Below are positions 1 to 64,000 of a stretch of DNA of 64,000 nt, piece after piece (the stretch's first letter is position 1; every line of letters starts with the position of its first letter). Source of the DNA: Chloroflexota bacterium. Its GTDB lineage: Bacteria; Chloroflexota; Dehalococcoidia; Lucifugimonadales; JADFKI01. The stretch is from contig VXNZ01000056.1 in the NCBI GenBank assembly GCA_009840355.1, forward strand, positions 124,001 to 188,000, given 5' to 3'. Under the pieces are notes generated by a model that saw nothing but the letters and a program-made list of their open reading frames with translations, was not told the origin of the DNA and did no database searches. Position numbers and translations under genes: made by a program.

Positions 1-109
1 GCAGCCCCACGATCCCGATGCCAAAGCCCATAGCGCTGAACACCGTGCAGGCGAAGAACACCACCAGCACGGCGAACACCAATTCCGTCGGGCTTACGGC
101 GTCGAGCAA
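1..109 (-). CDS. N-terminus of a probable TSUP (TauE/SafE-type) membrane permease, cut by the window edge
   Basis: Reading the minus strand from a TTG at 109-107 gives about 36 residues that run off the left edge. They form an acidic start (LDAVSPTE) followed by a long hydrophobic helix (LVFAVLVVFFACTVFSAMGFG) with a glycine-rich turn (GFGIGIVGL). This pattern is typical of the first helix of sulfite-exporter TauE/SafE-family permeases, which move sulfur-containing or organic anions. A GGAG at 118-115 sits five bases before the TTG and supports this start; an in-frame TGA lies a few codons upstream. Only the first helix is visible, so the family call is an inference from composition. Another multi-pass membrane protein is possible. 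Confidence 0.45.
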   Translation of the reverse strand, partial: MLDAVSPTELVFAVLVVFFACTVFSAMGFGIGIVGL

Positions 110-528
110 ATCATCTCCAATTCCGAGACACGCGCTTCAAAACAAAAGCCCGGCCGCTCATGGGAGCTACGTTAATGTGCAAGTCCTGTTTCGTCGGTCT
201 TCGAAGGGTTAGTTGGTCGTCTATGCGATCGTCCTGCTGGGCTTTGGCTTCCAGTCGATGACGAAGTTGGTGTATTACGAGACGCTGCATATCAGGATTG
301 TGGGGAACCGCGCGAAGTACCAGCGCCGTTCGCCTTCCATTATGCTCCAGATCGATTCCCTGTTCGTGTCGCTGCGACTTTGCATAGACCACACGCGATA
401 CTTAGGTTGCACATCGCGAGAATGCTAACAGAGCGACTATACAAAGCGCAATTTGGCGACGGCGGCGGCAATGCTAGCGAGTGGCGTGCAATCGTAACAG
501 ATCGCAGCACATGTTAGAGCGCGCCGTA
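110..528. other. Intergenic stretch after ffh, no convincing gene
   Basis: This 419-base gap lies downstream of ffh and upstream of the edge permease. A 93-codon minus-strand frame ends at 111 and short plus-strand frames cross the region. None shows a recognisable motif, a good ribosome site or a family resemblance. I looked for an SRP RNA, because ffh is adjacent, and did not recognise one. Confidence 0.4.
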
Positions 529-1917
529 TCAGCGCATGTTCGGCATGTTCAGGATGTTCCCCTGCTGGCGCATCATGCGGCGCATCTTTTTGCTCTGGCG
601 CTTGCTGCCTTTACCGCTGCTCACGCCCATGAACTGGCGCATCATCTTCTGCATTTGGCTGAACTGATTGAGCAGCTGGTTGACATCCTGCGGCGTCGTG
701 CCGCTGCCGCGCGCGATGCGCCGCCTGCGACTGCCGCCGATAATCTCCGGGCGGCGGCGTTCTTCGGGCGTCATGGAGCGTATGATCGCCTCGGTCTTGA
801 CCAAGTGGCTGCCGTCTAGTTCGTCCACGGAAATCTTGCCCTTCATCGCGGAGAAGCCGGGCACCATTTCCAGCACTTGGCTTATGGGTCCCATCTGCTT
901 GAGTTGCTGAAGCTGCCCTAGGAAATCGTCAAGGTCGAATGTCGCCTGGCGTATCTTGCGCTCCATCTCGGCGGCTTCGTCTTCGTCGAAGGAAGCCTGC
1001 GCCTTGTCGATGAGCGTCAGCATGTCGCCCATTCCGAGAATGCGCGAGGCGAGCCTGTCCGGGTAGAATGCTTCCAGCGCGTCCGCGCGCTCGCCCGTGC
1101 CCATGAACTTGATAGGCACGCCGGTTACCGAAGTTATTGACAGCGCCGCGCCGCCACGCGCATCGCCGTCCATCTTGGTCATAATCAACCCGGTCAAGCC
1201 TATGCGGTCGTGGAACTGCTTGGCGGCTTCGACGGCTTCCTGACCCGTCATCGCGTCCACGACGAGCAGCGTTTCGTCAGGCGATACGGCGTCTTTCACC
1301 GATTCCAATTCGGACATCAGTTCGTCATCAACCTGAAATCTGCCAGCCGTGTCAACGATAGCCCATGCCGCGTTCAACTCGGCGGCGCGTTTCACACCGT
1401 CTTTGGCGACTTTGGGTGTATTTCCGGATTTCGAATCCTGATAGACCGACACATCAATCTGCCCGCCCAGCGTTTCGAGTTGCTGAATGGCGGCGGGACG
1501 TTGCAAGTCGGCGGCGACCATCACCGGTAGCTGACCGTCTTGCTTCAGATGCCGCGCGAGTTTCGCGGACGCGGTGGTTTTGCCCGCGCCGTTTAGCCCG
1601 ACCATGAGGATGACAGACGGACGGCGCGGACCGGATTCGAGGCGATGTACCTTACCGCCGAGGATGTCCACGAGCGCGTCATTGGTAATCTTGACGACCT
1701 GCTGTCCCGGCGACAGGCTCTTCAGCACATCGGACTTCAGCGCCTCTTCGCGAATGCGAGCGATGAACTCGCGGGCGACGCCGAAGTTCACATCGGCTTC
1801 GAGCAGCGCCATACGCACTTCACGCAGCGCCTCGTCCACATCGCACTCGGTCAGCCTGCCCTTGTTTCCAAGGCGGCCGAATACGCCGTTCAGCTTGTCT
1901 GATAGAGCCTCAAACAT
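529..1917 (-). CDS. ffh: Signal recognition particle GTPase Ffh
   Basis: Ffh binds SRP RNA and signal sequences of nascent membrane proteins and delivers ribosomes to FtsY. The 462 residues match the usual length. The order is N-domain (1-90), G-domain with P-loop GLNGAGKTT (107-115), DTAGR (about 188-192) and TKMDGDARGG (about 247-256), then the methionine-rich M-domain with QLKQMGPISQVLEMVPG, and a basic Met-rich tail (MRRMMRQQ). The ATG at 1917 follows AAAGGA at a 6-base spacing. Its neighbours hrcA and the surface-protein genes lie upstream on the same strand. All expected motifs are intact, so the gene should be functional. Confidence 0.97.
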   Translation of the reverse strand: MFEALSDKLNGVFGRLGNKGRLTECDVDEALREVRMALLEADVNFGVAREFIARIREEALKSDVLKSLSPGQQVVKITNDALVDILGGKVHRLESGPRRPSVILMVGLNGAGKTTASAKLARHLKQDGQLPVMVAADLQRPAAIQQLETLGGQIDVSVYQDSKSGNTPKVAKDGVKRAAELNAAWAIVDTAGRFQVDDELMSELESVKDAVSPDETLLVVDAMTGQEAVEAAKQFHDRIGLTGLIMTKMDGDARGGAALSITSVTGVPIKFMGTGERADALEAFYPDRLASRILGMGDMLTLIDKAQASFDEDEAAEMERKIRQATFDLDDFLGQLQQLKQMGPISQVLEMVPGFSAMKGKISVDELDGSHLVKTEAIIRSMTPEERRRPEIIGGSRRRRIARGSGTTPQDVNQLLNQFSQMQKMMRQFMGVSSGKGSKRQSKKMRRMMRQQGNILNMPNMR

Positions 1918-2011
1918 CTTCTGTCCTTTGCGGTTGCCGCCGCTTTCATGGGTCTAATGGGAATGCAGATTAACAGGTCAGGCGGCGAAAAGGGGATAAT
2001 ACACGGCGCGG

Positions 2012-3037
2012 TTAATCGACATATACGTTCTCAAGCAGTTCGCTCATCGCGGACGAGACGAACCTGACGCCCGCGATTGTCCGCGTGTATTCCATGCGCG
2101 TGGGTCCAACGACGCCTAGTGCGCCGACTGCGCGATGCGGCAGTCCGTATTGACACACAACCACGCTCAGCGGCGATAGCGCGTCGTCCGGGTGCTCGTG
2201 TCCGATTATGACGCGCACGATGCCGCCCTCGGGCGTCTCCGACAGGATTGTCTGCGCTAGGCTGCCGTCCTCCACGCCCTCTACAATGGCGCGCGCGCGT
2301 TCGTTTTCGGCGAATTCAGGCTGGGAGAGCAGATTGCGTATTCCATCGACATAGTGGTCTCTGAACGCCGTCTTCTCTTCCGCTTGCAGCACGGTAACCG
2401 TCGCATCGACAAATTCCTCTTCGAGCGGCGTCAGGTGCATCACCTGCGATTCGATTTCGTGCTGGTTGTGCCCTGTTAGATATGACCGCAGCCGCGCGGT
2501 TGACTCTTCCAGTTCGTCCATTTCCATCGGGTGCGGCAGACGAATGAGCTGGCGGTGAATTCGCGCCTGCTCCAGCACTACAATGAGCATGACCAACAGG
2601 TCTTGGATGTGCACCAAGTCGAGGTGATGCACGCGGGTTTCGCGCGCCTTTGGGAAGGTGGAAATCGCCATGTTGCCCACCAGACCGGACAGCACCGCCG
2701 CGGACACATTCGCCCATTCGTCGAGGTTCTGCAGGATGTTCTGCAGGCGTTCTCGCGCGTCTTCTCGGATGCTATGCGGGATAGTCGTCGCAAGCACCGG
2801 CTCGATGGATTCGACGAAGAAACGATACGCCTTGTCGAGTGGGACGCTGCCCGCCGATGTGTGCGGGTTGGCGAGATAGCCCATATCCTTCAGCACGGCG
2901 ACATCGTTGCGCACCGTGGCGGAGCTGACATTCAGCTCGTGGCTGCGCGCGACCGCCTCAGACGCGACGGGCATCGCGGTGCGCGTGTAGCCGCCGACGA
3001 TGATTTTCAGTATGAGTTCTTGTCTTTTCGTGAGCAT
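2012..3037 (-). CDS. hrcA: Heat-inducible transcription repressor HrcA
   Basis: HrcA represses class I heat-shock operons (groE, dnaK) by binding CIRCE operators and is tuned by GroEL. The chosen start, ATG at 3037, gives 341 residues. It begins MLTKRQELILKIIV, the usual winged-helix opening, and continues through SSATVRNDVAVLKDMGYL, the recognition region. The GAF-like and insert domains follow, and the end is VSSAMSELLENVYVD. The reading frame extends 62 codons further upstream to 3223, but that part is not HrcA-like and would overlap the end of the LRR gene. No chaperone gene is adjacent and I found no CIRCE-like inverted repeat nearby, so its targets lie elsewhere. Confidence 0.93.
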   Translation of the reverse strand: MLTKRQELILKIIVGGYTRTAMPVASEAVARSHELNVSSATVRNDVAVLKDMGYLANPHTSAGSVPLDKAYRFFVESIEPVLATTIPHSIREDARERLQNILQNLDEWANVSAAVLSGLVGNMAISTFPKARETRVHHLDLVHIQDLLVMLIVVLEQARIHRQLIRLPHPMEMDELEESTARLRSYLTGHNQHEIESQVMHLTPLEEEFVDATVTVLQAEEKTAFRDHYVDGIRNLLSQPEFAENERARAIVEGVEDGSLAQTILSETPEGGIVRVIIGHEHPDDALSPLSVVVCQYGLPHRAVGALGVVGPTRMEYTRTIAGVRFVSSAMSELLENVYVD

Positions 3038-3188
3038 AAGCGCACTCGGCCAAGATACAAGATGCCACTTGCGGAAGGTAGTATCTTCACATTCTACAAT
3101 CGCCGCCGCTGCCAAACAAGGCTTGCCTGTCCGATTGGCAATCTCGCCCCAGCTCACTGGTGATAATGCGCTTACATGCGCCGCCCCA

Positions 3189-6100
3189 TCACTCATCCGA
3201 CTCCGAACACAACGGCAGCCCATCTATGTTCGAATCGCCTTGCTTAATCATTGCCAAATCGTGGTGCGCAATGTCTTCCAATGCGTCAGGTATGCAGCCT
3301 TCCAGCGCATTGCCGGACAGACTGATATTTGCCAATCTTTCAAGCATCGTCAGTTCAGTCGGTATCTCGCCAGTCAGCATGTTGTCCGCCAACAGCAGCG
3401 CCTGAAGGTTAGCGAGATTGCCAATTTCCTGCGGTATCTCGCCATGCAGATTGTTGCCATCCAACAACAGCGTCTTAAGGTCAGTGAGAGTGCCGATTTC
3501 GTCAGGGATGCCGCCGTAAGGCATGGCGTCGTCCCCAACTATGTCGCTGCCTAGCATGTTGTTGGACAGTTTGAGATTTGCCAGTTTCACAAGATGCTTG
3601 ATGTCAGGCGGTATCACGCCAGTCAGCGGGTCTGGCGTCGTAGTGTTGTCCTCTCTGCTAAGGTCCAAGCCTTCGACGCGGGACTGCGTCGTGCCGACTG
3701 TGATGCCTTCCCACATCTTGATTGGGACGCCAACAGCCCAGTTCAGTGTGCGGGCGCCGTCTTCGCCTTGCAGCATTTCCTGCAGCGACAGAAGCGTATT
3801 ACAGTCGGACACAAGCCTATCGTGTGCCGCGCCATTTGCAACTTGAACCGCCATAGAATCGGCGCACTCGCCTCCGCCGCAATACTCTAAGTCTAGCACT
3901 CTGAAGTCATTTCTTGGGATGTCTTTCAATTCCTTAGGTATGCATCCGACAAACTCATTGCCGCGAAGATACAGGTCGCTCAAGTTCGAGATGTCGCCGA
4001 GTTCATCAGGAATTTCGCCACTCAGCGTGTTGTCCGCAAGAGCTAGGACTCGCAGATTGACGAGACTTCCCAGTTCAGGTGGCAGATGTCCGCTGAGCAT
4101 GTTTCTTTCGAGCGAGAGGTTCTCTAGCAAGGAGATTCCCGCTAATTCCGGCGGTATCTCGCCGCTCAGCATGTTGTCGTCGAGATGCAGGGATCTCAAA
4201 TTTGGAAGACTTCCCAATTCACCCGGAATGGCGCCGGTCAGTCTGTTGTCTTTAAGATCGAGAGAAGCCAATTCCTCCAATATGCTCAACTCTGGCGGAA
4301 TCTCGCCGCTTATCATGTTGCCTTTCAATGACACATAATGCAGGGATGACATGTCGCCAATTGCTGACGGTATCGCGCCGGAGATTGAGTTATTACCAAG
4401 GATTAGAATTTGCAATTTGGTGAGTTTGCCAAAAGACGAAGGCAATGAATCGCTCAGATTGTTGTCGTCTAGTTGCAGCACTGACAGCTCGTCAAGTTCG
4501 CTTAGTTGCGACGACATCCGGCCGTTGAGTCCACGGCTAGGCAATGCCAGCCTAATTACTCTGCGTGGCAAGCCACTAATAGTTATGCCTTCCCACTCCT
4601 CTATCGGCTTATCGAGAGACCAGTTGAGTCGCGCCACATCTTCGCCAAGCGTGCCTTCAAGTAAGATCCGCGCATCTAATAGGGCGTTGCAATCCCCAAC
4701 AAGTCCTGCATTTTCGAAGGGATTGGGCACAGCGGGCTTGTCAAAGCATATGCCACTAGGGCAGAAGGGCAGACCGAGACGGGCTGTGTCATTGTCAGCG
4801 ACAGCTTCAAAACTCGACGGCACGCAGCCGCTGAACGAATTGCCCGCAATTTTGACATCTTCCAAATGGGATAGCCGATCCAACTCGGTAGGTATTGCGC
4901 CAGTTAGCTGATTATCAGCAAGATCCAACACTCTGAGGTGATGGAGATCGCTAAACCCAGCAGGTATTTCGCCGGTTAGATCGTTATTGCCAAGACGCAG
5001 GACTTGGAGACGGACGAGGCTTGTCAAGCCGTGCGGTATCACTCCGTCCAGTTCGTTATCTTTTAGTGTTAGTGTTTCCAGTGCCAAGAGATTGCCCAGT
5101 TCAGCGGGTATAATCCCGCTCAATCGGTTGGAATCGAGCTCCAATACGGTCAGATTATCGAGCGTGCCAAGTTCGCCGGGAATCTCGCCATACAGCCCAT
5201 TGTCTGACAGCGACAAGGTTTCCAAACCGGATAGCGATTCGAGTTGGGTGGGAATAACGCCATTCAACCCACTGCCGGCGAGCGCCAATTCCGTCACGCG
5301 CAACGGCGAGCCGCCGGTCGTGACGCCTTGCCAGTCATCCATCGGTACATCCGCTGCCCAGTTCAACAGCCCGCGTCCATCGAGTGTAGGTCGCAGTTCC
5401 AATAGGACCTCGCACTCCGCGACCAGTTGGACATTGGTTTCGGGATCCTGCACCGCCCCACCGGTGAGGCAGTCAGGTTCCTCGCCCGCTCCCGACAGAC
5501 CACTGACAACCAGCCTGAATCTGCCAGTCTTTTCCGCAGCATAGGTCGTAGCTTCTATGGTGTATTCGCCAGCAGGGAGCTCTCCCGTCCGGATCGAGGA
5601 GTTCAAGTCAACTCTAGGCAGAGCATCGTCATTCTCCGCGACTATATCGCCGTTGCTACCGACACCTCTCATGAGATATAGGTAGGTGTCAACTTCCGAT
5701 GTCAGCGAAATGGATATAGTCGTAGGTTCATCGAGAGTGAATGTGAAGTATCGGGCATAATAGTCCCCGGTCCCGGGCCTACTGCTGAGGGGTCTGTTCA
5801 TTGAAAGACAATTATCATCCTCAATCCAATCTCCCTGACTAACTCTGCCTTCAATCGCTCTGCCGCAGTCCCCTAGCGGTAAGGGAGTGGCGGTCGGAGT
5901 GGGCGTAGGCATCTGCGGACCAGGGTCAGTCTCGGTAATTCGTAGCCGAAGCGACACTTGCGTGGATGCTCCGCTCTCGGCGCTTGCCAGTACCTCAACG
6001 GAGAATGTGTCCTGTGTCTCGCTATCAAGCGTCACGCCTTCCTTGAGCAACAGATGCGCTCGATGGTTGCCTTCGTCGCTCATTCCCGCCGGCACCAGCA

Positions 6101-6467
6101 AGAAGTTCGCAGAATCGGAGGTTTCGCGCAGCGCAAAGGTTACATCGCCATTTTCACTGGTGAATGCTTCAAAAACACTAATGGCCTCGTTCGCTCGCTC
6201 GACATGCCAGTCTTCCGGAATAGCGGTTTCGACCACAATCACGGGTCCCGCGACAAACGGTGTTGCGTTAGGGACTACTACCGTTGGAGTAGGTGGCGGG
6301 GTCTCTGTTGGTGTCGCGGTGGGTGTAGTTGTAGCGGATGGTTGTATCTGCGCGCCAGCGCCACCGCTGCCAAGCGCCAAGAGTCCAAACAGACCTGCGG
6401 ATACCAAGACCGCCAGAACAAGAGCCGTGAAAGGCTTGGATGCAGCAAACAAGTCAGCGATTTTCAT
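3189..6467 (-). CDS. Secreted leucine-rich-repeat protein with three LRR modules
   Basis: A 1092-residue exported protein. A signal peptide (about 1-40, hydrophobic ALVLAVLVSAGLFGLLAL) is followed by a Thr/Pro linker (TPTATPTETPPPTPT) and a cadherin-like segment (about 80-185). A second TPTPT linker leads to a PPC-like beta-sandwich (about 205-330, YYARYFTFTLDEPTTISI). Three consecutive LRR modules follow. Each opens with a Cys-containing cap ending LNWxxxxPxxxWxGIT and then carries plant-type repeats (LxxLxxLxLxxNxLxGxIPxEL), roughly 6-11 per module; the first two close with a Cys. The role is probably binding of proteins or glycans at the cell surface (inference). AAAGGG precedes the ATG. 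It is the most downstream of the four surface-protein genes. Confidence 0.85.
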   Translation of the reverse strand: MKIADLFAASKPFTALVLAVLVSAGLFGLLALGSGGAGAQIQPSATTTPTATPTETPPPTPTVVVPNATPFVAGPVIVVETAIPEDWHVERANEAISVFEAFTSENGDVTFALRETSDSANFLLVPAGMSDEGNHRAHLLLKEGVTLDSETQDTFSVEVLASAESGASTQVSLRLRITETDPGPQMPTPTPTATPLPLGDCGRAIEGRVSQGDWIEDDNCLSMNRPLSSRPGTGDYYARYFTFTLDEPTTISISLTSEVDTYLYLMRGVGSNGDIVAENDDALPRVDLNSSIRTGELPAGEYTIEATTYAAEKTGRFRLVVSGLSGAGEEPDCLTGGAVQDPETNVQLVAECEVLLELRPTLDGRGLLNWAADVPMDDWQGVTTGGSPLRVTELALAGSGLNGVIPTQLESLSGLETLSLSDNGLYGEIPGELGTLDNLTVLELDSNRLSGIIPAELGNLLALETLTLKDNELDGVIPHGLTSLVRLQVLRLGNNDLTGEIPAGFSDLHHLRVLDLADNQLTGAIPTELDRLSHLEDVKIAGNSFSGCVPSSFEAVADNDTARLGLPFCPSGICFDKPAVPNPFENAGLVGDCNALLDARILLEGTLGEDVARLNWSLDKPIEEWEGITISGLPRRVIRLALPSRGLNGRMSSQLSELDELSVLQLDDNNLSDSLPSSFGKLTKLQILILGNNSISGAIPSAIGDMSSLHYVSLKGNMISGEIPPELSILEELASLDLKDNRLTGAIPGELGSLPNLRSLHLDDNMLSGEIPPELAGISLLENLSLERNMLSGHLPPELGSLVNLRVLALADNTLSGEIPDELGDISNLSDLYLRGNEFVGCIPKELKDIPRNDFRVLDLEYCGGGECADSMAVQVANGAAHDRLVSDCNTLLSLQEMLQGEDGARTLNWAVGVPIKMWEGITVGTTQSRVEGLDLSREDNTTTPDPLTGVIPPDIKHLVKLANLKLSNNMLGSDIVGDDAMPYGGIPDEIGTLTDLKTLLLDGNNLHGEIPQEIGNLANLQALLLADNMLTGEIPTELTMLERLANISLSGNALEGCIPDALEDIAHHDLAMIKQGDSNIDGLPLCSESDE

Positions 6468-6620
6468 ATTGCCCTTTCAGCGCCGTTGATATTCACGAAG
6501 GCGGCACTTGCATCAGTATTATTGATAGTGCCGCCCTACATTTAACGCCAAATTGCAGCCGCCGTCTATACTTATCGCCGAACTGCCTCCAATCAGGCAT
6601 CAAGCCATGCAGACGAGACG

Positions 6621-6655
6621 AAAAGAGAGGCTCTTGCCGTTGCAAAGAGCCTCTC
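6621..6655 (-). terminator. Rho-independent terminator downstream of the Pro/Thr-stalk protein gene
   Basis: On the minus strand an 11-bp perfect stem (GAGAGGCTCTT paired with AAGAGCCTCTC) encloses a 9-base loop and is followed by TTTT. It lies 74 bases past the stop of the gene at 6729-7850 and upstream of the LRR gene, so the two are probably separate transcription units. Confidence 0.8.
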
Positions 6656-6728
6656 AATTGATAAACGATGACCGAACCGCCGCCGCGACACCCCCATAAG
6701 CAAAAGGCTTAGGCGCGTCTAAACGGCT

Positions 6729-7850
6729 CTATTCCCGTCTTCGCTTGCCACGCACATACTTAACGCCGCCAAGCATCACAAGCGGAGCGAACAGCAGCAT
6801 CAAGTTCGCCGCGGACTCCTCGAAGGGCAGCTGTGTCGTACTGGAGCATATCCCTCCGCCTTCACCTTCAGAATCTTCGTCATCTTCAGAAGATGTGGTC
6901 ACAACCGGCTCAGGCGTGGGCGTGGGCGGTAGCGGCGTGCTGGTGGGCACGGGTGTCGCCGTAGGTTCCGGCGTAGCAGTCGGCGGAATAGGCGTGTTCG
7001 TCGGCACGGGCGTCGCCGTAGGTTCTGGCGTAGCAGTCGGCGGAACAGGCGTGTTCGTCGGCACGGGCGTCGCCGTAGGTTCTGGCGTAGCAGTAGGTAT
7101 CGGTGTATCCGTCGGGATCGGCGTGGGAGTATCGGGGATACTTTCGAATACTAGATTTACCTCATTTCGTGAACCGGGCTCAAACACGCCGGATGCAGGC
7201 GGAGTTGAAGGGCGTCCATTGAGGAAGAACTCTACGGGCAAGCCGATCAATTCTTCATCGTCCGTCAATATGACAAGATTGATGAACTGCCCATTGGACA
7301 GAATCGCTGCCGGCGGGCTCTGGTAGGGACCCACACGGGCAACGAGCAGCATATTCTCAGATACGGTTCGCCCCGCGACGACGATGGTTCCCGAGTAAGT
7401 CGCGGGCAACACGGGCACCGGCGTGGGGGTCAGAGTCGCCACCGGAATCTCATTGAATGTCAGTTCAAAGTTGAACTCATTCACACCTGGGGCATGCCGC
7501 AGGCGTTCATTCGCCTCAACGCCCTCAAGGTAGAAAGCAATTTCCTCGCCAATGAAACGCGAATCCGGAGGGGCTACCTTAATCAAATACGTCTGGTCAA
7601 CCACCTCTACAGGAGGCGTCTCATAGACGAACCCTCCCTTAGTAATCTTCGCAACTACCTTAAAGCCATCCGGAGCGCCAACTGCCTCCCCGGTGACAAC
7701 CATCGGGATCTGCGGCACGCTAGCTAGAGGGGTTTCAGTCGCAGAGGGCGTACCTGTCTGCGCGAATATGTCCCTGTCGGGAATCGCGAACAGCGCCATA
7801 GCGAGCACAAACACGCCCAATAATCCTACCAGTGAATAACCAATCTTCAT
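6729..7850 (-). CDS. Secreted protein with Pro/Thr stalk and C-terminal membrane anchor
   Basis: A 373-residue protein of unknown function. It has a signal peptide ([19 protein letters not shown], cleavage likely near FAQ) and two related beta-rich segments, each with a VxGxxV…FxLxG pattern (about 50-150 and 155-240). A long stalk of TPxPTxTPxP repeats (about 245-320) is followed by an acidic [11 protein letters not shown] stretch. The C-terminal hydrophobic segment ([14 protein letters not shown]) is followed by the basic tail [10 protein letters not shown]. That tripartite end (short motif near LPFEES, helix, Arg/Lys tail) resembles a surface-sorting signal, although no canonical LPXTG is present. 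Sortase-type processing is therefore only a guess. The stalk arises from a 57-bp DNA repeat. Confidence 0.75.
6904..7125 (-). repeat. 57-bp tandem repeat encoding the Pro/Thr stalk
   Basis: Units starting near 6961 and 7018 are almost identical over 57 bases, with diverged copies on either side from 6904 and after 7075. Each unit encodes 19 residues of the [11 protein letters not shown] type. The near-identity of neighbouring units points to recent slippage or unequal recombination, so stalk length is likely to vary between strains. Confidence 0.85.
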
Positions 7851-8057
7851 AGCTCTCTTCTCTCGCCCAGCGTCGTATCGCCATGGGCATCACTTCAGAA
7901 TTGAATCTTTTTCAGAACACAACCCTTACATTATAGCCAGCAATCGCCGATTCCGTCCATACAAATTACGCGGGTACGATTGCCAACCTGCACTCTGCGA
8001 CACGCGGTGAGAGCACCAGCGATGCCCGCGTTCAGCAGGGCAAACGTCGATACGCCC

Positions 8058-8094
8058 AAAAAAGTCCCCCAACCGAATAAACGGAAGGGGGACT
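8058..8094 (-). terminator. Rho-independent terminator after the cadherin-repeat gene
   Basis: On the minus strand AGTCCCCC (8094-8087) pairs with GGGGGACT (8070-8063), with an inner CCG/CGG pairing in the loop, followed by six T. A second weaker hairpin (TCCCCG with CGGGGA, about 8161-8182) lies just past the stop codon of the 8201-14359 gene. The rest of the gap 7851-8200 shows no gene. Confidence 0.85.
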
Positions 8095-8200
8095 CTGCTT
8101 TGTCTTAAAGTTGTCTTACATGCCTACTATGGGTCGATTCGTAGTCTTGGGCGAATTGCCTCCCCGCCCGTTGCCGAACGGGGAAGCCTTTCGTTTAATC

Positions 8201-11200
8201 CTAGTCGCTGGAACCTCCGCTACCTGCGACGCCGCCAGGCACCAAGGCAGTAGCATTCCTAACGAAGACCCAGTAACCGGAACCGATTAGCAGGTTCGTA
8301 CCCATACCCGGGGACATCATGTCGCCGTCAAGCACCGTGTACCATTCGTTCCTGATGGTGTCGAAACCGAGCACTCTAGCTGCTTGGATGCCGTCCTCCA
8401 GGCTCTGCAGATACACTGCTGCGTCGATTGGCGTACCGTGGTCAAGAGCGTTGCCCTTAACATCCGTAACCGGGATCAGGTTCCAACCAGCGTACAGCGG
8501 GATAACCGGCGGCTGTATCGGCGTTCCGGTTCCGACGGCTCCGCCAGCCAGTCTCGGGATGTTAACTTCCCAATCCTGAATCGCGTCGCTGAGGACCCAG
8601 TAACCGCGCTGCCCAGTAATCTCTGTCAGGTCACCCTGCCATTCGCTGTCAAGCGTCTCGCGTACTGCGACCTGCCAACCGCCCGGTACGACCGGGTTGT
8701 AGGTGTAAACGGTCCGTACTTCAACACCGGCGCCAAACACTGTGGCTATGCTGCTGTCCGCGGGCTCACCCGGCAGGGAAATCAGGTTCCAGCCTGGGCT
8801 CAGCCGCTTCTCGAACGGATCCCTGTCGCTAACCTCGAAGTCAATTTCCAGAGCGTCCTCAAGCTCGTTGCCGGCCTGGTCCATTGCCTGGATTTCTACC
8901 TCGTGGTCGCCGAGTCCAATGTTCTCAAGCGTAACCAAGAATGTCTGCTTGTCCGTTGTCCTGACGCTGTCCGTAATATCCACGCCGTCCAGCACGAAGC
9001 TCGTAACTACGATGTCGTCGAAGCTGTCCTCCGCGTATTCGCTGTTCTCGTTCATGCAGTTGGCGAGGCGATAGTTGTCGCTCAGACTCGGCAGATCTTC
9101 GCACGCGACTGCGTCTTCGTAACGCTGCGTGAAGTCGATCTCGAGGAACAGACGCGACCTGTATTCGACTGACGGTTCGTTGTCGGTGATGCTCACGCCA
9201 CCCAGCTTCACATTGGGCTTAGGCAGGTTGATGTCGCCTTCAAAGAACACTGCGTCGCCGGTGTCAACATCGCCGTCCGAGTCAAAGAAATCGGTAACGA
9301 TACTGCCAGGGTTAACACCTTCGCTGCCGGGGTTCTGCTGTGCAGAGCGGTCCTTACCAGCGATGTGGAAGTTGTAGTAACCGGTGCCCTTAGGCTCGCC
9401 TACCGTGATTATCCACTCGGTGTTGGTAACCTTCTCAATTGTCGTCTTTAGGTTGTGGTCGGTAGCTAGGCGGTCGTCCGCGCAGTCATCTGACGTCTCG
9501 CCGGATGTGTTCATCACGACTTCGCCGCGCTTGCGCTTGCCCTTGTCTGCGCCGTCATCGTTGTCGCAGGTCGCCGTGCCCTTGGTGTCAACACTGGCTG
9601 CGTCAACATACGATACGGTTACGGTCGGGCGGGCGGTGTTGAGGCGCTCGTCAACGGTTACGTTGAATACTACCTCATCGCCGTCGCCGGCCAGCACCTT
9701 GTCCGGGTTCTCCGTGGTTTCGCGCGGGGATACGATCGATACTATCGTGAACGCCGGGGAAATCCAGTCGTCCGCTTCCGCTTCGCCGTCGTCCTGCTCG
9801 TTGCCGGCGACATCTTCGATACCGTTCGGCACTAGCGTTACATCAGGCGTCTCGTCGGCTTGCAACTCGTCCTCGAGGTGTATGAATACAGATGTCTCGA
9901 TGGACTGCCGCAAGTGAAGTCCGTCAGGATTCCTGTACCTTTGCTCGCCGCCGGTCGCGTACCTGCTGTCGTCGGTCCAGTCGTCGGGCTGTTCATATAC
10001 ATTCACTGCCACGACGGTGTGGCCTTCGACCACGAAGTCGTCAATCTCAACCGTTGCGGGATTCAGCTGTGTCAAGTCGTTGAAGATGACCTGGATTACG
10101 CTCCGGTCGTCGTCGTACTCTTCATTGCCTTCGTCCCATGTTACGCCCGCACGCGCTTCGTACAACTCAGGCTCGTTAACATCGATTACGATTTCGGCGT
10201 ATTCAACGTCGTCGTCGGAACCGTCCGGATCGAAGTACGTCATGTTACCGGCGCGGTCAACTGCCACGAAGGTTACATAGAATACCTTATCCTCGTCCAA
10301 TACCAACGTCGTCTCGACTTCGATGCCGTTGTCGATGTCGTCAAAGTCCTTGTCTTCGCGTACTGCGATGTAGCCCCACTCGTCGCGGGAGGCTGTGGTC
10401 GCGTCGTACTCGTGGGTGCCGCGCTTGTCGTTGCACTGGGCTACGTCCGCGCGTACCGTGCCATTGTTCCCAAGGTCAATCTCCTCGGGGCGCTCACACT
10501 GCATTCGGCTCACGACTGCGATAACGGGTATGTAGTCTTCATCGCCGTCGCCGTCGGGCAGGTCTTCAGGGCTAGGAATGCCGGATAGGCCGTCCGTTAC
10601 CCGGAAGCTGTAGTCCACATCGGCGTCATCGAACGCGGATTCGTGCTCAGGCGCGAACGATTCGATTTCCGGCGGATCGTTTTCAACATCTACGCTGTCG
10701 CGCAGGTTGTCGAACGCGATACTAATTTCGTCTTCCTCGTCAACCTGGATGCGCGCTACGGAGCCGTCCGTGTGCTTGTACACAGGACTGTCGCCAGGTG
10801 TTGCGCCCATGTCGCGCGGACGTACGCCACCGGCTTCGCGATGCTCTGTCGGCATCAGGTACGCCGGGTCAGCATCGCCGTCGCCCGAGCTTGACGAGCG
10901 GCCAACTAGCTTGACTGCCGCGAGGAACTTGTTCTCTTGATGCGCGCTTCTGTAGGCGATGACGCTGAGCTTATCGTCTGCGGAATCGCTTTCCAGATCG
11001 ACTACCACGCACTGGTTGCCGTTGCCGCAGTCAGAGTCCGGGGATTCGGAGGTGATTTCGATCAGGAGCACCGTGCCCCAGTTCGCCCATTCCGTCTCCA
11101 CGAAGTTGACAGCGTTAGTAACGTTGTCCGGCGTGCCGTCATTGTCTAGGTCGTAGCTTGTGATTGTCGCCGGCAGGTCTGCCGGGCGCTCCTGAACCGC

Positions 11201-14200
11201 TGCGCTGCGCGTGGTCTTCGCGCCGGATAGCGCGGAGTCCGGGAGACCCGCGTTCGGACCCGGAACCGGGTTCGCCTTGCGGATGTCCAGCGTGCTTACA
11301 GAGTCTTCAGCGTCAACTACGGTGATACGAACATCTGTGGCCAGCGACTGAGCGCCGTCACTTGCGTTCACGGTAATGTTGCAGACATTGCCTGCACAAG
11401 GCGTTCCGGAGTCGGCGTCGATGGATTCGAGCGTCACCAGGTCGCCATTGCTCATTATCTCGAACGAATCGGCGTGCGCGCCACTCAGCGAGTAGCTAAT
11501 GCCAGCGTCAAGGCCGTCAGGATCGGTCGCCGAGTAGTTCGCCAAAACCGTGCCGCGAGAAGTGTTTTCCGCGAGGTTCAGCGCAGTGCTCGGTGCGGAG
11601 TCCCAAGTCGGGGCCTCATCGTTCAGGTTCTCCAGGTTGACCCTAAGCAGCAACGTATCGTTCAGACCCGCTGGGTCGTTGACTTCCACGTGCACCCTGG
11701 AGTCGTACTCTGCGTTTTCATAGTCGAGGCCCGGGCCGTCGCTGCGCACATGCAGCTCACCGCTCCATACCTCAACACCGTTAACCATCTCACTGGACTC
11801 GTTCTGGACTTCGAACAGATCCTGGGACTGTCCTTCGCGTAGCACGAAGGTCAGGTCGTCCCCGTCCTCGTCCGTAGCCGTGAAGACGAATATCACAGCG
11901 GCGCTGCCGGTATTCTCCGGTATCGTCGTCACTGCGGCGTCGCCCAGCGGGCTGGTGAAGTTCGGCGCCTCGTTAGCGTTAAGCACGTCCACCGTGATTG
12001 ACATATCGTCGGACAGGCCGTGTTCGTCCGTAGCCTTCACCGTGAAGGAATGGCTGCCGGCAACTTCCGCGTCCAGCGCGCCGCTAACCGTCAGCGCACC
12101 GGTTGTCGGATGCACTACGAACGGCGGCTTGCCCGAGCTGATGGAGTAGGTAATCGAATCGTCGTCCTGGTCATCAGCATGGATGAAAATGGGAAGTTCG
12201 CTGGCCTCCGGGCCGTCCTGGTCCTCTACGACCGCATCACCGGACTGCGCGGTCTCGTACACCCACGGGGTGCCGCGTATCGCGTCAAGTACCGGAGCTT
12301 CGTTGACATCAGTAACCGTCACGCGCACCGAAATCAGGCCCGCGAGATTATCTCCGTTCTTTGCGTTCACCAAGAACGCAGGACTCTCGTCGTCCTCGAA
12401 GTTGGGCATATTCACAACACTGATCGCGCCGGTGCTGCTATCTACCGCGTAGTTCGTGTCACCGCCCTCAACACCGCTCTCGATGCTATAGGAGGTAGCG
12501 CTTGCCACGATGCCCGCGAGGGAGCAGCCGCTTGCCACGCCTGCCTGCGAGCAGTCGCTCGTGTTCTCAGCAACAAATATGCTCACGAACTCGGATGTAA
12601 CCGGGTCCGGCTGACGCTGTGATACCGCAATTTCAATATCGATTGAATCAGATGCACCATTGAAGCCGTCGGTCACGCTGACTGAGATTGTGTCAGTGCT
12701 AGGACCTGAATGCGCATCGCGCGGAAGGTAGGTCAGCAGCAACAAATCAGAAGTGTCTGACGAGTCAAGCACGATGTATGCCGGGTTGTTCGAGATCGAG
12801 AAAGTGAGGGAGTCGCCGTCAGCGTCCGTCACTGATGCCCGGAGGTCGAGCAGAGGGTACGGCACTTCACCTGCGGTTAGCGTCATCGCAATATCGTCGT
12901 CAGCGCCGTCATTAAACATTGCCGGCGAATTCACGTCCACCGTAACGGTGGCGGGAATGGTCTGCTGATTCGCGGTTACGCCGTCCGAAACCATTATGTT
13001 GAAGGTATAGACGACGTCGCCATCGTCGTTAACCGTACCGCTGTCGCTGCGAGTGAAGTCGGCGGCGGTATCCGCTATGGCGCCCTCGACAGTTACCATG
13101 CCGTTGCCGCTGTTAATGTCAAAGACAGCATCACCGGCGCTATCCAGCGAATAGGTCAGCACGTCGCTGTCATTGGCGGAAACGCCATAGCTGGCATCAC
13201 CAACCTCGGCTCCGGCGCTAATAAGGCCGTTGTCCGGCAGGTTTTCTTCCTTGAGGGTAGCAGTGAACGCAGAAGGAACCGTCGGCGCCATGTTCGACGC
13301 GGTAACGGTTATCGTAACGTCTGCGATGGTAGTTCTGTTGGCAAGGCCAGCATCACCGCTCACGGTGAGCTTGAGGTCGTAGTCGCCAACAGACAGGGAA
13401 CCACTCTGGAAGGAGAGCGTCATGTCGTCGTCATCGACGGAGAACATGTCGCTGCCCGTGCCACTCAGGATGCCGTCCAGGTACTCACCCGAAATACCGC
13501 CACTGACCGTGAAAGCACCTATATGGGTACCTTCAGCAATGCCCTGCGGTATCGTGAACTCATTACTTGACGTGATAGCGAGCGCGTCTCGCGAGTTTAT
13601 GTCACCCTCAAGGGTGGTCGTAAGCTCGGTGCCATTAGCGTCGGTATAGGTCAAGTCAACATTGATTGACCGCGAGGTGCCCAAGCTGGGAGCCCCGGAG
13701 TTAACCACGAAGAGACCGAACGTGCCGTCGCCAGTCCTCTTGACCACGAAGTCGCCGGTCGCGCCGTCAAAGTTCTCGTCAAGGGTGTATCCTGTCTCGT
13801 TGATAACCCAACCCAGAGCACCGTCTTCAATCGGGTTGCCCACACTGGACACCCTGGCGTCCTCAACGGCCTTCGAGGCAACGACGTCGAACTGGAGGTC
13901 ATTCGACTCCGGAGCAGGGCCTGTCTGCGCTGCGGCAGTCCTGACCACTACATCGGAATCGCCCGTAACGTCAACGTCATCCATGCCTGGGCCTGGATTT
14001 AGAGCGCCACTAAAAGAATAGGTGGCGTCCATGTCGGAAGCTGTGACCGTATAGGAAAAGTCTCCGTTCCCTAGAAAGCGAAATTCAACTTCAGATCCTG
14101 TCTGAGTTCCACCAAGCGTATTCGTGGTGGAGACATAAGTGAATCCCGCTGGCAGCGTTTCCGTCACACTGCCCGCCAGACCGACGCCTTCGACATCAAT

Positions 14201-14359
14201 GCTCACCGTCACCGATCCGCCCGGCGCCACTGTCGCCGGCTCGAAGGACCGAGTGGCGCTGGGATCCGTCTGTGCTGCCAGGGGTGACGTACTCGACACG
14301 AGAGTCAAGCCGCCGACCACGCTTAGCAGCAATGCCGCCAAAATCAATAGTCTATTCAA
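8201..14359 (-). CDS. Giant secreted cadherin-repeat protein
   Basis: A 2052-residue surface protein. A signal peptide (LLILAALLLSVVGGLTLV, cleavage near LAAQ) leads into an Ig-like or DUF11-like segment (FEPATVAPGGSVTVSIDVEG). A run of cadherin-type domains of about 100 residues follows (roughly 220-1070), with Ca-binding motifs such as DVNEAP, NANEAP, DEDGDD and DPDG. The middle (about 1100-1800) is very acidic and Ig-like. The C-terminus carries two copies of a GWNLISLP/GWNLIPVT domain (about 1840 and 1945) that ends GSGYWVFV. The start is TTG at 14359, seven bases after AAAGGAG. The likely role is calcium-stiffened adhesion or surface-layer structure (inference). Confidence 0.85.
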   Translation of the reverse strand: MNRLLILAALLLSVVGGLTLVSSTSPLAAQTDPSATRSFEPATVAPGGSVTVSIDVEGVGLAGSVTETLPAGFTYVSTTNTLGGTQTGSEVEFRFLGNGDFSYTVTASDMDATYSFSGALNPGPGMDDVDVTGDSDVVVRTAAAQTGPAPESNDLQFDVVASKAVEDARVSSVGNPIEDGALGWVINETGYTLDENFDGATGDFVVKRTGDGTFGLFVVNSGAPSLGTSRSINVDLTYTDANGTELTTTLEGDINSRDALAITSSNEFTIPQGIAEGTHIGAFTVSGGISGEYLDGILSGTGSDMFSVDDDDMTLSFQSGSLSVGDYDLKLTVSGDAGLANRTTIADVTITVTASNMAPTVPSAFTATLKEENLPDNGLISAGAEVGDASYGVSANDSDVLTYSLDSAGDAVFDINSGNGMVTVEGAIADTAADFTRSDSGTVNDDGDVVYTFNIMVSDGVTANQQTIPATVTVDVNSPAMFNDGADDDIAMTLTAGEVPYPLLDLRASVTDADGDSLTFSISNNPAYIVLDSSDTSDLLLLTYLPRDAHSGPSTDTISVSVTDGFNGASDSIDIEIAVSQRQPDPVTSEFVSIFVAENTSDCSQAGVASGCSLAGIVASATSYSIESGVEGGDTNYAVDSSTGAISVVNMPNFEDDESPAFLVNAKNGDNLAGLISVRVTVTDVNEAPVLDAIRGTPWVYETAQSGDAVVEDQDGPEASELPIFIHADDQDDDSITYSISSGKPPFVVHPTTGALTVSGALDAEVAGSHSFTVKATDEHGLSDDMSITVDVLNANEAPNFTSPLGDAAVTTIPENTGSAAVIFVFTATDEDGDDLTFVLREGQSQDLFEVQNESSEMVNGVEVWSGELHVRSDGPGLDYENAEYDSRVHVEVNDPAGLNDTLLLRVNLENLNDEAPTWDSAPSTALNLAENTSRGTVLANYSATDPDGLDAGISYSLSGAHADSFEIMSNGDLVTLESIDADSGTPCAGNVCNITVNASDGAQSLATDVRITVVDAEDSVSTLDIRKANPVPGPNAGLPDSALSGAKTTRSAAVQERPADLPATITSYDLDNDGTPDNVTNAVNFVETEWANWGTVLLIEITSESPDSDCGNGNQCVVVDLESDSADDKLSVIAYRSAHQENKFLAAVKLVGRSSSSGDGDADPAYLMPTEHREAGGVRPRDMGATPGDSPVYKHTDGSVARIQVDEEDEISIAFDNLRDSVDVENDPPEIESFAPEHESAFDDADVDYSFRVTDGLSGIPSPEDLPDGDGDEDYIPVIAVVSRMQCERPEEIDLGNNGTVRADVAQCNDKRGTHEYDATTASRDEWGYIAVREDKDFDDIDNGIEVETTLVLDEDKVFYVTFVAVDRAGNMTYFDPDGSDDDVEYAEIVIDVNEPELYEARAGVTWDEGNEEYDDDRSVIQVIFNDLTQLNPATVEIDDFVVEGHTVVAVNVYEQPDDWTDDSRYATGGEQRYRNPDGLHLRQSIETSVFIHLEDELQADETPDVTLVPNGIEDVAGNEQDDGEAEADDWISPAFTIVSIVSPRETTENPDKVLAGDGDEVVFNVTVDERLNTARPTVTVSYVDAASVDTKGTATCDNDDGADKGKRKRGEVVMNTSGETSDDCADDRLATDHNLKTTIEKVTNTEWIITVGEPKGTGYYNFHIAGKDRSAQQNPGSEGVNPGSIVTDFFDSDGDVDTGDAVFFEGDINLPKPNVKLGGVSITDNEPSVEYRSRLFLEIDFTQRYEDAVACEDLPSLSDNYRLANCMNENSEYAEDSFDDIVVTSFVLDGVDITDSVRTTDKQTFLVTLENIGLGDHEVEIQAMDQAGNELEDALEIDFEVSDRDPFEKRLSPGWNLISLPGEPADSSIATVFGAGVEVRTVYTYNPVVPGGWQVAVRETLDSEWQGDLTEITGQRGYWVLSDAIQDWEVNIPRLAGGAVGTGTPIQPPVIPLYAGWNLIPVTDVKGNALDHGTPIDAAVYLQSLEDGIQAARVLGFDTIRNEWYTVLDGDMMSPGMGTNLLIGSGYWVFVRNATALVPGGVAGSGGSSD

Positions 14360-14415
14360 TGCCTTTCTCCTTTAATGTGGGTTGGAAGTTCCGCTTTTGG
14401 CTTCGTTAGATCCGT

Positions 14416-14476
14416 AGGTCCGTTCGCCCTTGCGGACTCCGCTCACGCCTCGCCCACAGGTGAGGCGAACGGACCT
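14416..14476. repeat. 13-bp perfect inverted repeat between two surface-protein genes
   Basis: AGGTCCGTTCGCC (14416-14428) is matched exactly by its reverse complement at 14464-14476. The 35-base loop holds a smaller pairing (CTCAC with GTGAG). It sits just downstream of the 14501-18172 gene and upstream of the TTG of the next gene. No T-run follows on the minus strand, so it may be a processing or attenuation structure rather than a simple terminator. Confidence 0.6.
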
Positions 14477-14500
14477 GCCGTACTTTTTATGGTTTCGCCT

Positions 14501-17500
14501 TTATCCTCCGAGATAGATGCCTATAAGGGTATTCATATCGGCATCTGAGAGCATTCCGTCAAGGTAAGCACCAATAGCCGTATTCATCTCACCATCGTCG
14601 ATCACGTCGTCGCTATTTGCATCGTACTCAGCAAGCAGCCTTGCCTCGTCAGACATGTCCACACGGGTCACCGTTACGGTGTAGGTCTCGGTCTCGGTCT
14701 CGTCTTCCGACGTTACCATCACTGCGACCGCGTTATCGCCTACCGACAGCGGGACGTCGTAGTAGTTAGCGAATGTCATATCCACTACATCCTTTGCGTC
14801 GCCCATGAGACCCGGATGCGTGGCATCCGCATTGTAGGTTGTGCAGTACGGGCTGGTAGCATTATCAGGATGGCTGTGATCGTCGTATGCGCGCACTGAG
14901 TCATTCATCGCCGGGCAGCCCAGCATGTCCCAGTACATCGGTATGTCTGTCTTCATCGCGGCAATGCCGTTGACCGTTACGGACACACTGGCGTCCGAAT
15001 TCGTCGTCTTCGGGGTAACCGTTATCGCCTCTGCGGAACCCGCGTCGGCGGTATATGTCATCGTGCCCGAATCAAACGCCGGCATCAGCTCGATAGCCAC
15101 GCCTTCCATCATGTTCATCGGTAGGTGCTTCAGACCCAGCGACGCTAGCGACGCATCGTCGCCTGCGGACTCACGAGTTATCGTAACCGTGTATGTGTTC
15201 ATCGCGACGTAGTCCGAAGCCGTCACCATTACGGTGATGACATTGGCACCAACCATTAGGTCAATGGCATGGCTAGTCAAATTCCGCACACCGGTCGTGT
15301 CTAGGTTATTGCCGATTTCATCATCCCTGTCCGACATTATCCGAACAGTCGCCCTGTTGTTATCAGTAACGGTAGTATTGTCACCAAAGCCCGTAGCCGT
15401 TACCGTAACCGACCCGACTGCGTTCCCAACCTCAGCAGTGTATGCCATGGTGTCCTGGTCATAGTCCGGCATCAAAATGCCAGTGCTAATTGTCAAACCA
15501 CCGGTCTCGATCAACTTCGCATCACTGGAAGCTCCTGCCGGCGCGCGGTTCACCTGCAGCATGTAAGTCTTATTGCTGGCCGACAGACCGTCTTCAGCCA
15601 TCACCTGTACCGCGATAAAGTTCGTATAGCCGACAATCAGGGGAATGTTTCCATCGGCGTCTATCGATCCTGTAGCAGCGGCTTCTGCAGTAGCACCCGT
15701 CCTTATGACTGCCATCGCTCCGGCGTGTGTCGGAGTGGCATCAATCTGGATCGAGTTCATTATGTTAGAAACGCCGGTCGCATAGGTCGACGCCGAAATA
15801 GTAGCGGCGCTAGTGCTGTCAAACTCAGGCAACGGCAGGGACACAGTTTCGGAACCCACCATCAAGGAGCTCAGACTTGCGTCATCCGAAGTGCTCTGGG
15901 TCGCGCGCGTCACAGTCAAGGTGTATGTCTTCGTCGCAACGGCATCCTCAGCCTCCACCATTATGGTGATGACATTCGCGCCTTCCGCCAGCTCAACAAC
16001 GTGTTCATTAGGGGTAGTCGTCGTGGCAATAGCGTCATCCATGTCCGACGTTACTTCGATAGTTGCGCCAGTAGCCAGCGGCAGGGTTAGGGTGATTTCA
16101 TCTTGTGTCCCAGCGGTAGGACTGTCTGTATTCGCGTCCACATCGTGTGGCACGGAAGCCGTGTAGCTCGTAACGTCCTCGCCAAAGGTCGGCGCCACAG
16201 TGATACCGGTGGGGGCTGTAATTGTCAAGTTGGTCAAATTCGCGGTGCTGGAAGCGGTCGGTGACGCGCGTGTAACGCTCAGTATGTAGTTATTTACCGT
16301 CTCGCCATCTGCAGCCGTCACCTGCACCGTGATGAAAACCGCCGCCCCAGCGGTCAGGTCAATCCTGCCGTCCGTGTCTATAGGATTTGTGAGGGCAGCA
16401 CTTACGTCAGCGCCGCTTCGTATGACGACCACAGCGCTGGAGTCCGTCGGAGTGGCAGCGACTAGTACCCTTTGCACTGTAGTAGGAACATTGGTCGTGT
16501 AATCCACATCGTCAGCAGAGGGACTGGCAGTAGAAGTAAAGCCGGAAACGCTCACACTTTCGCCGCCCACCGTCAAGGCGCTCAGCGTCGCATCGTCCGA
16601 ACCGGTCTCAGCGGCGCGCGTTACTGTCACGGTGTATGTCTTCTTCGTCACCACATCCGCGGCTTCCACTACTACGCTGATGACATTCGCACCTACCGCC
16701 AACTCAACGATATTATCACTGCCAATTTCTGAATCCCTGTTCGAGGTTATCGTGAAGGACGCATTAGCAGGAGCAGCAGTCGTATCTGACAGCGTCGGCG
16801 TTACAGTGACTTCGTCGTTTACAGTTACAGGGGTGGCGCCGTCGACATCGTATGGCACGAAAGCCGTGTAGCTCGTAGTGTCCTGGTTGTAAGCCGGCGC
16901 TAACGCGACTGCAGGATTTGTAAGTGTCAAACCATCAGATGCCGCCAAGTTCGCATCGCTGGCAGCATCCTGTGCCACACGCGTTACTTGCAGTATGTAA
17001 TTCCTTCGGCTGGCACTCGTCCCGTCCTGAGCCGTTACTTGCACCGCAATGAAGAGCGGCGTCCCTGCCGTCAGAGAAACCCTTCCGTCCGTGTCTATCG
17101 TTCCTGTAACAGAGGCAGCCGCAGCATCACCAGTCCTTACGAGGACCTGAGCACCGGCGTGGTTCTTCACAGCAGTAACTTGGACCGACTCCGTTGCGAA
17201 CGGGAATCTGGTTGTGTAGTCCACAAGTCCGTCGGCGCCATCAGCGAGCTCAATGTTCGCTGCGGGTACGGACTTGCCGCCCACCGTCAAAGAACTCAAC
17301 CTCGCATCGTCCGAAGAATTCGCGCGGGCGCGCGTCACAGTTACAGTATATGTTTTCTTCGTGACTACATTCGCAGCCTCCACCGATATGGTGATGACAT
17401 TCGCGCCTTCCGCCAACTCCACCGTGTAAGCGCCACCACTTTCAGCAAGCTCGGAATCCTTGTTCGAGGCTATCGTGAACGACGCACCTGCGGTGGTCGT

Positions 17501-18172
17501 TTGCGGGTCGGTATCGTCGGCTAGCGTCGGCGTTACGGTGATTGTATTGGTAGCGTCATTACCGGAGTCATTCACATCGTATGGAACGAAAAGCGAGTAG
17601 CTCGTAGTGTCCGGGTCATAATCCGGCACTAAAGTGGTGCCAGTTGGGACACCACCGATTGCCAAACCAGTGGTCGCCGCCAAGTTCGCATTGTCGCTAG
17701 CGCCTGACGACACGCGCGTAACTGTGACGACATATATCGTTCCAGTAGCGGTGGCGCCACTTCCTGTCGCTATAACAACGCCGATATCTGTGCTTTCATT
17801 CGATCTAAGCGGCACGTTGCCACCGGATGCAACTTGGCCTGGAAGGGTCGTGAAATCTGATACTGACCCTGCAGTGCTAGAAGGAGTAATATCCGGAGCG
17901 TACCTGATGCTATGCACACGGGACCCTGACACCGCTGAGGCGTTGACTTGTATGTGAGTGGTTCCACTCGACACCCGTGTGGGATTGGCAGTGTAGTCAA
18001 AAGTGCCAACAGCGAAGCCGCTTACTGCCTTGCCGCCCACAGTGATGCTGGCTGCAGACTGCGCGTGTGCGCGGTCGGGATCAGCGACAAACGGCGTCAT
18101 CGTTGCCACAAGTGCGAGCAACAAAGCCCCCAGCAGCGCTGATATGGGGATAAATGCTTTTCTATTGTTCAA
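14501..18172 (-). CDS. Secreted cadherin-like beta-sandwich repeat protein with C-terminal EF-hand (dockerin-like)
   Basis: A 1223-residue exported protein. After a signal peptide (ALLGALLLALVATMTPFV, cleavage near AHAQ) come about ten related domains of roughly 100 residues. Each contains SDDAxLSxLTVGG…TTSYTAxVPxDV…VITVxVEA…TKTYTVTVTRA, the pattern of the cadherin-like beta-sandwich family (PF12733 type). The C-terminal 45 residues contain DANSDDVIDDGE, a complete EF-hand loop with acidic or Asn ligands at 1, 3, 5 and 12. A degenerate second helix pair (LSDADMNTLIGIYL) follows. This could be a dockerin-like or Ca-dependent anchoring module. The TTG start at 18172 lies five bases after AGGAGG. 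It is the first of four adjacent surface genes. Confidence 0.83.
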   Translation of the reverse strand: MNNRKAFIPISALLGALLLALVATMTPFVADPDRAHAQSAASITVGGKAVSGFAVGTFDYTANPTRVSSGTTHIQVNASAVSGSRVHSIRYAPDITPSSTAGSVSDFTTLPGQVASGGNVPLRSNESTDIGVVIATGSGATATGTIYVVTVTRVSSGASDNANLAATTGLAIGGVPTGTTLVPDYDPDTTSYSLFVPYDVNDSGNDATNTITVTPTLADDTDPQTTTAGASFTIASNKDSELAESGGAYTVELAEGANVITISVEAANVVTKKTYTVTVTRARANSSDDARLSSLTVGGKSVPAANIELADGADGLVDYTTRFPFATESVQVTAVKNHAGAQVLVRTGDAAAASVTGTIDTDGRVSLTAGTPLFIAVQVTAQDGTSASRRNYILQVTRVAQDAASDANLAASDGLTLTNPAVALAPAYNQDTTSYTAFVPYDVDGATPVTVNDEVTVTPTLSDTTAAPANASFTITSNRDSEIGSDNIVELAVGANVISVVVEAADVVTKKTYTVTVTRAAETGSDDATLSALTVGGESVSVSGFTSTASPSADDVDYTTNVPTTVQRVLVAATPTDSSAVVVIRSGADVSAALTNPIDTDGRIDLTAGAAVFITVQVTAADGETVNNYILSVTRASPTASSTANLTNLTITAPTGITVAPTFGEDVTSYTASVPHDVDANTDSPTAGTQDEITLTLPLATGATIEVTSDMDDAIATTTTPNEHVVELAEGANVITIMVEAEDAVATKTYTLTVTRATQSTSDDASLSSLMVGSETVSLPLPEFDSTSAATISASTYATGVSNIMNSIQIDATPTHAGAMAVIRTGATAEAAATGSIDADGNIPLIVGYTNFIAVQVMAEDGLSASNKTYMLQVNRAPAGASSDAKLIETGGLTISTGILMPDYDQDTMAYTAEVGNAVGSVTVTATGFGDNTTVTDNNRATVRIMSDRDDEIGNNLDTTGVRNLTSHAIDLMVGANVITVMVTASDYVAMNTYTVTITRESAGDDASLASLGLKHLPMNMMEGVAIELMPAFDSGTMTYTADAGSAEAITVTPKTTNSDASVSVTVNGIAAMKTDIPMYWDMLGCPAMNDSVRAYDDHSHPDNATSPYCTTYNADATHPGLMGDAKDVVDMTFANYYDVPLSVGDNAVAVMVTSEDETETETYTVTVTRVDMSDEARLLAEYDANSDDVIDDGEMNTAIGAYLDGMLSDADMNTLIGIYLGG

Positions 18173-18639
18173 TTCGTCCTCCTAACATTCGGGTTAGTAC
18201 CGGTTCGTATTTGTTCCGAATAATCCATTCCGATAGTCTAGTTGTCGCTATTGAGAGTGTTCGCCACTCGTCTATTTGAGAACGCTACACCGCGCGGCAT
18301 ACTTCCGCAAGGCATTATTTTGAATGTTTTTGGCGAAGTTTCTATACAAAGCCCTAAACTATTGCCCAAACAAGTCCTGCACAAAGGCATGAGTATGCCC
18401 AGCACGCAGGCGTACAGAGTCCACACTATAGGACTTATATTACGGGAGTATTACGGGGAAAGCGGGAATCCGGGGCGATTAGGCGAGGGTAAGGGGCATT
18501 TCGCCTGTTTGCGCTTACCATGATGAATCTCTGACGATAGTTAAATGCTGTTCAAAGGCTGAGCGGGCCGGCGACTGAAAACTCCGAACGGTGTTAAAAT
18601 TGTGTGGATACATTATACATGCATAGGAGGCGTAAAGTA
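18173..18639. other. Divergent intergenic region
   Basis: About 470 bases separate the minus-strand surface gene from the plus-strand gene at 18640, so promoters for both should lie here. The sequence is more AT-rich than its surroundings. An AT-rich CATTATACAT lies 30 bases before the plus-strand start and could hold a -10 element, but no matching -35 is evident. I see no gene. Confidence 0.35.
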
Positions 18640-19290
18640 ATGGAAATATCGTGGCTGGGGAACTGGGCGGTGCGAGTGCAGTCGGGGCAGACGGCGGTGG
18701 TGTCGGATCCGTATTACGCGGAGGACGGCGCGCGGATGCCGGAGACGAGCGCGGATATAGTGACGGTGAGCATTGACGCGCCGCGCCATTCCAATGCGGG
18801 CGCGGTGGGCGGTTCGCCTCGCGTGCTGCGGGGACCGGGCGAGTACGAGATTGCGAACTTCTACATAAGCGGCATGGGCACGCCGTACGGGAACGCGGAG
18901 GACGCGGACGGTCGGCTGGTGAGCACGGTGTACGCGATGCGCGCGGAGGGTGTGCGGGTGTGCCACGCGGGTGGCAGTGTGCCGTCGCTGAGTTCGCGGC
19001 AGCTGGACGAGCTGAACAATGTGGAAGTGCTGGTGGTGGACGCGAGCGGCGGTGAGAGCGCGGCGAAGCGTGTGGCGCGGCTGGTGCAGCAGGTGGGACC
19101 GCGGATAGTGGTGCCTGTGGGCTGGCAGGCGGGCGCGGATGGCGCGGGCGATGATGATGCGGGTGCGCTGGGTGCGCTGCTGGGCGAGCTGGGAGCGAGT
19201 GATGTGTCGCCGCGTCCGACGCTGCGCGTAACGGCGACGAGCTTGCCGCGCGAGATGAGCGTGGTCGTGCTGTCGGCGCAGGCGGGGTAG
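18640..19290 (+). CDS. Metallo-beta-lactamase-fold (UlaG-like) protein with degenerate metal site
   Basis: A 216-residue protein. The opening MEISWLGNWAVRVQSG and the later GPGEYEI and IVVPVGW segments match short MBL-fold hydrolases of the UlaG/YtnP-like group. The hallmark HxHxDH metal motif should follow the SADIVTVS strand. That position reads DAPRHSNAG, so most metal ligands are absent and catalysis by the usual two-zinc mechanism is doubtful. The ATG at 18640 is preceded by AGGAGG with a 9-base spacer, which is better than the in-frame ATG 12 codons upstream. The gene stands alone, converging on the coiled-coil pair. The substrate is unknown. Confidence 0.7.
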   Translation: MEISWLGNWAVRVQSGQTAVVSDPYYAEDGARMPETSADIVTVSIDAPRHSNAGAVGGSPRVLRGPGEYEIANFYISGMGTPYGNAEDADGRLVSTVYAMRAEGVRVCHAGGSVPSLSSRQLDELNNVEVLVVDASGGESAAKRVARLVQQVGPRIVVPVGWQAGADGAGDDDAGALGALLGELGASDVSPRPTLRVTATSLPREMSVVVLSAQAG

Positions 19291-19312
19291 GCGGGCTAGA
19301 AGAGGAGCAGGG

Positions 19313-19684
19313 TTAGGTGAGCAGGCTGACGATATAGGCGGCAACGCCCCCGCCGACGATGGTGAATATGCCGATGCCCGCGAGGAAGATGTGGTGGTTG
19401 AGTGCGTCGAACTTGGCGTCGAAGCGGTCGTTGATGCTGTCAAACTTCGCGTTGATGCTGTCAAACTTCGCGTTGATGGCGTCAAATTTCGCTTCGTATT
19501 TCTTATCAAGGGCGTCTATTTTGGCGTCGAACTTCCTGTCGAGGGCGTCAAAGCGATCATTGATGGCGTCAAACTTCGCGTTGTGATCCCTCAGCAGCTC
19601 AATGATAATCTCCTGCTGCGCCTCTATGCGCGCCATCCGCTCTTCGACGGAATACGGATTAGTCGTCGGGGCTTCGGTGGTCAT
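19313..19684 (-). CDS. Coiled-coil protein with C-terminal membrane helix, duplicate A
   Basis: A 123-residue protein. The N-terminus MTTEAPTTNPYSVEERMARIEAQQ leads into a coiled coil of mixed 7- and 11-residue units (AKFDSIN; RKFDAKIDALD). It closes with one transmembrane helix (IFLAGIGIFTIVGGGVAAYIVSLL) and almost no tail, so it is a tail-anchored protein with a long coiled stalk. AAGGAG stands 8 bases before the ATG at 19684. It is a close duplicate of the gene at 19748-20164: both ends and the upstream 65 bases are nearly identical while the coil differs in length. The layout (coil plus terminal helix) resembles XhlA-like or other membrane-tethered coil proteins, but I assign no function. 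Confidence 0.75.
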   Translation of the reverse strand: MTTEAPTTNPYSVEERMARIEAQQEIIIELLRDHNAKFDAINDRFDALDRKFDAKIDALDKKYEAKFDAINAKFDSINAKFDSINDRFDAKFDALNHHIFLAGIGIFTIVGGGVAAYIVSLLT

Positions 19685-19747
19685 CAACAGAACTCCTTAA
19701 TAGGGATGGTGCGTGCAGTATAGGCGATTATGCGCGGCGCGGGAAGG

Positions 19748-20164
19748 TTAGGTGAGCAGGCTGACGATGTAGGCTGCGACACCCCCACCGACGATGGTGA
19801 ATATGCCGATGCCCGCGAGGAAGATGCGGTGATTGACAGCGTCGATGCGGTTGTTGGTGGTGTCAAACTTCGCGTCGAACTTCTTGTCAAGAACGTCCAT
19901 TTTCGCGTCGAACTTCTTGTCAAGAACGTCTATTTTCGCGTCGAACTTCTTGTCAAGGACGTCTATCTTCGTGTCGAATTTCTTGTCAAGGACGTCTATC
20001 TTCGTGTCGAATTTCTTGTCAAGGGCGTCTATCTTGGCATTGTTTTCCCTCAGCAGCTCATTATTGTCTCTCAGCAGCTCAATAAGAAGCTCCTGCTGCG
20101 CCTCCATTCGCGCCATCCGCTCTTCCGCGGAATACGGATTAGTCGTCGGGGCTTCGGTGGTCAT
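19748..20164 (-). CDS. Coiled-coil protein with C-terminal membrane helix, duplicate B
   Basis: A 138-residue paralogue of the 19313-19684 product, lying between it and rho. The first 33 residues and the membrane helix are almost the same. The coil here is five nearly identical 11-residue units (KKFDAKIDVLD type, about 55-110). Hendecads with hydrophobics at a, d/e and h favour a slightly right-handed, straight coil. The ATG at 20164 has the same AAGGAG ribosome site. On the minus strand the shared upstream region contains CCTATACTGC, and TATAAT (CATAAT in copy A), a possible promoter copied with the gene. It lies 66 bases downstream of the rho stop, so read-through from rho is possible. Function unknown. 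Confidence 0.75.
   Translation of the reverse strand: MTTEAPTTNPYSAEERMARMEAQQELLIELLRDNNELLRENNAKIDALDKKFDTKIDVLDKKFDTKIDVLDKKFDAKIDVLDKKFDAKMDVLDKKFDAKFDTTNNRIDAVNHRIFLAGIGIFTIVGGGVAAYIVSLLT
19871..20035 (-). repeat. 33-bp tandem repeat, five units, encoding the hendecads
   Basis: Units begin at 19871, 19904, 19937, 19970 and 20003, each 33 bases with only a few substitutions. The repeat is a whole number of codons, so copy-number change keeps the frame. Duplicate A has a shorter, more diverged coil made of mixed 21- and 33-base units. Confidence 0.9.
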
Positions 20165-20230
20165 CAACAGAACTCCTTAATAGGGATGGTGCGTGCAGTA
20201 TAGGCGATTATACGCGGCGCGGGAAGTCGG

Positions 20231-21514
20231 CTACCGGCGCATGGGCGAGACTTCCTGCGCGAGGCGGGGCAGGTTGACGAGGAATTCCTTGTTGTTGCGT
20301 GTGTTGCGCATAATTTTGGTGATGACCTCGATGGCGTTGTCGTCGCCTTGGGACTTTTGCAGCGCGACGAAACGGCGGAGCAGCCAGACATGCTGCAGTG
20401 AAGCATCGTCGATGAGCAGCTCTTCGCGGCGTGTGCCGCTGCGCTCGATGTCGATGGCGGGGAAGAAGCGGCGCTCGGCGAGGCGGCGGTCGAGATGGAC
20501 TTCCATGTTGCCCGTGCCCTTGAACTCCTCGTACACGAGGTCGTCGAGCCTGCTGCCCGTGTCGATGAGGCATGCGGCGATGATGGTGAGCGAGCCGCCC
20601 TCTTCGGTATTGCGGGCGGCGCCGAAGAACCTTTTGGGCGGGTAGAGCGCGACGGGGTCCATACCGCCCGACAGTGTGCGACCGCTGCTCGGCACGGCGA
20701 GATTGTAGGCGCGAGTGAGCCGCGTGATGCTGTCGAGCAGGATGACCACATCCTTGCCGCCTTCGACGAGGCGCTTGGAGCGTTCCAGCACCATCTCGGC
20801 GACGCGGCAGTGGTCTTCGACCGGCTCGTCGAAAGTGGAGCTGTACACCTCGCCGTTGACCGAGCGCGTGACATCGGTCACCTCTTCGGGGCGCTCGCCG
20901 ATGAGCGCGACCATGATGTGGATGTCCGGTGCGTTGGCGGCGATGCCGTCGGCAATCTGCTTGAGCAGCGTGGTCTTGCCTGCCTTGGGCGGGGAGACGA
21001 TAAGCCCGCGCTGCCCTCTGCCAATGGGCGCGAGCATGTCGATAAGCCGCGTGGACACGAGGTCTTTGCGCGTTTCGAGCGTGATCTGCCGCGTGGGGTG
21101 GATAGCGGTCAGGCTCTCGAAGTGCTTGCGGCGGCGGGAGCGATCGGGCTCGCTGCCGTTGACCTGCTCGACGCGGACAAGGCCGAAGTAGCGCTCGCCG
21201 TCCTTTGGGGGGCGCACCTGTCCGTGCACCTCGTCGCCGGTGCGCAGGCTGAAGCGGCGGATCTGCGACTGCGAGACATAGACGTCGGAGTTGCTGGCGG
21301 AGGCGCCGGACTGTCGCAGGAAGCCGTAGCCGTCGTTGAGGATGCTGAGGATGCCGCCCGCCTTGAGATTGCCGTTCTTCTCGGAGAGGTTGGCGAGCAC
21401 CTTGTTCATCATCTCGCGGCGATGCGGCATGTTGCCGTTCTCGAAGACGCCCAGCTCTTTTCCGAGCTTGTAGAGGTCTTCGTTGTTAAGGCTTTGAAGC
21501 TCAGCGAGGTTCAT
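20231..21514 (-). CDS. rho: Transcription termination factor Rho
   Basis: Rho is a hexameric RNA helicase that ends transcription of untranslated RNA. The 427 residues comprise an N-terminal helical region (1-50), a cold-shock-like RNA-binding domain with GYGFLRQ (62-68), and an ATPase core. The core has P-loop PPKAGKTT (175-182), VALIGERPEEVTD, LLDSITRLTRAYN (Walker B and Q-loop region) and ERRFFPAIDI. The ATG at 21514 is preceded by GGAG with 6 bases between. An in-frame start nine codons earlier exists but lacks a ribosome site. A shared transcript with the downstream coiled-coil gene is possible but unproven. Confidence 0.96.
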   Translation of the reverse strand: MNLAELQSLNNEDLYKLGKELGVFENGNMPHRREMMNKVLANLSEKNGNLKAGGILSILNDGYGFLRQSGASASNSDVYVSQSQIRRFSLRTGDEVHGQVRPPKDGERYFGLVRVEQVNGSEPDRSRRRKHFESLTAIHPTRQITLETRKDLVSTRLIDMLAPIGRGQRGLIVSPPKAGKTTLLKQIADGIAANAPDIHIMVALIGERPEEVTDVTRSVNGEVYSSTFDEPVEDHCRVAEMVLERSKRLVEGGKDVVILLDSITRLTRAYNLAVPSSGRTLSGGMDPVALYPPKRFFGAARNTEEGGSLTIIAACLIDTGSRLDDLVYEEFKGTGNMEVHLDRRLAERRFFPAIDIERSGTRREELLIDDASLQHVWLLRRFVALQKSQGDDNAIEVITKIMRNTRNNKEFLVNLPRLAQEVSPMRR

Positions 21515-21853
21515 GAGATACTCCGCACCCAAAAGGCGCATGCTAAAGGCTGATGGACTGAAATAGACGGGAAGAAATAATGCGGCGCAATTGCCTTATG
21601 ACAAACTAAACGGCGCGCTCATACGGGCGGGCAGGCTAGACGGCAGATTCAACAGGCAGGCTCATGGCAGGGGACAATCAACAATTGGGGAAAGTGCACA
21701 TCAGCGTTAGACGCCGCAGGGGAGTCTCAACGAAGTATAGCACACTGGAATACGCCCTGCCTTAAGCATTATATCCGCTAAAATCCCCATTCGCAACGCT
21801 TGCTTCAAGACGATTTCACAAATGCAATTTATCTGTCATTTGCAATTTATACC

Positions 21854-22040
21854 TGTCATTTCTCGCTTCGCTTGAAATCTAAAGTCGGAAACAAGTTTGC
21901 GTGCAACGATTTCAGATTCCTCACTGCGTTCGGAATGACAAAGGCAACGCGGAATGACAACATTAAGGAATTGCGAAATCGACCCTCACGGTCTAGGGCT
22001 GGGCGAATAGGAACTTCTCCCCCATCATGTGGGAAGGTTA
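21854..22040. repeat. Composite dispersed intergenic repeat (families A and B)
   Basis: Positions 21854-21940 begin TGTCATT and end AATGACA, a MITE-like pair of inverted ends around palindromic cores (TTTCTCGCTTCGCTTGAAA, AGATTCCTCACTGCG). After a linker containing GCGAAATCG, a second unit at 22014-22040 has CTTCTCCCCC facing GGGAAGGTTAG. The same combination recurs at 25606-25725 and, in the other orientation, at 60371-60569. The rest of the gap 21515-22054 between rho and pyrG holds no gene that I can support. Confidence 0.8.
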
Positions 22041-22054
22041 GAATCACACCTGCG

Positions 22055-23725
22055 TCATTGCGCGTCCACGGTGCGCTTGGCGCCTTCGTCTATCGGCAGC
22101 AAATGTTGCGCGCCCTCGCGCAGTGTCTCCAGCGCGGATTCGACGAAGCCCTCGAACAATGGATGCGGCTTGTTAGGCCGAGAGCGGAACTCCGGGTGGA
22201 ACTGCACACCCAGCATGAACGGGTGCATGTTCGGCTCCAGCTCCATAATCTCCACCAGCTTGCCATTCGGGGAAAGGCCGGAGGGCCATAACCCAACAGA
22301 CTCGAACGCTTCCTGATAGTCGTTGTTGAACTCGAAGCGGTGGCGGTGGCGCTCGCTGATCGACGATACGCCATACGCGGCGCGCGCCTTGCTATCCGCC
22401 ATCAGGTCGCATGGGTACTCGCCGAGCCGCATCGTGCCGCCCATCTGCGTTATGACGCGCTGCTCCGGCATAATGTCGATAACCGGGTCTGCGGTGAGCG
22501 GGTTGAACTCGGTGGAGTGCGCCGCCTCTTTGCCAAGCCCGTTCCGCGCCATCTCGATTACCATCACCTGCAAGCCAAGGCACAAGCCGAGATAGGGTAT
22601 CTTGTGCGTGCGAGCGTATTCCGCGGTGAGGATCATTCCCTCGACGCCGCGCTGCCCAAATCCGCCGGGCACCACGATGCCACGCACATCGTCCAGCAGG
22701 CGCGCCGGTCCTTGCTGCTCTATGTCTTCAGAGCGCACCCAGCGCACATCGATGTCCACATCGTGCGCCATGCCCGCGTGGAACAGCGCTTCCTTGACCG
22801 ACAGGTACGAATCCTGCAAGTCCACATACTTGCCCACGACCGCGACGGGCAGGGCTTCCTTGGGCGTCTTGATGCCCTCTACCAACATCTCCCAGCCCGC
22901 CATGTCGCGTCCCGCGCTCTCGATGCCCAAGGTGTTGACTACGAGTTCGCCCATGCCTTCGTCTTCCAGTATGAGCGGCACTTCGTACACCGTATCTACC
23001 GTGGGCAGGGTTATGACGGCGGGAAGCGGCACATCGCAGTGGATGCTTATCTTACGCTTGATGTCGTCATCGACTTCGTAGTCGCTGCGGCAGACGATGA
23101 CATCGGGCTGAATGCCGATGCTGCGCAGTTCGCGGACGCTGTGCTGAGTGGGTTTGGTCTTCAGCTCGCCCGTTGCCATGATGAACGGCAGGAATGTCAG
23201 ATGGATGTAGCACACATTGTCGCGGCCGACTTCGTTGCGCATCTGCCGGATGGCTTCGAGAAATGGCAGCCCTTCGATGTCGCCGACCGTGCCGCCGACT
23301 TCGACGATGATGACTTCGGCTTCGCTGCTTTGCGCAAGACTGAGCATGTGCTGCTTGATGGCGTCGGTGACATGCGGCACGGCTTGGATGGTGCCGCCGA
23401 GGAACTCGCCCTGCCGCTCGCGCGATATGATGTCTTGGTAAATCTGCCCGGCGGTCAGGTTGGATGCGCGGGTCAGTTCCACATCGATAAAGCGCTCGTA
23501 GTGGCCAAGGTCGAGATCGGTCTCGCAGCCATCGCGCGTTACGAATACCTCGCCATGCTGATACGGAGACATAGTGCCCGGATCGACATTGAGATACGGG
23601 TCGAGCTTCAGCACGGAGACGGACACACCCCTGCTCTTAAGCACACGCCCAAGAGACGCGACGGCGATGCCCTTGCCAATAGAGCTGACCACGCCGCCGG
23701 TAACAAACACAAAATTAGTCGTCAT
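22055..23725 (-). CDS. pyrG: CTP synthase
   Basis: PyrG makes CTP from UTP, ATP and glutamine, the last step of pyrimidine ribonucleotide synthesis. The 556 residues are close to the usual 535-550. The synthetase domain (1-268) has the opening TNFVFVTGGVVSSIGKG, LDPYLNVDPGTMSPYQHGEV and VEVGGTVGDIE. The class I glutamine amidotransferase domain (about 295-540) has the oxyanion strand PGGFG (353-357), nucleophile Cys382 in LGLCLGLQ, and the His/Glu pair in GVQFHPEF near the end. No key residue is missing. It stands alone between two repeat-bearing gaps. The ATG at 23725 has only a close-set AGGTGA as ribosome site. Confidence 0.97.
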   Translation of the reverse strand: MTTNFVFVTGGVVSSIGKGIAVASLGRVLKSRGVSVSVLKLDPYLNVDPGTMSPYQHGEVFVTRDGCETDLDLGHYERFIDVELTRASNLTAGQIYQDIISRERQGEFLGGTIQAVPHVTDAIKQHMLSLAQSSEAEVIIVEVGGTVGDIEGLPFLEAIRQMRNEVGRDNVCYIHLTFLPFIMATGELKTKPTQHSVRELRSIGIQPDVIVCRSDYEVDDDIKRKISIHCDVPLPAVITLPTVDTVYEVPLILEDEGMGELVVNTLGIESAGRDMAGWEMLVEGIKTPKEALPVAVVGKYVDLQDSYLSVKEALFHAGMAHDVDIDVRWVRSEDIEQQGPARLLDDVRGIVVPGGFGQRGVEGMILTAEYARTHKIPYLGLCLGLQVMVIEMARNGLGKEAAHSTEFNPLTADPVIDIMPEQRVITQMGGTMRLGEYPCDLMADSKARAAYGVSSISERHRHRFEFNNDYQEAFESVGLWPSGLSPNGKLVEIMELEPNMHPFMLGVQFHPEFRSRPNKPHPLFEGFVESALETLREGAQHLLPIDEGAKRTVDAQ

Positions 23726-23815
23726 TCACCTACACCGCTATCCATTTCGCAAAAGTATATGGACGGCATATTTACAGTGTCAACGGAAAAGAAGAGCCAG
23801 TTTAGGGCTGGAACT

Positions 23816-23895
23816 AACACGGATGCACAAGATATACAGGATGGGCTGGACAATTTCAATGAGAATCCTGTACATCCCGTATATCCATGTCAGTT
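23816..23895. repeat. Family C dispersed repeat (ACAGGAT type), inverted pair
   Basis: Two copies of a GGATnnACAGGAT-type motif face each other: GATATACAGGATGGG near 23830 and the complement ATCCTGTACATCCC near 23870. Related sequences occur in the gaps near 25745, 29990, 42485, 48568, 54640 and 62668. Such elements sit next to genes without an obvious promoter role. Confidence 0.55.
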
Positions 23896-23900
23896 GGTGG

Positions 23901-24653
23901 CTACTGCGCGATTACGCCGCCGTCGATTACTAATTCGCTGCCTGTCATGTAGGACGATTCGTTTGATGCCAGGAACAGCACGCCGCTCGCTATCTCGTCG
24001 GCGTCGGCGTAGCGGCCCAGCGGTGTGTTTTGCTCGGTGCGCTGGCGTCGCTCTGGGTCTCGCCAGCCGCGCGCGGTCATCTCCGTGCGCACCGGACCGG
24101 GATGCACAGAGTTGCAGCGTATGCCTTCTTTCGCGTATTGGATCGCGGTGGACTTGGTGAGTATGCGAACCGCGCCCTTGGATGCGTTGTAGCCGGGATG
24201 GATGGTCGCCTGCCCCACCATGCCGGATATGGACGATATGTTCACAATGGAGCCGCCGCCCGCATCGCGCATCGCCGGAATCACCACCTTCGTGCCTAGG
24301 AACACGCCCTTGGCGTTGATGTCCATCACGGTGTCCCAGTCTTCCACGCTTGCGTCATCGCCGAATGTCCAGAACGCGACGCCGGCGTTGTTCACCAGAA
24401 TGTCCACTTTGCCGTAGCGCTCGACTGCGGTATCGACGGCGTTCTGCCAAGCGTCTTCGCTGGTAACATCCAAGTTGACATAGGTTGCGTCTCCGCCGGT
24501 CTCGTTAATCTCGGCTTCGACCTGCTTGCCTTCGTCATCGAGGATGTCGCCGAAGACAACCTTTGCGCCTTCGCGCGCGAACATCTTCGCCTCCGCAGCG
24601 CCCTGCCCTCGCGCGCCGCCGCTTATGATTGCGACCTTGCCTTCTAGCCTCAT
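23901..24653 (-). CDS. Short-chain dehydrogenase/reductase (SDR)
   Basis: A 250-residue classical SDR that oxidises or reduces an alcohol/ketone with NAD(P). The cofactor motif GGARGQG (12-18) is followed by NNAG (about 88), the catalytic Ser in SSISG and YNASK (about 154-158), then the HPGPVRTEM loop. The Asp after the second strand (VVFGDI) favours NAD over NADP. AGGAGG stands 8 bases before the ATG at 24653. The first residues MRLEGKVA and overall design closely match the SDR at 51198-51944, so the two are paralogues. A 15-bp tandem repeat lies directly upstream. The substrate cannot be read from sequence. Confidence 0.88.
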   Translation of the reverse strand: MRLEGKVAIISGGARGQGAAEAKMFAREGAKVVFGDILDDEGKQVEAEINETGGDATYVNLDVTSEDAWQNAVDTAVERYGKVDILVNNAGVAFWTFGDDASVEDWDTVMDINAKGVFLGTKVVIPAMRDAGGGSIVNISSISGMVGQATIHPGYNASKGAVRILTKSTAIQYAKEGIRCNSVHPGPVRTEMTARGWRDPERRQRTEQNTPLGRYADADEIASGVLFLASNESSYMTGSELVIDGGVIAQ

Positions 24654-24673
24654 AAGCCTTGCCTCCTAATCTT

Positions 24674-24745
24674 ATGGGTAAGTCCCTCATGGGTAAGTCC
24701 CTCATGGGTAAGTCCCTCATGGGTAAGTCCCTCATGGGTAAGTCC
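24674..24745. repeat. 15-bp tandem repeat upstream of the SDR
   Basis: ATGGGTAAGTCCCTC is repeated four times without change (24674-24733) and followed by a 12-base partial copy. It sits in the leader of the SDR gene. Read on the minus strand each unit encodes MRDLP, and the frame runs on, out of phase, across the SDR start. Confidence 0.95.
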
Positions 24746-24782
24746 GCGCTATGGATTTGTCGTCCGGTGAGTAACTGACGGA

Positions 24783-25450
24783 TTATGATGTCGTCCAGTC
24801 GATGCCGTTTAGCACTGTGCGCTGAAACTCCGGTGTCTCGAAGCTCAATCCGTTGTGCCCTAACAGTGTTACGAACACTTTACCGTTGCCGAACTGCTGC
24901 GTCCAGCCGAGCGGGAATGTGCCACCGGGCATGAATGTCTCTTCGCCGCGCCAAGTCCAAGTGCCGTCTTCGGAGTCGCCGGTCATGAAGACATCGTTGC
25001 CGTCTTTGAATTCGATGCCCATATAGAGTTCGTCGTTCGTCTCGAAGTCGGATATACCCGCTGCCGCAGGACTATCCGCGTCAGTGATATTCACCTCGAA
25101 CTTGCCGTATGGCGGGTGGTAGCTATCCGTGAGCAACCAACCGCCGCCGGTGATGTCGTAGTATTCGTGCCAGTCTGCCGAGGCGCAGCCGGCGATGTGG
25201 ATGCAGATGAAGCCCTTCCCTCCATTGTCATGCCTGCCTGCTGCTCGCGCGTCATCGCGTCGTCGCCCGCGCGCATCGTGTTGAACACCAGCGCATCGTA
25301 GCCGCTCATCGCATCCGCATCCGCCAGAATCGAAGCGTCTTCGGTAACATTCACCTCGTGCCCGGCTCCGGTCAGAAAGCCCTCTAGCACAGGCGTGGAC
25401 TCTTCATAAGGATGTCTGCCGCCGGATAGTACCAGTAGATTCATCGCCAA
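24783..25450 (-). pseudogene. ThuA-like protein gene broken by a frameshift
   Basis: Two overlapping frames join into one ThuA-type (trehalose-utilisation, glutamine-amidotransferase-like fold) protein of about 220 residues. The first part (25450 down to about 25215) reads MNLLVLSGGRHPYEESTPVLEGFL…YDALVFNTMR. The second part continues GFICIHIAGCASADWHEYYD and ends in TFPLGWTQQFGNGKVFVTLLGHN. The switch falls at a GGGAAGGG run near 25213-25222, where one missing base (giving EGKGF) would restore a single frame. Everything else is well conserved, which suggests either a very recent mutation or an assembly error in a homopolymer-like run. ThuA proteins often accompany sugar-oxidation genes, in keeping with the neighbours. 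Confidence 0.75.
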
Positions 25451-25605
25451 TCCCTCCTATAATAATGCAGGCTCTCCATTCTTAGTCTCAATTCGTCTCA
25501 ATCGCCCGCCTTCATATTATTATGCCCGTGAGTATAAGCCTAATGCCGCCGCGCCGCAATCTGGCGCGTACGCGGGGAATCAGCGCAAAGTCCTACTAGA
25601 ATCAT

Positions 25606-25770
25606 CTTTTGCGAGACAATTTCAGACTCCTCACTGAGTTCGGAATGACAACATTAGAGATTTGTGAAATCGTCTTCTTAGATACCCTCGGTAAGCCCTT
25701 GCTGGGGGAAGGTTAGAATGGGGACAATCCGGCGTGAATGGAACTATGCCATATCCTGTACATCCTGTTT
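25606..25770. repeat. Second copy of the composite A/B repeat, followed by a family C motif
   Basis: TTTCAGACTCCTCACTGAGTTC and GGAATGACAACATTAGAGA (25620-25658) match the element at 21854-22040. After GTGAAATCG comes CCCTTGCTGGGGGAAGGTTAGAATGGGG (about 25696-25723 region), family B. A family C motif (ATATCCTGTACATCCTG) follows at about 25750. The left inverted end of family A is missing here, so this copy is truncated. No gene is evident in 25451-25795. Confidence 0.7.
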
Positions 25771-25795
25771 AGCATAGCGGCTGATATGTTACAGT

Positions 25796-25830
25796 CAGTT
25801 GCGGTGCTGGCAGTTGCGGTGCTGGCAGTT
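25796..25830. repeat. 15-bp direct duplication upstream of the MFS gene
   Basis: CAGTTGCGGTGCTGG occurs twice in tandem, followed by a third partial CAGTT, about 40 bases before the MFS start. A regulatory role is unproven. Confidence 0.8.
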
Positions 25831-25868
25831 ATGATGCCGGATTGGCGGAAAGAAACGAGAAGGTTGCC

Positions 25869-27113
25869 GTGAACGAGTTGGTCGGGCGGATTGCCGCCGT
25901 TTTGGATGGAAAGGGCGATAGGCTTTGGACGCGCGATTTCATCCTGACGCTGATTACCGGGCACTTCATGTTCGCCGGCTACACCGCGACTCTGACGATT
26001 ATCCCGCCGTTCGCCGTCGAATACCTTAAGGGCGACGCGTCGTTTCACCTGCCTATAATCATCGGCGCGTTCGGCATTGTGGGCTTGCTGATACGACCAG
26101 TCGGCGGGCAGTGGATATACACGCTGGGGCCCAAGCGCGTGGCGGTCATCGGCACGGCTATCGTGGCGCTCGGTAGCCTATCGTACATATTCGCGCTCAG
26201 CCCGTGGTGGCTGATGCCGATGCGCATGCTGCAAGGCGTCGGGCTTGCGCTCGGTCCCGTCGCCACATCTACTATGGTAGCGAACCTCGCGCCGAACACA
26301 CGCCGCGCCGAGGCGATGGCGTACATGGGCAACGCCATCAACATATCGTTCCTGTATTCACCGTTCGTGGCGTCGTTCTTGTACGATAACGCCGGCCCAC
26401 AGAACGCGTTCCTATTCTCGGCGCTGGCGGCGGCTATCGGCACATTGGCATGCCTTCGCATATCCGCAAGCCGCATCGGGTTCGAGCGTCCCGCTCCGGG
26501 TCCTGCAGCCGGCGCATCCGGCGACAAGCCGCCGCTAATAGCGCGCTCGGCGCTGTTTCCCACGCTGGTGTTCCTGACTTATACCTTCACCACCGCGCCG
26601 ACGAACACCTACTTGCCCTTGCTGGCGCACGAGCAGAGCTTGGGCAACCCGGGTCTGTACTACACGGTGTTCTCGGTCGTGTCCATGTTCGCGATGGCGG
26701 CAGGCGGACCGATCGCAGACAGACTTGGGCGCGCGACGGTCATCGTGCCGGGTTTGCTGGCTGTGGCGATTGCCATGTTCGTGCTGAACGGAGCATTCTT
26801 CCAGGCGATGTTCTTGAGCGGCGGATTCTTCGCCGGGCTGGGATTCGGGCTGCTGCAGCCGGGCATACAGTCGTTCACAGTGGACAGAGCGCCTATGCGA
26901 GAGCGCAGCGCGGCGATGGCGACGCTGCAGCAGGCGTGGGATGTAGGCGGCTCGTTCGGCGCGTTCGTGTTCATCCCAATACACAGCTTCATCGGCACAT
27001 CCAACACATTCGGCATAACGGGCATCGGAGCGCTAATCGGCATGCTAGGCTTCATAATCGGCAACGCCAAGTCACGGACCAAGCTGCCAGAACAGGCTGC
27101 GGCGGGAGACTAA
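25869..27113 (+). CDS. Major facilitator superfamily transporter
   Basis: A proton-driven or facilitated transporter with about 12 membrane helices. After a short cytoplasmic start it reads FILTLITGHFMFAGYTATLTIIPPFAVEYL (helix 1). The loop between helices 2 and 3 has GxxxxPxGGQWIYTLGPKRV, the usual MFS motif A position, and the second half has a related GGPIADRLGRATV. A GTG at 25869 preceded by AGAAGG (spacer 5) is preferred. A TTG nine codons earlier is possible. The ThDP enzyme, aldolase and lactonase genes follow on the same strand, so it may import the sugar acid or related compound they use (inference from context). Confidence 0.85.
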   Translation: MNELVGRIAAVLDGKGDRLWTRDFILTLITGHFMFAGYTATLTIIPPFAVEYLKGDASFHLPIIIGAFGIVGLLIRPVGGQWIYTLGPKRVAVIGTAIVALGSLSYIFALSPWWLMPMRMLQGVGLALGPVATSTMVANLAPNTRRAEAMAYMGNAINISFLYSPFVASFLYDNAGPQNAFLFSALAAAIGTLACLRISASRIGFERPAPGPAAGASGDKPPLIARSALFPTLVFLTYTFTTAPTNTYLPLLAHEQSLGNPGLYYTVFSVVSMFAMAAGGPIADRLGRATVIVPGLLAVAIAMFVLNGAFFQAMFLSGGFFAGLGFGLLQPGIQSFTVDRAPMRERSAAMATLQQAWDVGGSFGAFVFIPIHSFIGTSNTFGITGIGALIGMLGFIIGNAKSRTKLPEQAAAGD

Positions 27114-27291
27114 CATAGATGGGCGGAGCAGAGGAATCGGAGACTATCAAAGTTATGGGAGCACAGCTAATGAAGAGATATAACAAATATTTTCGTCGTG
27201 TTAGAATGGCTTCGGACAAAGCGAGAAAGCAGCCTCGGATGAGACTATCCTAAGCAGCGGTTTTCCTGCACGACTGAGAGCAATTTGCGGA

Positions 27292-28989
27292 GTGGAAGCG
27301 TTGGCAAAGATGAGCGGCGGCGAGGCGCTGGCGAAATCACTCGTGCGGGAAGGCGTAGAGGTGGTGTTCGGGATTCCAGGCATACAGATATATGGGATCG
27401 TCGCCGGTCTGCGCGATGAACCCGGCATACGCATGATAACTACACGGCACGAGCAGGCTACGACTTACATGGCGGACGGGTATGCTCGCGCATCGGGGAA
27501 GCCGGGAGTGGCGCTGGTGGTCCCGGGAGTGGGTCTGTACAATGCCGCATCGGGCTTGACCAACGCCTACTCGCGTTCCTCACCCGTCCTGCTCATCGCC
27601 GGTCAGATTCCGCGCGGCGCGATGGGCAAGGGGCTTGGCACTGTGCATGGAGTCGAGAACCAGCCCGGCGCGGTGCGCTCAGTAACGAAGTGGCAACGAT
27701 TGGCAATGAGGCCGAGGGAGGTTCCTGACGCAGTGTTCGAGGCGTTCAGGCAGATGCGTACAGGAAGGCCTCGTCCCACGCTCATCGAGATCCCGCCGGA
27801 AGTAGGCGTCGAGACGGAGGAAGTCGCGCTTCGCAATCCTGCCCGAATCTCGCGAATCGTGCCGAGCCCGGACGATCTTCGAGAAGCCGCTCGCATCATC
27901 GCGCGGTCTCGCTTGCCACTGATATACGCGGGTGGCGGAGTGGCGAGGTCGGATGCCGAGGAAGTTCTGGTGAGGCTTGCGGAGGCGACGAATATACCCG
28001 TGGTTACTTCGAGCGGCGGAAAGGGAACCATACCGGACGGACATCCGCTGTCTTACGGTTCTTGTTTCAGCCCTCGCGGAGAGATACAGGAGATGAACCA
28101 GCTTTACGAGGTGATGCAGTCCGCCGATGTGGTGATTGGAATCGGGGCGCGCTTTTCGCTGGGCAATCCTGCGGGGGAGTCGTCCACGCTGGTGAACATA
28201 AACATCGACGACGGCGAACTTACGAGAGTCCAGTCCAACACCATCCCACTACATGGAGACGCGAGAGCTACGATAGATGCCCTGATTCCGCACCTGATAG
28301 AGGCCGGCGCCGGAGAGCGCCCTTCGCCTGCCGAAGCGGTGGAGGCGGCGCGCAGCCTGATTGCCTACTATGACATCAGGCTCAAGGAGCCGCAGTATCC
28401 TGTGATGGAGGCAATCCGCAGGGGCATACCTGAGGACGCTTTCGTAGTCTGGGACATCAACCAGTTAAGCTTCTACGCCCGCACGCATTGGTCGGTGAAC
28501 CACCCCAAGACTTACATAGACGCGGGCTACTCGTTCAATGTGGGCTATTCATTCCCGACGGCGCTGGGTGTGAAGGTAGCTAAACCCGACCGTCCCACGC
28601 TGTGCATGGTGGGCGACGGCGGCTTTATGTTCAACGCATCGGAGCTATCCACTGCCGTCAAGTATGGTATCAATGTGGTAACAGTCCTGTTCAACAATGA
28701 CTCTTACGGCAATGTCGCGCGCGACTTGGAAGAATCTTTTGCAGGAACTTACGAGACCGACCTACACAATCCGGATTTCGTCAAGTTCGCGGAGTCGTTC
28801 GGCGCGGTCGCAATGAGGGCGAATGACCCAATGGAGCTGGAAACGCTGATTCCTCTCGCGCTGGAACGCGAGGCTCCGGTGGTCATCGACGTGCCTCTCC
28901 GAGACATGCCCTTTCCGCCCGCGCCGCAGTTCGCGCCTCTCTATAATCTGCCATGGACGCACCCACAGGAAGGTCTGATTGTATCGTGA
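27292..28989 (+). CDS. Thiamine-diphosphate enzyme of the acetolactate synthase / benzoylformate decarboxylase group
   Basis: A 565-residue three-domain ThDP enzyme. The N-terminal Pyr domain has the catalytic Glu in TTRHEQATTYMADGYAR (about 50-66). The central domain (about 185-320) and the C-terminal PP domain follow, the latter with the Mg/ThDP motif GDGGFMFNASEL…VLFNN (about 443-472). Such enzymes decarboxylate or ligate 2-oxo acids. No small regulatory subunit gene is near, and the branched-chain pathway is not represented here. A catabolic 2-oxo-acid role beside the aldolase and lactonase is therefore more likely than valine synthesis. The start is GTG at 27292; an ATG six codons later is an alternative. 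The exact substrate is not known. Confidence 0.87.
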   Translation: MEALAKMSGGEALAKSLVREGVEVVFGIPGIQIYGIVAGLRDEPGIRMITTRHEQATTYMADGYARASGKPGVALVVPGVGLYNAASGLTNAYSRSSPVLLIAGQIPRGAMGKGLGTVHGVENQPGAVRSVTKWQRLAMRPREVPDAVFEAFRQMRTGRPRPTLIEIPPEVGVETEEVALRNPARISRIVPSPDDLREAARIIARSRLPLIYAGGGVARSDAEEVLVRLAEATNIPVVTSSGGKGTIPDGHPLSYGSCFSPRGEIQEMNQLYEVMQSADVVIGIGARFSLGNPAGESSTLVNINIDDGELTRVQSNTIPLHGDARATIDALIPHLIEAGAGERPSPAEAVEAARSLIAYYDIRLKEPQYPVMEAIRRGIPEDAFVVWDINQLSFYARTHWSVNHPKTYIDAGYSFNVGYSFPTALGVKVAKPDRPTLCMVGDGGFMFNASELSTAVKYGINVVTVLFNNDSYGNVARDLEESFAGTYETDLHNPDFVKFAESFGAVAMRANDPMELETLIPLALEREAPVVIDVPLRDMPFPPAPQFAPLYNLPWTHPQEGLIVS

Positions 28990-29135
28990 GATGGCAACTC
29001 GCGCGGAGGTACGCGGCAAGGGCGGCGCGTGCTTGACACACGACCATTGCAGGATACAATTCATCGTAGTGTATGGCAGCAGAGCAATTCATGCGGACTG
29101 ATTACTGATTACTGAAATCTCACTCGGAGGACTAC

Positions 29136-29963
29136 ATGAACGGGGCAGAATTGAAGGAACGGGTGCAGAACGGCGGCATCGTCTATGGCACGATGATTAG
29201 CATGGGGCGCAACCCGCGCTGGACTTCGGCATTTGCGAACTTCGGCATCGACTATGTGATTATAGATACGGAGCACTCGCCGCGCGGCAGGATGGATGTC
29301 GCCGACTTCATCGCGGCGTTCACATTCAGCGGCGTCGTGCCCATTGTGCGCATACCGATTCCGGATTCGCACTATGTAACGATGGCGCTCGACGCGGGCG
29401 CGCAGGGCGTTCTCGCGCCGTACTGCGAGACTGTCGATGAAGCGAAGGAAGTCGTCGGCGCGGCAAAGTGGCGTCCGCTGAAGGGTGCTCTGGTGCGGAA
29501 GGCTGTGGATACCGGCGAGTTCCCCAGCGAGGCGTCGAAAGCGTACCTCGAAGCGCGCAACGCCAACAATGTGTGCATCATCGGCATCGAGAGCGTGCCC
29601 GCCATCGAGAATCTGGAGAACATCCTGAAGGTCAAGGACATCGACGCTATCTTCGTTGGGCCAAACGACCTGAGCATCACGCTCGGCATCCCCGACCAGT
29701 ACGACCATCCCGACTACGAAGCCGCATTGCGCGAGATTATCGCCAAGTGCCAGGCGGCGGGCGTGCCTACACTGATACACCACCAGACGGTCGATCTGAC
29801 GACCAAGTGGCTGCGCGAGGGCGCCCGATTCGTGCTATACAGCAGCGACGCGCGCAGCATGCATAACGCCTACCGCGAAGAGTTCGGGTCTATCAAGGCT
29901 GTCGGCGCGGAATTGGGCGGCGGCGCTGCCGACGATGTGGGCGAATCCGAGGAAGTTATCTAG
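29136..29963 (+). CDS. HpcH/HpaI-family 2-oxo-acid aldolase
   Basis: A 275-residue class II aldolase of the 4-hydroxy-2-oxoheptanedioate / 2-dehydro-3-deoxy-glucarate type, which splits a hydroxy-2-oxo acid to pyruvate plus an aldehyde using a divalent metal. Visible signatures are IIDTEHSPRG (His/Glu region, about 46), the substrate Arg in VRIPIPD, GAQGVLAPYCE, the metal-binding IGIESVPAIENL (Glu about 152) and AIFVGPNDLSITLG (Asp about 178). GGAGG precedes the ATG by 7 bases. The gene lies between the ThDP enzyme and the SMP-30 lactonase, consistent with breakdown of a sugar acid or an aromatic-derived oxo acid. The substrate is inferred only. Confidence 0.9.
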   Translation: MNGAELKERVQNGGIVYGTMISMGRNPRWTSAFANFGIDYVIIDTEHSPRGRMDVADFIAAFTFSGVVPIVRIPIPDSHYVTMALDAGAQGVLAPYCETVDEAKEVVGAAKWRPLKGALVRKAVDTGEFPSEASKAYLEARNANNVCIIGIESVPAIENLENILKVKDIDAIFVGPNDLSITLGIPDQYDHPDYEAALREIIAKCQAAGVPTLIHHQTVDLTTKWLREGARFVLYSSDARSMHNAYREEFGSIKAVGAELGGGAADDVGESEEVI

Positions 29964-30073
29964 CAAGGCAAGAACTGACATGCATGAATGGACAGGGTAT
30001 TCAGGATACACATTCCTGCTCATCCTTGAAATAGACAATCTAACTCAAAGAAATCTAGCGAATGGAGAGATAC

Positions 30074-30976
30074 ATGAGCTGGCAATTTATTCTGGTCAAC
30101 GGGCCTTATGGCGGCATTGCTGAGGGACCGGCGTGGGACGGTAGCGCGCTGCTGTTCACACACATCCCGGCTAGCCGCATCATCCGCTACGATCCGCAGG
30201 ACCGCGGGTCTAGCGTCTATCGGTCGGACACGAACAACGCGAACGGGCTGATGTTCGACCCGCAAGGCAGGCTGTACGCATGCGAAGGCGGCGCGAGGCG
30301 TGTCGTGCGCTACGAGGCGGACGGATCCGCGACGGTGCTCGCGGACGGCTTTGAAGGCAAGCGGCTTAATGTGCCGAACGACCTTGCTATCGACCCAAAC
30401 GGCAGCGTCTGGTTCACCGACCCGTTCTACGAAGGCGCGGGCGGCGAGTGGAGCAACGACCGCTCCAACAAAGACCTCGACCACGATTCAGTCTATCGAC
30501 TGGACGAGCAGGACGACGGCAGCTGGTCGATCACACGCGTAACTTTCGACACTACGCGGCCGAACGGACTGCTGTTCTCGCTCGACCACAAGACTCTGTA
30601 TGTGGCGCAGTCCGGGCGCAACGCGGACGAGAAGCGCGAGTTACGGGCGTATCCGGTGAACGAAGACGGCAGTCTCGGCGATCACACCGTGCTGCACGAC
30701 TTTGGCGCGCACCGCGGCATCGACGGCATGGTGCTGGACACCGAGGGCAATATCGTAGCGACGGCGGGCTTTGACGAGAGCGGGCCGGGGCCGATGATAT
30801 ATGTCTTCGCGCCCGACGGCGAAGTGATCGAAACGCACCCCACGCCCACCGATCGCCCGACAAACTGCTCGTTCGGCGGCTCCGACCTGACCACGCTGTT
30901 CGTAACCACAGGCGGCGGCGATGTCTATATGGCGCATACCGACCGACAAGGCAGGCTGCACTACCCTAGCGTGTAG
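30074..30976 (+). CDS. SMP-30/gluconolactonase-family protein
   Basis: A 300-residue six-bladed beta-propeller of the SMP-30/gluconolactonase family, which hydrolyses sugar lactones with one Ca or Zn ion. The metal-site Glu is in GGIAEGPAWDG (about 17-27), Asn in RLNVPNDLAIDPNGSVWFTD and Asp in HRGIDGMVLDTEGN. The start is taken at ATG 30074 (MSWQF), preceded by GGAG at a good spacing, rather than four codons earlier. Downstream of the aldolase and upstream of the unknown gene on the same strand, it fits a sugar-acid catabolic cluster. A paraoxonase-like activity cannot be excluded. Confidence 0.88.
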   Translation: MSWQFILVNGPYGGIAEGPAWDGSALLFTHIPASRIIRYDPQDRGSSVYRSDTNNANGLMFDPQGRLYACEGGARRVVRYEADGSATVLADGFEGKRLNVPNDLAIDPNGSVWFTDPFYEGAGGEWSNDRSNKDLDHDSVYRLDEQDDGSWSITRVTFDTTRPNGLLFSLDHKTLYVAQSGRNADEKRELRAYPVNEDGSLGDHTVLHDFGAHRGIDGMVLDTEGNIVATAGFDESGPGPMIYVFAPDGEVIETHPTPTDRPTNCSFGGSDLTTLFVTTGGGDVYMAHTDRQGRLHYPSV

Positions 30977-30993
30977 GGTCAAGCAGGCAGGCG

Positions 30994-32037
30994 ATGAACG
31001 CGCATTCGGCTCGGGACATAGACGAGAAGGTTGAAGAACTGCTCGCGTCCCCGGCGGGATGCGCGTTCTTGGTTGTGCTGCAAGAGTCGGGAGTGAGCGC
31101 GGCTGACGCAGTTCACCCAGAGATAAGCCTGCAAGCGGCGTATCACGCTATCAACGAGCTGAGTATATGGAGTCCTGACTTCCAAGAGACTGTGAAGTAC
31201 ACGCTGCTGAACGGGCGAAAGCTGAGTAAGTTGGCGCGCGCTATTTTGGAGTTGCCGGAGGTTGGATGGTGGTTCGCTCCGCTGGATAGGAAGGCGCAGA
31301 CATGGGCTGCTAGAAGAGATGACGAGCCAACGCTCCACAAGTTCAAGCCGCCAAGCGCCGCGCCGTTGACATACTGGGAACAGCGCACGAACAAGCCGGA
31401 GTCGGGACTGTACACTTGCACGAGCTTCAAGGGCAATAGTTCGTTCCTCACGGCTATGGATATAAGCGATGTAAACGGGCCGAACGACTTGACCTTGGAG
31501 TTCAAATTTCCCGTAAAGCAGTGGCGGCTGCGGGTGAGCGATGCGGCGCGCGTGTATGAGATTAACGGGCCGGCGGACTGGCATCGGCTCTGCGCGAAGT
31601 ATCCCGCCGGATCGGCGCGCGACGCCTCGGACCCGGCGGAATCGGATAATGAAGGATGGACGCTGTATCCTCTGACAACACTGCCGCGCGATTCCGACGG
31701 ACAAGACTTTGCGACGGACATGGAGAGTTGGCTGACGCCGAACTGGCCGGCGGTTGCCGCGGAATGGGACGGGGTGCATCTTACGCTGGGCGGGCTGCTG
31801 ACGGCAGAAAAGGTGCGGGTTGCGTCGGCGGCGGGATGGTCTATGCTCAGGTTCTGGGATATGGAGCAGACGATGTGGCTGAACTGGGTGTTCGACGATG
31901 CAGAGCGGCTGCCGGACCGCGATGCTATACCACTGCCGGTTGAGTTGTATTTCCCGTTTGCCGATTATAGGGCGTTCTTGGATGCGGAGGGGAAAGACTA
32001 CGGCGGAGCGATGAGGAGATATACTTTTCCCTTCTGA
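30994..32037 (+). CDS. Conserved-looking protein of unknown function
   Basis: A 347-residue protein I do not recognise. It lacks a signal peptide and membrane helices and is rich in Trp and aromatic residues. The N-terminal third is helical (DEKVEELLASPAGCAFLVVLQESGVSAADAV, then YHAINELS). The central part repeats acidic/aromatic segments (SGLYTCTSFKGNSSF, LEFKFPVKQWRLRVSD). The C-terminal part reads YFPFADYRAFLDAEGKDYGGAMRRYTFPF. It starts 17 bases after the lactonase stop, so the two are probably co-transcribed. Codon use and GC resemble its neighbours, so it is a real gene. No catalytic motif is evident. Confidence 0.75.
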   Translation: MNAHSARDIDEKVEELLASPAGCAFLVVLQESGVSAADAVHPEISLQAAYHAINELSIWSPDFQETVKYTLLNGRKLSKLARAILELPEVGWWFAPLDRKAQTWAARRDDEPTLHKFKPPSAAPLTYWEQRTNKPESGLYTCTSFKGNSSFLTAMDISDVNGPNDLTLEFKFPVKQWRLRVSDAARVYEINGPADWHRLCAKYPAGSARDASDPAESDNEGWTLYPLTTLPRDSDGQDFATDMESWLTPNWPAVAAEWDGVHLTLGGLLTAEKVRVASAAGWSMLRFWDMEQTMWLNWVFDDAERLPDRDAIPLPVELYFPFADYRAFLDAEGKDYGGAMRRYTFPF

Positions 32038-32159
32038 CTGATAATCACACGCCTATGCACGCTGCAAATAGACTGACAAGCGCCGTGTAGCCTATAATCC
32101 ATGCGATACGGATACGACGGCTTTAGATACAACATACAAGAAAGAGGAGCGATTTACAC

Positions 32160-33212
32160 ATGGCAGACGACACTATACGAATCGGACTTGTGGGCGCGGG
32201 CGGGAATACGACTCTGCGCCATATACCCGGCTTTCAGGAAATCGACGGCGTTGAGATTGTCAGCGTGGCGAACCGCAGCCGCGCGTCCGGTCAGCGCATC
32301 GCCGACCAATACGGACTGCCCGAAGTCTATGACAGCTGGGTTGACCTAATAGACGCGGACGACACGGACGCCATTTGCATCGGCACATGGCCGTATATGC
32401 ACCGCGATATGGTGCTTGCCGCGCTGGAGAGCGACAAGCATGTGATGACAGAGGCGCGGATGTGCATGGACGCGGCGCAGGCGCGGGAGATGCTGGATGC
32501 GTCTCGGCTTGCTCCGCACTTGGTCGCGCAGATTGTCCCCTCACCGATGACGCTGCGTGTGGATAACACTGTCAAGCAGCTCATCGCGGACGGCTATCTG
32601 GGCGATGTGCTGTCCGTGAACCTCGTGGCCAATGACAAGACGATGCATCCGGCAGGTTTCGTCGCGCCGGAAGCTCCGTATCACTGGCGGCACGACCGCG
32701 ACTTCAGCGGCTACAATATCATGCAAATGGGCATCTGGTACGAGGCGATGATGCGCTGGGTCGGTCCCGCGCAGACAGTGCAGTCGCTGACGCGCGTGCA
32801 TGTGACGCGGCGCGACGACAGCGGCAGCTCGAAGGTCATCACGATACCGGACCACATCGAAGTACTATGCGAGATGTACTCGGGGCCACTGCTGCACATA
32901 CGCATGAGCGCGGTAACCGGGCATTCGCCGCAGAACGGCGCGTGGCTGCACGGCACCGACGGCACGCTGTTCGTCGAGTCGCCCGGCATGGCGCTGTACG
33001 GAGGCACCCGCGACGACAGTGAAATGTCTGAGATTGAGATACCCGAAGAAAACCAGGGCTACTGGCGCGTGGAAGAAGAGTTCATCAACGCCATTCGTGG
33101 CGTCGAAGAGATAACGCACACCAACTTCGCCGACGGTGTGCGCTACATGGACTTCACCGAGGCGGTTACGATAAGCGCGCAGACGGGGGAGAAAGTGCAA
33201 CTGCCGCTGTAG
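32160..33212 (+). CDS. Gfo/Idh/MocA-family oxidoreductase with altered EKP motif
   Basis: A 350-residue protein of the glucose-fructose oxidoreductase / inositol dehydrogenase fold. The N-terminal Rossmann domain starts IRIGLVGAGGNTTLRHIPGF, with the cofactor region VSVANRS. The C-terminal alpha/beta domain (about 125 onward) includes GIWYEAMMRWVGPAQTVQS. In most family members the catalytic Lys lies in an EKP motif at the end of the Rossmann domain. Here that site reads TEARM (Glu98-Ala99-Arg100), so the Lys is lost and Arg100 might substitute, or the protein may not be a dehydrogenase. A GAGGAG-type ribosome site precedes the ATG. It lies downstream of the sugar-acid genes on the same strand. 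Confidence 0.87.
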   Translation: MADDTIRIGLVGAGGNTTLRHIPGFQEIDGVEIVSVANRSRASGQRIADQYGLPEVYDSWVDLIDADDTDAICIGTWPYMHRDMVLAALESDKHVMTEARMCMDAAQAREMLDASRLAPHLVAQIVPSPMTLRVDNTVKQLIADGYLGDVLSVNLVANDKTMHPAGFVAPEAPYHWRHDRDFSGYNIMQMGIWYEAMMRWVGPAQTVQSLTRVHVTRRDDSGSSKVITIPDHIEVLCEMYSGPLLHIRMSAVTGHSPQNGAWLHGTDGTLFVESPGMALYGGTRDDSEMSEIEIPEENQGYWRVEEEFINAIRGVEEITHTNFADGVRYMDFTEAVTISAQTGEKVQLPL

Positions 33213-33236
33213 TAATGGATATATAACCCCTGATTG

Positions 33237-33282
33237 ATTAGGGCTTTCCCGTGCGTCTTAAAGACTACGGGGAAGCCCTAAT
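33237..33282. terminator. Hairpin between the Gfo/Idh/MocA gene and the RCC1 remnant
   Basis: ATTAGGGCTTTCCC (33237-33250) pairs with GGGGAAGCCCTAAT (33269-33282) over 14 positions with one or two imperfect pairs. It is 25 bases past the stop of the oxidoreductase gene. No T-run follows on either strand, so termination would have to be Rho-aided or the hairpin acts as a 3' end stabiliser. Confidence 0.5.
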
Positions 33283-33300
33283 GTTATCGTCCGGGCAGCC

Positions 33301-33441
33301 TATTACGGGCAAGCGTCGCCTCCCGCCGGCAAGTTCACAAGTATCAGCGCCGGTAGCGTTCATACATGTGGATTAAAGGAAGACGGCAATGTCACTTGCT
33401 GGGGTATGGACTTATTTGGGCAGGCATCTCCACCTTTTTAG
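33301..33441 (+). pseudogene. Remnant of an RCC1-repeat protein gene
   Basis: A 46-codon open stretch without a start codon reads YYGQASPPAGKFTSISAG then SVHTCGLKEDGNVTCWG and MDLFGQASPP before a TAG at 33439. This is one complete RCC1-type propeller repeat (FTSISAGxxHTCGLxxDGxVxCWGxxxxGQ) plus the start of the next. RCC1 repeat proteins form seven-bladed propellers and are often secreted in this kind of bacterium. Nothing before or after continues the array, so it looks like the leftover of a deleted or rearranged gene. The rest of the 33442-33560 gap shows nothing. Confidence 0.6.
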
Positions 33442-33560
33442 TCTGAACCGCCGGGACTTGAAATGGGTTCAATGAGTCAACAGTACACTGCCGACAGGTT
33501 ACAAACAGTAGGACATCGTATAATCCAGAGACAGGTTCAGCTCATATCCACAAAGCCAAT

Positions 33561-33914
33561 TTATGACGCGCCGGCGCCTCCGCCCGGTCCGGAGCCGATG
33601 ACGGCGTAGGCGCTTTGCCCTCTGGGGCGGTCGCCGGACCTGTCTTCGAGGCGGCCGATCGGGATGGCGGGTAGCGTAGTGGTTCGCAAGCCCGCCTTTA
33701 CGCCAAGTTCCAGGGCGAAGCGCGCGGCGGCGGCGTTGTCGTCAGCCTCCAGTATGGCTACGAAGTCTATGTCGCCCAGCACGGCGTACAGCCCTATTAT
33801 CCCCGCGCCAGTGAAGTCCATTTCGTCCTCGGTGTTGAGGATGACATTCGGGTCTTCGAGTATCATCCTGCGCCCTCTGGATGTGGTAGATATACGGAGT
33901 ATGTATGTTGCCAT
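33561..33914 (-). CDS. GYD-domain protein
   Basis: A 117-residue small protein of the GYD family (PF08734 type), a ferredoxin-like fold of unknown function. Key features are the start MATYILRIS, the central GIIGLYAVLGDIDFVAILEADDNAAAARFALELG and the closing strand GLRTTTLPAIP. In this copy the long helix before that (usually rich in Lys/Glu) is shortened, and a Gly/Ala-rich tail is added. AAGGAG stands 7 bases before the ATG at 33914. The frame continues 25 codons upstream but without family character. It is oriented opposite to the genes on both sides. Confidence 0.75.
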   Translation of the reverse strand: MATYILRISTTSRGRRMILEDPNVILNTEDEMDFTGAGIIGLYAVLGDIDFVAILEADDNAAAARFALELGVKAGLRTTTLPAIPIGRLEDRSGDRPRGQSAYAVIGSGPGGGAGAS

Positions 33915-34023
33915 TGGGTTTCTCCTTGTCCTACTGAGAGCGCTCGCAATTCCACTATGGCATGATAGTATAGATTCGCAGCGTGTCAAAGGGTACGGTG
34001 AGCCGGTTAGGGTTGGCGTGGTT

Positions 34024-34065
34024 CATCATAACTCCCTTCCTAACCTTCCCTGAGAGGAGAGTAAA
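34024..34065 (-). repeat. Family B dispersed repeat
   Basis: On the minus strand this reads CTCTCCTCTCAGGGAAGGTTAGGAAGGGAG in two near-palindromic halves, matching the family B copies at 22014, 25696, 55945 and 60364. It lies between the divergent GYD gene and the aminotransferase gene. Confidence 0.6.
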
Positions 34066-34118
34066 GGACAGGTTGCGGCAATTATGTACCGTTAAATAAA
34101 TGGCGACTGGAGATTTGA

Positions 34119-35297
34119 ATGGATTACTCAGAGTTTTTCTCTAAAAATCTGCCCGCTGCGGTGGATATGCCCGCCGGGCTGCGCGCGGATACGGCGCACA
34201 TATTCTCGGTAACGAACGCGGTGCCGCAGGCTATCGACGGTGCACTGTACGCCGAGGCGATGAGCAGCGTGCTGTTGCGCGAGGCAACGAGTCTCGCGGG
34301 CTATCCCGGCTTGAAGGGACACGAAGGGCTGCGCGGCGTGATTGCCGACGAGCTGAAGGACAAGCGCAGCGCCGATGTCGATATAGACGATATATTCATC
34401 AGCGATGGCGCGGGCGGCGCAATCCGCAAGCTGGTCGATGCGTTTATCGACGCCGGCGATGTCGTGATTGCCGAAGAGTTCACCTACTCCGGCACGCTGA
34501 ATATGCTGCTCAGCAAGCGCGCCGAAGTGATTCATGTGAACTCGGATATGGACGGCATGGACACCGAGGCGCTCGAAGCCGAAATTAAACGGCTCGCCGC
34601 GCAAGGTAGAAAGCCGAAGTTCATCTACACCATTCCCGTGTACCAGAACCCCACCGGCGCGACACTCAGCCTTGAACGCCGCAAGCACATGCTGCGGATC
34701 GCCGCCGAGTACAACATCCCTATCGTCGAAAATGAGTCGTACGCGGACTTTCGCATAGACGGCGACCCGCTGCCGCCATCAATGCTGGGCATGGACGACA
34801 GCGGCTTGGTCATCTATGTGTCATCGTACACGAAGCTGCTCGGCTGCGGGCTGCGCGTAGGCTTTGCGGTCGCGCCGCAGCAGGTGCAGGATGCGCTGAC
34901 CGGCGGCATGCCGAGCCAGCTAGCGACGATGCTGGTGTACGAATATCTGCGAACACGCAAGGCGCAGCATGTCGAGACGGTGCGGCGAGAGCTACTGTCC
35001 CGGCGAGACGCGCTCGTCAGCGCAGTGCGCGAGAACTTCCCGTCAGAGTGCGAAATCGTCGCGCCGCACGGTGGCATGATGGGCTGGGTACGAATGCCCG
35101 AAGACACCGACACATGGGCAGCGCTCGACAGCGCGGTCGAGGCAGGCGTGAAATACAATCCCGGCGGCATCTACCGCGCCGACCGCGCCCGAAACAACCA
35201 CCTGCGCATGACATTCAGCCACAACACGGCGGAAGAAATCCGCGAGGGCGTCGCCACGCTCGCCGGTGTGTTCGAACGGCGTGGGATGTTCGGATAA
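34119..35297 (+). CDS. PLP-dependent aminotransferase (fold type I, class I/II)
   Basis: A 392-residue aminotransferase resembling the 2-aminoadipate / MocR-derived group. Visible are the substrate and PLP-binding segments YPGLKGHEGLR, SDGAGGAIRKLVD, PVYQNPTGATLSLERR (Asn binding the PLP hydroxyl), ESYADFR, the Schiff-base Lys in YVSSYTKLLGCGLRVGF (about 233-249) and the carboxylate-binding Arg in NNHLRMTFSH near the end. GGAG precedes the ATG. It transfers amino groups between an amino acid and a 2-oxo acid, but the specific substrate cannot be read. It is followed after a family B repeat by the EndoQ-like gene. Confidence 0.88.
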   Translation: MDYSEFFSKNLPAAVDMPAGLRADTAHIFSVTNAVPQAIDGALYAEAMSSVLLREATSLAGYPGLKGHEGLRGVIADELKDKRSADVDIDDIFISDGAGGAIRKLVDAFIDAGDVVIAEEFTYSGTLNMLLSKRAEVIHVNSDMDGMDTEALEAEIKRLAAQGRKPKFIYTIPVYQNPTGATLSLERRKHMLRIAAEYNIPIVENESYADFRIDGDPLPPSMLGMDDSGLVIYVSSYTKLLGCGLRVGFAVAPQQVQDALTGGMPSQLATMLVYEYLRTRKAQHVETVRRELLSRRDALVSAVRENFPSECEIVAPHGGMMGWVRMPEDTDTWAALDSAVEAGVKYNPGGIYRADRARNNHLRMTFSHNTAEEIREGVATLAGVFERRGMFG

Positions 35298-35335
35298 GGC
35301 GAAACCGCAAATCCTCGCCATCCTAGCGTCCCTAT

Positions 35336-35370
35336 TGCCCCTTCCCCTTATGGGGGAGGGACATGATGGG
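35336..35370 (+). repeat. Family B dispersed repeat, hairpin form
   Basis: CCCCTTCCCC and GGGGGAGGG flank a short TTAT loop, followed by ACATGATGGGAGCAA. This copy differs at the GGTTAG core but keeps the layout of the family. It lies in the gap between the aminotransferase gene and the PHP nuclease gene. Confidence 0.5.
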
Positions 35371-35433
35371 AGCAAAGCAAACGACAATCCATCCCTGTGA
35401 AAACCATCCCTTCCCCAGGACGAAAATTGCCCA

Positions 35434-36714
35434 TTGACATACTCCGCCGACCTACACTTGCACTCGCCATTCGCGCGCGCCACCAGCCCCGATCTGACAT
35501 TCGAGAATATGGCGAAATGGGCGCGCATTAAGGGCATAGACCTGCTTGCAAGCGCGGATTTCACGCATCCGGAGCGGTTCGACATTACTAAGCGCACGCT
35601 GCGGGCAACGGACGACGGGCTGTACGAATACAACGGCGCGCGGTTCGTACTAGGCACGGAGGTCAACTGCAACGCCTATCAGGGCGGCAAAAACCGGCGC
35701 ATCCATATACTCATTCTGGCGCCGAGCATCGCAGTCGTGGAGCGCATCAACGCAGCGCTGAGCGGCAAAGGGCTGCTGGCGTCAGACGGACGCCCAACGC
35801 TGCATATGACACCGAGCGAGTTGCTGGAAACGATGCTGCACATCGACGATCGCATTATGCTGATTCCTGCGCACGCGTGGACGCCGCACTTTGGCATCTA
35901 CGGCTCGCGCACCGGCTTCGACTCGCTGCAAGAGTGCTTCGGCGACCTGACATCGCACATCCACGCAATCGAAACCGGGCTGTCCAGCGATCCGGCGATG
36001 AATTGGCGCCTGCCTGAGCTTGACGATGTGAGCATCGTGTCGTTCTCGGACGCGCATTCGCTGCCGAAGATGGCGCGCGAGCTGACAATCATCGACGGCG
36101 ATTTAAGCTACGACGGTCTGCGGCAAGCGTTGAAAGAGCAGCGCATCGCCTACACCGTCGAGTTCTTCCCCGAAGAGGGAAAGTACCACAATTCCGGCCA
36201 TCGCAAGTGCGGAGTCAACCTATCGCCTGAAGAAGTCGCATTGACCGGCGAATCCTGTCCGGTGTGCGGACGGCGCATGACTTTGGGCGTGATGCAGCGC
36301 ACTGAACGACTGGCACAAAGGACGGTAAACAAGCGACGCGACGCCAACGGCTTTATTCACAGCTGCGACGGCAGACCGCCGTTCAGGCCGCTGGTCGGTT
36401 TACAGCAGATTGTCGCTGAGAGCATGCAGCGCGGCGTCAACACGAAGGGTGTGCAAGCGCAGTACATGCAGATCGTGAACGAAATCGGCAGCGAACTGCA
36501 CATACTGACGGACGCGAGCATCGCGGAGATAGAGCTGGTCGGCGGCGAGCGAATCGCGGAAGGCGTTGAGCGCGTGCGGTCGGGCAACATAGTCATTGAG
36601 CCTGGCTATGACGGCGTGTTCGGCACAGTGAATGTGTGGCACAATGAAACGAGCAAGCCCAATAAGAACATTAGCAGAGTGGAAAGCAAGCAAGGCGCTT
36701 TGTTTTCCGTCTGA
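35434..36714 (+). CDS. Endonuclease Q-like PHP-domain DNA repair nuclease
   Basis: A 426-residue protein. The N-terminal PHP phosphoesterase domain has the metal motifs DLHLHSPFARATSP (7-20), SADFTHPERF, TEVNCN, PAHAWTPHFG and FSDAHS. A Cys4 zinc finger follows (HRKCGV…CPVCGR, about 252-280), then a helical C-terminal domain with RPPFRPLVGLQQIVAES. This order matches endonuclease Q (EndoQ), first described in archaea, which cuts 5' of deaminated bases and is stimulated by the sliding clamp. The last residues KQGALFSV contain a Qxx(L)F pattern that could bind the bacterial beta clamp. The TTG start at 35434 has only a distant AGGA. The family call is good; substrate specificity is inferred. 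Confidence 0.82.
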   Translation: MTYSADLHLHSPFARATSPDLTFENMAKWARIKGIDLLASADFTHPERFDITKRTLRATDDGLYEYNGARFVLGTEVNCNAYQGGKNRRIHILILAPSIAVVERINAALSGKGLLASDGRPTLHMTPSELLETMLHIDDRIMLIPAHAWTPHFGIYGSRTGFDSLQECFGDLTSHIHAIETGLSSDPAMNWRLPELDDVSIVSFSDAHSLPKMARELTIIDGDLSYDGLRQALKEQRIAYTVEFFPEEGKYHNSGHRKCGVNLSPEEVALTGESCPVCGRRMTLGVMQRTERLAQRTVNKRRDANGFIHSCDGRPPFRPLVGLQQIVAESMQRGVNTKGVQAQYMQIVNEIGSELHILTDASIAEIELVGGERIAEGVERVRSGNIVIEPGYDGVFGTVNVWHNETSKPNKNISRVESKQGALFSV

Positions 36715-36744
36715 CACTCCCGGACAATTCAAGGAGAACTAGGC

Positions 36745-37173
36745 ATGGCGATTTCGATAACTGACGATATGCGACAGAAGATTAACGGCGCGCTGGGTGA
36801 CGGCTACCCATGCTATGTGGGGACGGCATCGGCGGACGGCAGACCGCAAATCAGCATGCGCGGCAGCGTGGCGGTGTACAACGACCGAACGCTGTGCTGG
36901 TGGGAGCGCGGTATGCGCTCGTCGGTGGACAACATCGACGAGAACCCGCAGGTGGTCATCTTCTATCGCAACAGCGCCAAGCGCATACACTGGCGCTTCC
37001 ACGGCAGGGTTACGGTGCACGCATCCGGCACCGAACGCGAGCGCGTGATGGGGCTAACTCCCGCTCCAGAAATGGCGCGCGACCCTGAGCGCAAAGGCGT
37101 CGCCGTACTGGTGCACCTGGAAACCATCTCCGAGCTATCCGGCAACGTGCTGCAAGAGGCGGACAAGGGTTGA
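36745..37173 (+). CDS. PNPOx-like flavin/F420-binding split-barrel protein
   Basis: A 142-residue protein with the split-barrel fold of pyridoxamine-phosphate-oxidase-like and F420-dependent reductases. The typical segments are CYVGTASADGRPQISMRGSVAVYNDRTLCWW, NPQVVIFYRNSAKRIHWRFHGRVTV and an ending VHLETISEL. The RPxxSMRG loop and the YRN strand are the usual flavin or F420 phosphate-binding region. AAGGAG precedes the ATG. The permease gene starts seven bases after its stop, so they should share a transcript. With F420 genes elsewhere in the window an F420 cofactor is plausible, but FMN is equally possible from sequence. Confidence 0.82.
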   Translation: MAISITDDMRQKINGALGDGYPCYVGTASADGRPQISMRGSVAVYNDRTLCWWERGMRSSVDNIDENPQVVIFYRNSAKRIHWRFHGRVTVHASGTERERVMGLTPAPEMARDPERKGVAVLVHLETISELSGNVLQEADKG

Positions 37174-37180
37174 ACCGGAT

Positions 37181-38920
37181 ATGAGAATTGCGGGAATAGA
37201 CGAGCACATCCGTTACGAACCAGATGAGTGGTGCCCAACTCTGCTATCGATTGGCGTCGCCCTTCAAGGCGTGACGATAGCCCTGGCGAACACTGTGCTG
37301 TTCGTAACCATTGCCTTTCGGGCGGCGAGCTTGGGCGATGACTACATCTCGTGGGGCATCGCTTGCTCGCTGATAATCGGCGGGGCAATCACTGTTCTGC
37401 AGGCAGGTCGCCTCGGAAGGCTCGGAGCCGCGCATATCCTGATGACGGGAGCCAGCCCTCACTTCATAGCCGTATCGGTTCTGGCGCTGGAACTGGGCGG
37501 AATCTCCATGCTCGCAAGTCTCATCGTCGTTGCCTCACTGGTTCAGTTCGCCGTTGCCGCGTGGCTTCCGCTGCTCAGGCGCATCATCACCCCGGTCGTC
37601 TCCGGAGTGGCGCTGATGCTGATAGCGGTTACGGTGATGTCTATCGCAGTCGGAAGGCTGGGCGATGTGCCTGAGTCCGCTCCTCCGTCCGCCGGTCCTG
37701 CCGTAGCCGCCGTAACGCTGGTGGTCGCAACGCTGCTGGCGATGCGAGCCACGGGGCTTTGGAGGCTGTGTGGTCCACTCATCGGAATCGCTTCAGGCTG
37801 CGCGGTAGCCGCTCTCTTCGGGCTTTACGATGCGGGCAGGGTGATTGAAGCGTCCTGGCTTGACCTGCCGAATGTTGCGGCTTGGCACGGACTTGACCTG
37901 ACGCCTGCTGGCGATTTCTGGACCATGCTGCCCGTGTTCCTGATTGTGAGTCTCGTGGGCGCAATTAAGACGAGCAGCGACGGCGTGGTGATTCAGCGGG
38001 TATCGCGGAACAGTCCGCAGGCAACCGACTTCCGCCTAGTGCAAGGCTCGGTCAACGCTAACGGGTTGGGCACGCTGCTGTCCGGAGTCGCGGGCACGCT
38101 GCCCACGATAGCCTACTCGCCGACCAGCCTTGCGCTCATCAACCTCACCGGAGTCGCGGCACGCAATGTCGGGTATGCAGTAGGCATCATCCTGTTGGGA
38201 CTGGCTTTTCTGCCCAAGGTGGCTGCCATCCTGCTCACGGTCCCGACACCCGTCGCGAGTGCGTTCCTGCTGCCGATAATGGGCCTTCTCTTCGTCGAAG
38301 GCATGAGAACAGTCTTCCAAGGCGGTCTCGACCCGCGCAGGGTGATGGTGGCGGCGGTATCCCTCTCGGTCGGAGTGGGTCTGGTGACTCAGGACATTCT
38401 AGTGGATTTGCTGGGCAGAACTTGGGGCGCGCCGCTCGACAACGGACTAACCGCCGGGGTTCTCGTCGCGATGCTGATGACGGCGTTCATTGAACTGACC
38501 AGCCCGCGTAGGAAGCGCATGGAAGTTACTCTGGAGTCCTCGGCACTGCCTAAGGTGGATGCCTTCCTCTCCGAGATTGGTTCCGAAACCGGCTGGAGCG
38601 AAGATTCGACCGAGCGGCTGCGCGCCGCGGGCGAGGAGACGCTTTCGAGCCTGCTGCGTTCCGGTGAAGACCTTGACACGAGCACGGTGCCGCGCCTTAT
38701 AGTCGTTGCGCGCCCCGGCGAGACGATTGAGTTGGAGTTCATGGCGGTCTTTGACGAGCAGAACCTCGAAGACAGGCTGGCGCACCTCAGCGACCAGGCC
38801 GAGGTGCCGGAGGAACACGAAATCTCCTTCCGGCTGCTACGGCACTACGCCTCTTCGGTGAGCCACAGGAAATATCACGGGATAGACATCGTTACGGTAC
38901 AGGTAGAAGGCTCGAGTTAA
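37181..38920 (+). CDS. NCS2-type xanthine/uracil permease with extra C-terminal GHKL-like domain
   Basis: A 579-residue protein. Residues 1-440 form a multi-helix permease of the nucleobase-cation symporter-2 fold, with LQGVTIALANTVLFVTIAFRA, MTGASPHFIAVSVLAL, the loop DGVVIQRVSRNSPQATDFRLVQGS and LLSGVAGTLPTIAYSPTSLALINLTGVAAR. Family members take up xanthine, uracil or urate. The C-terminal 135 residues are soluble: SALPKVDAFLSEIGSETGWSEDSTERLRAAGEETLSSLL then IELEFMAVFDEQNLEDRLAHLSD and HYASSVSHRKYHGIDIVTVQVEG. That layout resembles an anti-sigma-factor-type HATPase (RsbW-like) with a degenerate nucleotide site. Such a fusion is unusual. It is coupled closely to the PNPOx-like gene. Confidence 0.8.
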   Translation: MRIAGIDEHIRYEPDEWCPTLLSIGVALQGVTIALANTVLFVTIAFRAASLGDDYISWGIACSLIIGGAITVLQAGRLGRLGAAHILMTGASPHFIAVSVLALELGGISMLASLIVVASLVQFAVAAWLPLLRRIITPVVSGVALMLIAVTVMSIAVGRLGDVPESAPPSAGPAVAAVTLVVATLLAMRATGLWRLCGPLIGIASGCAVAALFGLYDAGRVIEASWLDLPNVAAWHGLDLTPAGDFWTMLPVFLIVSLVGAIKTSSDGVVIQRVSRNSPQATDFRLVQGSVNANGLGTLLSGVAGTLPTIAYSPTSLALINLTGVAARNVGYAVGIILLGLAFLPKVAAILLTVPTPVASAFLLPIMGLLFVEGMRTVFQGGLDPRRVMVAAVSLSVGVGLVTQDILVDLLGRTWGAPLDNGLTAGVLVAMLMTAFIELTSPRRKRMEVTLESSALPKVDAFLSEIGSETGWSEDSTERLRAAGEETLSSLLRSGEDLDTSTVPRLIVVARPGETIELEFMAVFDEQNLEDRLAHLSDQAEVPEEHEISFRLLRHYASSVSHRKYHGIDIVTVQVEGSS

Positions 38921-39001
38921 TTCAGATAGAATTATTTCGTTTCAGGAAATACATGCCCGTCTTGGGCATAAAGGCTTCAACACTGGAAAGGAGTGTTACC
39001 A

Positions 39002-39289
39002 ATGGCAGGATATGTAGTCGTAAATGACGACATCAAAGACGAGGCGGTGTTCGAGGAGTTTCGAGAGCGGGTCGGGGCGACCGTAGAGGCGCATGGCGGC
39101 AGATACCTGGTGCGCGGCGGCGCCACCGAGGTGGCTGACGGCGACTGGACGCCCGACCGTCTCGTGGTGATTGAATTCGACAGCGTTGAGCAGGCGCGTG
39201 CATGGCTGAGTTCGCCAGAGTACCTAGAGATTAAGGACATTCGTGCAAGGTCGGCCAGCGCCAGCGTCATCATCGTGGAAGGCGTGTAG
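39002..39289 (+). CDS. DUF1330 family protein
   Basis: A 95-residue protein of the DUF1330 family, a dimeric alpha/beta-barrel ferredoxin-like fold of unknown activity. It begins MAGYVVVNDDIKDEAVFEEFRERV and has HGGRYLVRGG and RLVVIEFDSVEQARAWLSSPEYLEI, the strongest part of the family pattern. The start ATG at 39002 is preceded by GGAG with an eight-base spacer; a frame start three codons earlier is less likely. It is convergent with the small membrane gene at 39340. Confidence 0.87.
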   Translation: MAGYVVVNDDIKDEAVFEEFRERVGATVEAHGGRYLVRGGATEVADGDWTPDRLVVIEFDSVEQARAWLSSPEYLEIKDIRARSASASVIIVEGV

Positions 39290-39339
39290 CCCGGTCGCGG
39301 TGTGAGACGAGACATAGTAATCGCCTTTGTTTGTCAGCG

Positions 39340-39546
39340 CTACGAGCCGAACTTGGCGCGCTGGGTGAAGTATGCTGCCATTATGACTATGGGAATGGCT
39401 ACGATTATCGTGCCTAGCACGATGACTACGGCGCCGTATCCTAGCGATACGATGCTGTAGAACAGGTGCAGCACCCAGGAGAGCAGCACAGGGTCGCCCG
39501 GCTCGTCGTGGTGGGCAAGCACCGAAAGCAGCGGCAACGGGAACAT
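39340..39546 (-). CDS. Small membrane protein translationally coupled to an MFS transporter
   Basis: A 68-residue protein with a strong hydrophobic segment (VVIVLGTIIVAIPIVIMAAYF) and an amphipathic stretch before it (LLSWVLHLFYSIVSLGYGAV), ending KFGS. Its ATG overlaps the stop of the preceding MFS gene by one base (TAATG), a sign of coupled translation. It may be an accessory subunit of that transporter. I know no family for it. Confidence 0.65.
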   Translation of the reverse strand: MFPLPLLSVLAHHDEPGDPVLLSWVLHLFYSIVSLGYGAVVIVLGTIIVAIPIVIMAAYFTQRAKFGS

Positions 39547-41027
39547 TAGTCGCCTCCGCCGGCGGTCGCGGGGTTAGGCGTGCTCTGGTATCGCAGCGAG
39601 AATTTGCGCTCGTTAACCGAGTAGCTCGCGATAGTCGCGCCGAGCAGGAACAAGCCCGCTATCGCGAACGGTATTTCGTATGCGCCGAACCTGTCATACA
39701 GCACCCCAGCTAGATACACGCTCATCGCGCCGCCTATCTGGTGCGACATCGTGGATAACCCGTTCAGCGTGCCGATGTTCCTGACGCCGTAAATGTCCGC
39801 CGTCAGCGAGCTCGTCAGCGGTGGCGTCGCAAGCCACGACATGCCGGCAAGCACGGCGAACGACCAGATACCTATCATAGGCGATATCTGAATACCCCAG
39901 AACATCAGCGCAAAGCCGGGCAGCACCAGCATCACATACGCGAGGAAGCGCACGAAGTATATCGTGCCAAGCACATTCTTGCGGCTATACTTGTCCGCGA
40001 GCATGCCCGCCACGATTACGCCCACGATATTCAGTCCTTGCGATAATCCAAATGCCATCGCAGCAATTCCCGATGATATGCCCAAGTCGATGGCGAACGG
40101 CACGAAGTGCGCGGATATTATGATCGTCGTTATGCCGCAGACGAAGTACGCGCTCGACAGCTGCCAGAATGGCGACGATTTGAGCGAGTCCTTCCAGACT
40201 TCTGTCTGCAATGGGGTTTTTCTATCCACAACCGCCGTAGGACGCGCAACCTGCGTGTCGCCGGTGACTTCGTTGGCGTCGCCGTCCGGGTTTTCGCCGA
40301 CCTCGTCGGGACTGTCCCGCAGGATGATGTACGCGAGCGGCAGTGCAAGCAACAACACGAATAGACCCAGCGCAGCCCACGCGAAGCGCCAGTTCGCCCA
40401 CAGTATCAGCGATGCGGAGAACGGCGTAAGCAGCAGTCCTCCTGCCGAAGTGCCGGCAGTGGCGATGCTCAACGCCTTGGCGCGGTTTCGCAAGTACCAC
40501 TTGGACAGCATCGCGTGAACGGTTACCAGCGAAACGCCGCTGGACGCCATGGACATCAGCACGCTGTAAATGAAAAACATGTACACTAGGGAGTTGTTCA
40601 GCTCGAACTGTCCCAGCAAGCCGCCCAATATGCTCACATTCACGCTGAACTCTGGGCCGATGCTTTGCGTGAAGGCAAGGGTTATCGTTGAGACACCAAG
40701 CAGCAGCAGGCTGCCGGAAATCACGGCGCGCCCGCCATATCGGTCGTACAGATTGCCGAAGAACGGCTGCGTTAGCGCGTTGACCAGTGTCCCCAAGCCG
40801 ATGACGGCGGCGATGGCGGTGCGGTTCTGCCAGACGCCGTCCGCCTCCATCGGGTTGATGAAGATGCCCAAGCCGTTGCGCGCGCCCATGCTCACGAACA
40901 AGGCAAACATACTGCCCGCGACGATAAAGTAGCCGTAGAATAAGCGCTTCTGCCCAAATACCTGAAGCAACGCGGTCTCCTCAAAGAGTAATGCAGTGAG
41001 ATTAACACCGCCCTGCCCGTTTAGCAA
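39546..41027 (-). CDS. MFS transporter of the monocarboxylate/OFA type
   Basis: A 493-residue transporter with 12 predicted helices. The first helix region is RLFYGYFIVAGSMFALFVSMGARNGLGIF, followed by FFGNLYDRYGGRAVISGS (MFS motif A), ISIATAGTSAGG-like helix 5 and VIVAGMLADKYSRKNVLG after the central loop. The central loop (about 225-270, acidic DSPDEVGENPDGD) is long. This pattern resembles oxalate/formate and monocarboxylate MFS carriers. The last codon overlaps the ATG of a 68-residue membrane protein, which probably makes them a unit. The substrate is unknown. Confidence 0.82.
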   Translation of the reverse strand: MLNGQGGVNLTALLFEETALLQVFGQKRLFYGYFIVAGSMFALFVSMGARNGLGIFINPMEADGVWQNRTAIAAVIGLGTLVNALTQPFFGNLYDRYGGRAVISGSLLLLGVSTITLAFTQSIGPEFSVNVSILGGLLGQFELNNSLVYMFFIYSVLMSMASSGVSLVTVHAMLSKWYLRNRAKALSIATAGTSAGGLLLTPFSASLILWANWRFAWAALGLFVLLLALPLAYIILRDSPDEVGENPDGDANEVTGDTQVARPTAVVDRKTPLQTEVWKDSLKSSPFWQLSSAYFVCGITTIIISAHFVPFAIDLGISSGIAAMAFGLSQGLNIVGVIVAGMLADKYSRKNVLGTIYFVRFLAYVMLVLPGFALMFWGIQISPMIGIWSFAVLAGMSWLATPPLTSSLTADIYGVRNIGTLNGLSTMSHQIGGAMSVYLAGVLYDRFGAYEIPFAIAGLFLLGATIASYSVNERKFSLRYQSTPNPATAGGGD

Positions 41028-41235
41028 GGCAATCGTGAGGGCAATGTGGCTGTGGCGGCGGTACGGTCAGCTAGTGATTGCAACATCATTCGGCGGCGGC
41101 AATGTCCCCCCAAGGCCCTTACTCCTAATCCGGAAGGAACAATTATCCCGCCCTCATCCACTATGACAAACAGCGCTCAAACAGGTAAAATCGTGCTGAA
41201 ATCTACACGGGCAGCACTTAGCGCGGGATAGGCAA

Positions 41236-42474
41236 TTGGCACTGCAATTAGCGGCGACACTTTCATCGACACAGGCGCTCGGCGCGCTGCGACACCGCAA
41301 CTTCCGGCTGTACTGGTTCGCCGGCATGGGGCAGGCGGCGGCGCTCGGCATGCAGTTCCTGATACTCGGCTGGCTGGTGCTTGAGCTCACGCGCTCGCCT
41401 ACGCAGTTGGGCATCGTCATCGCCATCTACGGCGCGCCCAATCTTGCGATGCTGATGTTCGGCGGAATCTTCGCGGACCGCGTGGACAGGCGCTGGCTGC
41501 TGTTCTACAGCCAGACCATCGTCGCGGCGCTGATATTCGGCGCGGCGACTCTCACGCTGTACCAGCTCATATCCATCTGGCACATATACGGCATTTCGTT
41601 CGTGCTCGGCACGATACAGGGGCTGAACATGCCCGCGCGAATGGCGATAGTGCCGGACTTAGTGGGCAAAGACGACATCCTTAACGCGACATCGCTGAAC
41701 ATGGCGGTATTCAACACGGGTCGCATTATGGGGCCATCGCTCGCGGGCTGGATTATCCAATATGTCGGAATGGGACACGCGCTCTATTTCAACGCCATCT
41801 GCTACGCCTTGGGCAGCGTGTGCTTGCTGATGATGACGGGCGTGGAGTCGCGCAGCCATAACGACGACGCGAACATCCTGCGCGACTTCTGGGACGGTGT
41901 CAAGTTCGTGTGGATGACGCCGGTTGCGTTCACTCTGGTCGGCATGAGCTTCGCGTTCGGCTTCTTTGGTGCGGCGTATGTGCAGGTACTGCCCGCATTC
42001 GGCAAGGAAGTGCTGCGCCTGAACGCAGACGGCGCAGGATTCTTGCTCACGGTTGCGGGGCTGGGGTCGCTCGCGGGCAACATATACCTCGCGTCGCTGG
42101 GCAACGCCAAGCACAAGAACTGGCTGCTGCTCGGCATGATAATACTGTTCGGCGTGTCGCTGTTCTTTTTCGCGTTGTCGTCGATCTACCCCATATCTCT
42201 GGCGCTGCTGTTCCTGACCGGCATCGGCTTCACAGGCTTCATATCGATGGGCACGACGATATTGCAGTTGTCAACGCCACCCGAGCTGCGCGGTCGTATG
42301 ATGAGCCTGTGGCTTATCGGCGCGGCGGTGCACTACATCGGAGCTTGGCCCCTAGGCACGGTCGGCGAGTACTGGGGCTGGCCCATGTCGCTGGGCGGCG
42401 GCGCGCTGGCGATGCTGGCGATGGTGTTCTGGCTAGGCATAATGCGCCCAACGCTGCGGCGGCTCACAGTCTAA
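41236..42474 (+). CDS. MFS transporter, EntS/MFS_3-like
   Basis: A 412-residue transporter with 10-12 helices. It opens with LRHRNFRLYWFAGMGQAAALGMQFLILGWLVLEL and has GIFADRVDRRWLLFYSQ (motif A) and LNMPARMAIVPDLVGKDDILNATSLNMAVFNTGRIMGP. These are characteristic of the enterobactin-exporter-like MFS_3 group found in many bacteria as putative drug or siderophore exporters. The TTG start at 41236 has a weak upstream site. It is divergent from the other MFS gene and followed by dgkA on the same strand, 50 bases on. Confidence 0.82.
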   Translation: MALQLAATLSSTQALGALRHRNFRLYWFAGMGQAAALGMQFLILGWLVLELTRSPTQLGIVIAIYGAPNLAMLMFGGIFADRVDRRWLLFYSQTIVAALIFGAATLTLYQLISIWHIYGISFVLGTIQGLNMPARMAIVPDLVGKDDILNATSLNMAVFNTGRIMGPSLAGWIIQYVGMGHALYFNAICYALGSVCLLMMTGVESRSHNDDANILRDFWDGVKFVWMTPVAFTLVGMSFAFGFFGAAYVQVLPAFGKEVLRLNADGAGFLLTVAGLGSLAGNIYLASLGNAKHKNWLLLGMIILFGVSLFFFALSSIYPISLALLFLTGIGFTGFISMGTTILQLSTPPELRGRMMSLWLIGAAVHYIGAWPLGTVGEYWGWPMSLGGGALAMLAMVFWLGIMRPTLRRLTV

Positions 42475-42524
42475 TTCACATCTATGGACGGGATAGGCAG
42501 GACAGCGGATAGGGTGTAATCGGC

Positions 42525-42872
42525 ATGCTGGACTTTGCGCGGCTTTTCAAAGCCATCGGGTATTCGGTCAGCGGGTTTCGGGATGCACTCCGCGATGAGC
42601 CGGCGTTCCGTCAAGAGACCGCGCTGGCGCTCATCCTGATACCGTTGGCGGTCTGGTTGGGCGAAAGTAATATCGAGCGCGCATTGATGATAGGCGCGCT
42701 GCTTATCGTGTTAATCGCAGAACTGCTGAACTCGGCAATTGAGGCTGCGGTGGACAGGATAGGAAGTGAGGTCAACGAACTGTCGCGGAAGGCGAAGGAC
42801 CTGGGTTCGGCGGCGGTGTTCTTAGCGCTGGCGCTGGCTGTGGTGATATGGGCGCTGATGCTGCTGAACTAG
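42525..42872 (+). CDS. dgkA: Diacylglycerol kinase
   Basis: DgkA phosphorylates diacylglycerol, recycling it into phosphatidate in the inner membrane. At 115 residues it has the usual length. Motifs include the amphipathic N-terminus SVSGFRDALRDEPAFRQE, the catalytic ELLNSAIEAAVDRI (about 65-78) and ELSRKAKDLGSAAVFLALAL, with three membrane helices. All catalytic residues expected for this family (Glu and Asn in ELLNSAIE, Asp in KDLGSA) are present. The ATG at 42525 lies after AGGGTG. The gene probably shares a transcript with the MFS gene before it. Confidence 0.95.
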   Translation: MLDFARLFKAIGYSVSGFRDALRDEPAFRQETALALILIPLAVWLGESNIERALMIGALLIVLIAELLNSAIEAAVDRIGSEVNELSRKAKDLGSAAVFLALALAVVIWALMLLN

Positions 42873-42900
42873 CCGAGTCCGAGTCCCACGCAGTCCGCGA

Positions 42901-42935
42901 ATAGTCCCTATTCCCTATAGGGTAAGGTCAGGATA
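42901..42935. repeat. Family B dispersed repeat
   Basis: TCCCTATTCCCTATAGGGTAAGGTCAGGATAGGG contains a short palindrome (CCCTATAGGG) and a GGTAAGGTCAGGAT core. It resembles the GAAGGTTAGGATGGG end of the other family B copies. It lies between convergent genes (dgkA and a methyltransferase) and may also serve as a weak terminator. Confidence 0.5.
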
Positions 42936-42948
42936 GGGCGATACTGCG

Positions 42949-43701
42949 CTATGGCACCTTCTCATAGATGGAGATGTGGTATTCGCTGGATGCGGTGAAA
43001 GGCGCGCCATACCAGTCGCCCCAACGCTCGCGGAGGCGCATGCCGGCGAGCTGCGCCATGAGGTCAAGCTCGGAGGGCCAAGAGTAACGCACCTGCACGG
43101 GATATAGCTTGACTCCCGACTCGCTGACGAACAGGTGTTGTGACTGGACGAGCTGATTAACCGGGTCGTGTCGGGAAATGTCAACCGAGACGAGGCCAGA
43201 CTCGACCCTACCGGCGCTGATATTCTGATTGCGGGTAAAGCGTGTTTGGTCGGGGACGAAGGCTTCGACGAGGAAGACGCCTTCGTCGGTGAGGTGCGCG
43301 GCTACGCTTTGGAAGCATTGCACTTGGGCTTCCTGCGAAGTTGCCTGAAATAGGGTATTGAAGACGACATAAATGAGATTGAACCGCTTGAGTTGCCGGT
43401 CAGCGCTTATGGTGAACTCGGAGAAGTCGCCTATGGTTACGGGGATGTCGTTGCCGTCGGGCTTGGCGCGCATCTGGGCGACGATAGCTTCAGAGGCGTC
43501 TATGCCGTGAACTTCAACGCCGCGTGCCGCGAGGGGTAACGCGACCCTGCCCGTGCCGATGCCGAGTTCGAGCGCAGGTCCGTCGCCCGCAAGCTTGGCA
43601 AGCGCTTCGACAGTCGCGCCAACATCGGCGCGCATGGGGTACATTTCGTCATAGACATCGGCGATTTTGTCCCCGTAGGTTGCAACGGTGTAGTCATTCA
43701 T
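42949..43701 (-). CDS. Class I SAM-dependent methyltransferase
   Basis: A 250-residue methyltransferase with a Rossmann-like fold. It shows motif I ALELGIGTGRVALPLAARG (about 39-57), motif II GIDASEAIVAQM, motif III in TIGDFSEFTI, and FNLIYVVFNTLFQATSQEAQVQCFQ as the post-II region. It transfers the methyl group of S-adenosylmethionine to an acceptor that cannot be read from sequence. It is divergent from polA, about 100 bases apart, so polA's promoter should lie between them. Confidence 0.88.
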   Translation of the reverse strand: MNDYTVATYGDKIADVYDEMYPMRADVGATVEALAKLAGDGPALELGIGTGRVALPLAARGVEVHGIDASEAIVAQMRAKPDGNDIPVTIGDFSEFTISADRQLKRFNLIYVVFNTLFQATSQEAQVQCFQSVAAHLTDEGVFLVEAFVPDQTRFTRNQNISAGRVESGLVSVDISRHDPVNQLVQSQHLFVSESGVKLYPVQVRYSWPSELDLMAQLAGMRLRERWGDWYGAPFTASSEYHISIYEKVP

Positions 43702-43726
43702 GCCCTCTCCCTAACCAAAAGATACC

Positions 43727-43757
43727 TTGTGGATTTGACGCGGAGCGCGTGTATAAT
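43727..43757 (+). promoter_or_regulatory. Putative promoter of polA
   Basis: TATAAT at 43752-43757 forms a perfect -10 box. TTGTGG at 43727-43732 is a possible -35 at a 19-base spacing, slightly long. TTGACG at 43735-43740 would be only 11 bases away and cannot be the partner. The start codon is 49 bases downstream of the -10. Confidence 0.45.
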
Positions 43758-43805
43758 CATCATACAATCCATAGTACACGCGAGAATGGGCTAGGTGAAA
43801 GCATT

Positions 43806-46673
43806 ATGACCACTGTTGCCGGCGCAGCGCCGCTGTTGGAAGCCGAAGGTAGCCCGCTGCTGATTCTTATAGATGGCCACGCGCTTGTGCATCGGGCGCA
43901 CCACGCGATCCGAGACCCGCTTACGGTGCAAAGCTCGGGCGAGGTGGTGTCGGGCGTGTATGGCTTTTTGAACATGTTCCTGCGCACTCTCGAAGAGTGG
44001 AAGCCGACTCATTGCATCGTTACCTTCGATGTGTCCGCTCCAACGCACCGGCACACGGCGTTTCCGGATTACAAAGCGCACCGTCCGCCCACACCGCCGG
44101 AGTTGCGACCGCAGTTCGACCGTGTGCGGCAGTTTATGGAAGCGTTCAGCGTGCCGGTGTTCGAGATGGCGGGCTATGAAGCGGACGACCTGCTCGGCAC
44201 ACTGGGCGCGCAGGCCGAGTCGGCACATCTGAACACGCTGATACTCACCGGCGACAGCGACATCCTGCAGCTCGTGTCGCCGTCGGTGCGCGTGCTGCTC
44301 GACTCCGGCAGACAGCGCGCGCGGGCATACGACATCGCCGGGGTGCGCGAACGCTACGATGGCTTGGGGCCGGAGCATGTGGCTGAAATCAAGGCGCTGG
44401 AAGGGGATAAGTCGGACAACATCCCTGGTCTGCCGGGCGTGGGCAATAAGACAGCGGTAAGGCTGCTCACCGAATACGGCAGCATCGAGGGAATCTACGA
44501 ACACATTGACGAAGTGAGCGCTCTTCCGAAATTAAGGGGCGCGAAGAAGATACAACAGACGTTGATAGACAACGAAGAACTCGCCCTGCAATGCAAGATG
44601 CTCACGACCATCGTGCGAGACGCGCCGGTTACGCTTGACTTGGACGCGGCGCGGTTCGGCGGGTTCGCGCGCGCCGATGTCGTGTCACTGATGCGCGAGC
44701 TCGAATTCTTCAGCATGCTCAACCGCATACCATCGGCAGGCGCGGAGTTCGAGCAGATGGGAATGTTCGATGAGCCGCAAGAGCCGCGCGTGGAGACCGA
44801 GTACATCGTGGTGGATACCGACACGGCGCTTGACGATATGTTGCGCGCGCTAGAATCGTCCGAGATTGTCGCGTTCGACACCGAGACGACATCGCAGACG
44901 GCAATGCTCGCGGAACTCGTCGGGCTGTCGTTCTCCAACGAAGAAGGCAAGGGCTGGTACGTGCCTGTCGCGCACTCCGAAGGGCGGCAGCTGGCGCGCG
45001 ACCATGTGCTGGAACGCCTGCGACCACTGCTGGAATCGGGCAAGGCGTGCCTCACCGCGGATGACAAAAATTATGCGCTTGCCGCGCACAATGCCAATTA
45101 CGACATGACAGTTCTGGCGAACTACGGCATCAACATACGGCACATCGCTTTCGACACAATGATAGCGGCGCACCTGTGCGGGCGCACGCGCACTGCGGTC
45201 GGACTGAAACCGCTCGCGCTGTCCATGCTGAAGGAAGAGATGACGCCCATCGAGGACATAATCGGCAAGGGGCGCAATCAGACTACGATGGACAAGGTGG
45301 CGATTACCACTGCCGCCGACTATGCGGCAGCCGACGCCGATATGACATACCGCCTCGTCGATGTGCTTGCTGGCGAACTCGCGGACAACAGCCTGCGCCA
45401 CACATTTGATACGCTTGAGATGCCGCTCGTGCCTGTGCTGGTGAAAATGCAGCGCGACGGCGTAGCCATTGACACGGGTGTGCTCGCGCCGATGTCCACC
45501 GAACTCGGTGAGCAGATAGACGCCATCACACAGAGCATGTACGACACGGTGGGGCACGAATTCAACCTGAACTCGCCCAAGCAGCTCGGCGAAGTGCTCT
45601 TCACGGAGTTGCACCTACCCGCAAGGCGAAAAACGGCGAGCGGCGGCTTCTCCACGAACGCGGCGGCGCTGGACGATCTGAAAGAGTTCTTGGACAGCGG
45701 CAACGCGGAAGGCGTCGATCCGAAGGCGTATCAGGTGCTGGACTTGGTACTGGAATATCGGCAGCTGTCCAAATTGAAGTCAACTTATGTCGATGCGCTG
45801 CCCGCGCTGGTAAATCCACATACGGGCAGGATTCACACCGAGTACAAGCAGACCGGCTCCGACACCGGACGGCTGTCCAGCACCGAACCGAATATGCAGA
45901 ACATCCCTGTGCGCACCGAGTTGGGGCGGCGTGTGCGCTCTGCGTTCGTCGCGGAGAACGCGCCGGAATGGACGCTGCTTGGCGCGGATTATTCGCAGAT
46001 TGAGCTGCGGATACTGGCGCACTACTCGCGCGACGAAGGACTTGTCTCCGCGTTCCTAAACGGCGAGGACATTCACGCGGCGACGGCGGCGAGCGTCTAT
46101 GACGTGCCGATTGGCGATGTCGATTCCGAGATGCGGCGCGTGGCGAAGATAATGAATTTTGGCGTGCTGTACGGGCTAAGCCCGTTCGGCATCAGGCAGC
46201 AGACCGGGCTCAGCGCGGACGAGGGCAGGCAGTTCATCGACACATACTTCGCCAAATATCCCGGCATCGAGCGTTACATCGACGGCATCAAAGAGCGGGT
46301 GCGAGCCGAAGGCTATGTGGAGACGCTGATGGGCCGTCGCAGACGCATCGGCGAGATTAGTTCGCGCAACTTTCACACACGCGCGGCAGGCGAGCGCATG
46401 GCGGTAAACATGCCAATTCAGGGCACAGCAGCGGACATCATCAAATTGGCGATGATACGCATTCAGCAGCGCCTCTACGAACTTGGCATGCGCTCCAAGA
46501 TGATAATCCAAGTGCACGACGAGCTCATATTTGAAGTGCCGCGAAACGAACTAGCGCAGATGCAGGCGATAGTAATGGAGCTGATGCCGTCCGCCGTCCC
46601 GCCCGATGTGGGATTTGAAGTGCCGCTGGAAGTAGAAATGAAGACCGGCGACAACTGGGGTGAGATGGGGTAA
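43806..46673 (+). CDS. polA: DNA polymerase I
   Basis: A 955-residue DNA polymerase I for Okazaki-fragment processing and repair. It has the 5' nuclease domain (about 17-310, LILIDGHALVHRAHH, EADDLLGTL, GDKSDNIPGLPGVG) and a proofreading domain with all exo motifs (FDTET at 357-361, N429xxxD433, Y506xxxD510). The polymerase domain has motif A DYSQIELRILAHY, motif B RRVAKIMNFGVLYGLSPFG and motif C VHDELIFEVP. The frame extends upstream without similarity; the ATG at 43806 is preceded by AGGTG. An LLM-type gene begins five bases after its stop. Confidence 0.96.
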   Translation: MTTVAGAAPLLEAEGSPLLILIDGHALVHRAHHAIRDPLTVQSSGEVVSGVYGFLNMFLRTLEEWKPTHCIVTFDVSAPTHRHTAFPDYKAHRPPTPPELRPQFDRVRQFMEAFSVPVFEMAGYEADDLLGTLGAQAESAHLNTLILTGDSDILQLVSPSVRVLLDSGRQRARAYDIAGVRERYDGLGPEHVAEIKALEGDKSDNIPGLPGVGNKTAVRLLTEYGSIEGIYEHIDEVSALPKLRGAKKIQQTLIDNEELALQCKMLTTIVRDAPVTLDLDAARFGGFARADVVSLMRELEFFSMLNRIPSAGAEFEQMGMFDEPQEPRVETEYIVVDTDTALDDMLRALESSEIVAFDTETTSQTAMLAELVGLSFSNEEGKGWYVPVAHSEGRQLARDHVLERLRPLLESGKACLTADDKNYALAAHNANYDMTVLANYGINIRHIAFDTMIAAHLCGRTRTAVGLKPLALSMLKEEMTPIEDIIGKGRNQTTMDKVAITTAADYAAADADMTYRLVDVLAGELADNSLRHTFDTLEMPLVPVLVKMQRDGVAIDTGVLAPMSTELGEQIDAITQSMYDTVGHEFNLNSPKQLGEVLFTELHLPARRKTASGGFSTNAAALDDLKEFLDSGNAEGVDPKAYQVLDLVLEYRQLSKLKSTYVDALPALVNPHTGRIHTEYKQTGSDTGRLSSTEPNMQNIPVRTELGRRVRSAFVAENAPEWTLLGADYSQIELRILAHYSRDEGLVSAFLNGEDIHAATAASVYDVPIGDVDSEMRRVAKIMNFGVLYGLSPFGIRQQTGLSADEGRQFIDTYFAKYPGIERYIDGIKERVRAEGYVETLMGRRRRIGEISSRNFHTRAAGERMAVNMPIQGTAADIIKLAMIRIQQRLYELGMRSKMIIQVHDELIFEVPRNELAQMQAIVMELMPSAVPPDVGFEVPLEVEMKTGDNWGEMG

Positions 46674-46678
46674 GCGGC

Positions 46679-47614
46679 ATGCTGGAAACATCACCGAACT
46701 TCATCGTCCGCCTGCATCAGGGCGGCTACGACTACGCATACCTGCGGCGTATATTCCAAGCGGCCGATGCGCTGGGATACGACGGCGCGTCTCTATATGA
46801 CCTGCTGGGCATCCCAACGCTGGAATGCTGGACGACGCTGTCCGCGTTGGCGGCGGAGACGGAGCACATACGGCTGATTCCGATGGTTCTGGCGAACCTG
46901 TACCGCCATCCCGCAACGCTGGCGAAGATGGCGGCTACACTGGATGTGATAAGCGATGGCAGGCTGGTGCTGGGCATCGGCGCTGGCGGCGGCGAGGGCG
47001 ACCATAAGGCATACGGTCTGCCCTACCCGTCCACACGCGAACGAGCGCGAATGCTCAGCGAGGCGGCGCAGGTGATACGGCTGCTGTGGTCAGGCGAGCG
47101 CGTCAGCTTTGATGGCGAATACTACCGGCTGGACAATGCGCTGTGCGACCCTGCGCCAGCGCAGCATCCGAGTCCGCGCCTACTAATCGGCGGACACGGC
47201 GAACGATACCTGCTGCGTGTGGCAGCGCAACACGCGGACATCACGAATATGCACGCCGATATGAGCATCGCAGAGCATCACACTAAGCGGCGCGTGTTAC
47301 ACGTTCACTGCCGCGCGGTCGGTAGGGATCCGTCGGCAGTATCGCTGAGCCACAACGCGAGCGTGTTCATCGGCAAAGACAAGGCTGCGGTCGATGCAAT
47401 GCTGGCAGAGCATGCCACGCGGCACAGCATTTCACCACAATGGTTCAAGGCAAATCTGGGCAACGCCATAGTCGGCACGCCACAACAATGCATAGACCAA
47501 CTGCGACAGTACACCGACTACGGCATTCGCTGGTTCTTCCTGCTATTCCCGGAGCCGGTAAGCACGTCAGACTTGGAATTATTCGCGAATGAAGTGCTGC
47601 CGCGCTTCAAGTAA
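46679..47614 (+). CDS. LLM-class (luciferase-like) flavin/F420-dependent oxidoreductase
   Basis: A 311-residue TIM-barrel enzyme of the bacterial luciferase-like family. Signature segments are FQAADALGYDGASLYDLLG, ETEHIRLIPMVLANLYRHPATLAKMAATLDVISDGRLVLGIGAGGGEGDH (barrel core with the cofactor phosphate loop) and LLIGGHGERYLLRVAAQHAD. Such enzymes use F420 or FMN for hydride transfer or monooxygenation. F420 genes lie at 58-60 kb. The start follows polA's stop by five bases, with GGGG as a weak ribosome site, so it is probably on the polA transcript. The substrate is unknown. Confidence 0.87.
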   Translation: MLETSPNFIVRLHQGGYDYAYLRRIFQAADALGYDGASLYDLLGIPTLECWTTLSALAAETEHIRLIPMVLANLYRHPATLAKMAATLDVISDGRLVLGIGAGGGEGDHKAYGLPYPSTRERARMLSEAAQVIRLLWSGERVSFDGEYYRLDNALCDPAPAQHPSPRLLIGGHGERYLLRVAAQHADITNMHADMSIAEHHTKRRVLHVHCRAVGRDPSAVSLSHNASVFIGKDKAAVDAMLAEHATRHSISPQWFKANLGNAIVGTPQQCIDQLRQYTDYGIRWFFLLFPEPVSTSDLELFANEVLPRFK

Positions 47615-47672
47615 GCCAGTTGGCAAGATGGTCGGCACGCTGTCAATGGCACACACTGCCCATCGCCGTGAG

Positions 47673-48515
47673 TTACTTGCTGCCGCGGTAGTCGCGGAAG
47701 GGGCCGTCGCGCCAGTCTAGGGCTGCCTTCAAGCCCTCTTCACGCGAGCGGCGCGCGAACTCTTTGACGATGGGCGCTTGGTGCGCGACGGCGTCCGTCT
47801 CGGCGGCGATGTGCTGCAAGGTGTTGCGTCCCATCAGCTCTAGCGCGCGATTGACAATGCTCTTGTTCGCGGCGAGCAGCTCCCAAGGGATGCGCGCCAT
47901 TGTGCAGGCGAGGTCTTCAACCGCGTCTTCGAGTTCTTCGCGCGGCACGGATTTCCAGACTAGCCCGATTTCTTCCGCGCGCTTGCCGGACACGGATTCG
48001 CCGGTCAGCAAGAACCACTTCGCCCACTGTGGGCCGACCATATATGTCCACATGTGCGTCGGCGGCGTGCCCATCGAGCGCACGGGCGGAAATCCAATCT
48101 GCGCGTCGTCTGCGGCAATGGAAATGTCGCAGTGCATTGCGAGGTCGGTGCCGCCCGCGATGCAGTAGCCGTGAATGCCCGCGATGACAGGCTTGCTCAT
48201 ATTCAGCACCTGCGCCATCGTGTTCGGCGTCTGCTTCATGCGGTGAATATCGGAGCGGATGTTGTCGCGGCGTTCCTGCGCGGCGGCGGCTTCCTCGGGC
48301 GTCGCCGGCGGCGTGATGTCATAGCCGGCACAGAATGCGCGGCCATTGCCCATCAGCGTCATCACGCGCACATCCGGGTCGTCGTCCGCGCGCTGCAGGC
48401 AATCGACCATCTCCAATTGTAGTTCGCGGCTGAGCGCGTTGAGCTTCTGCGGCCGGTTGAGCCTAACGCGCCCAATGCCGCCCGATGCGTCATATTCGAT
48501 GAATTCGTAAGTCAT
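47673..48515 (-). CDS. Enoyl-CoA hydratase/isomerase family protein
   Basis: A 280-residue crotonase-fold protein. It begins MTYEFIEYDASGGIGRVRLNRPQKLNALSREL and shows the oxyanion-hole segments GNGRAFCAGYDI (about 70) and GYCIAGGTDLAMHCDI (about 124-139), followed by IGFPPVRSMGTPPTHMWTYMVG. The catalytic Glu pair of true enoyl-CoA hydratases is not both evident, so the reaction may be another crotonase type. AGAGG precedes the ATG at 48515; the frame extends 73 codons further but that part is unrelated. A role in fatty-acid or aromatic acid CoA-ester breakdown is likely. Confidence 0.85.
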   Translation of the reverse strand: MTYEFIEYDASGGIGRVRLNRPQKLNALSRELQLEMVDCLQRADDDPDVRVMTLMGNGRAFCAGYDITPPATPEEAAAAQERRDNIRSDIHRMKQTPNTMAQVLNMSKPVIAGIHGYCIAGGTDLAMHCDISIAADDAQIGFPPVRSMGTPPTHMWTYMVGPQWAKWFLLTGESVSGKRAEEIGLVWKSVPREELEDAVEDLACTMARIPWELLAANKSIVNRALELMGRNTLQHIAAETDAVAHQAPIVKEFARRSREEGLKAALDWRDGPFRDYRGSK

Positions 48516-48600
48516 GCGGAAAACCTCTAATGTAGGATTGCGCGATATTGTAGCACAGGGACGGGGGCTAACATCGATGGATAGGATAGACAGGATGGGA

Positions 48601-49329
48601 TTAGGGGATAGGCTTGTCCAGCACATACACGATAAAGTTAGGGATGCGGTACTCGTCGTCGAAGGTGGGGTTGGCGGCGAGTTCTTCGGCTGAGGGCACA
48701 GGCTCGTGGAGTGCGCGGAGTGTGAAGCCCGCATCTAGGAATGCCTCAATGTGACTCGACAGAGTGCGGTGCATGTTGACGATTTTTCTGCCGAACCAGT
48801 TGAATGTGCGAGGGCCTTCGTCAGTGTAGTTGTCCACAGGATAGAAGAGCTTGGTGTCGCCCTGCTTTATCCAGCCACCTTCCACGCAGCTTCGCATGGG
48901 GTGGATGTTGCAGACGACTAAGCGACCGCCCGGGCGCAGCACGCGGTACGCCGCGTTGATGGCGCCGCGATAGTCGAGCAAATCAACGAGGACTATATAG
49001 GACACGGCGATGTTGTAGGTGTTGCTCTCAATGCCCTTGAGAGTTTCGGCGTTGCCCAGCAGATATGTTTCCTCGTTGCTCAGAGAACGCGCCCGTTCGA
49101 TGAAAGGTTCGGTGAGATCAACGCCGGTGACGGTCGCGCCGAGTTTCGACAGCAGGCGGCTGAACCTGCCCTCGCCGCAGCCAATGTCGATGACCGTCTC
49201 GCCCCGTACATCGCCGAGCGCATCAAGCATCCACCTGTCCAGCATGCCGGTGCGGCCGGCCTGGTCAGCCTCAATCCAGTCTTGCGCGGCATCGGTCCAC
49301 TGGGTATGCAGTCGTTCCGGTAGTTCCAT
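48601..49329 (-). CDS. Class I SAM-dependent methyltransferase
   Basis: A 242-residue methyltransferase with motif I VIDIGCGEGRFSRLLSKLG (about 40-58), motif II GVDLTEPFIERARS, NIAVSYIVLVDLLDY and VLRPGGRLVVCNIHP. It resembles the UbiE/COQ5-like group. AGGAGG precedes the ATG. A family C motif lies just downstream (48560-48600), between this gene and the enoyl-CoA hydratase gene. The substrate cannot be assigned. Confidence 0.88.
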   Translation of the reverse strand: MELPERLHTQWTDAAQDWIEADQAGRTGMLDRWMLDALGDVRGETVIDIGCGEGRFSRLLSKLGATVTGVDLTEPFIERARSLSNEETYLLGNAETLKGIESNTYNIAVSYIVLVDLLDYRGAINAAYRVLRPGGRLVVCNIHPMRSCVEGGWIKQGDTKLFYPVDNYTDEGPRTFNWFGRKIVNMHRTLSSHIEAFLDAGFTLRALHEPVPSAEELAANPTFDDEYRIPNFIVYVLDKPIP

Positions 49330-49489
49330 AGATTGCCTCCTGATTGCAGGAAATACGGGACGGCATTTTACATCACTCTAGGGACATGTGCACTCGATGA
49401 GATTGTAATCCAGAGATTCTAGCCCGTGTGACGAAAATTGGAGCGATTGCATACGCATTGCACGATAGTGTGCTATGCTTATGTGGCGA

Positions 49490-49564
49490 GCGGGAGTAGC
49501 TCAGTGGAAGAGTCCCTGCCTTCCAAGCAGGCTGTCGCGGGTTCGAATCCCGTCTCCCGCTCCA
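49490..49564 (+). tRNA. tRNA-Gly (anticodon TCC)
   Basis: The acceptor stem GCGGGAG pairs exactly with CTCCCGC, followed by discriminator T and an encoded CCA (49562-49564). The D arm has AGCTCAGTGGAAGAGT. The anticodon stem CTGCC/AAGCAGG surrounds the loop CTTCCAA, giving anticodon TCC (glycine, GGA/GGG codons). The T arm is GCGGG TTCGAAT CCCGT. All four arms fold normally. The YhhQ-type gene begins 46 bases after it. Confidence 0.97.
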
Positions 49565-49609
49565 CCCCGACCTCCCGCACATCCTGGCGACACGCTCAGA
49601 GGTTACTCA

Positions 49610-50359
49610 ATGCGCTTTTCCGGCAAGCTCGTGATTATCATCGCCCTCGCGGTAACTATGCTGCTCGTGAGCAACATCATCGCCGTAAAGCCCGTATCGC
49701 TTTTCACACTGCCATTCCAAGTATTCGGTGACAACCTGTTCGTCGTGTCCGCGGCGATAATCTGCTTCCCCATCACATATATAATCAGCGATGTGCTGAC
49801 CGAAGTGTACGGCTTTCGCGTGGCGCGCGGCGTGATATGGCTCAGCTTCGTGTGCAACCTCGTGATGGTGGTGATGTTCTGGCTGGGCGGCATGATACCC
49901 GCCGCAGTCTTCTGGGAAGACCAGTCCGCATATCAGGCGATACTCGGCGCGACAGGCTGGATACTGCTAGGCAGCTTCTGCGCGTTCATCGTGGGTGAGT
50001 TCGTGAACGCCACAGTGATGGTCGTGCTAAAGAACGCGACGCAGGGCAGGCACTTGTGGGTTCGCACAATATCGTCAACTATCGTCGGGCAGGGCGTCGA
50101 TTCCGTGCTGTTCTTCAGCATCGCATTCGGCATATCGGGCTTGTGGCCTTGGCCGGCGGTGTTCGGCGCGATCCTATTCGCGTGGAGCGCCAAGACTGTG
50201 TACGAAATCATCGCCACGCCGCTGACATACCTGGTCGTAGGATGGCTAAAGCGCACCGAACGGATGGACATCTACGACGCGCCACGCTCTCTAAACCCCT
50301 TCGGCATATTCGGCGGCGAAGAATCCGACAGCGTGAATGCGGCAGCGATGGCGGACTAA
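49610..50359 (+). CDS. Queuosine-precursor transporter of the YhhQ (DUF165) family
   Basis: A 249-residue membrane protein with six helices. It begins KLVIIIALAVTMLLVSNIIAVKP and has the diagnostic PITYIISDVLTEVYGFRVARGVIWL (about 48-72), then FVNATVMVVLKNATQGRHLWVRTISSTIVGQGVDSVLFFSIAF. These are the hallmarks of the YhhQ/QueT-type importers of the queuine precursors preQ0 and preQ1, needed for modified wobble bases. The start ATG at 49610 follows AGAGG. It lies just after tRNA-Gly, possibly on the same transcript. The symbol is left blank because the exact orthologue is not certain. Confidence 0.88.
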   Translation: MRFSGKLVIIIALAVTMLLVSNIIAVKPVSLFTLPFQVFGDNLFVVSAAIICFPITYIISDVLTEVYGFRVARGVIWLSFVCNLVMVVMFWLGGMIPAAVFWEDQSAYQAILGATGWILLGSFCAFIVGEFVNATVMVVLKNATQGRHLWVRTISSTIVGQGVDSVLFFSIAFGISGLWPWPAVFGAILFAWSAKTVYEIIATPLTYLVVGWLKRTERMDIYDAPRSLNPFGIFGGEESDSVNAAAMAD

Positions 50360-50398
50360 TCGCGTTAACGCGAGTGGTCTTTACATCTAGCAGAGAAT

Positions 50399-50587
50399 AT
50401 GACATCAAATGAGCTTCGGCGTTGGCTTAGGCGACAAGGATGTACACTTCATACTCACCGCGGTGGGAGTGGTCATCTCACTGTACGATTAGGCAATCGC
50501 GTATCACAATTGCCGATGCATGGGAATCGCAGGGAGCTTGGGCCAGGGCTAATTGCCAAAATCAAGCGAGATTTGGGGTTGAGATAA
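50399..50587 (+). CDS. hicA: HicA-type toxin
   Basis: A 62-residue protein of the HicA mRNA-interferase family (dsRNA-binding fold). The opening TSNELRRWLRRQGCTLHTHRGGSGHLTVRL contains the catalytic-type His in GSGHL. The end MHGNRRELGPGLIAKIKRDLGL is the usual C-terminal helix. HicA toxins cleave mRNA and tmRNA until bound by HicB. The stop overlaps the HicB start. The local base composition is more AT-rich than that of the flanking genes, in keeping with acquisition by transfer. Confidence 0.88.
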   Translation: MTSNELRRWLRRQGCTLHTHRGGSGHLTVRLGNRVSQLPMHGNRRELGPGLIAKIKRDLGLR

Positions 50588-50877
50588 TGCTTGCTTACCC
50601 AGTCATACTTGAGACGGATGCAGACTACATAATGGTGACCTCTCCGGATTTTCCCGAACTTACCACATTTGGGGATGACAGGGACGAAGCGTTGAGACGC
50701 GCCGTTGACGCCTTTGAGGAAGCCATCGCAGCGCGTATTCATGATGGGCGCGACATTCCGGCGCCTTCTGAGGGCGAGCCGATAGTTGAATTGCCCATAG
50801 TAACCGCCAAGAAGGTGATGGCTTATCAAAGCAACGATGTATCTGTAAGGACACATACGATGCCAAGACAAAATTAG
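50587..50877 (+). CDS. hicB: HicB-type antitoxin without a recognisable DNA-binding tail
   Basis: A 96-residue HicB-type protein with the partial RNase H fold: YPVILETDADYIMVTSPDFPELTTFGDDRDEALRRAVDAFEEAIAARI. The ATG shares one base with the hicA stop (TAATG), so the two are coupled. Many HicB proteins continue with a ribbon-helix-helix or helix-turn-helix repressor domain after KV; here the chain ends RTHTMPRQN at TAG 50875 with no such domain. The last five codons (from ATG 50860) have their own ribosome-like site (TAAGGA) and are in frame with the next open reading frame. They may therefore really be the start of that gene. Confidence 0.82.
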   Translation: MLAYPVILETDADYIMVTSPDFPELTTFGDDRDEALRRAVDAFEEAIAARIHDGRDIPAPSEGEPIVELPIVTAKKVMAYQSNDVSVRTHTMPRQN

Positions 50878-50898
50878 ACACGCGAACAAGAACTAGCA

Positions 50899-51174
50899 GT
50901 GCTATATCTCAAAGTTGAGATTGGAAAAAGCGGTTTGACGCAAAAGCACCCTACTATTGACAATCTTGCCAAGGCAATGGGACGCACTAAGAACGCCATC
51001 TGGATGCGAAAGTGCACTTTTGACGCCTTGGACAATTCAGTACCCGGAGTTGGATTGAGCAAAGTCTCCAATACATGGACTAAACCCGTGTGGGATGAGT
51101 ACCAATCCAATCCCGATGCAACTCTTTCCAAAGCGAGGAAAGCCTACTTAAAACTGGTTAATGGCACCGGCTGA
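50899..51174 (+). CDS. Small DNA-binding protein like the N-terminus of HNH/restriction-type nucleases, possibly amber-interrupted
   Basis: A 91-residue frame from GTG 50899. The pattern LYLKVEIG…HPTIDNLAKAMGRTKNAIWMRKCTFDALDNSVPGVGLSKVSN resembles the winged-helix-like head found before HNH or McrA-type nuclease domains (…LAxxLGRTxxAVxxKLxNFxxLDP…G). In the same frame, just upstream, lie ATG CCA AGA CAA AAT TAG followed by TREQELAV. The natural start may therefore be ATG 50860, with a TAG at codon 6. Either the GTG start is used or the gene is broken. No nuclease domain follows. It is AT-rich like hicAB, so it was probably gained together with it. Confidence 0.55.
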   Translation: MLYLKVEIGKSGLTQKHPTIDNLAKAMGRTKNAIWMRKCTFDALDNSVPGVGLSKVSNTWTKPVWDEYQSNPDATLSKARKAYLKLVNGTG

Positions 51175-51197
51175 CTATCGAGCAGGGAGAAACCACC

Positions 51198-51944
51198 ATG
51201 AGACTCGAAGGCAAAGTCGCGCTTATCACGGGCGGCGCTAGGGGGATGGGTGCGGTAGAGGCGCGGATGTTTGCGAATGAAGGCGCGAAGGTCGGCGTTG
51301 CGGATATTGACGAAGGCGCAGGGCGTGCGCTGGCGTCGGAGATTGTCGGTGCTGGCAGCGAGGCGATGTTCGTCAGGCTTGATGTTACGGACGAAGCGCA
51401 GTGGTTGGCTGCCGTTGACGATGTTATTTCAGCATACGGTAGGCTCGACATACTGGTGAACAACGCCGGCATTTACGAGCATGGCACTTTGGAAGGGACA
51501 AGCGCCGAAAGTTGGGATCGCGTGTTGGACATAAACGGCAGGGGCGTGTTCCTAGGCACGAAAGCAGTCATTCCGGCAATGCGGGCGGGCGGCGGCGGGT
51601 CTATCGTCAATATCTCATCGGTCGCGGGGCTTATCGGCGGGCAAGGCACGGCGTACAACGCGTCGAAGGGCGCCGTGCGGCTGCTCACAGAGTCAACAGC
51701 TGTGCAATACGCAGCCGAAAATATCCGCGTGAACTCGGTGCATCCGGGTCCCATCGAGACGGACATGCTCGATGTGTTCTTCCAGAACGAAGCAATGCGC
51801 GAGCAGCGGGCAGCGGTAACTCCGATACCGCGTCTCGGCGTACCGGAAGATGTCGCCTACGGCGTGCTGTTCCTCGCATCGGACGCGGCGTCGTACATGA
51901 CCGGCAGCGAGCTGGTGATTGACGGCGGACATACGGCGAGATAG
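51198..51944 (+). CDS. Short-chain dehydrogenase/reductase
   Basis: A 248-residue classical SDR: GGARGMG (12-18), D at the end of strand 2 (VADIDEG, favouring NAD), NNAG (about 87-90), catalytic Ser in SSVAG and YNASK (about 152-156), and the HPGPIETDM loop. It is a paralogue of the SDR at 23901-24653 and starts with the same MRLEGKVA. The ATG at 51198 follows GGGAG. It probably works on alcohols or hydroxy acids in the same general metabolism as the CoA enzymes downstream. The substrate is unknown. Confidence 0.88.
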   Translation: MRLEGKVALITGGARGMGAVEARMFANEGAKVGVADIDEGAGRALASEIVGAGSEAMFVRLDVTDEAQWLAAVDDVISAYGRLDILVNNAGIYEHGTLEGTSAESWDRVLDINGRGVFLGTKAVIPAMRAGGGGSIVNISSVAGLIGGQGTAYNASKGAVRLLTESTAVQYAAENIRVNSVHPGPIETDMLDVFFQNEAMREQRAAVTPIPRLGVPEDVAYGVLFLASDAASYMTGSELVIDGGHTAR

Positions 51945-52066
51945 TTGTCCCCGCGATAGCTGCCCCTCTGATATTATAGGCGAGTATAATGCGTCCATTC
52001 TCATTCTAGCCTCTCGCCATCGCGGGAGAAGGTGATTCATGCACAAACCACAGGGAGCATCGCACA

Positions 52067-53398
52067 ATGACTACATCTAAGGCGGACGCGGAAGTTAGGC
52101 AGTTTGTGGAGAGCACGCCGAAATCGAAGGCGCTGCAGGACGAGGCGGCGCAGTATCTGCCCGGCGGCAGCTCGCGCGGCACAGCATACTTCGCGCCATA
52201 TCCGACTTTCGTTGACCACGCCAAGGGACACCATGTTTATGATGTCGATGGCAATAGCTACCTCGACTTCATGATTAACGCGACCACGCACATCATGGGA
52301 CACGCGCACCCCGACATCGTGGCGGCGCTGCAGGAACAAGCGGCGCGCGGCAATTCGTTCAGCGGTCCGACCGAAGCACAGGTGCGGCTCGCCAAGAACC
52401 TGTGCGAGCGAGTGCCGTCGTTGGAGACAGTGCGTTTCACGAATTCCGGCACCGAAGGCACGATGATGGCAATTCGCGGCGCGCGCGCATTCACCGGCAA
52501 GCACAAGATTGCCAAGTTCGAGGGCGGCTACCACGGCTCGCACGAGTATGTGTCCGTCAGCGTGCGCCCTTCGGCGGAAGCGCTCGGTCCCGATGCCACC
52601 ACGCCCGTGCCGGAACATCCCGGACAGCCGCCAAGCGTTGCCGATGATGTGCTCACGCTGCCATACAACGACCTGCCAGCCTGCGAGACCATCATCCGCG
52701 AGAACGCTGACGAACTAGCCTGCGTCATAATGGAAGTGGTGTCATCGAGCTTCGGCTACCTGCCCGCCGAGTTGGACTTCCTACAAGGCATGCGCGCAAT
52801 CACCGAAGAGTTGGGCATCGTGCTGATATTCGACGAAGTGCAGAGCTTCCGCGTGTCGTCCGGCGGCTCGCAGGAGATGTTCGGCGTGATACCGGACATG
52901 ACGACATTCGGCAAGATTATCGGCGGCGGAATGCCCGTGGGCGCTTGGGGCGGCAGACGCGACATTATGGCGCTGTTTGACCCGTCCGCAGGCGCGCCGC
53001 TTGCCCACGCCGGCACATTCAACGCGAACCCGATGACGATGGTCGCGGGTGAGGTGGTGATGAACCACCTGACGCCCGAAGTGTACGACCGCCTGAACGC
53101 GCTGGGAGACACGCTGCGCGCCAAGCTGCGGGCGGTGTTCGACGAGCTGGAAGTGCCAGCGCAGGTAACGGGCGTGGCGTCGCTGTTCGGCATCCACTTC
53201 ACGGACGAAGCTATAGTGGACTACCGCTCCACGCTGACCGGCGACTCCGACATGACGAAGGCACTGTTCACTGGCTTGCTGAACGAAGGAATCTTGATTC
53301 AGACCGGCGGCGCAGGCGCGTTGAACACACTGACGACGGATGCTGACGTGGACGCTCTGGTGGACGGCGTGCGTAGGGTGGTCGCGCGGGTGCGGTGA
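52067..53398 (+). CDS. Class III PLP aminotransferase, glutamate-1-semialdehyde-aminomutase-like
   Basis: A 443-residue fold-type-I class III enzyme. It shows LPGGSSRGTAYFAPYP, VYDVDGNSYLDFMINATTHIMGHAHPDIV, TNSGTEGTMMAIRGARAFTG (PLP phosphate loop), FEGGYHGSHEY, LIFDEVQSFR (Asp binding the PLP ring nitrogen) and the Schiff-base Lys in TFGKIIGGGMPVGAWGG. This resembles HemL (glutamate-1-semialdehyde 2,1-aminomutase), but many such genes in this kind of genome act in catabolism of amino acids. No other heme genes are close, so I do not call it hemL. GGGAG precedes the ATG. Confidence 0.87.
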   Translation: MTTSKADAEVRQFVESTPKSKALQDEAAQYLPGGSSRGTAYFAPYPTFVDHAKGHHVYDVDGNSYLDFMINATTHIMGHAHPDIVAALQEQAARGNSFSGPTEAQVRLAKNLCERVPSLETVRFTNSGTEGTMMAIRGARAFTGKHKIAKFEGGYHGSHEYVSVSVRPSAEALGPDATTPVPEHPGQPPSVADDVLTLPYNDLPACETIIRENADELACVIMEVVSSSFGYLPAELDFLQGMRAITEELGIVLIFDEVQSFRVSSGGSQEMFGVIPDMTTFGKIIGGGMPVGAWGGRRDIMALFDPSAGAPLAHAGTFNANPMTMVAGEVVMNHLTPEVYDRLNALGDTLRAKLRAVFDELEVPAQVTGVASLFGIHFTDEAIVDYRSTLTGDSDMTKALFTGLLNEGILIQTGGAGALNTLTTDADVDALVDGVRRVVARVR

Positions 53399-53801
53399 GG
53401 GATAAGTCTCCGACGGTCCTGGGGCGAATCATCCTACCTTTAGTGGCTTCCCACCGCCGGCGAACCTTCTCGCCCAATTTCTGGAGCCTCCGCAGTAGTG
53501 CGGGAATCGAACCCGCTTTCGTACCATCCAAGGATATGGCTCCGAAGCCTGCTGCGGGCACAATGGCCTGTCACACGTCCAGCGCTCGGGCTTTCTGGAT
53601 GCCCCGTGGACACCCGACTCATCGCCGGGAACAGCATCACCTTAACCCTGCGTAGCAGTTTATTCAGTCACAGGATCATCGGAAACTTGCACCAGTATGA
53701 CAATGGTTGAGCATCCGCACAAGGCATAACGTATGATATAAAACATTCATAAAGGGAATGTATTGTTTCATGCTCTGGCCGAATGCCTTTGCCTCAGGGG
53801 T
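53399..53801. other. Intergenic region with structured elements, no gene called
   Basis: The gap separates the class III aminotransferase gene from the alpha/beta-hydrolase gene (convergent). On the minus strand GCGGGTTCGATTCCCGC (53501-53517) is a perfect T-arm-like hairpin. A GGCT/AGCC hairpin with a TCGG loop and a CCAT/ATGG hairpin lie on its 5' side. No acceptor strand complementary to the following ACTACTG could be found, so it is not a complete tRNA. A GGCGA/TCGCC hairpin is also present (about 53459). A decayed tRNA or another structured RNA is possible. Confidence 0.35.
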
Positions 53802-54587
53802 TCAATCCTTGTGCTCCCCGATGAACTTCCCTACCACGCTGTTGAACTCGGCGGCGGTCTCGAAGTAGGGAGAGTGGCCGGCGGATTCTACGATGTGCAG
53901 CCGCGCGCCGGGGATGACCTGCGATACTTCTTTCAGCACGGCAAGCGGGAATATGCGGTCTTGCGCGCCGGCGACCATCAGCGTCGGGATGGCATAATCA
54001 CCTAGCGCGTCCGGCGCGACGCCTATTTCGCCGGTGCCGGTGTCGCCGATGGGTGGGTTTAGAGCGGACATCTGCCGATACAGCAGCGCCATCGCCGAGT
54101 CGTTGTCAAACGCGTCGGGAGCGAGTGCGAGGTGCGGTTCGTTCCAAGCGATGGGGCGGTCGAGGTCTATGGTGCGGCTCTGCGCACGGGCGTCTCGCGC
54201 GGCGATGACACCCGGTGTCGTAACACCGCCCGGCGTGCCGGACAGCACTAGGCACGACACACGGTCAGGATGCGAGAGCGCGAACTGCATGCCCGTCCAG
54301 CCGCCCATGGACTGGCACACGACGACGGCGCGTTCCACTCCGGCATCGTCCATCACGGCTTGCATATCGCCGGCGAAGTGGCGCGCGTGCTTGTGCTGCT
54401 TTTCGCACTTCGACCTGCCCCAGCCACGATGATCGAACACGACGACCTTGTAATCGCGCGCAAAGTGCGCTATCTGCTGCCACCAAACGAGCGTATTGCC
54501 GCCCGCGCCGTGCGCAAACACGATAGACGCGCCCTCGCCGTGCGTCTCGTAGTAGATTATCGCGTTGTCGTTATGAACATAGGGCAT
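53802..54587 (-). CDS. Alpha/beta-fold hydrolase
   Basis: A 261-residue alpha/beta-hydrolase. It has FAHGAGGNTLVWWQQ (oxyanion strand), VVFDHRGWGRS, the nucleophile elbow VVVCQSMGGW (Ser about 93; the usual first Gly is Cys here), an Asp near AGAQDRIF and the catalytic His in VESAGHSPYFE. A complete Ser-Asp-His triad is thus available. The group includes haloalkane dehalogenases, esterases and ring-cleavage hydrolases. AAGGA precedes the ATG. Nearby CoA-transferase and hydratase genes suggest a catabolic role, not a defined one. Confidence 0.87.
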   Translation of the reverse strand: MPYVHNDNAIIYYETHGEGASIVFAHGAGGNTLVWWQQIAHFARDYKVVVFDHRGWGRSKCEKQHKHARHFAGDMQAVMDDAGVERAVVVCQSMGGWTGMQFALSHPDRVSCLVLSGTPGGVTTPGVIAARDARAQSRTIDLDRPIAWNEPHLALAPDAFDNDSAMALLYRQMSALNPPIGDTGTGEIGVAPDALGDYAIPTLMVAGAQDRIFPLAVLKEVSQVIPGARLHIVESAGHSPYFETAAEFNSVVGKFIGEHKD

Positions 54588-54690
54588 GTTTTGTCCTTCC
54601 TAACCGGGGCGTGACCAGTGCCTAACTAGGGCTTATATTTGGCATCCTGCCCATCTTGTATATCAATGTAAGTTACCGGCTGCCCACATA

Positions 54691-55887
54691 TCAGCCTAGT
54701 GCGCCGCAGTCTTTCAGCGCGGCTATTTCGGTGCCTGCATAGCCATATTGAGATAGTACTTCGTCGGAATGCTGTCCTAGCAAAGGCGCCGGCGTTCGCA
54801 CTGAGCCGGGCGTGTCGGACAACTTCACGGGGACGCCGATGTTGCGTATGCCGCCTGCTTTCGGGTGTTCCAGCGCGACCGACATTTCACGTGACTGCAC
54901 GTGCGGGTCGGCATAGACCTGCTCGATGGTGTAGATAGGACCGCACGGCACGCCCGCAGTCTCCAGAATCTTGACCCAGTGGCTTGTCGTCTTCGTGCGG
55001 AATGTCTCTTCCATTATCGGCGTGAGCGCCTCGATGCTGACCATGCGCTCCGGATTCGACGCGAAACGCTCGTCATCCAGCAAGTCTTCGCGGCCTATTG
55101 CGCGGCACATACGCTCCCAATTGTTCTGGTTCGCCGCGCCGATGTTGATATAGCCGTCCCGCGTTGCGAACGCCTGATACGGAGCAATCATGCGGTGCGC
55201 GGAACCAAGCGGACCGGCGACTTCGCCCGTCGCGAAGTATGTCGCGGACTCGTATAGTGTATAGGCGATGCCGGATTCGATGAGCGACGCATCAACATGC
55301 TGCCCTTTGCCCGTGCTCAGACGATTAATGTACGCGGTCAGGATGCCATAGGCGCAGAACATGCCGGTGTTCAGGTCTGCCATCGGCACGCCGACCTTCG
55401 CAGGTGGTGCGCCGGGGAAGCCGTTGATACTCATCAGCCCGCTCATCCCCTGCGCCACGAGGTCGAAGCCCGCGCGACTGCTGTACGGACCGGTCGTGCC
55501 AAAGCCGGACACCGTGCAGTACACGATGGCTGGATTGAGCGCGCTCACATCGTCGTAGCCAAGACCCATGCGGTCAACCACGCCGGGCCGGAAATTGTGA
55601 ATCATCACATCGGCGTCTTCAAGCATGCGGCGCACGACGGCGATGCCCTGCTCAGACTTGAGGTCGAGCACGATGCTGCGCTTATTGCGGTTGAGTGTGA
55701 GAAACGCCGCAGACTCGCCCTCGATGAAGGGCGGACCGTAGCGGCGCGTGTCGTCGCCGCCGTTGGGCTTTTCGATCTTGATGACATCCGCGCCCATGTC
55801 CGAAAGCAGCATCGTGCAGAACGGGCCGGCTAGAATCTGGCTGAAGTCGATAACCTTAATCCCCTGCAGAGGAAGTCGCTTGTTCAC
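54691..55887 (-). CDS. CaiB/BaiF-family CoA-transferase
   Basis: A 398-residue class III CoA-transferase, like formyl-CoA or carnitine CoA-transferases, moving CoA between carboxylic acids. It begins LPLQGIKVIDFSQILAGPFCTMLLSDMGADVIKIEKPNGGDDTR and has LNRNKRSIVLDLKSEQG, NFRPGVVDRMGLGYD and the catalytic Asp in GVPMADLNTGMFCAYGI (about 172). GGAG precedes the GTG start at 55887. It lies upstream of the hydrolase gene and downstream of an enoyl-CoA hydratase gene, on the same strand, so the three probably serve one acyl-CoA pathway (inference). Confidence 0.9.
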   Translation of the reverse strand: MNKRLPLQGIKVIDFSQILAGPFCTMLLSDMGADVIKIEKPNGGDDTRRYGPPFIEGESAAFLTLNRNKRSIVLDLKSEQGIAVVRRMLEDADVMIHNFRPGVVDRMGLGYDDVSALNPAIVYCTVSGFGTTGPYSSRAGFDLVAQGMSGLMSINGFPGAPPAKVGVPMADLNTGMFCAYGILTAYINRLSTGKGQHVDASLIESGIAYTLYESATYFATGEVAGPLGSAHRMIAPYQAFATRDGYINIGAANQNNWERMCRAIGREDLLDDERFASNPERMVSIEALTPIMEETFRTKTTSHWVKILETAGVPCGPIYTIEQVYADPHVQSREMSVALEHPKAGGIRNIGVPVKLSDTPGSVRTPAPLLGQHSDEVLSQYGYAGTEIAALKDCGALG

Positions 55888-55944
55888 TGGGCTACTCCAA
55901 TAATCAACTGTGGATATACTAGATACAAGACTATTTCATAAGTC

Positions 55945-55990
55945 TCTTCCCCCTATTGGAGGAAGGTTAGGATGGGAGCAATAGGGTGAA
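55945..55990 (+). repeat. Family B dispersed repeat
   Basis: CTTCCCCCTATTGGAGGAAGG is followed by TTAGGATGGGAGCAATAGGG. This is the best-preserved copy of the family, with clear near-palindromic halves. It lies between the CoA-transferase and the enoyl-CoA hydratase genes. Confidence 0.7.
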
Positions 55991-56019
55991 TCAGCGCCGG
56001 AGACGACATGCATAATACC

Positions 56020-56850
56020 CTACTCGCCCTTGAATACGGGCGTGCGGCGCTCAATGAAGGCGGCGCGTCCTTCGTGGAAGTCCGCGCTGTCGAAGTTGGC
56101 GAACGGCAAGTCTTCCTCTTCCTGCGACAAGCCTTCGCCGGACGGGTTACACAGCGTGATGTCGCGGATGCGCTTGTTGCGCTTGTGGCTGAGCGGCGCG
56201 AGTTCTGCCATCTCGCGAGCGAGCGCGTATGTATAATCGCGCAGTTCGTCCGCTCCGAGCAATGTCGTAATCAAGCCGATGCGGTGCGCTTCGTGCGCGT
56301 CAATCAGCCTGCCGCTGAGCAGGATGTACGACGCGTTGCCCGGTCCCACGAGTTGGACGAGGCGACGCATTTCGCCATAGCCGACGAGGATGCCAAGCCG
56401 CGCGATAGGGATACCGAAGCGGCTGTCGGCGGACGCGATGCGGATGTCCGTAGCCATAGAAAACTCACAGCCGCCGCCAACACAGAAGCCACGAATCATG
56501 GATATGGTCGGCTTGGACATCGCCTCCACAGCATCCATCGCGCCATCAAAAGCCGCCGCATAGACTTTGGCAATCTGCGAGTTGATGCGATACTGCTCGA
56601 AGTCCTTGATATCCGCGCCAGCCGAGAACGCCCTATCCCCCGCGCCGGTGAACACGACCACGCGCACCGAATCGTCGCGTTCCAGATCAATCGCAATACG
56701 TTGCAGTTCAAGCCAGCCCGCGTAGCTAATCGCATTGCGCTGCGTCGGCCTGTTGAATATCACCGTGGCAACGCCGCCATCGTGCTCGACCAATATATCG
56801 TTCTGTTCGTTGGAATTATCGCTCACTATCTCTTTCTCGCTTATGCTCAC
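56020..56850 (-). CDS. Enoyl-CoA hydratase/isomerase family protein
   Basis: A 276-residue crotonase-fold enzyme with VATVIFNRPTQRNAISYAGWLELQ, the CoA/oxyanion segments GAGDRAFSAGADIKDF (about 68-83) and MIRGFCVGGGCEFSMATDIRIASADSRFGIP (about 116-146). The usual second active-site Glu position of hydratases has RLGILVGYGEMRRLVQLVG. It probably hydrates or isomerises an unsaturated acyl-CoA. The start is GTG at 56850, with AAGG ten bases before. It is separated by 130 bases, including a family B repeat, from the CaiB/BaiF gene downstream. Confidence 0.87.
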   Translation of the reverse strand: MSISEKEIVSDNSNEQNDILVEHDGGVATVIFNRPTQRNAISYAGWLELQRIAIDLERDDSVRVVVFTGAGDRAFSAGADIKDFEQYRINSQIAKVYAAAFDGAMDAVEAMSKPTISMIRGFCVGGGCEFSMATDIRIASADSRFGIPIARLGILVGYGEMRRLVQLVGPGNASYILLSGRLIDAHEAHRIGLITTLLGADELRDYTYALAREMAELAPLSHKRNKRIRDITLCNPSGEGLSQEEEDLPFANFDSADFHEGRAAFIERRTPVFKGE

Positions 56851-56879
56851 TTGTGTATTGCCTTCGTAGAAAACTCAGG

Positions 56880-57548
56880 CTAGAACGCAGGCTCCCAGAT
56901 TGACTTTAGGTTTAGCGTAAAGCCGGGCAACTCCGGTTCTGAGGAAATGCTATCGGGGTTGTCCAATATCTCGGGCTGTGCGCCGAGGCGGTAGATGTGC
57001 GCTTGCCGTGTGGATGGGTCAAGCAACCAGCCTAGCCTTGCGCCGTTTGCTATGTATTCTTCCATCTTCGCCTGCAAAACGCTCAGTCTGTCGGATGGGG
57101 ATCGCAGTTCGACAACGAAGTCGGGGCATATCTGCGTGAAGCCTCTCTTCTGCTCTGGTGTCAGCGCAGCAAGACGAGATTTCAGTACCCACGAGGCATC
57201 CGGCGAGCGAACAGCGCCGTTAGGCAGCGTGAAGCCCGCGCTAGAACCAAACAAGATTCCTCTGCTATCAGCCCTCGCCCAAACTCCTAAGTCAATCACG
57301 ATTTCCGATTCGGTGGCGCCGGTTTCGCTGCTAGCAGGTGGCATTATTTCAATCACTCCTTCACAATTGCGCTCGATGCGCAGCACATCGTTTTGCGCGC
57401 AGAACTGCTCGAACTGCTCGTCGGTCATCGTTATCGCAGGCTCGAACTTGAGCGACAGGGGAGCGATGCCTTCTTCTGTTGCCGGGCTTTTCGGTGTCGC
57501 CTGGCTAACCGGTCTGGTAACCGTCTGCGTTGTCATAGCGGTTGTCAT
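56880..57548 (-). CDS. Uma2-family (DUF820) PD-(D/E)XK nuclease-like protein
   Basis: A 222-residue protein of the Uma2/DUF820 family, a restriction-endonuclease-like fold common in cyanobacteria, Chloroflexi and other multicellular or filamentous bacteria. Visible are MTDEQFEQFCAQND, IEIMPPASSETG, RSPDASWVLKSRLAAL (catalytic Asp), PDFVVELRSPSDRLSVLQAKMEEYIANGARLGWLLDP (ELxSxxD and the Lys) and the end part. All PD-(D/E)XK positions look intact. AGGAG precedes the ATG at 57548 with an 8-base spacer; the frame extends 20 codons upstream but the initiation site is poorer. Its biological role is unknown. Confidence 0.87.
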   Translation of the reverse strand: MTTAMTTQTVTRPVSQATPKSPATEEGIAPLSLKFEPAITMTDEQFEQFCAQNDVLRIERNCEGVIEIMPPASSETGATESEIVIDLGVWARADSRGILFGSSAGFTLPNGAVRSPDASWVLKSRLAALTPEQKRGFTQICPDFVVELRSPSDRLSVLQAKMEEYIANGARLGWLLDPSTRQAHIYRLGAQPEILDNPDSISSEPELPGFTLNLKSIWEPAF

Positions 57549-57613
57549 AGCGGCGTCTCCTGTGTTATCAATGCAGTGTGGCGTTCTTTCGTGAATCGCG
57601 GTGCGCACCTGCC

Positions 57614-58570
57614 TTAGCCAAACTGTGGGACAATCTCGCTTAGGAATGTGTCGAGTTGGCGCTCTTGCTCAAAGGATGCAAAGCGCACTATGACCGTTTG
57701 AGCGCCGGCTTCGCCGTACTGCGAAATGCGCTCGGCGACTCGCCGCGGATTGCCGAACGGCCCCCATCGGTCGCCCCAGATGTTCGCACCATAGTACTGG
57801 TGCAAGAATGTGTCGGCTTCCTCGCCGGCGGCGGCTTCGTCTTCGCGCAGATTCACAGTCATGTAGTATGTCGCCTCAGGCGCGCCAGGGTCGCCGCCGT
57901 ACTCTGCCGTGTAGCCGCGCACCCGGTCCACCACGCGGGCGTATTCGTCCGGATAATCGGAGATGGACATGAAGCCCGCGCCCAGTTTTGCGGCTCGCTG
58001 GAACTGCCGCTCTCGTCCCGCCCGCCAATGGCACGCCACCAGGAACGGCACACCATCGGGCTGCAGCGCGCGTGGACGCACGCTGACATCATCGAGAGCA
58101 AAGTGCTTGCCTGCGAATGTGACGCCCTCGCCGCTTGTCAGGCGATTAGTGATTTCCAGCACTTCCTCGAACCTGCTTGCGCGCCTTGACGGCTTCACGC
58201 CGACATTGAGCCATTCCCGCTGCTGTGCGTCGTTGAACGCGCCGCCGACGCCTGCGCCGAGAATCAGCCGTCCGCCGGACACGGTGTCAACGGTCGCTGC
58301 CATTTGCGCGAGCGATACGGGGTGGCGCAGCGCGGGCAGCATCACCGCCGTGCCGAGCCGCACTCTTCGCGTGCGCATCGCAATCGCCGAGAGCGTGGTC
58401 AGCGGTTCGAGGCGCGGCTTTGCGGTGAGGCTGTCGCCGACCCAGACTGAATCCAAGCCCGCCTGTTCCGCCGATTCCGCCATCGCCAGCAGCGGCTCGA
58501 TGCTTGGCGGCTCGTCGCTGCCCATCACCAGACCGCGCGTTGGGAGAAGTATGCCGAGTTTCAAATTCAT
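57614..58570 (-). CDS. LLM-class F420-dependent oxidoreductase in the F420 operon
   Basis: A 318-residue luciferase-like TIM barrel: LKLGILLPTRGLVMG, SAEQAGLDSVWVGDSL (about 35-50), RTRRVRLGTAVMLPALRHPVSLAQMAATVDTVSGGRLILGAGVGG (about 85-128) and PFLVACHWRAGRERQFQRAAKLGAGFMSI. The ATG overlaps the end of cofC by 4 bases (ATGA), so it is translated with the F420 biosynthesis genes. That makes F420 the probable cofactor. Its substrate is unknown. A second LLM protein is encoded at 46679-47614. Confidence 0.9.
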   Translation of the reverse strand: MNLKLGILLPTRGLVMGSDEPPSIEPLLAMAESAEQAGLDSVWVGDSLTAKPRLEPLTTLSAIAMRTRRVRLGTAVMLPALRHPVSLAQMAATVDTVSGGRLILGAGVGGAFNDAQQREWLNVGVKPSRRASRFEEVLEITNRLTSGEGVTFAGKHFALDDVSVRPRALQPDGVPFLVACHWRAGRERQFQRAAKLGAGFMSISDYPDEYARVVDRVRGYTAEYGGDPGAPEATYYMTVNLREDEAAAGEEADTFLHQYYGANIWGDRWGPFGNPRRVAERISQYGEAGAQTVIVRFASFEQERQLDTFLSEIVPQFG

Positions 58571-59229
58571 AAGTCTTTCTCGTCGCTTGTTGGGGTTGAG
58601 AGTGCCTTCGCCTGCATCATTTTCGACAGGAAGCCCGGCTGAAGTCGATCACACAGGGCAAGGTCTTCGGGCGTATCCAAATCCAAGCCCAAGCCGTCGC
58701 TCAAGCATACAGCATATTGGATTCCGAGCGACGACGCCTGCCGCTTGTGCTTTACGAAGCTATCTTTGCCGAGCAGCGCGGGGAACGACAGGCATTGCGG
58801 TATCAGCATTGCGTTTGTGCCGCCGTCCTGTTGCGCCGGCGAGAACACGAGGGTTTCGCCGCCGCCGGACGCTTGCACAATTTTGTAGATGTCGGCGGCA
58901 GTGATGAACGGCAAATCCGCGGGCAGATAGAGCGCGGGCAATCCTTCGTCACAAGCGTTCTGCAGCGCGAATGTCAGCGAGTCGTTCAGGTTGTCGGCAG
59001 GGTCTTCGTGCCATACGGCACCGGCGCATTCTGCACCCTGACGCACAGCATCGTCGCCGCCGATAACCCATACTTCGCCGAGCGCCTGATGTGCCGCCAC
59101 GACGACTCTGCTGAACATGGCGAGGCTCAATTCGGCGCGTTCAGTCTGCGACAGCACGCCTGCCAAGCGCGTCTTGGACTGGCTCAGCGGCTTCATAGGG
59201 ACAACTGCGACAATGCCTCGCGCGGTCAT
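58567..59229 (-). CDS. cofC: 2-phospho-L-lactate guanylyltransferase (CofC)
   Basis: CofC activates 2-phospholactate (or a related phospho-acid) with GTP, making the guanylylated donor used by CofD. The 220 residues contain VAVVPMKPLSQSKTRLAGVLS (nucleotide-binding opening), LPADLPFIT (metal Asp), DGGTNAMLIP and GLGLDLDTPEDLALC. These are the family signatures. The start ATG overlaps the end of cofD, and its end overlaps the LLM gene, so the three are one coupled operon. No key residue is missing. In some bacteria the related enzyme uses phosphoenolpyruvate (FbiD), and this cannot be told from the sequence. Confidence 0.93.
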   Translation of the reverse strand: MTARGIVAVVPMKPLSQSKTRLAGVLSQTERAELSLAMFSRVVVAAHQALGEVWVIGGDDAVRQGAECAGAVWHEDPADNLNDSLTFALQNACDEGLPALYLPADLPFITAADIYKIVQASGGGETLVFSPAQQDGGTNAMLIPQCLSFPALLGKDSFVKHKRQASSLGIQYAVCLSDGLGLDLDTPEDLALCDRLQPGFLSKMMQAKALSTPTSDEKDL

Positions 59230-60152
59230 GCGGCAAGCCCGCAGATGTATTCGGCGAGACGCACCTTGTCGTCGTCGGAGATCATCATCGTGTTCGTCAC
59301 AGCGGCACGCATCCCGAGCGCCTCTATGTCCGGCGCGCGGTCGGCGTCCACATCATCAAGCACGAATATATCGCACAGCCCGCGATACTGCTTTGCCACG
59401 CCGACGCAGGACGATTCGATGCCAAGTTCGCCCATCATTTTGGCGGCGGGGCCCTTGATCGCCTGCCCGCCGACAATGGGGCTGACCGCGACGCGCACGC
59501 CGTCAAAGCACTCGATGGCGTCGCGCACGCCGGGCACCGCAAGTATGGGCGCGACGCTGACGAACGGGTTTGAGGGGCAGAACACCAGAGCATCGCAGTC
59601 TCGCAATGCCTGCGTGAACGACAGCGACGGCTGCGCCTGTTCTGCGCCTGCGAATCGGATGCTGCTGACGACAGGTTCACAGCGGTGCTTTACGAACCAA
59701 GTCTGCATTGGAAGTTCGCCGATGGTGGTCGTCAGCATCGTGCGCACGGGGTCGTCGCTCATCGGGACAATAGGATGCGCCACGCCGAGCGCCCTTCGCA
59801 GCGAGTCCGTAACAGCGGAGAGCGGCTCGCCTTGTCGCAGCAGGTGTGTCCGGCGGATATGGGTCGCGAGGTCTTTGTCGCCGAGGTTGAACCAGCTGTC
59901 CGCGCCATAAGCGTTCAGCCGTTCCAGCGCATTGAACGTCTCGCCTGTGATGCCCCAGCCCGTCTCCGGGTTGGACAAGCCGGCGAGTGTGTACATCACT
60001 GTGTCCACATCGGGCGACACGTAAAGGCCGTGAAACTCCTCGTCATCGCCCGTATTGACCACGACGGTAAGGTCGGAAGGCGGCAAAACCCTGGACAGCC
60101 CGAGCGCCAACTTAGCGCCGCCCACGCCACCCGCAAGCGCGAGGTAGTTCAT
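59226..60152 (-). CDS. cofD: 2-phospho-L-lactate transferase (CofD)
   Basis: CofD transfers the phospholactyl group to the deazaflavin Fo, giving F420-0. The 308 residues begin MNYLALAGGVGGAKLALGLSRVL, the canonical start, and have VVVNTGDDEEFHGLYVSPDVDTVMYTLAGLSN, LGDKDLATHIRRTHLLRQGEPLSAVT, FCPSNPFVSVAPIL, IVGGQAIKGPAAKMM and the closing DDDKVRLAEYI. The ATG at 60152 is chosen; a GTG three codons earlier is also open. It is the first gene of the operon with cofC and the LLM gene. The glutamyl ligase (CofE) and Fo synthase genes are not in the window. Confidence 0.93.
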   Translation of the reverse strand: MNYLALAGGVGGAKLALGLSRVLPPSDLTVVVNTGDDEEFHGLYVSPDVDTVMYTLAGLSNPETGWGITGETFNALERLNAYGADSWFNLGDKDLATHIRRTHLLRQGEPLSAVTDSLRRALGVAHPIVPMSDDPVRTMLTTTIGELPMQTWFVKHRCEPVVSSIRFAGAEQAQPSLSFTQALRDCDALVFCPSNPFVSVAPILAVPGVRDAIECFDGVRVAVSPIVGGQAIKGPAAKMMGELGIESSCVGVAKQYRGLCDIFVLDDVDADRAPDIEALGMRAAVTNTMMISDDDKVRLAEYICGLAA

Positions 60153-60363
60153 GGGGCGCACTCACAGCCGGGGAATACGCGCGTTGCGTCCTCGCCTTGC
60201 AGAACAAGTTCGCCAAGTTCCGATAGGTTTATTGTGGATTCATCTATGCCAGTCTGCATCTTGCCCTCTCCCAGCGACCTTCCCCCAATTCTATCAACAT
60301 TCTTGCGGCGGTTTCTAGCCTGCGCTGTGTTGTGAGACAATTTAGCAAGCCAATACATACCTC

Positions 60364-60569
60364 TTCCCTGTCGGCCCTTATGGGAGAAGGTTAGGAATGA
60401 GACAAGACACAACGACTAAACGCCCAGATTGCTACCCCTGCGACTAGGTTCTGTGGACATTTGCCCAGATACGCTCATCATGTCATTCCGAAACGTAGTG
60501 AGGAATCTAAAATCGTCGCATAACAGCCTACTTTAGACTTCAGATTTCTCGCTTTCGCTCGAAATGACA
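60364..60569. repeat. Family B and family A dispersed repeats
   Basis: CTTCCCTGTCGG…GGGAGAAGGTTAGGAATG (60364-60398) is family B. TGTCATTCCGAAACGTAGTGAGG at 60481 to CGAAATGACA at 60569 is an 89-base family A copy, with inverted TGTCATT/AATGACA ends, in the reverse orientation to the copy at 21854. Both lie in the 550-base gap between the F420 operon and recF, where no gene is seen. Confidence 0.8.
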
Positions 60570-60674
60570 AGGAAATTAGAGCCATCGTCGAAATGTCCAC
60601 AAAGCCTAACTATCGTCGATCAGCGAAGTCGCCGTTTAAGGCTATGATAAAATCCAACGAAACCTATATCAGCC

Positions 60675-60680
60675 TATAAT
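60675..60680 (+). promoter_or_regulatory. Putative -10 element of recF
   Basis: TATAAT at 60675-60680 is a perfect -10 box; no convincing -35 is evident upstream. A transcript would begin near 60687, leaving only about 15 bases before the proposed ATC start codon at 60702. This limits how far upstream the start can lie. Confidence 0.4.
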
Positions 60681-60701
60681 CTCAGCGCGGCGAGGCACGA
60701 C

Positions 60702-61874
60702 ATCTATATCTCGCACATAAGCCTGACGAACTTTCGCAACTATGAGCGGCTGGAGCTTGACCTGCAGCCGGGAATGACCCTGTTTCAGGGCGAGAATGGC
60801 GCGGGCAAGAGCAACCTAATCGAGTCGCAATATATGCTGGCGGTGGCACGCTCGCCTCGCGCTTCCACCGACGGCGAGTTGATTCGGCGCACCAATGGCG
60901 CAAGCGAGTTCTACACGCAGGTCGCCGCCAATGTGCAGCGGCAGGACGATGTGGTGAACTTGCAGATCAACTTTCGCAGCACCATGTCGGGCGCGAGCGC
61001 ATCTGCAACGCAGCCTGCGCTATCTACACAGAAATACTTCCGCGTGAACGGAGCGCCGCGCCGGGCGTCTGCGCTGATTGGACATCTAAACGCGGTGATG
61101 TTCAGCGCGGACGACCTTGATCTGGTGTACGGCTCGCCAAGCGTGCGGCGGCGATACCTGAACATTCTCATTTCGCAAATCGACAACGAGTATCTGCGCA
61201 CGGTTCAGCGATACGAGCGCGTTGTGCGGCAGCGCAATTCCCTGCTGAAACAGATTCGCGAAGGCGCATCCCAAGTCGGCGAGCTTGCATTCTGGGATGA
61301 CCAGTTGGTTGCAGAAGGCAGCCGCATAATGGCGCAGCGCATTGACACGGTGAATGCGCTGTCCGACGGCGCGATGCCGATATATGCAAATCTGAGCGGC
61401 GGCAGCGAACGGCTGACTGTCGAATATCAGCCGAATGTCGGGCTGCCGCCTGACTCGGAATCGGCGAGCGCCATAGCGGACGCATTGCGCGCGCAATTGG
61501 CGGAACGGCAGCGGCAGGAACTCGCGCGGGGCATCACGGTAACCGGGCCACATCGGGACGATATTGCGCTGGCGCTCGACGGACTGGACGCCGCAGGATT
61601 CGCATCGCGTGGGCAGTCGCGCACCGCGGTTCTCGCGCTGAAACTGGCGGAAGGCGCATACCTGAAATCAAAGCGCGGGCAGGAACCTGTTCTGCTGCTG
61701 GACGATGTGTTATCCGAACTGGACGCGGTACGGCGAGAGCAAGTGCTCGGACTGGCAGCACAGTATCACCAAACGCTCATCACCACAGCGGACGCAGACG
61801 CTATCGCCGCGCAACTGCCATTAAGGACTACGCGATTCAGCATTTGCGCCGGGCTGGCGCGACCGATCGACTAG
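60702..61874 (+). CDS. recF: DNA replication and repair protein RecF, apparently with a non-canonical start
   Basis: RecF loads RecA at single-strand gaps. Translation from 60702 gives 390 residues with the usual opening YISHISLTNFRNYERLELDLQPG, P-loop GENGAGKSN (about 32-40), the ABC signature region RGQSRTAVLALKLAEG and Walker B VLLLDDVLSELD. The RecF-like frame covers the first strand, yet no ATG, GTG or TTG is found before the ATG at 60774. Starting at 60774 would remove the first 24 residues, including a core strand. The codon at 60702 is ATC, preceded by GAGG with a short spacer. Either an unusual ATC start is used or the start is miscalled in the assembly. Confidence 0.85.
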   Translation: MYISHISLTNFRNYERLELDLQPGMTLFQGENGAGKSNLIESQYMLAVARSPRASTDGELIRRTNGASEFYTQVAANVQRQDDVVNLQINFRSTMSGASASATQPALSTQKYFRVNGAPRRASALIGHLNAVMFSADDLDLVYGSPSVRRRYLNILISQIDNEYLRTVQRYERVVRQRNSLLKQIREGASQVGELAFWDDQLVAEGSRIMAQRIDTVNALSDGAMPIYANLSGGSERLTVEYQPNVGLPPDSESASAIADALRAQLAERQRQELARGITVTGPHRDDIALALDGLDAAGFASRGQSRTAVLALKLAEGAYLKSKRGQEPVLLLDDVLSELDAVRREQVLGLAAQYHQTLITTADADAIAAQLPLRTTRFSICAGLARPID

Positions 61875-62165
61875 GCGCAGGCGTTGCGGGCTGGCATTGG
61901 GGATGCGCTCAATGTCGCCTTGCACTTCCATGTCTAGCTTGACGGTGGTGGTGTACCAGCCGACTGAGCCGAGATTTGCGCGCTGTTCAGGATTCAAGCA
62001 CGCGTCAACGAAGGATGGCAGGCTGCGGAACTCCACGCCGTCCGCGCTGCTGTCTAGGATGTCTAAGATGATGCCGCGCAGCAGGTCGTACTTCCACTTG
62101 TGGATGCGCGTTGGCTTTTTGCCGGGCGTGGGCGTGTGGCAGACTACCCTGGAGTCGTCGTTCAT
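61821..62165 (-). CDS. Small conserved protein, DUF6958-like
   Basis: A 114-residue protein. The central part RIHKWKYDLLRGIILDILDSSADGVEFRSLPSF and VGWYTTTVKLDMEVQGDIERIPNASPQRLRL resembles a small winged-helix-like family (DUF6958 type: KYxxLRxxIL…GWxxxxVxLDLExxGxIxR). Its last 18 codons overlap the end of recF on the opposite strand, so the two genes converge. Function unknown. Confidence 0.6.
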   Translation of the reverse strand: MNDDSRVVCHTPTPGKKPTRIHKWKYDLLRGIILDILDSSADGVEFRSLPSFVDACLNPEQRANLGSVGWYTTTVKLDMEVQGDIERIPNASPQRLRLVDRSRQPGANAESRSP

Positions 62166-62183
62166 GAGTGAGTCTTGATCGCT

Positions 62184-62549
62184 TTACGCAGTCTTGCGTA
62201 AGGGACCGTTTGGGCGGAGTTCGTCGAGGATGGCTGTCGTCTCGGCGGCGAGACCGTCGCCGGACTTGCGGCGCTTGGCGAGCAGGTCGAGCGCGTATTC
62301 CGATACGCCGGCGCGAATCCGCAAGTCTTCGGGCTTGTAGCGCATGCAACGGCGCATCAGCACTTGTGCCGGACGGCGCGTCTTCTCGGTGCAACCGTAT
62401 GCGTAGGGGCACATGTACGCATAGCAGGTTGTGATTTCACGGTGGATCGGTGGCACTCGGCTGGACGAAGGCGCGAGGTGCGTGCCAACGAAATCGTCGA
62501 GTGGCTTGTCAAGCGCGCCGGGCGTGGGCGTCTTGTAGAGTCGTCGCAT
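62184..62549 (-). CDS. Hypothetical Cys-containing small protein
   Basis: A 121-residue frame I do not recognise. It has a cysteine-bearing central segment (TCYAYMCPYAYGCTEK then RRCMRY) that could bind metal, and a helical C-terminus (LRIRAGVSEYALDLLAKRRKSGDGLAAETTAILDELR). It precedes the DUF6958-like gene on the same strand, 18 bases apart, so the two could form a small unit. The coding case rests on base usage only, and the N-terminus is uncertain. No ribosome site is evident. Confidence 0.45.
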   Translation of the reverse strand: MRRLYKTPTPGALDKPLDDFVGTHLAPSSSRVPPIHREITTCYAYMCPYAYGCTEKTRRPAQVLMRRCMRYKPEDLRIRAGVSEYALDLLAKRRKSGDGLAAETTAILDELRPNGPLRKTA

Positions 62550-62730
62550 CGGGGCATCGCCTCGCGGTCAAGTATGCTAGGTGCGACAAATGTTAAACGG
62601 AAAATTATACTTTTACAATACTTTTGAGCGGCGTCTTAAGAGCGTTTTTTTGTGTTTGGGTAGTGGACTCATCCTAACCATCCTGTACACCCCGTTAGAT
62701 TCGTCTCTGCGTTTGAGCGTAGCGCAAAGC

Positions 62731-62764
62731 AAAAAGCCTTCCCTTATTGATGAGAGAAGGCCTT
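62731..62764 (-). terminator. Rho-independent terminator of clpX
   Basis: On the minus strand GCCTTC pairs with GAAGGC (62761-62756 with 62741-62736) around a 14-base loop, followed by five T. It begins 35 bases after the clpX stop. The rest of the gap 62550-62798 holds a family C motif (ATCCTAACCATCCTG, about 62670) and no gene. Confidence 0.8.
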
Positions 62765-62798
62765 TAGGTGATTGTAGTGATGGCGGGTATGAAGCGCG

Positions 62799-64000
62799 CT
62801 ATGCCGACTTCTTTTCTAGCATTAGCGGTGGGGTGGGCATCTGAACTATTTCGCCGTTTTTCAGGATTAGTGTTACGGGGGCGTTGCCCCAGATAGCGTC
62901 GGCGTCCACCGTGCAGCGGCGGACGTCCTTCATACTGGGCAGTTCGTACATCACATCAAGCAGCGTGTTCTCTAGGATGGTGCGCAAGCCGCGCGCACCA
63001 GTCTTGTGCTGCAGCGCCTGCTCTGCGGCTGCGGCGAGCGCGTCGTGTGTGAAGATTAGCTCAACGTCATCCATGTCAAAGAGCGACTGGTATTGACGCA
63101 CAAGCGCGTTCTTCGGCTCGCTTAGCACCTTGATTAGCGCTGCCTCGTCCAGCGTGTCCAGCGTGGCGATGACGGGCAGGCGTCCCACGAACTCGGGGAT
63201 GAAGCCATATTCCATCAGGTCGTCAGAGTTGACATGGTGCAGCACATTCTCTTCGGTCTCCGCGCTCCAGCTTGCCGAGCCGGTGAAGCCGATGGAATGC
63301 TTGCTCTTGAACACGCGCCGGTTGATGATTTCTTCCATGCCCTCGAACGCACCGCCGCACATGAACAGCACATTGTCGGTCTTGATTTTCAGGAAGTCCT
63401 GGTGCGGATGCTTACGACCGCCCTGCGGCGGCACATTCGCCTCGCAGCCTTCGATAATCTTCAGTAGCGCCTGCTGCACACCCTCGCCGGACACATCACG
63501 CGTGATCGACGGGTTGACGCTCTTGCGCGCTATCTTGTCTATTTCGTCGATGTAGATAATGCCTTGCTCGGCGCGCGCCACATCGTAATCCGCCGCCTGA
63601 ATTAGACGCAACAGGATATTCTCCACATCCTCGCCGACATAGCCCGCCTCGGTGAGTGATGTTGCGTCCGCGATGGCGAACGGCACCTGCAATATGCGCG
63701 CGAGTGTCTGCGCGATGTGTGTTTTGCCGGAGCCGGACGGCCCTAGCATCAGTATGTTCGCCTTCTGTATTTCCACTTCGGACTGTGTCTGCGCGGAGCT
63801 GATGCGCTTGTAGTGGTTATAGACGGCGACGCTCAGGATTTTCTTGGCGAGGTCCTGCCCTACGACATATTCTTCGAGGCTTTCGTAGATAAGCTTCGGG
63901 TTTAGGCCAGTCGCCATCGGATTCGCAATGACGGTGGGCTGCGCGGGACCGTCTTCGGCGATAATCTGATCGCAGAGCAGCACGCACTCGTCGCAGATGA
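62799..64000 (-). CDS. clpX: ATP-dependent Clp protease ATP-binding subunit ClpX, N-terminus beyond the edge
   Basis: ClpX is the AAA+ unfoldase feeding ClpP. The visible part (about 400 residues) begins within the N-terminal zinc-finger domain ([13 protein letters not shown]), running off the right edge. Then come [21 protein letters not shown], the Walker [47 protein letters not shown] (Walker B in [11 protein letters not shown]), the [22 protein letters not shown] segment and [19 protein letters not shown] with sensor 2 near [12 protein letters not shown]. The first ClpX Cys pair must lie beyond the window, so the gene is 5'-truncated here, not damaged. The terminator lies directly downstream. 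Confidence 0.96.

Follow-up and report, generated by a model that had tools for sequence, protein, structure and literature searches.

Organization of the locus

The window analysed here is a stretch of 64,000 nucleotides from a Chloroflexota genome, in which two adjacent small genes, copies A and B, lie on the minus strand in the order rho, copy B, copy A and face a convergent gene for a beta-lactamase-fold protein (Table 1). Both encoded proteins begin with MTTEAPTTNPYS, followed by a cap (ERMAR, QQE, ELLRD) and a long coil, and both end in the C-terminal helix IFLAGIGIFTIVGGGVAAYIVSLLT. The ERMAR, QQE and LL of the cap are invariant across six aligned proteins, and the single membrane anchor proposed in a sequence-only reading of this DNA is evident from hydropathy and kept in relatives. 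That reading had described a tandem duplication with matching ends and different coils, which is what the pair proved to be. Its statement that the ends are nearly identical holds for the proteins, where 26 of the first 30 residues and all of the last 25 agree, but not for the DNA, where the first 33 codons carry 9 differences in 99 nucleotides and the last 30 codons carry 8 in 90. Upstream, where about 65 common bases had been noted, the 59 bp that we compared contain one mismatch. The ribosome site AAGGAG is present in both copies, so that part of the suggestion that the duplicate kept its promoter and ribosome site stands; the promoter part is unproven, as a promoter scan found no sigma-70-like promoter on the coding strand of the duplicated upstream block.

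Table 1. Features of the coil-gene pair and its neighbours (positions in the window)
Feature	Position	Strand	Basis or remark
Copy A, tail-anchored coiled-coil protein, 123 aa from ATG	19313..19684	-	AAGGAG 8 nt 5' of ATG; AF2 single helix 13-122
Copy B, tail-anchored coiled-coil protein, 138 aa	19748..20164	-	AF2 single helix 13-137
Copy B upstream block, duplicated in copy A	20165..20223	-	1 mismatch in 59; homologous to the G002 rho-coil spacer
Copy A upstream block	19685..19743	-	Counterpart of the copy B upstream block
Copy B, five 33-bp (11-residue) units, residues 43-97	19874..20038	-	TRF
Copy B, 21-bp (7-residue) duplication	20038..20081	-	TRF
Copy A coil, three 21-bp (7-residue) units	19429..19492	-	TRF
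Copy A conserved N-terminal cap, residues 12-33	19586..19651	-	Alignment of six proteins
Copy B conserved N-terminal cap, residues 12-33	20066..20131	-	Alignment of six proteins
Copy A C-terminal membrane helix, residues 104-122	19319..19375	-	Hydropathy; kept in relatives
Copy B C-terminal membrane helix, residues 119-137	19754..19810	-	Hydropathy; kept in relatives
rho, upstream neighbour, same strand as the pair	20231..21541	-	Found once in nearly all relatives
Beta-lactamase-superfamily protein, convergent neighbour	18640..19290	+	Pfam PF13483, 91 bits

The coils had been described as five near-identical units of 33 bp in copy B and a mixed 7/11-residue pattern in copy A, and both TRF and the periodicity analysis bear this out. 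TRF finds 5.1 copies of the 33-bp unit at 19868-20035 (94% matches, score 259) in copy B, and 21-bp units mixed with 11-residue units in copy A. Some adjacent units of copy B (2 and 3, and 4 and 5) are only one nucleotide apart, a likeness that local duplication predicts. The best hydrophobic period is 3.585 residues per turn in copy A and 3.63 in copy B, and in neither case was the periodicity reached by any of 500 shuffled sequences. The AF2 models consist of one continuous helix with a mean pLDDT of 84.7 for copy A and 81.8 for copy B (above 85 over most of the rod) and with no visible head domain; these are monomer models built with four sequences, which say nothing about oligomerisation, and AF2 will nearly always turn a repetitive charged sequence into a helix.

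Elsewhere in the window, positions 8201-14359 and 14501-18172 encode two giant secreted-looking proteins (2052 aa and 1223 aa). One of them has cadherin domains and the other has eight cadherin-like beta-sandwich stretches. A perfect 15-bp tandem repeat of 4.8 copies lies at 24674-24745, directly upstream of a short-chain dehydrogenase gene.

Age of the duplication

The duplicated unit is about 480 bp long and runs from just past the rho stop to just past the coil stop. Between the coding ends of A and B, dN is 0.044 and dS 0.28, giving a dN/dS of about 0.16; the ends are under purifying selection and A and B are thus real genes. The rho genes of this genome and of G002, its nearest relative, differ by a dS of 0.24, so that the duplication would be about as old as the split between these two species, a rough estimate from 62 codons. 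Copy A is the more G002-like of the two copies (dN 0.063 and dS 0.37 at the ends, compared with a dS of 0.70 for copy B), and the coil of copy B looks by eye like that of G003.

The duplication had been called recent, which needs qualification. The coding ends differ in their DNA, so it is not very young, but the upstream DNA and the first 12 codons are nearly unchanged. They contain an identical run of 84 bp, with differences beginning from codon 13, and each 59-bp upstream block shows 12-13 differences and 4 gaps relative to G002. Since the chance of an 84-bp identical run at 9% divergence is about 3 in 10,000, the pattern suggests gene conversion after duplication as the best explanation.

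Relatives within the genus and the position beside rho

Close homologues were found only within the same genus, and their public records are MAGs (Chloroflexi bacterium SB0664_bin_29, Chloroflexi bacterium TM_07 and uncultured Dehalococcoidia bacterium), which we take to be sponge-associated. They retain cap and anchor and differ mainly in the coil, with lengths of 87, 101, 123 and 138 aa and also 77 and 252 aa. A single copy follows rho directly in G002 (87 aa) and in G003 (101 aa). In G004 a pair of 252 and 77 aa lies past the beta-lactamase gene, one gene away from rho, and in G001, where rho directly faces the beta-lactamase gene, no coil gene was found at E 0.001. Both copy number and coil length therefore vary among close relatives; single-copy homologues of fixed length, which would have spoken against a rapidly evolving pair, are not what the genus contains.

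The coil gene is thus directly behind rho in three of five genus members, on the same strand and at a gap of 64-73 bp. Outside the genus it was downstream of rho in none of 25 genomes (up to 1.5 kb examined, less than 1 kb in five). Because the arrangement is confined to the genus, the rho address of the pair is best read, from these comparisons, as local history, and a special tie to rho is not supported.

Tandem arrays across the order

Of 247 genomes of the order, 28 have a match, and weaker relatives are present among these matches, several of them as adjacent pairs. We found 12 tandem arrays in seven genomes of the order (one each in G000, G012 and G164, two each in G004, G073 and G129, and three in G194), of which 11 are C-anchored and one, in G129 at 1.47 Mb, is N-anchored. 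The two G073 arrays have members of 75/90/101 aa and 136/107 aa, and one of those in G194 has members of 97/130/101 aa. Length differences within arrays include 7, 11, 18, 22, 29 and 33 residues and are mostly located in the coil, with ends of high identity in most pairs; the array members that were read keep an open frame, and coil repeats are gained and lost in frame. Of the 18 pairs compared within arrays, 15 share 15 or more of their last 25 residues in an ungapped comparison; the remaining three all come from G004, and in two of these the C-termini are simply shifted by one residue. The neighbours of the arrays are unrelated (nuo, GTP cyclohydrolase and other genes). Because twin and triplet genes recur at unrelated places in related bacteria, the pattern can be taken as both real and general. 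As coils may look alike without shared ancestry, the likeness of the array families is one of plan and need not reflect descent. A sample of about 300 genomes from the phylum, searched with queries that favour the order, contained none outside the order with two separate adjacent genes among its matches.

Several individual loci were noted as well. In G004, three tandem tail-anchored coil genes of 161, 153 and 171 aa (C1, ~138.7-140.4 kb; L109:4696-6363) lie between genes that by eye are nuoH- and nuoI-like (respiratory complex I). G194 has seven closely similar coil genes of the ATK type in three tandem arrays (L096:5783-6610, L096:13108-14200 and L097:3731-4819), and part of the flanking DNA is also similar, suggesting that whole arrays spread by recombination. 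The window's own genome, G000, has a 91-aa coil-plus-anchor gene with an ATK beta-layer motif adjoining a pair that by eye is a HicA/HicB-like toxin-antitoxin system (C3, ~87 kb; L111:1043-1755), and a mini coil of 64 aa, anchored at its C-terminus, among genes that by eye are suf-like, for a SufC-like ATPase and a SufD-like protein (C34, ~34 kb; L110:1474-1668).

Interpretation

The explanation that we favour, and in which we would place about half of our confidence, is that A and B belong to a family of tail-anchored coiled-coil stalks that is specific to this lineage and evolves by birth and death; in-frame recombination between repeats would change the stalk length, and the proteins are likely to serve as scaffold or spacer rods. 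Each protein would consist of a short non-helical start, a helical cap (about residues 12-33), a rod of in-frame 7- and 11-residue units and a C-terminal membrane helix, with the rod probably facing the cytoplasm, as the positive-inside rule suggests. The genes would duplicate in tandem, here as the ~480-bp unit, and unequal in-frame recombination between rod repeats would lengthen or shorten the rod by 7 or 11 residues at a time. Cap and anchor would stay under purifying selection, and gene conversion may partly homogenise both. With 0.15 nm for each helical residue, the 87-aa relative would reach about 4 nm, A and B 9-12 nm and the 252-aa relative about 25 nm. Homo- or hetero-oligomeric rods of this kind could keep the cap at a fixed distance from the membrane and so act as a scaffold or spacer. 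A bolder version, in which a tandem set of repeat-tuned rods acts jointly as a ruler or as a mixed-length membrane brush and would be a length-diversifying system new to the literature, we consider improbable.

A serious rival, although the less likely of the two, is that the length changes reflect near-neutral birth and death. Repeat-rich small genes duplicate and slip easily, the products could be tolerated since a single tail-anchored helix is harmless, and coil length would then have no function. The patchy presence of the genes in the order and their absence from G001, the spread in length from 77 to 252 aa and the unrelated locations are all in keeping with such turnover, and with so much freedom in coil length, that length may be of little consequence. 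Simple neutrality is however at odds with the purifying selection on the ends, with the open frames of the array members read and with the preserved coil periodicity of A and B. Lengths from 75 to 252 residues on near-constant ends, repeated in separate arrays, form a natural series that lends itself to testing whether coil length is functional or neutral noise.

It is also conceivable, but with a low probability, that the pair are divergent DUF1640/CCDC90 (MCUR1-like) proteins of the head-neck-stalk-anchor type that build a membrane complex. Both have the overall layout of a head, a stalk that is coiled and an anchor at the C-terminus (PMC8224590), and the motif [aliphatic]-A-T-K-[polar]-[DE], which forms a beta-layer at the stalk start in that family (PMC4786415), occurs in the G194 and G129 arrays and in a gene elsewhere in the window's genome. 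The pair itself, however, lacks the motif, PF07798 is not among the Pfam matches listed for A or B, and the related arrays reach at most 17.7 bits against a cutoff of 33.5, the top score being that of an ATK-bearing G194 member. By Pfam cutoff and motif, A and B would thus not be counted as DUF1640 members.

We regard it as very unlikely that the coil protein is a partner of Rho, a membrane tether co-transcribed with rho for transcription termination; the closely spaced same-strand gene in three species would suit such a role, but the gene is separated from rho by another gene in G004, is missing from G001 and is not beside rho in the 25 genomes outside the genus, and similar arrays adjoin unrelated genes. 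An assembly artefact or a misjoining of strain variants, which short repeats in an assembly of 57 contigs might invite and which had been named as a way in which the duplication could fail, can hardly be credited because the copies differ along their length within a 252-kb contig and similar arrays recur in other genomes, including single-contig ones such as G194 and G129.

Comparison with known families

Scans of A and B against Pfam, NCBIfam, PHROGs and PADLOC gave generic coil matches only, below the curated cutoffs where such exist, and sequence searches of the PDB returned only generic coiled coils (TRAF7, synaptobrevin, HA2). A role in defence, which had also been raised, was rejected: the matches to PADLOC anti-phage models are coil-driven and to large proteins (E 0.0005-0.009, about 13-17 bits), and no defence genes adjoin the pair. 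An origin as a phage or prophage protein was likewise rejected, since the phage matches listed are tape-measure coils covering 44-46% and no relatives of the pair were found in viral contigs. Many short coil-plus-anchor proteins in bacteria have no assigned role, and profile libraries miss such proteins because coils score badly.

Three known families come closest. The best NCBIfam match of copy A is the ssr2422 family thylakoid membrane protein (NF053525), which covers residues 56-120 including the anchor at 23 bits, but this is under the 38-bit cutoff and copy B is unmatched. XhlA (PF10779) and similar short proteins share a short N-terminal helix, a coil and one C-terminal membrane helix; in contrast to these, the pair has no phage or lysis context, no match to XhlA is listed for A or B, and relatives in the order reach at most 24.1 bits against a cutoff of 34.7. 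The DUF1640/CCDC90-like proteins (MCUR1, CCDC90B, Put6/Put7; PF07798) have an N-terminal tip, a coiled stalk and a single C-terminal membrane anchor, and A and B differ from them in having no beta-layer motif, visible head-neck domain or Pfam match above cutoff. In MCUR1, a head-neck-stalk-anchor protein, the length of the stalk is said to matter (PMC8224590). The C-terminal part of that plan, a coiled stalk that ends in a membrane anchor, is found in A and B by periodicity, hydropathy and an AF2 helix that runs to the C-terminus, and it is likely that they work like a stalk-anchor protein.
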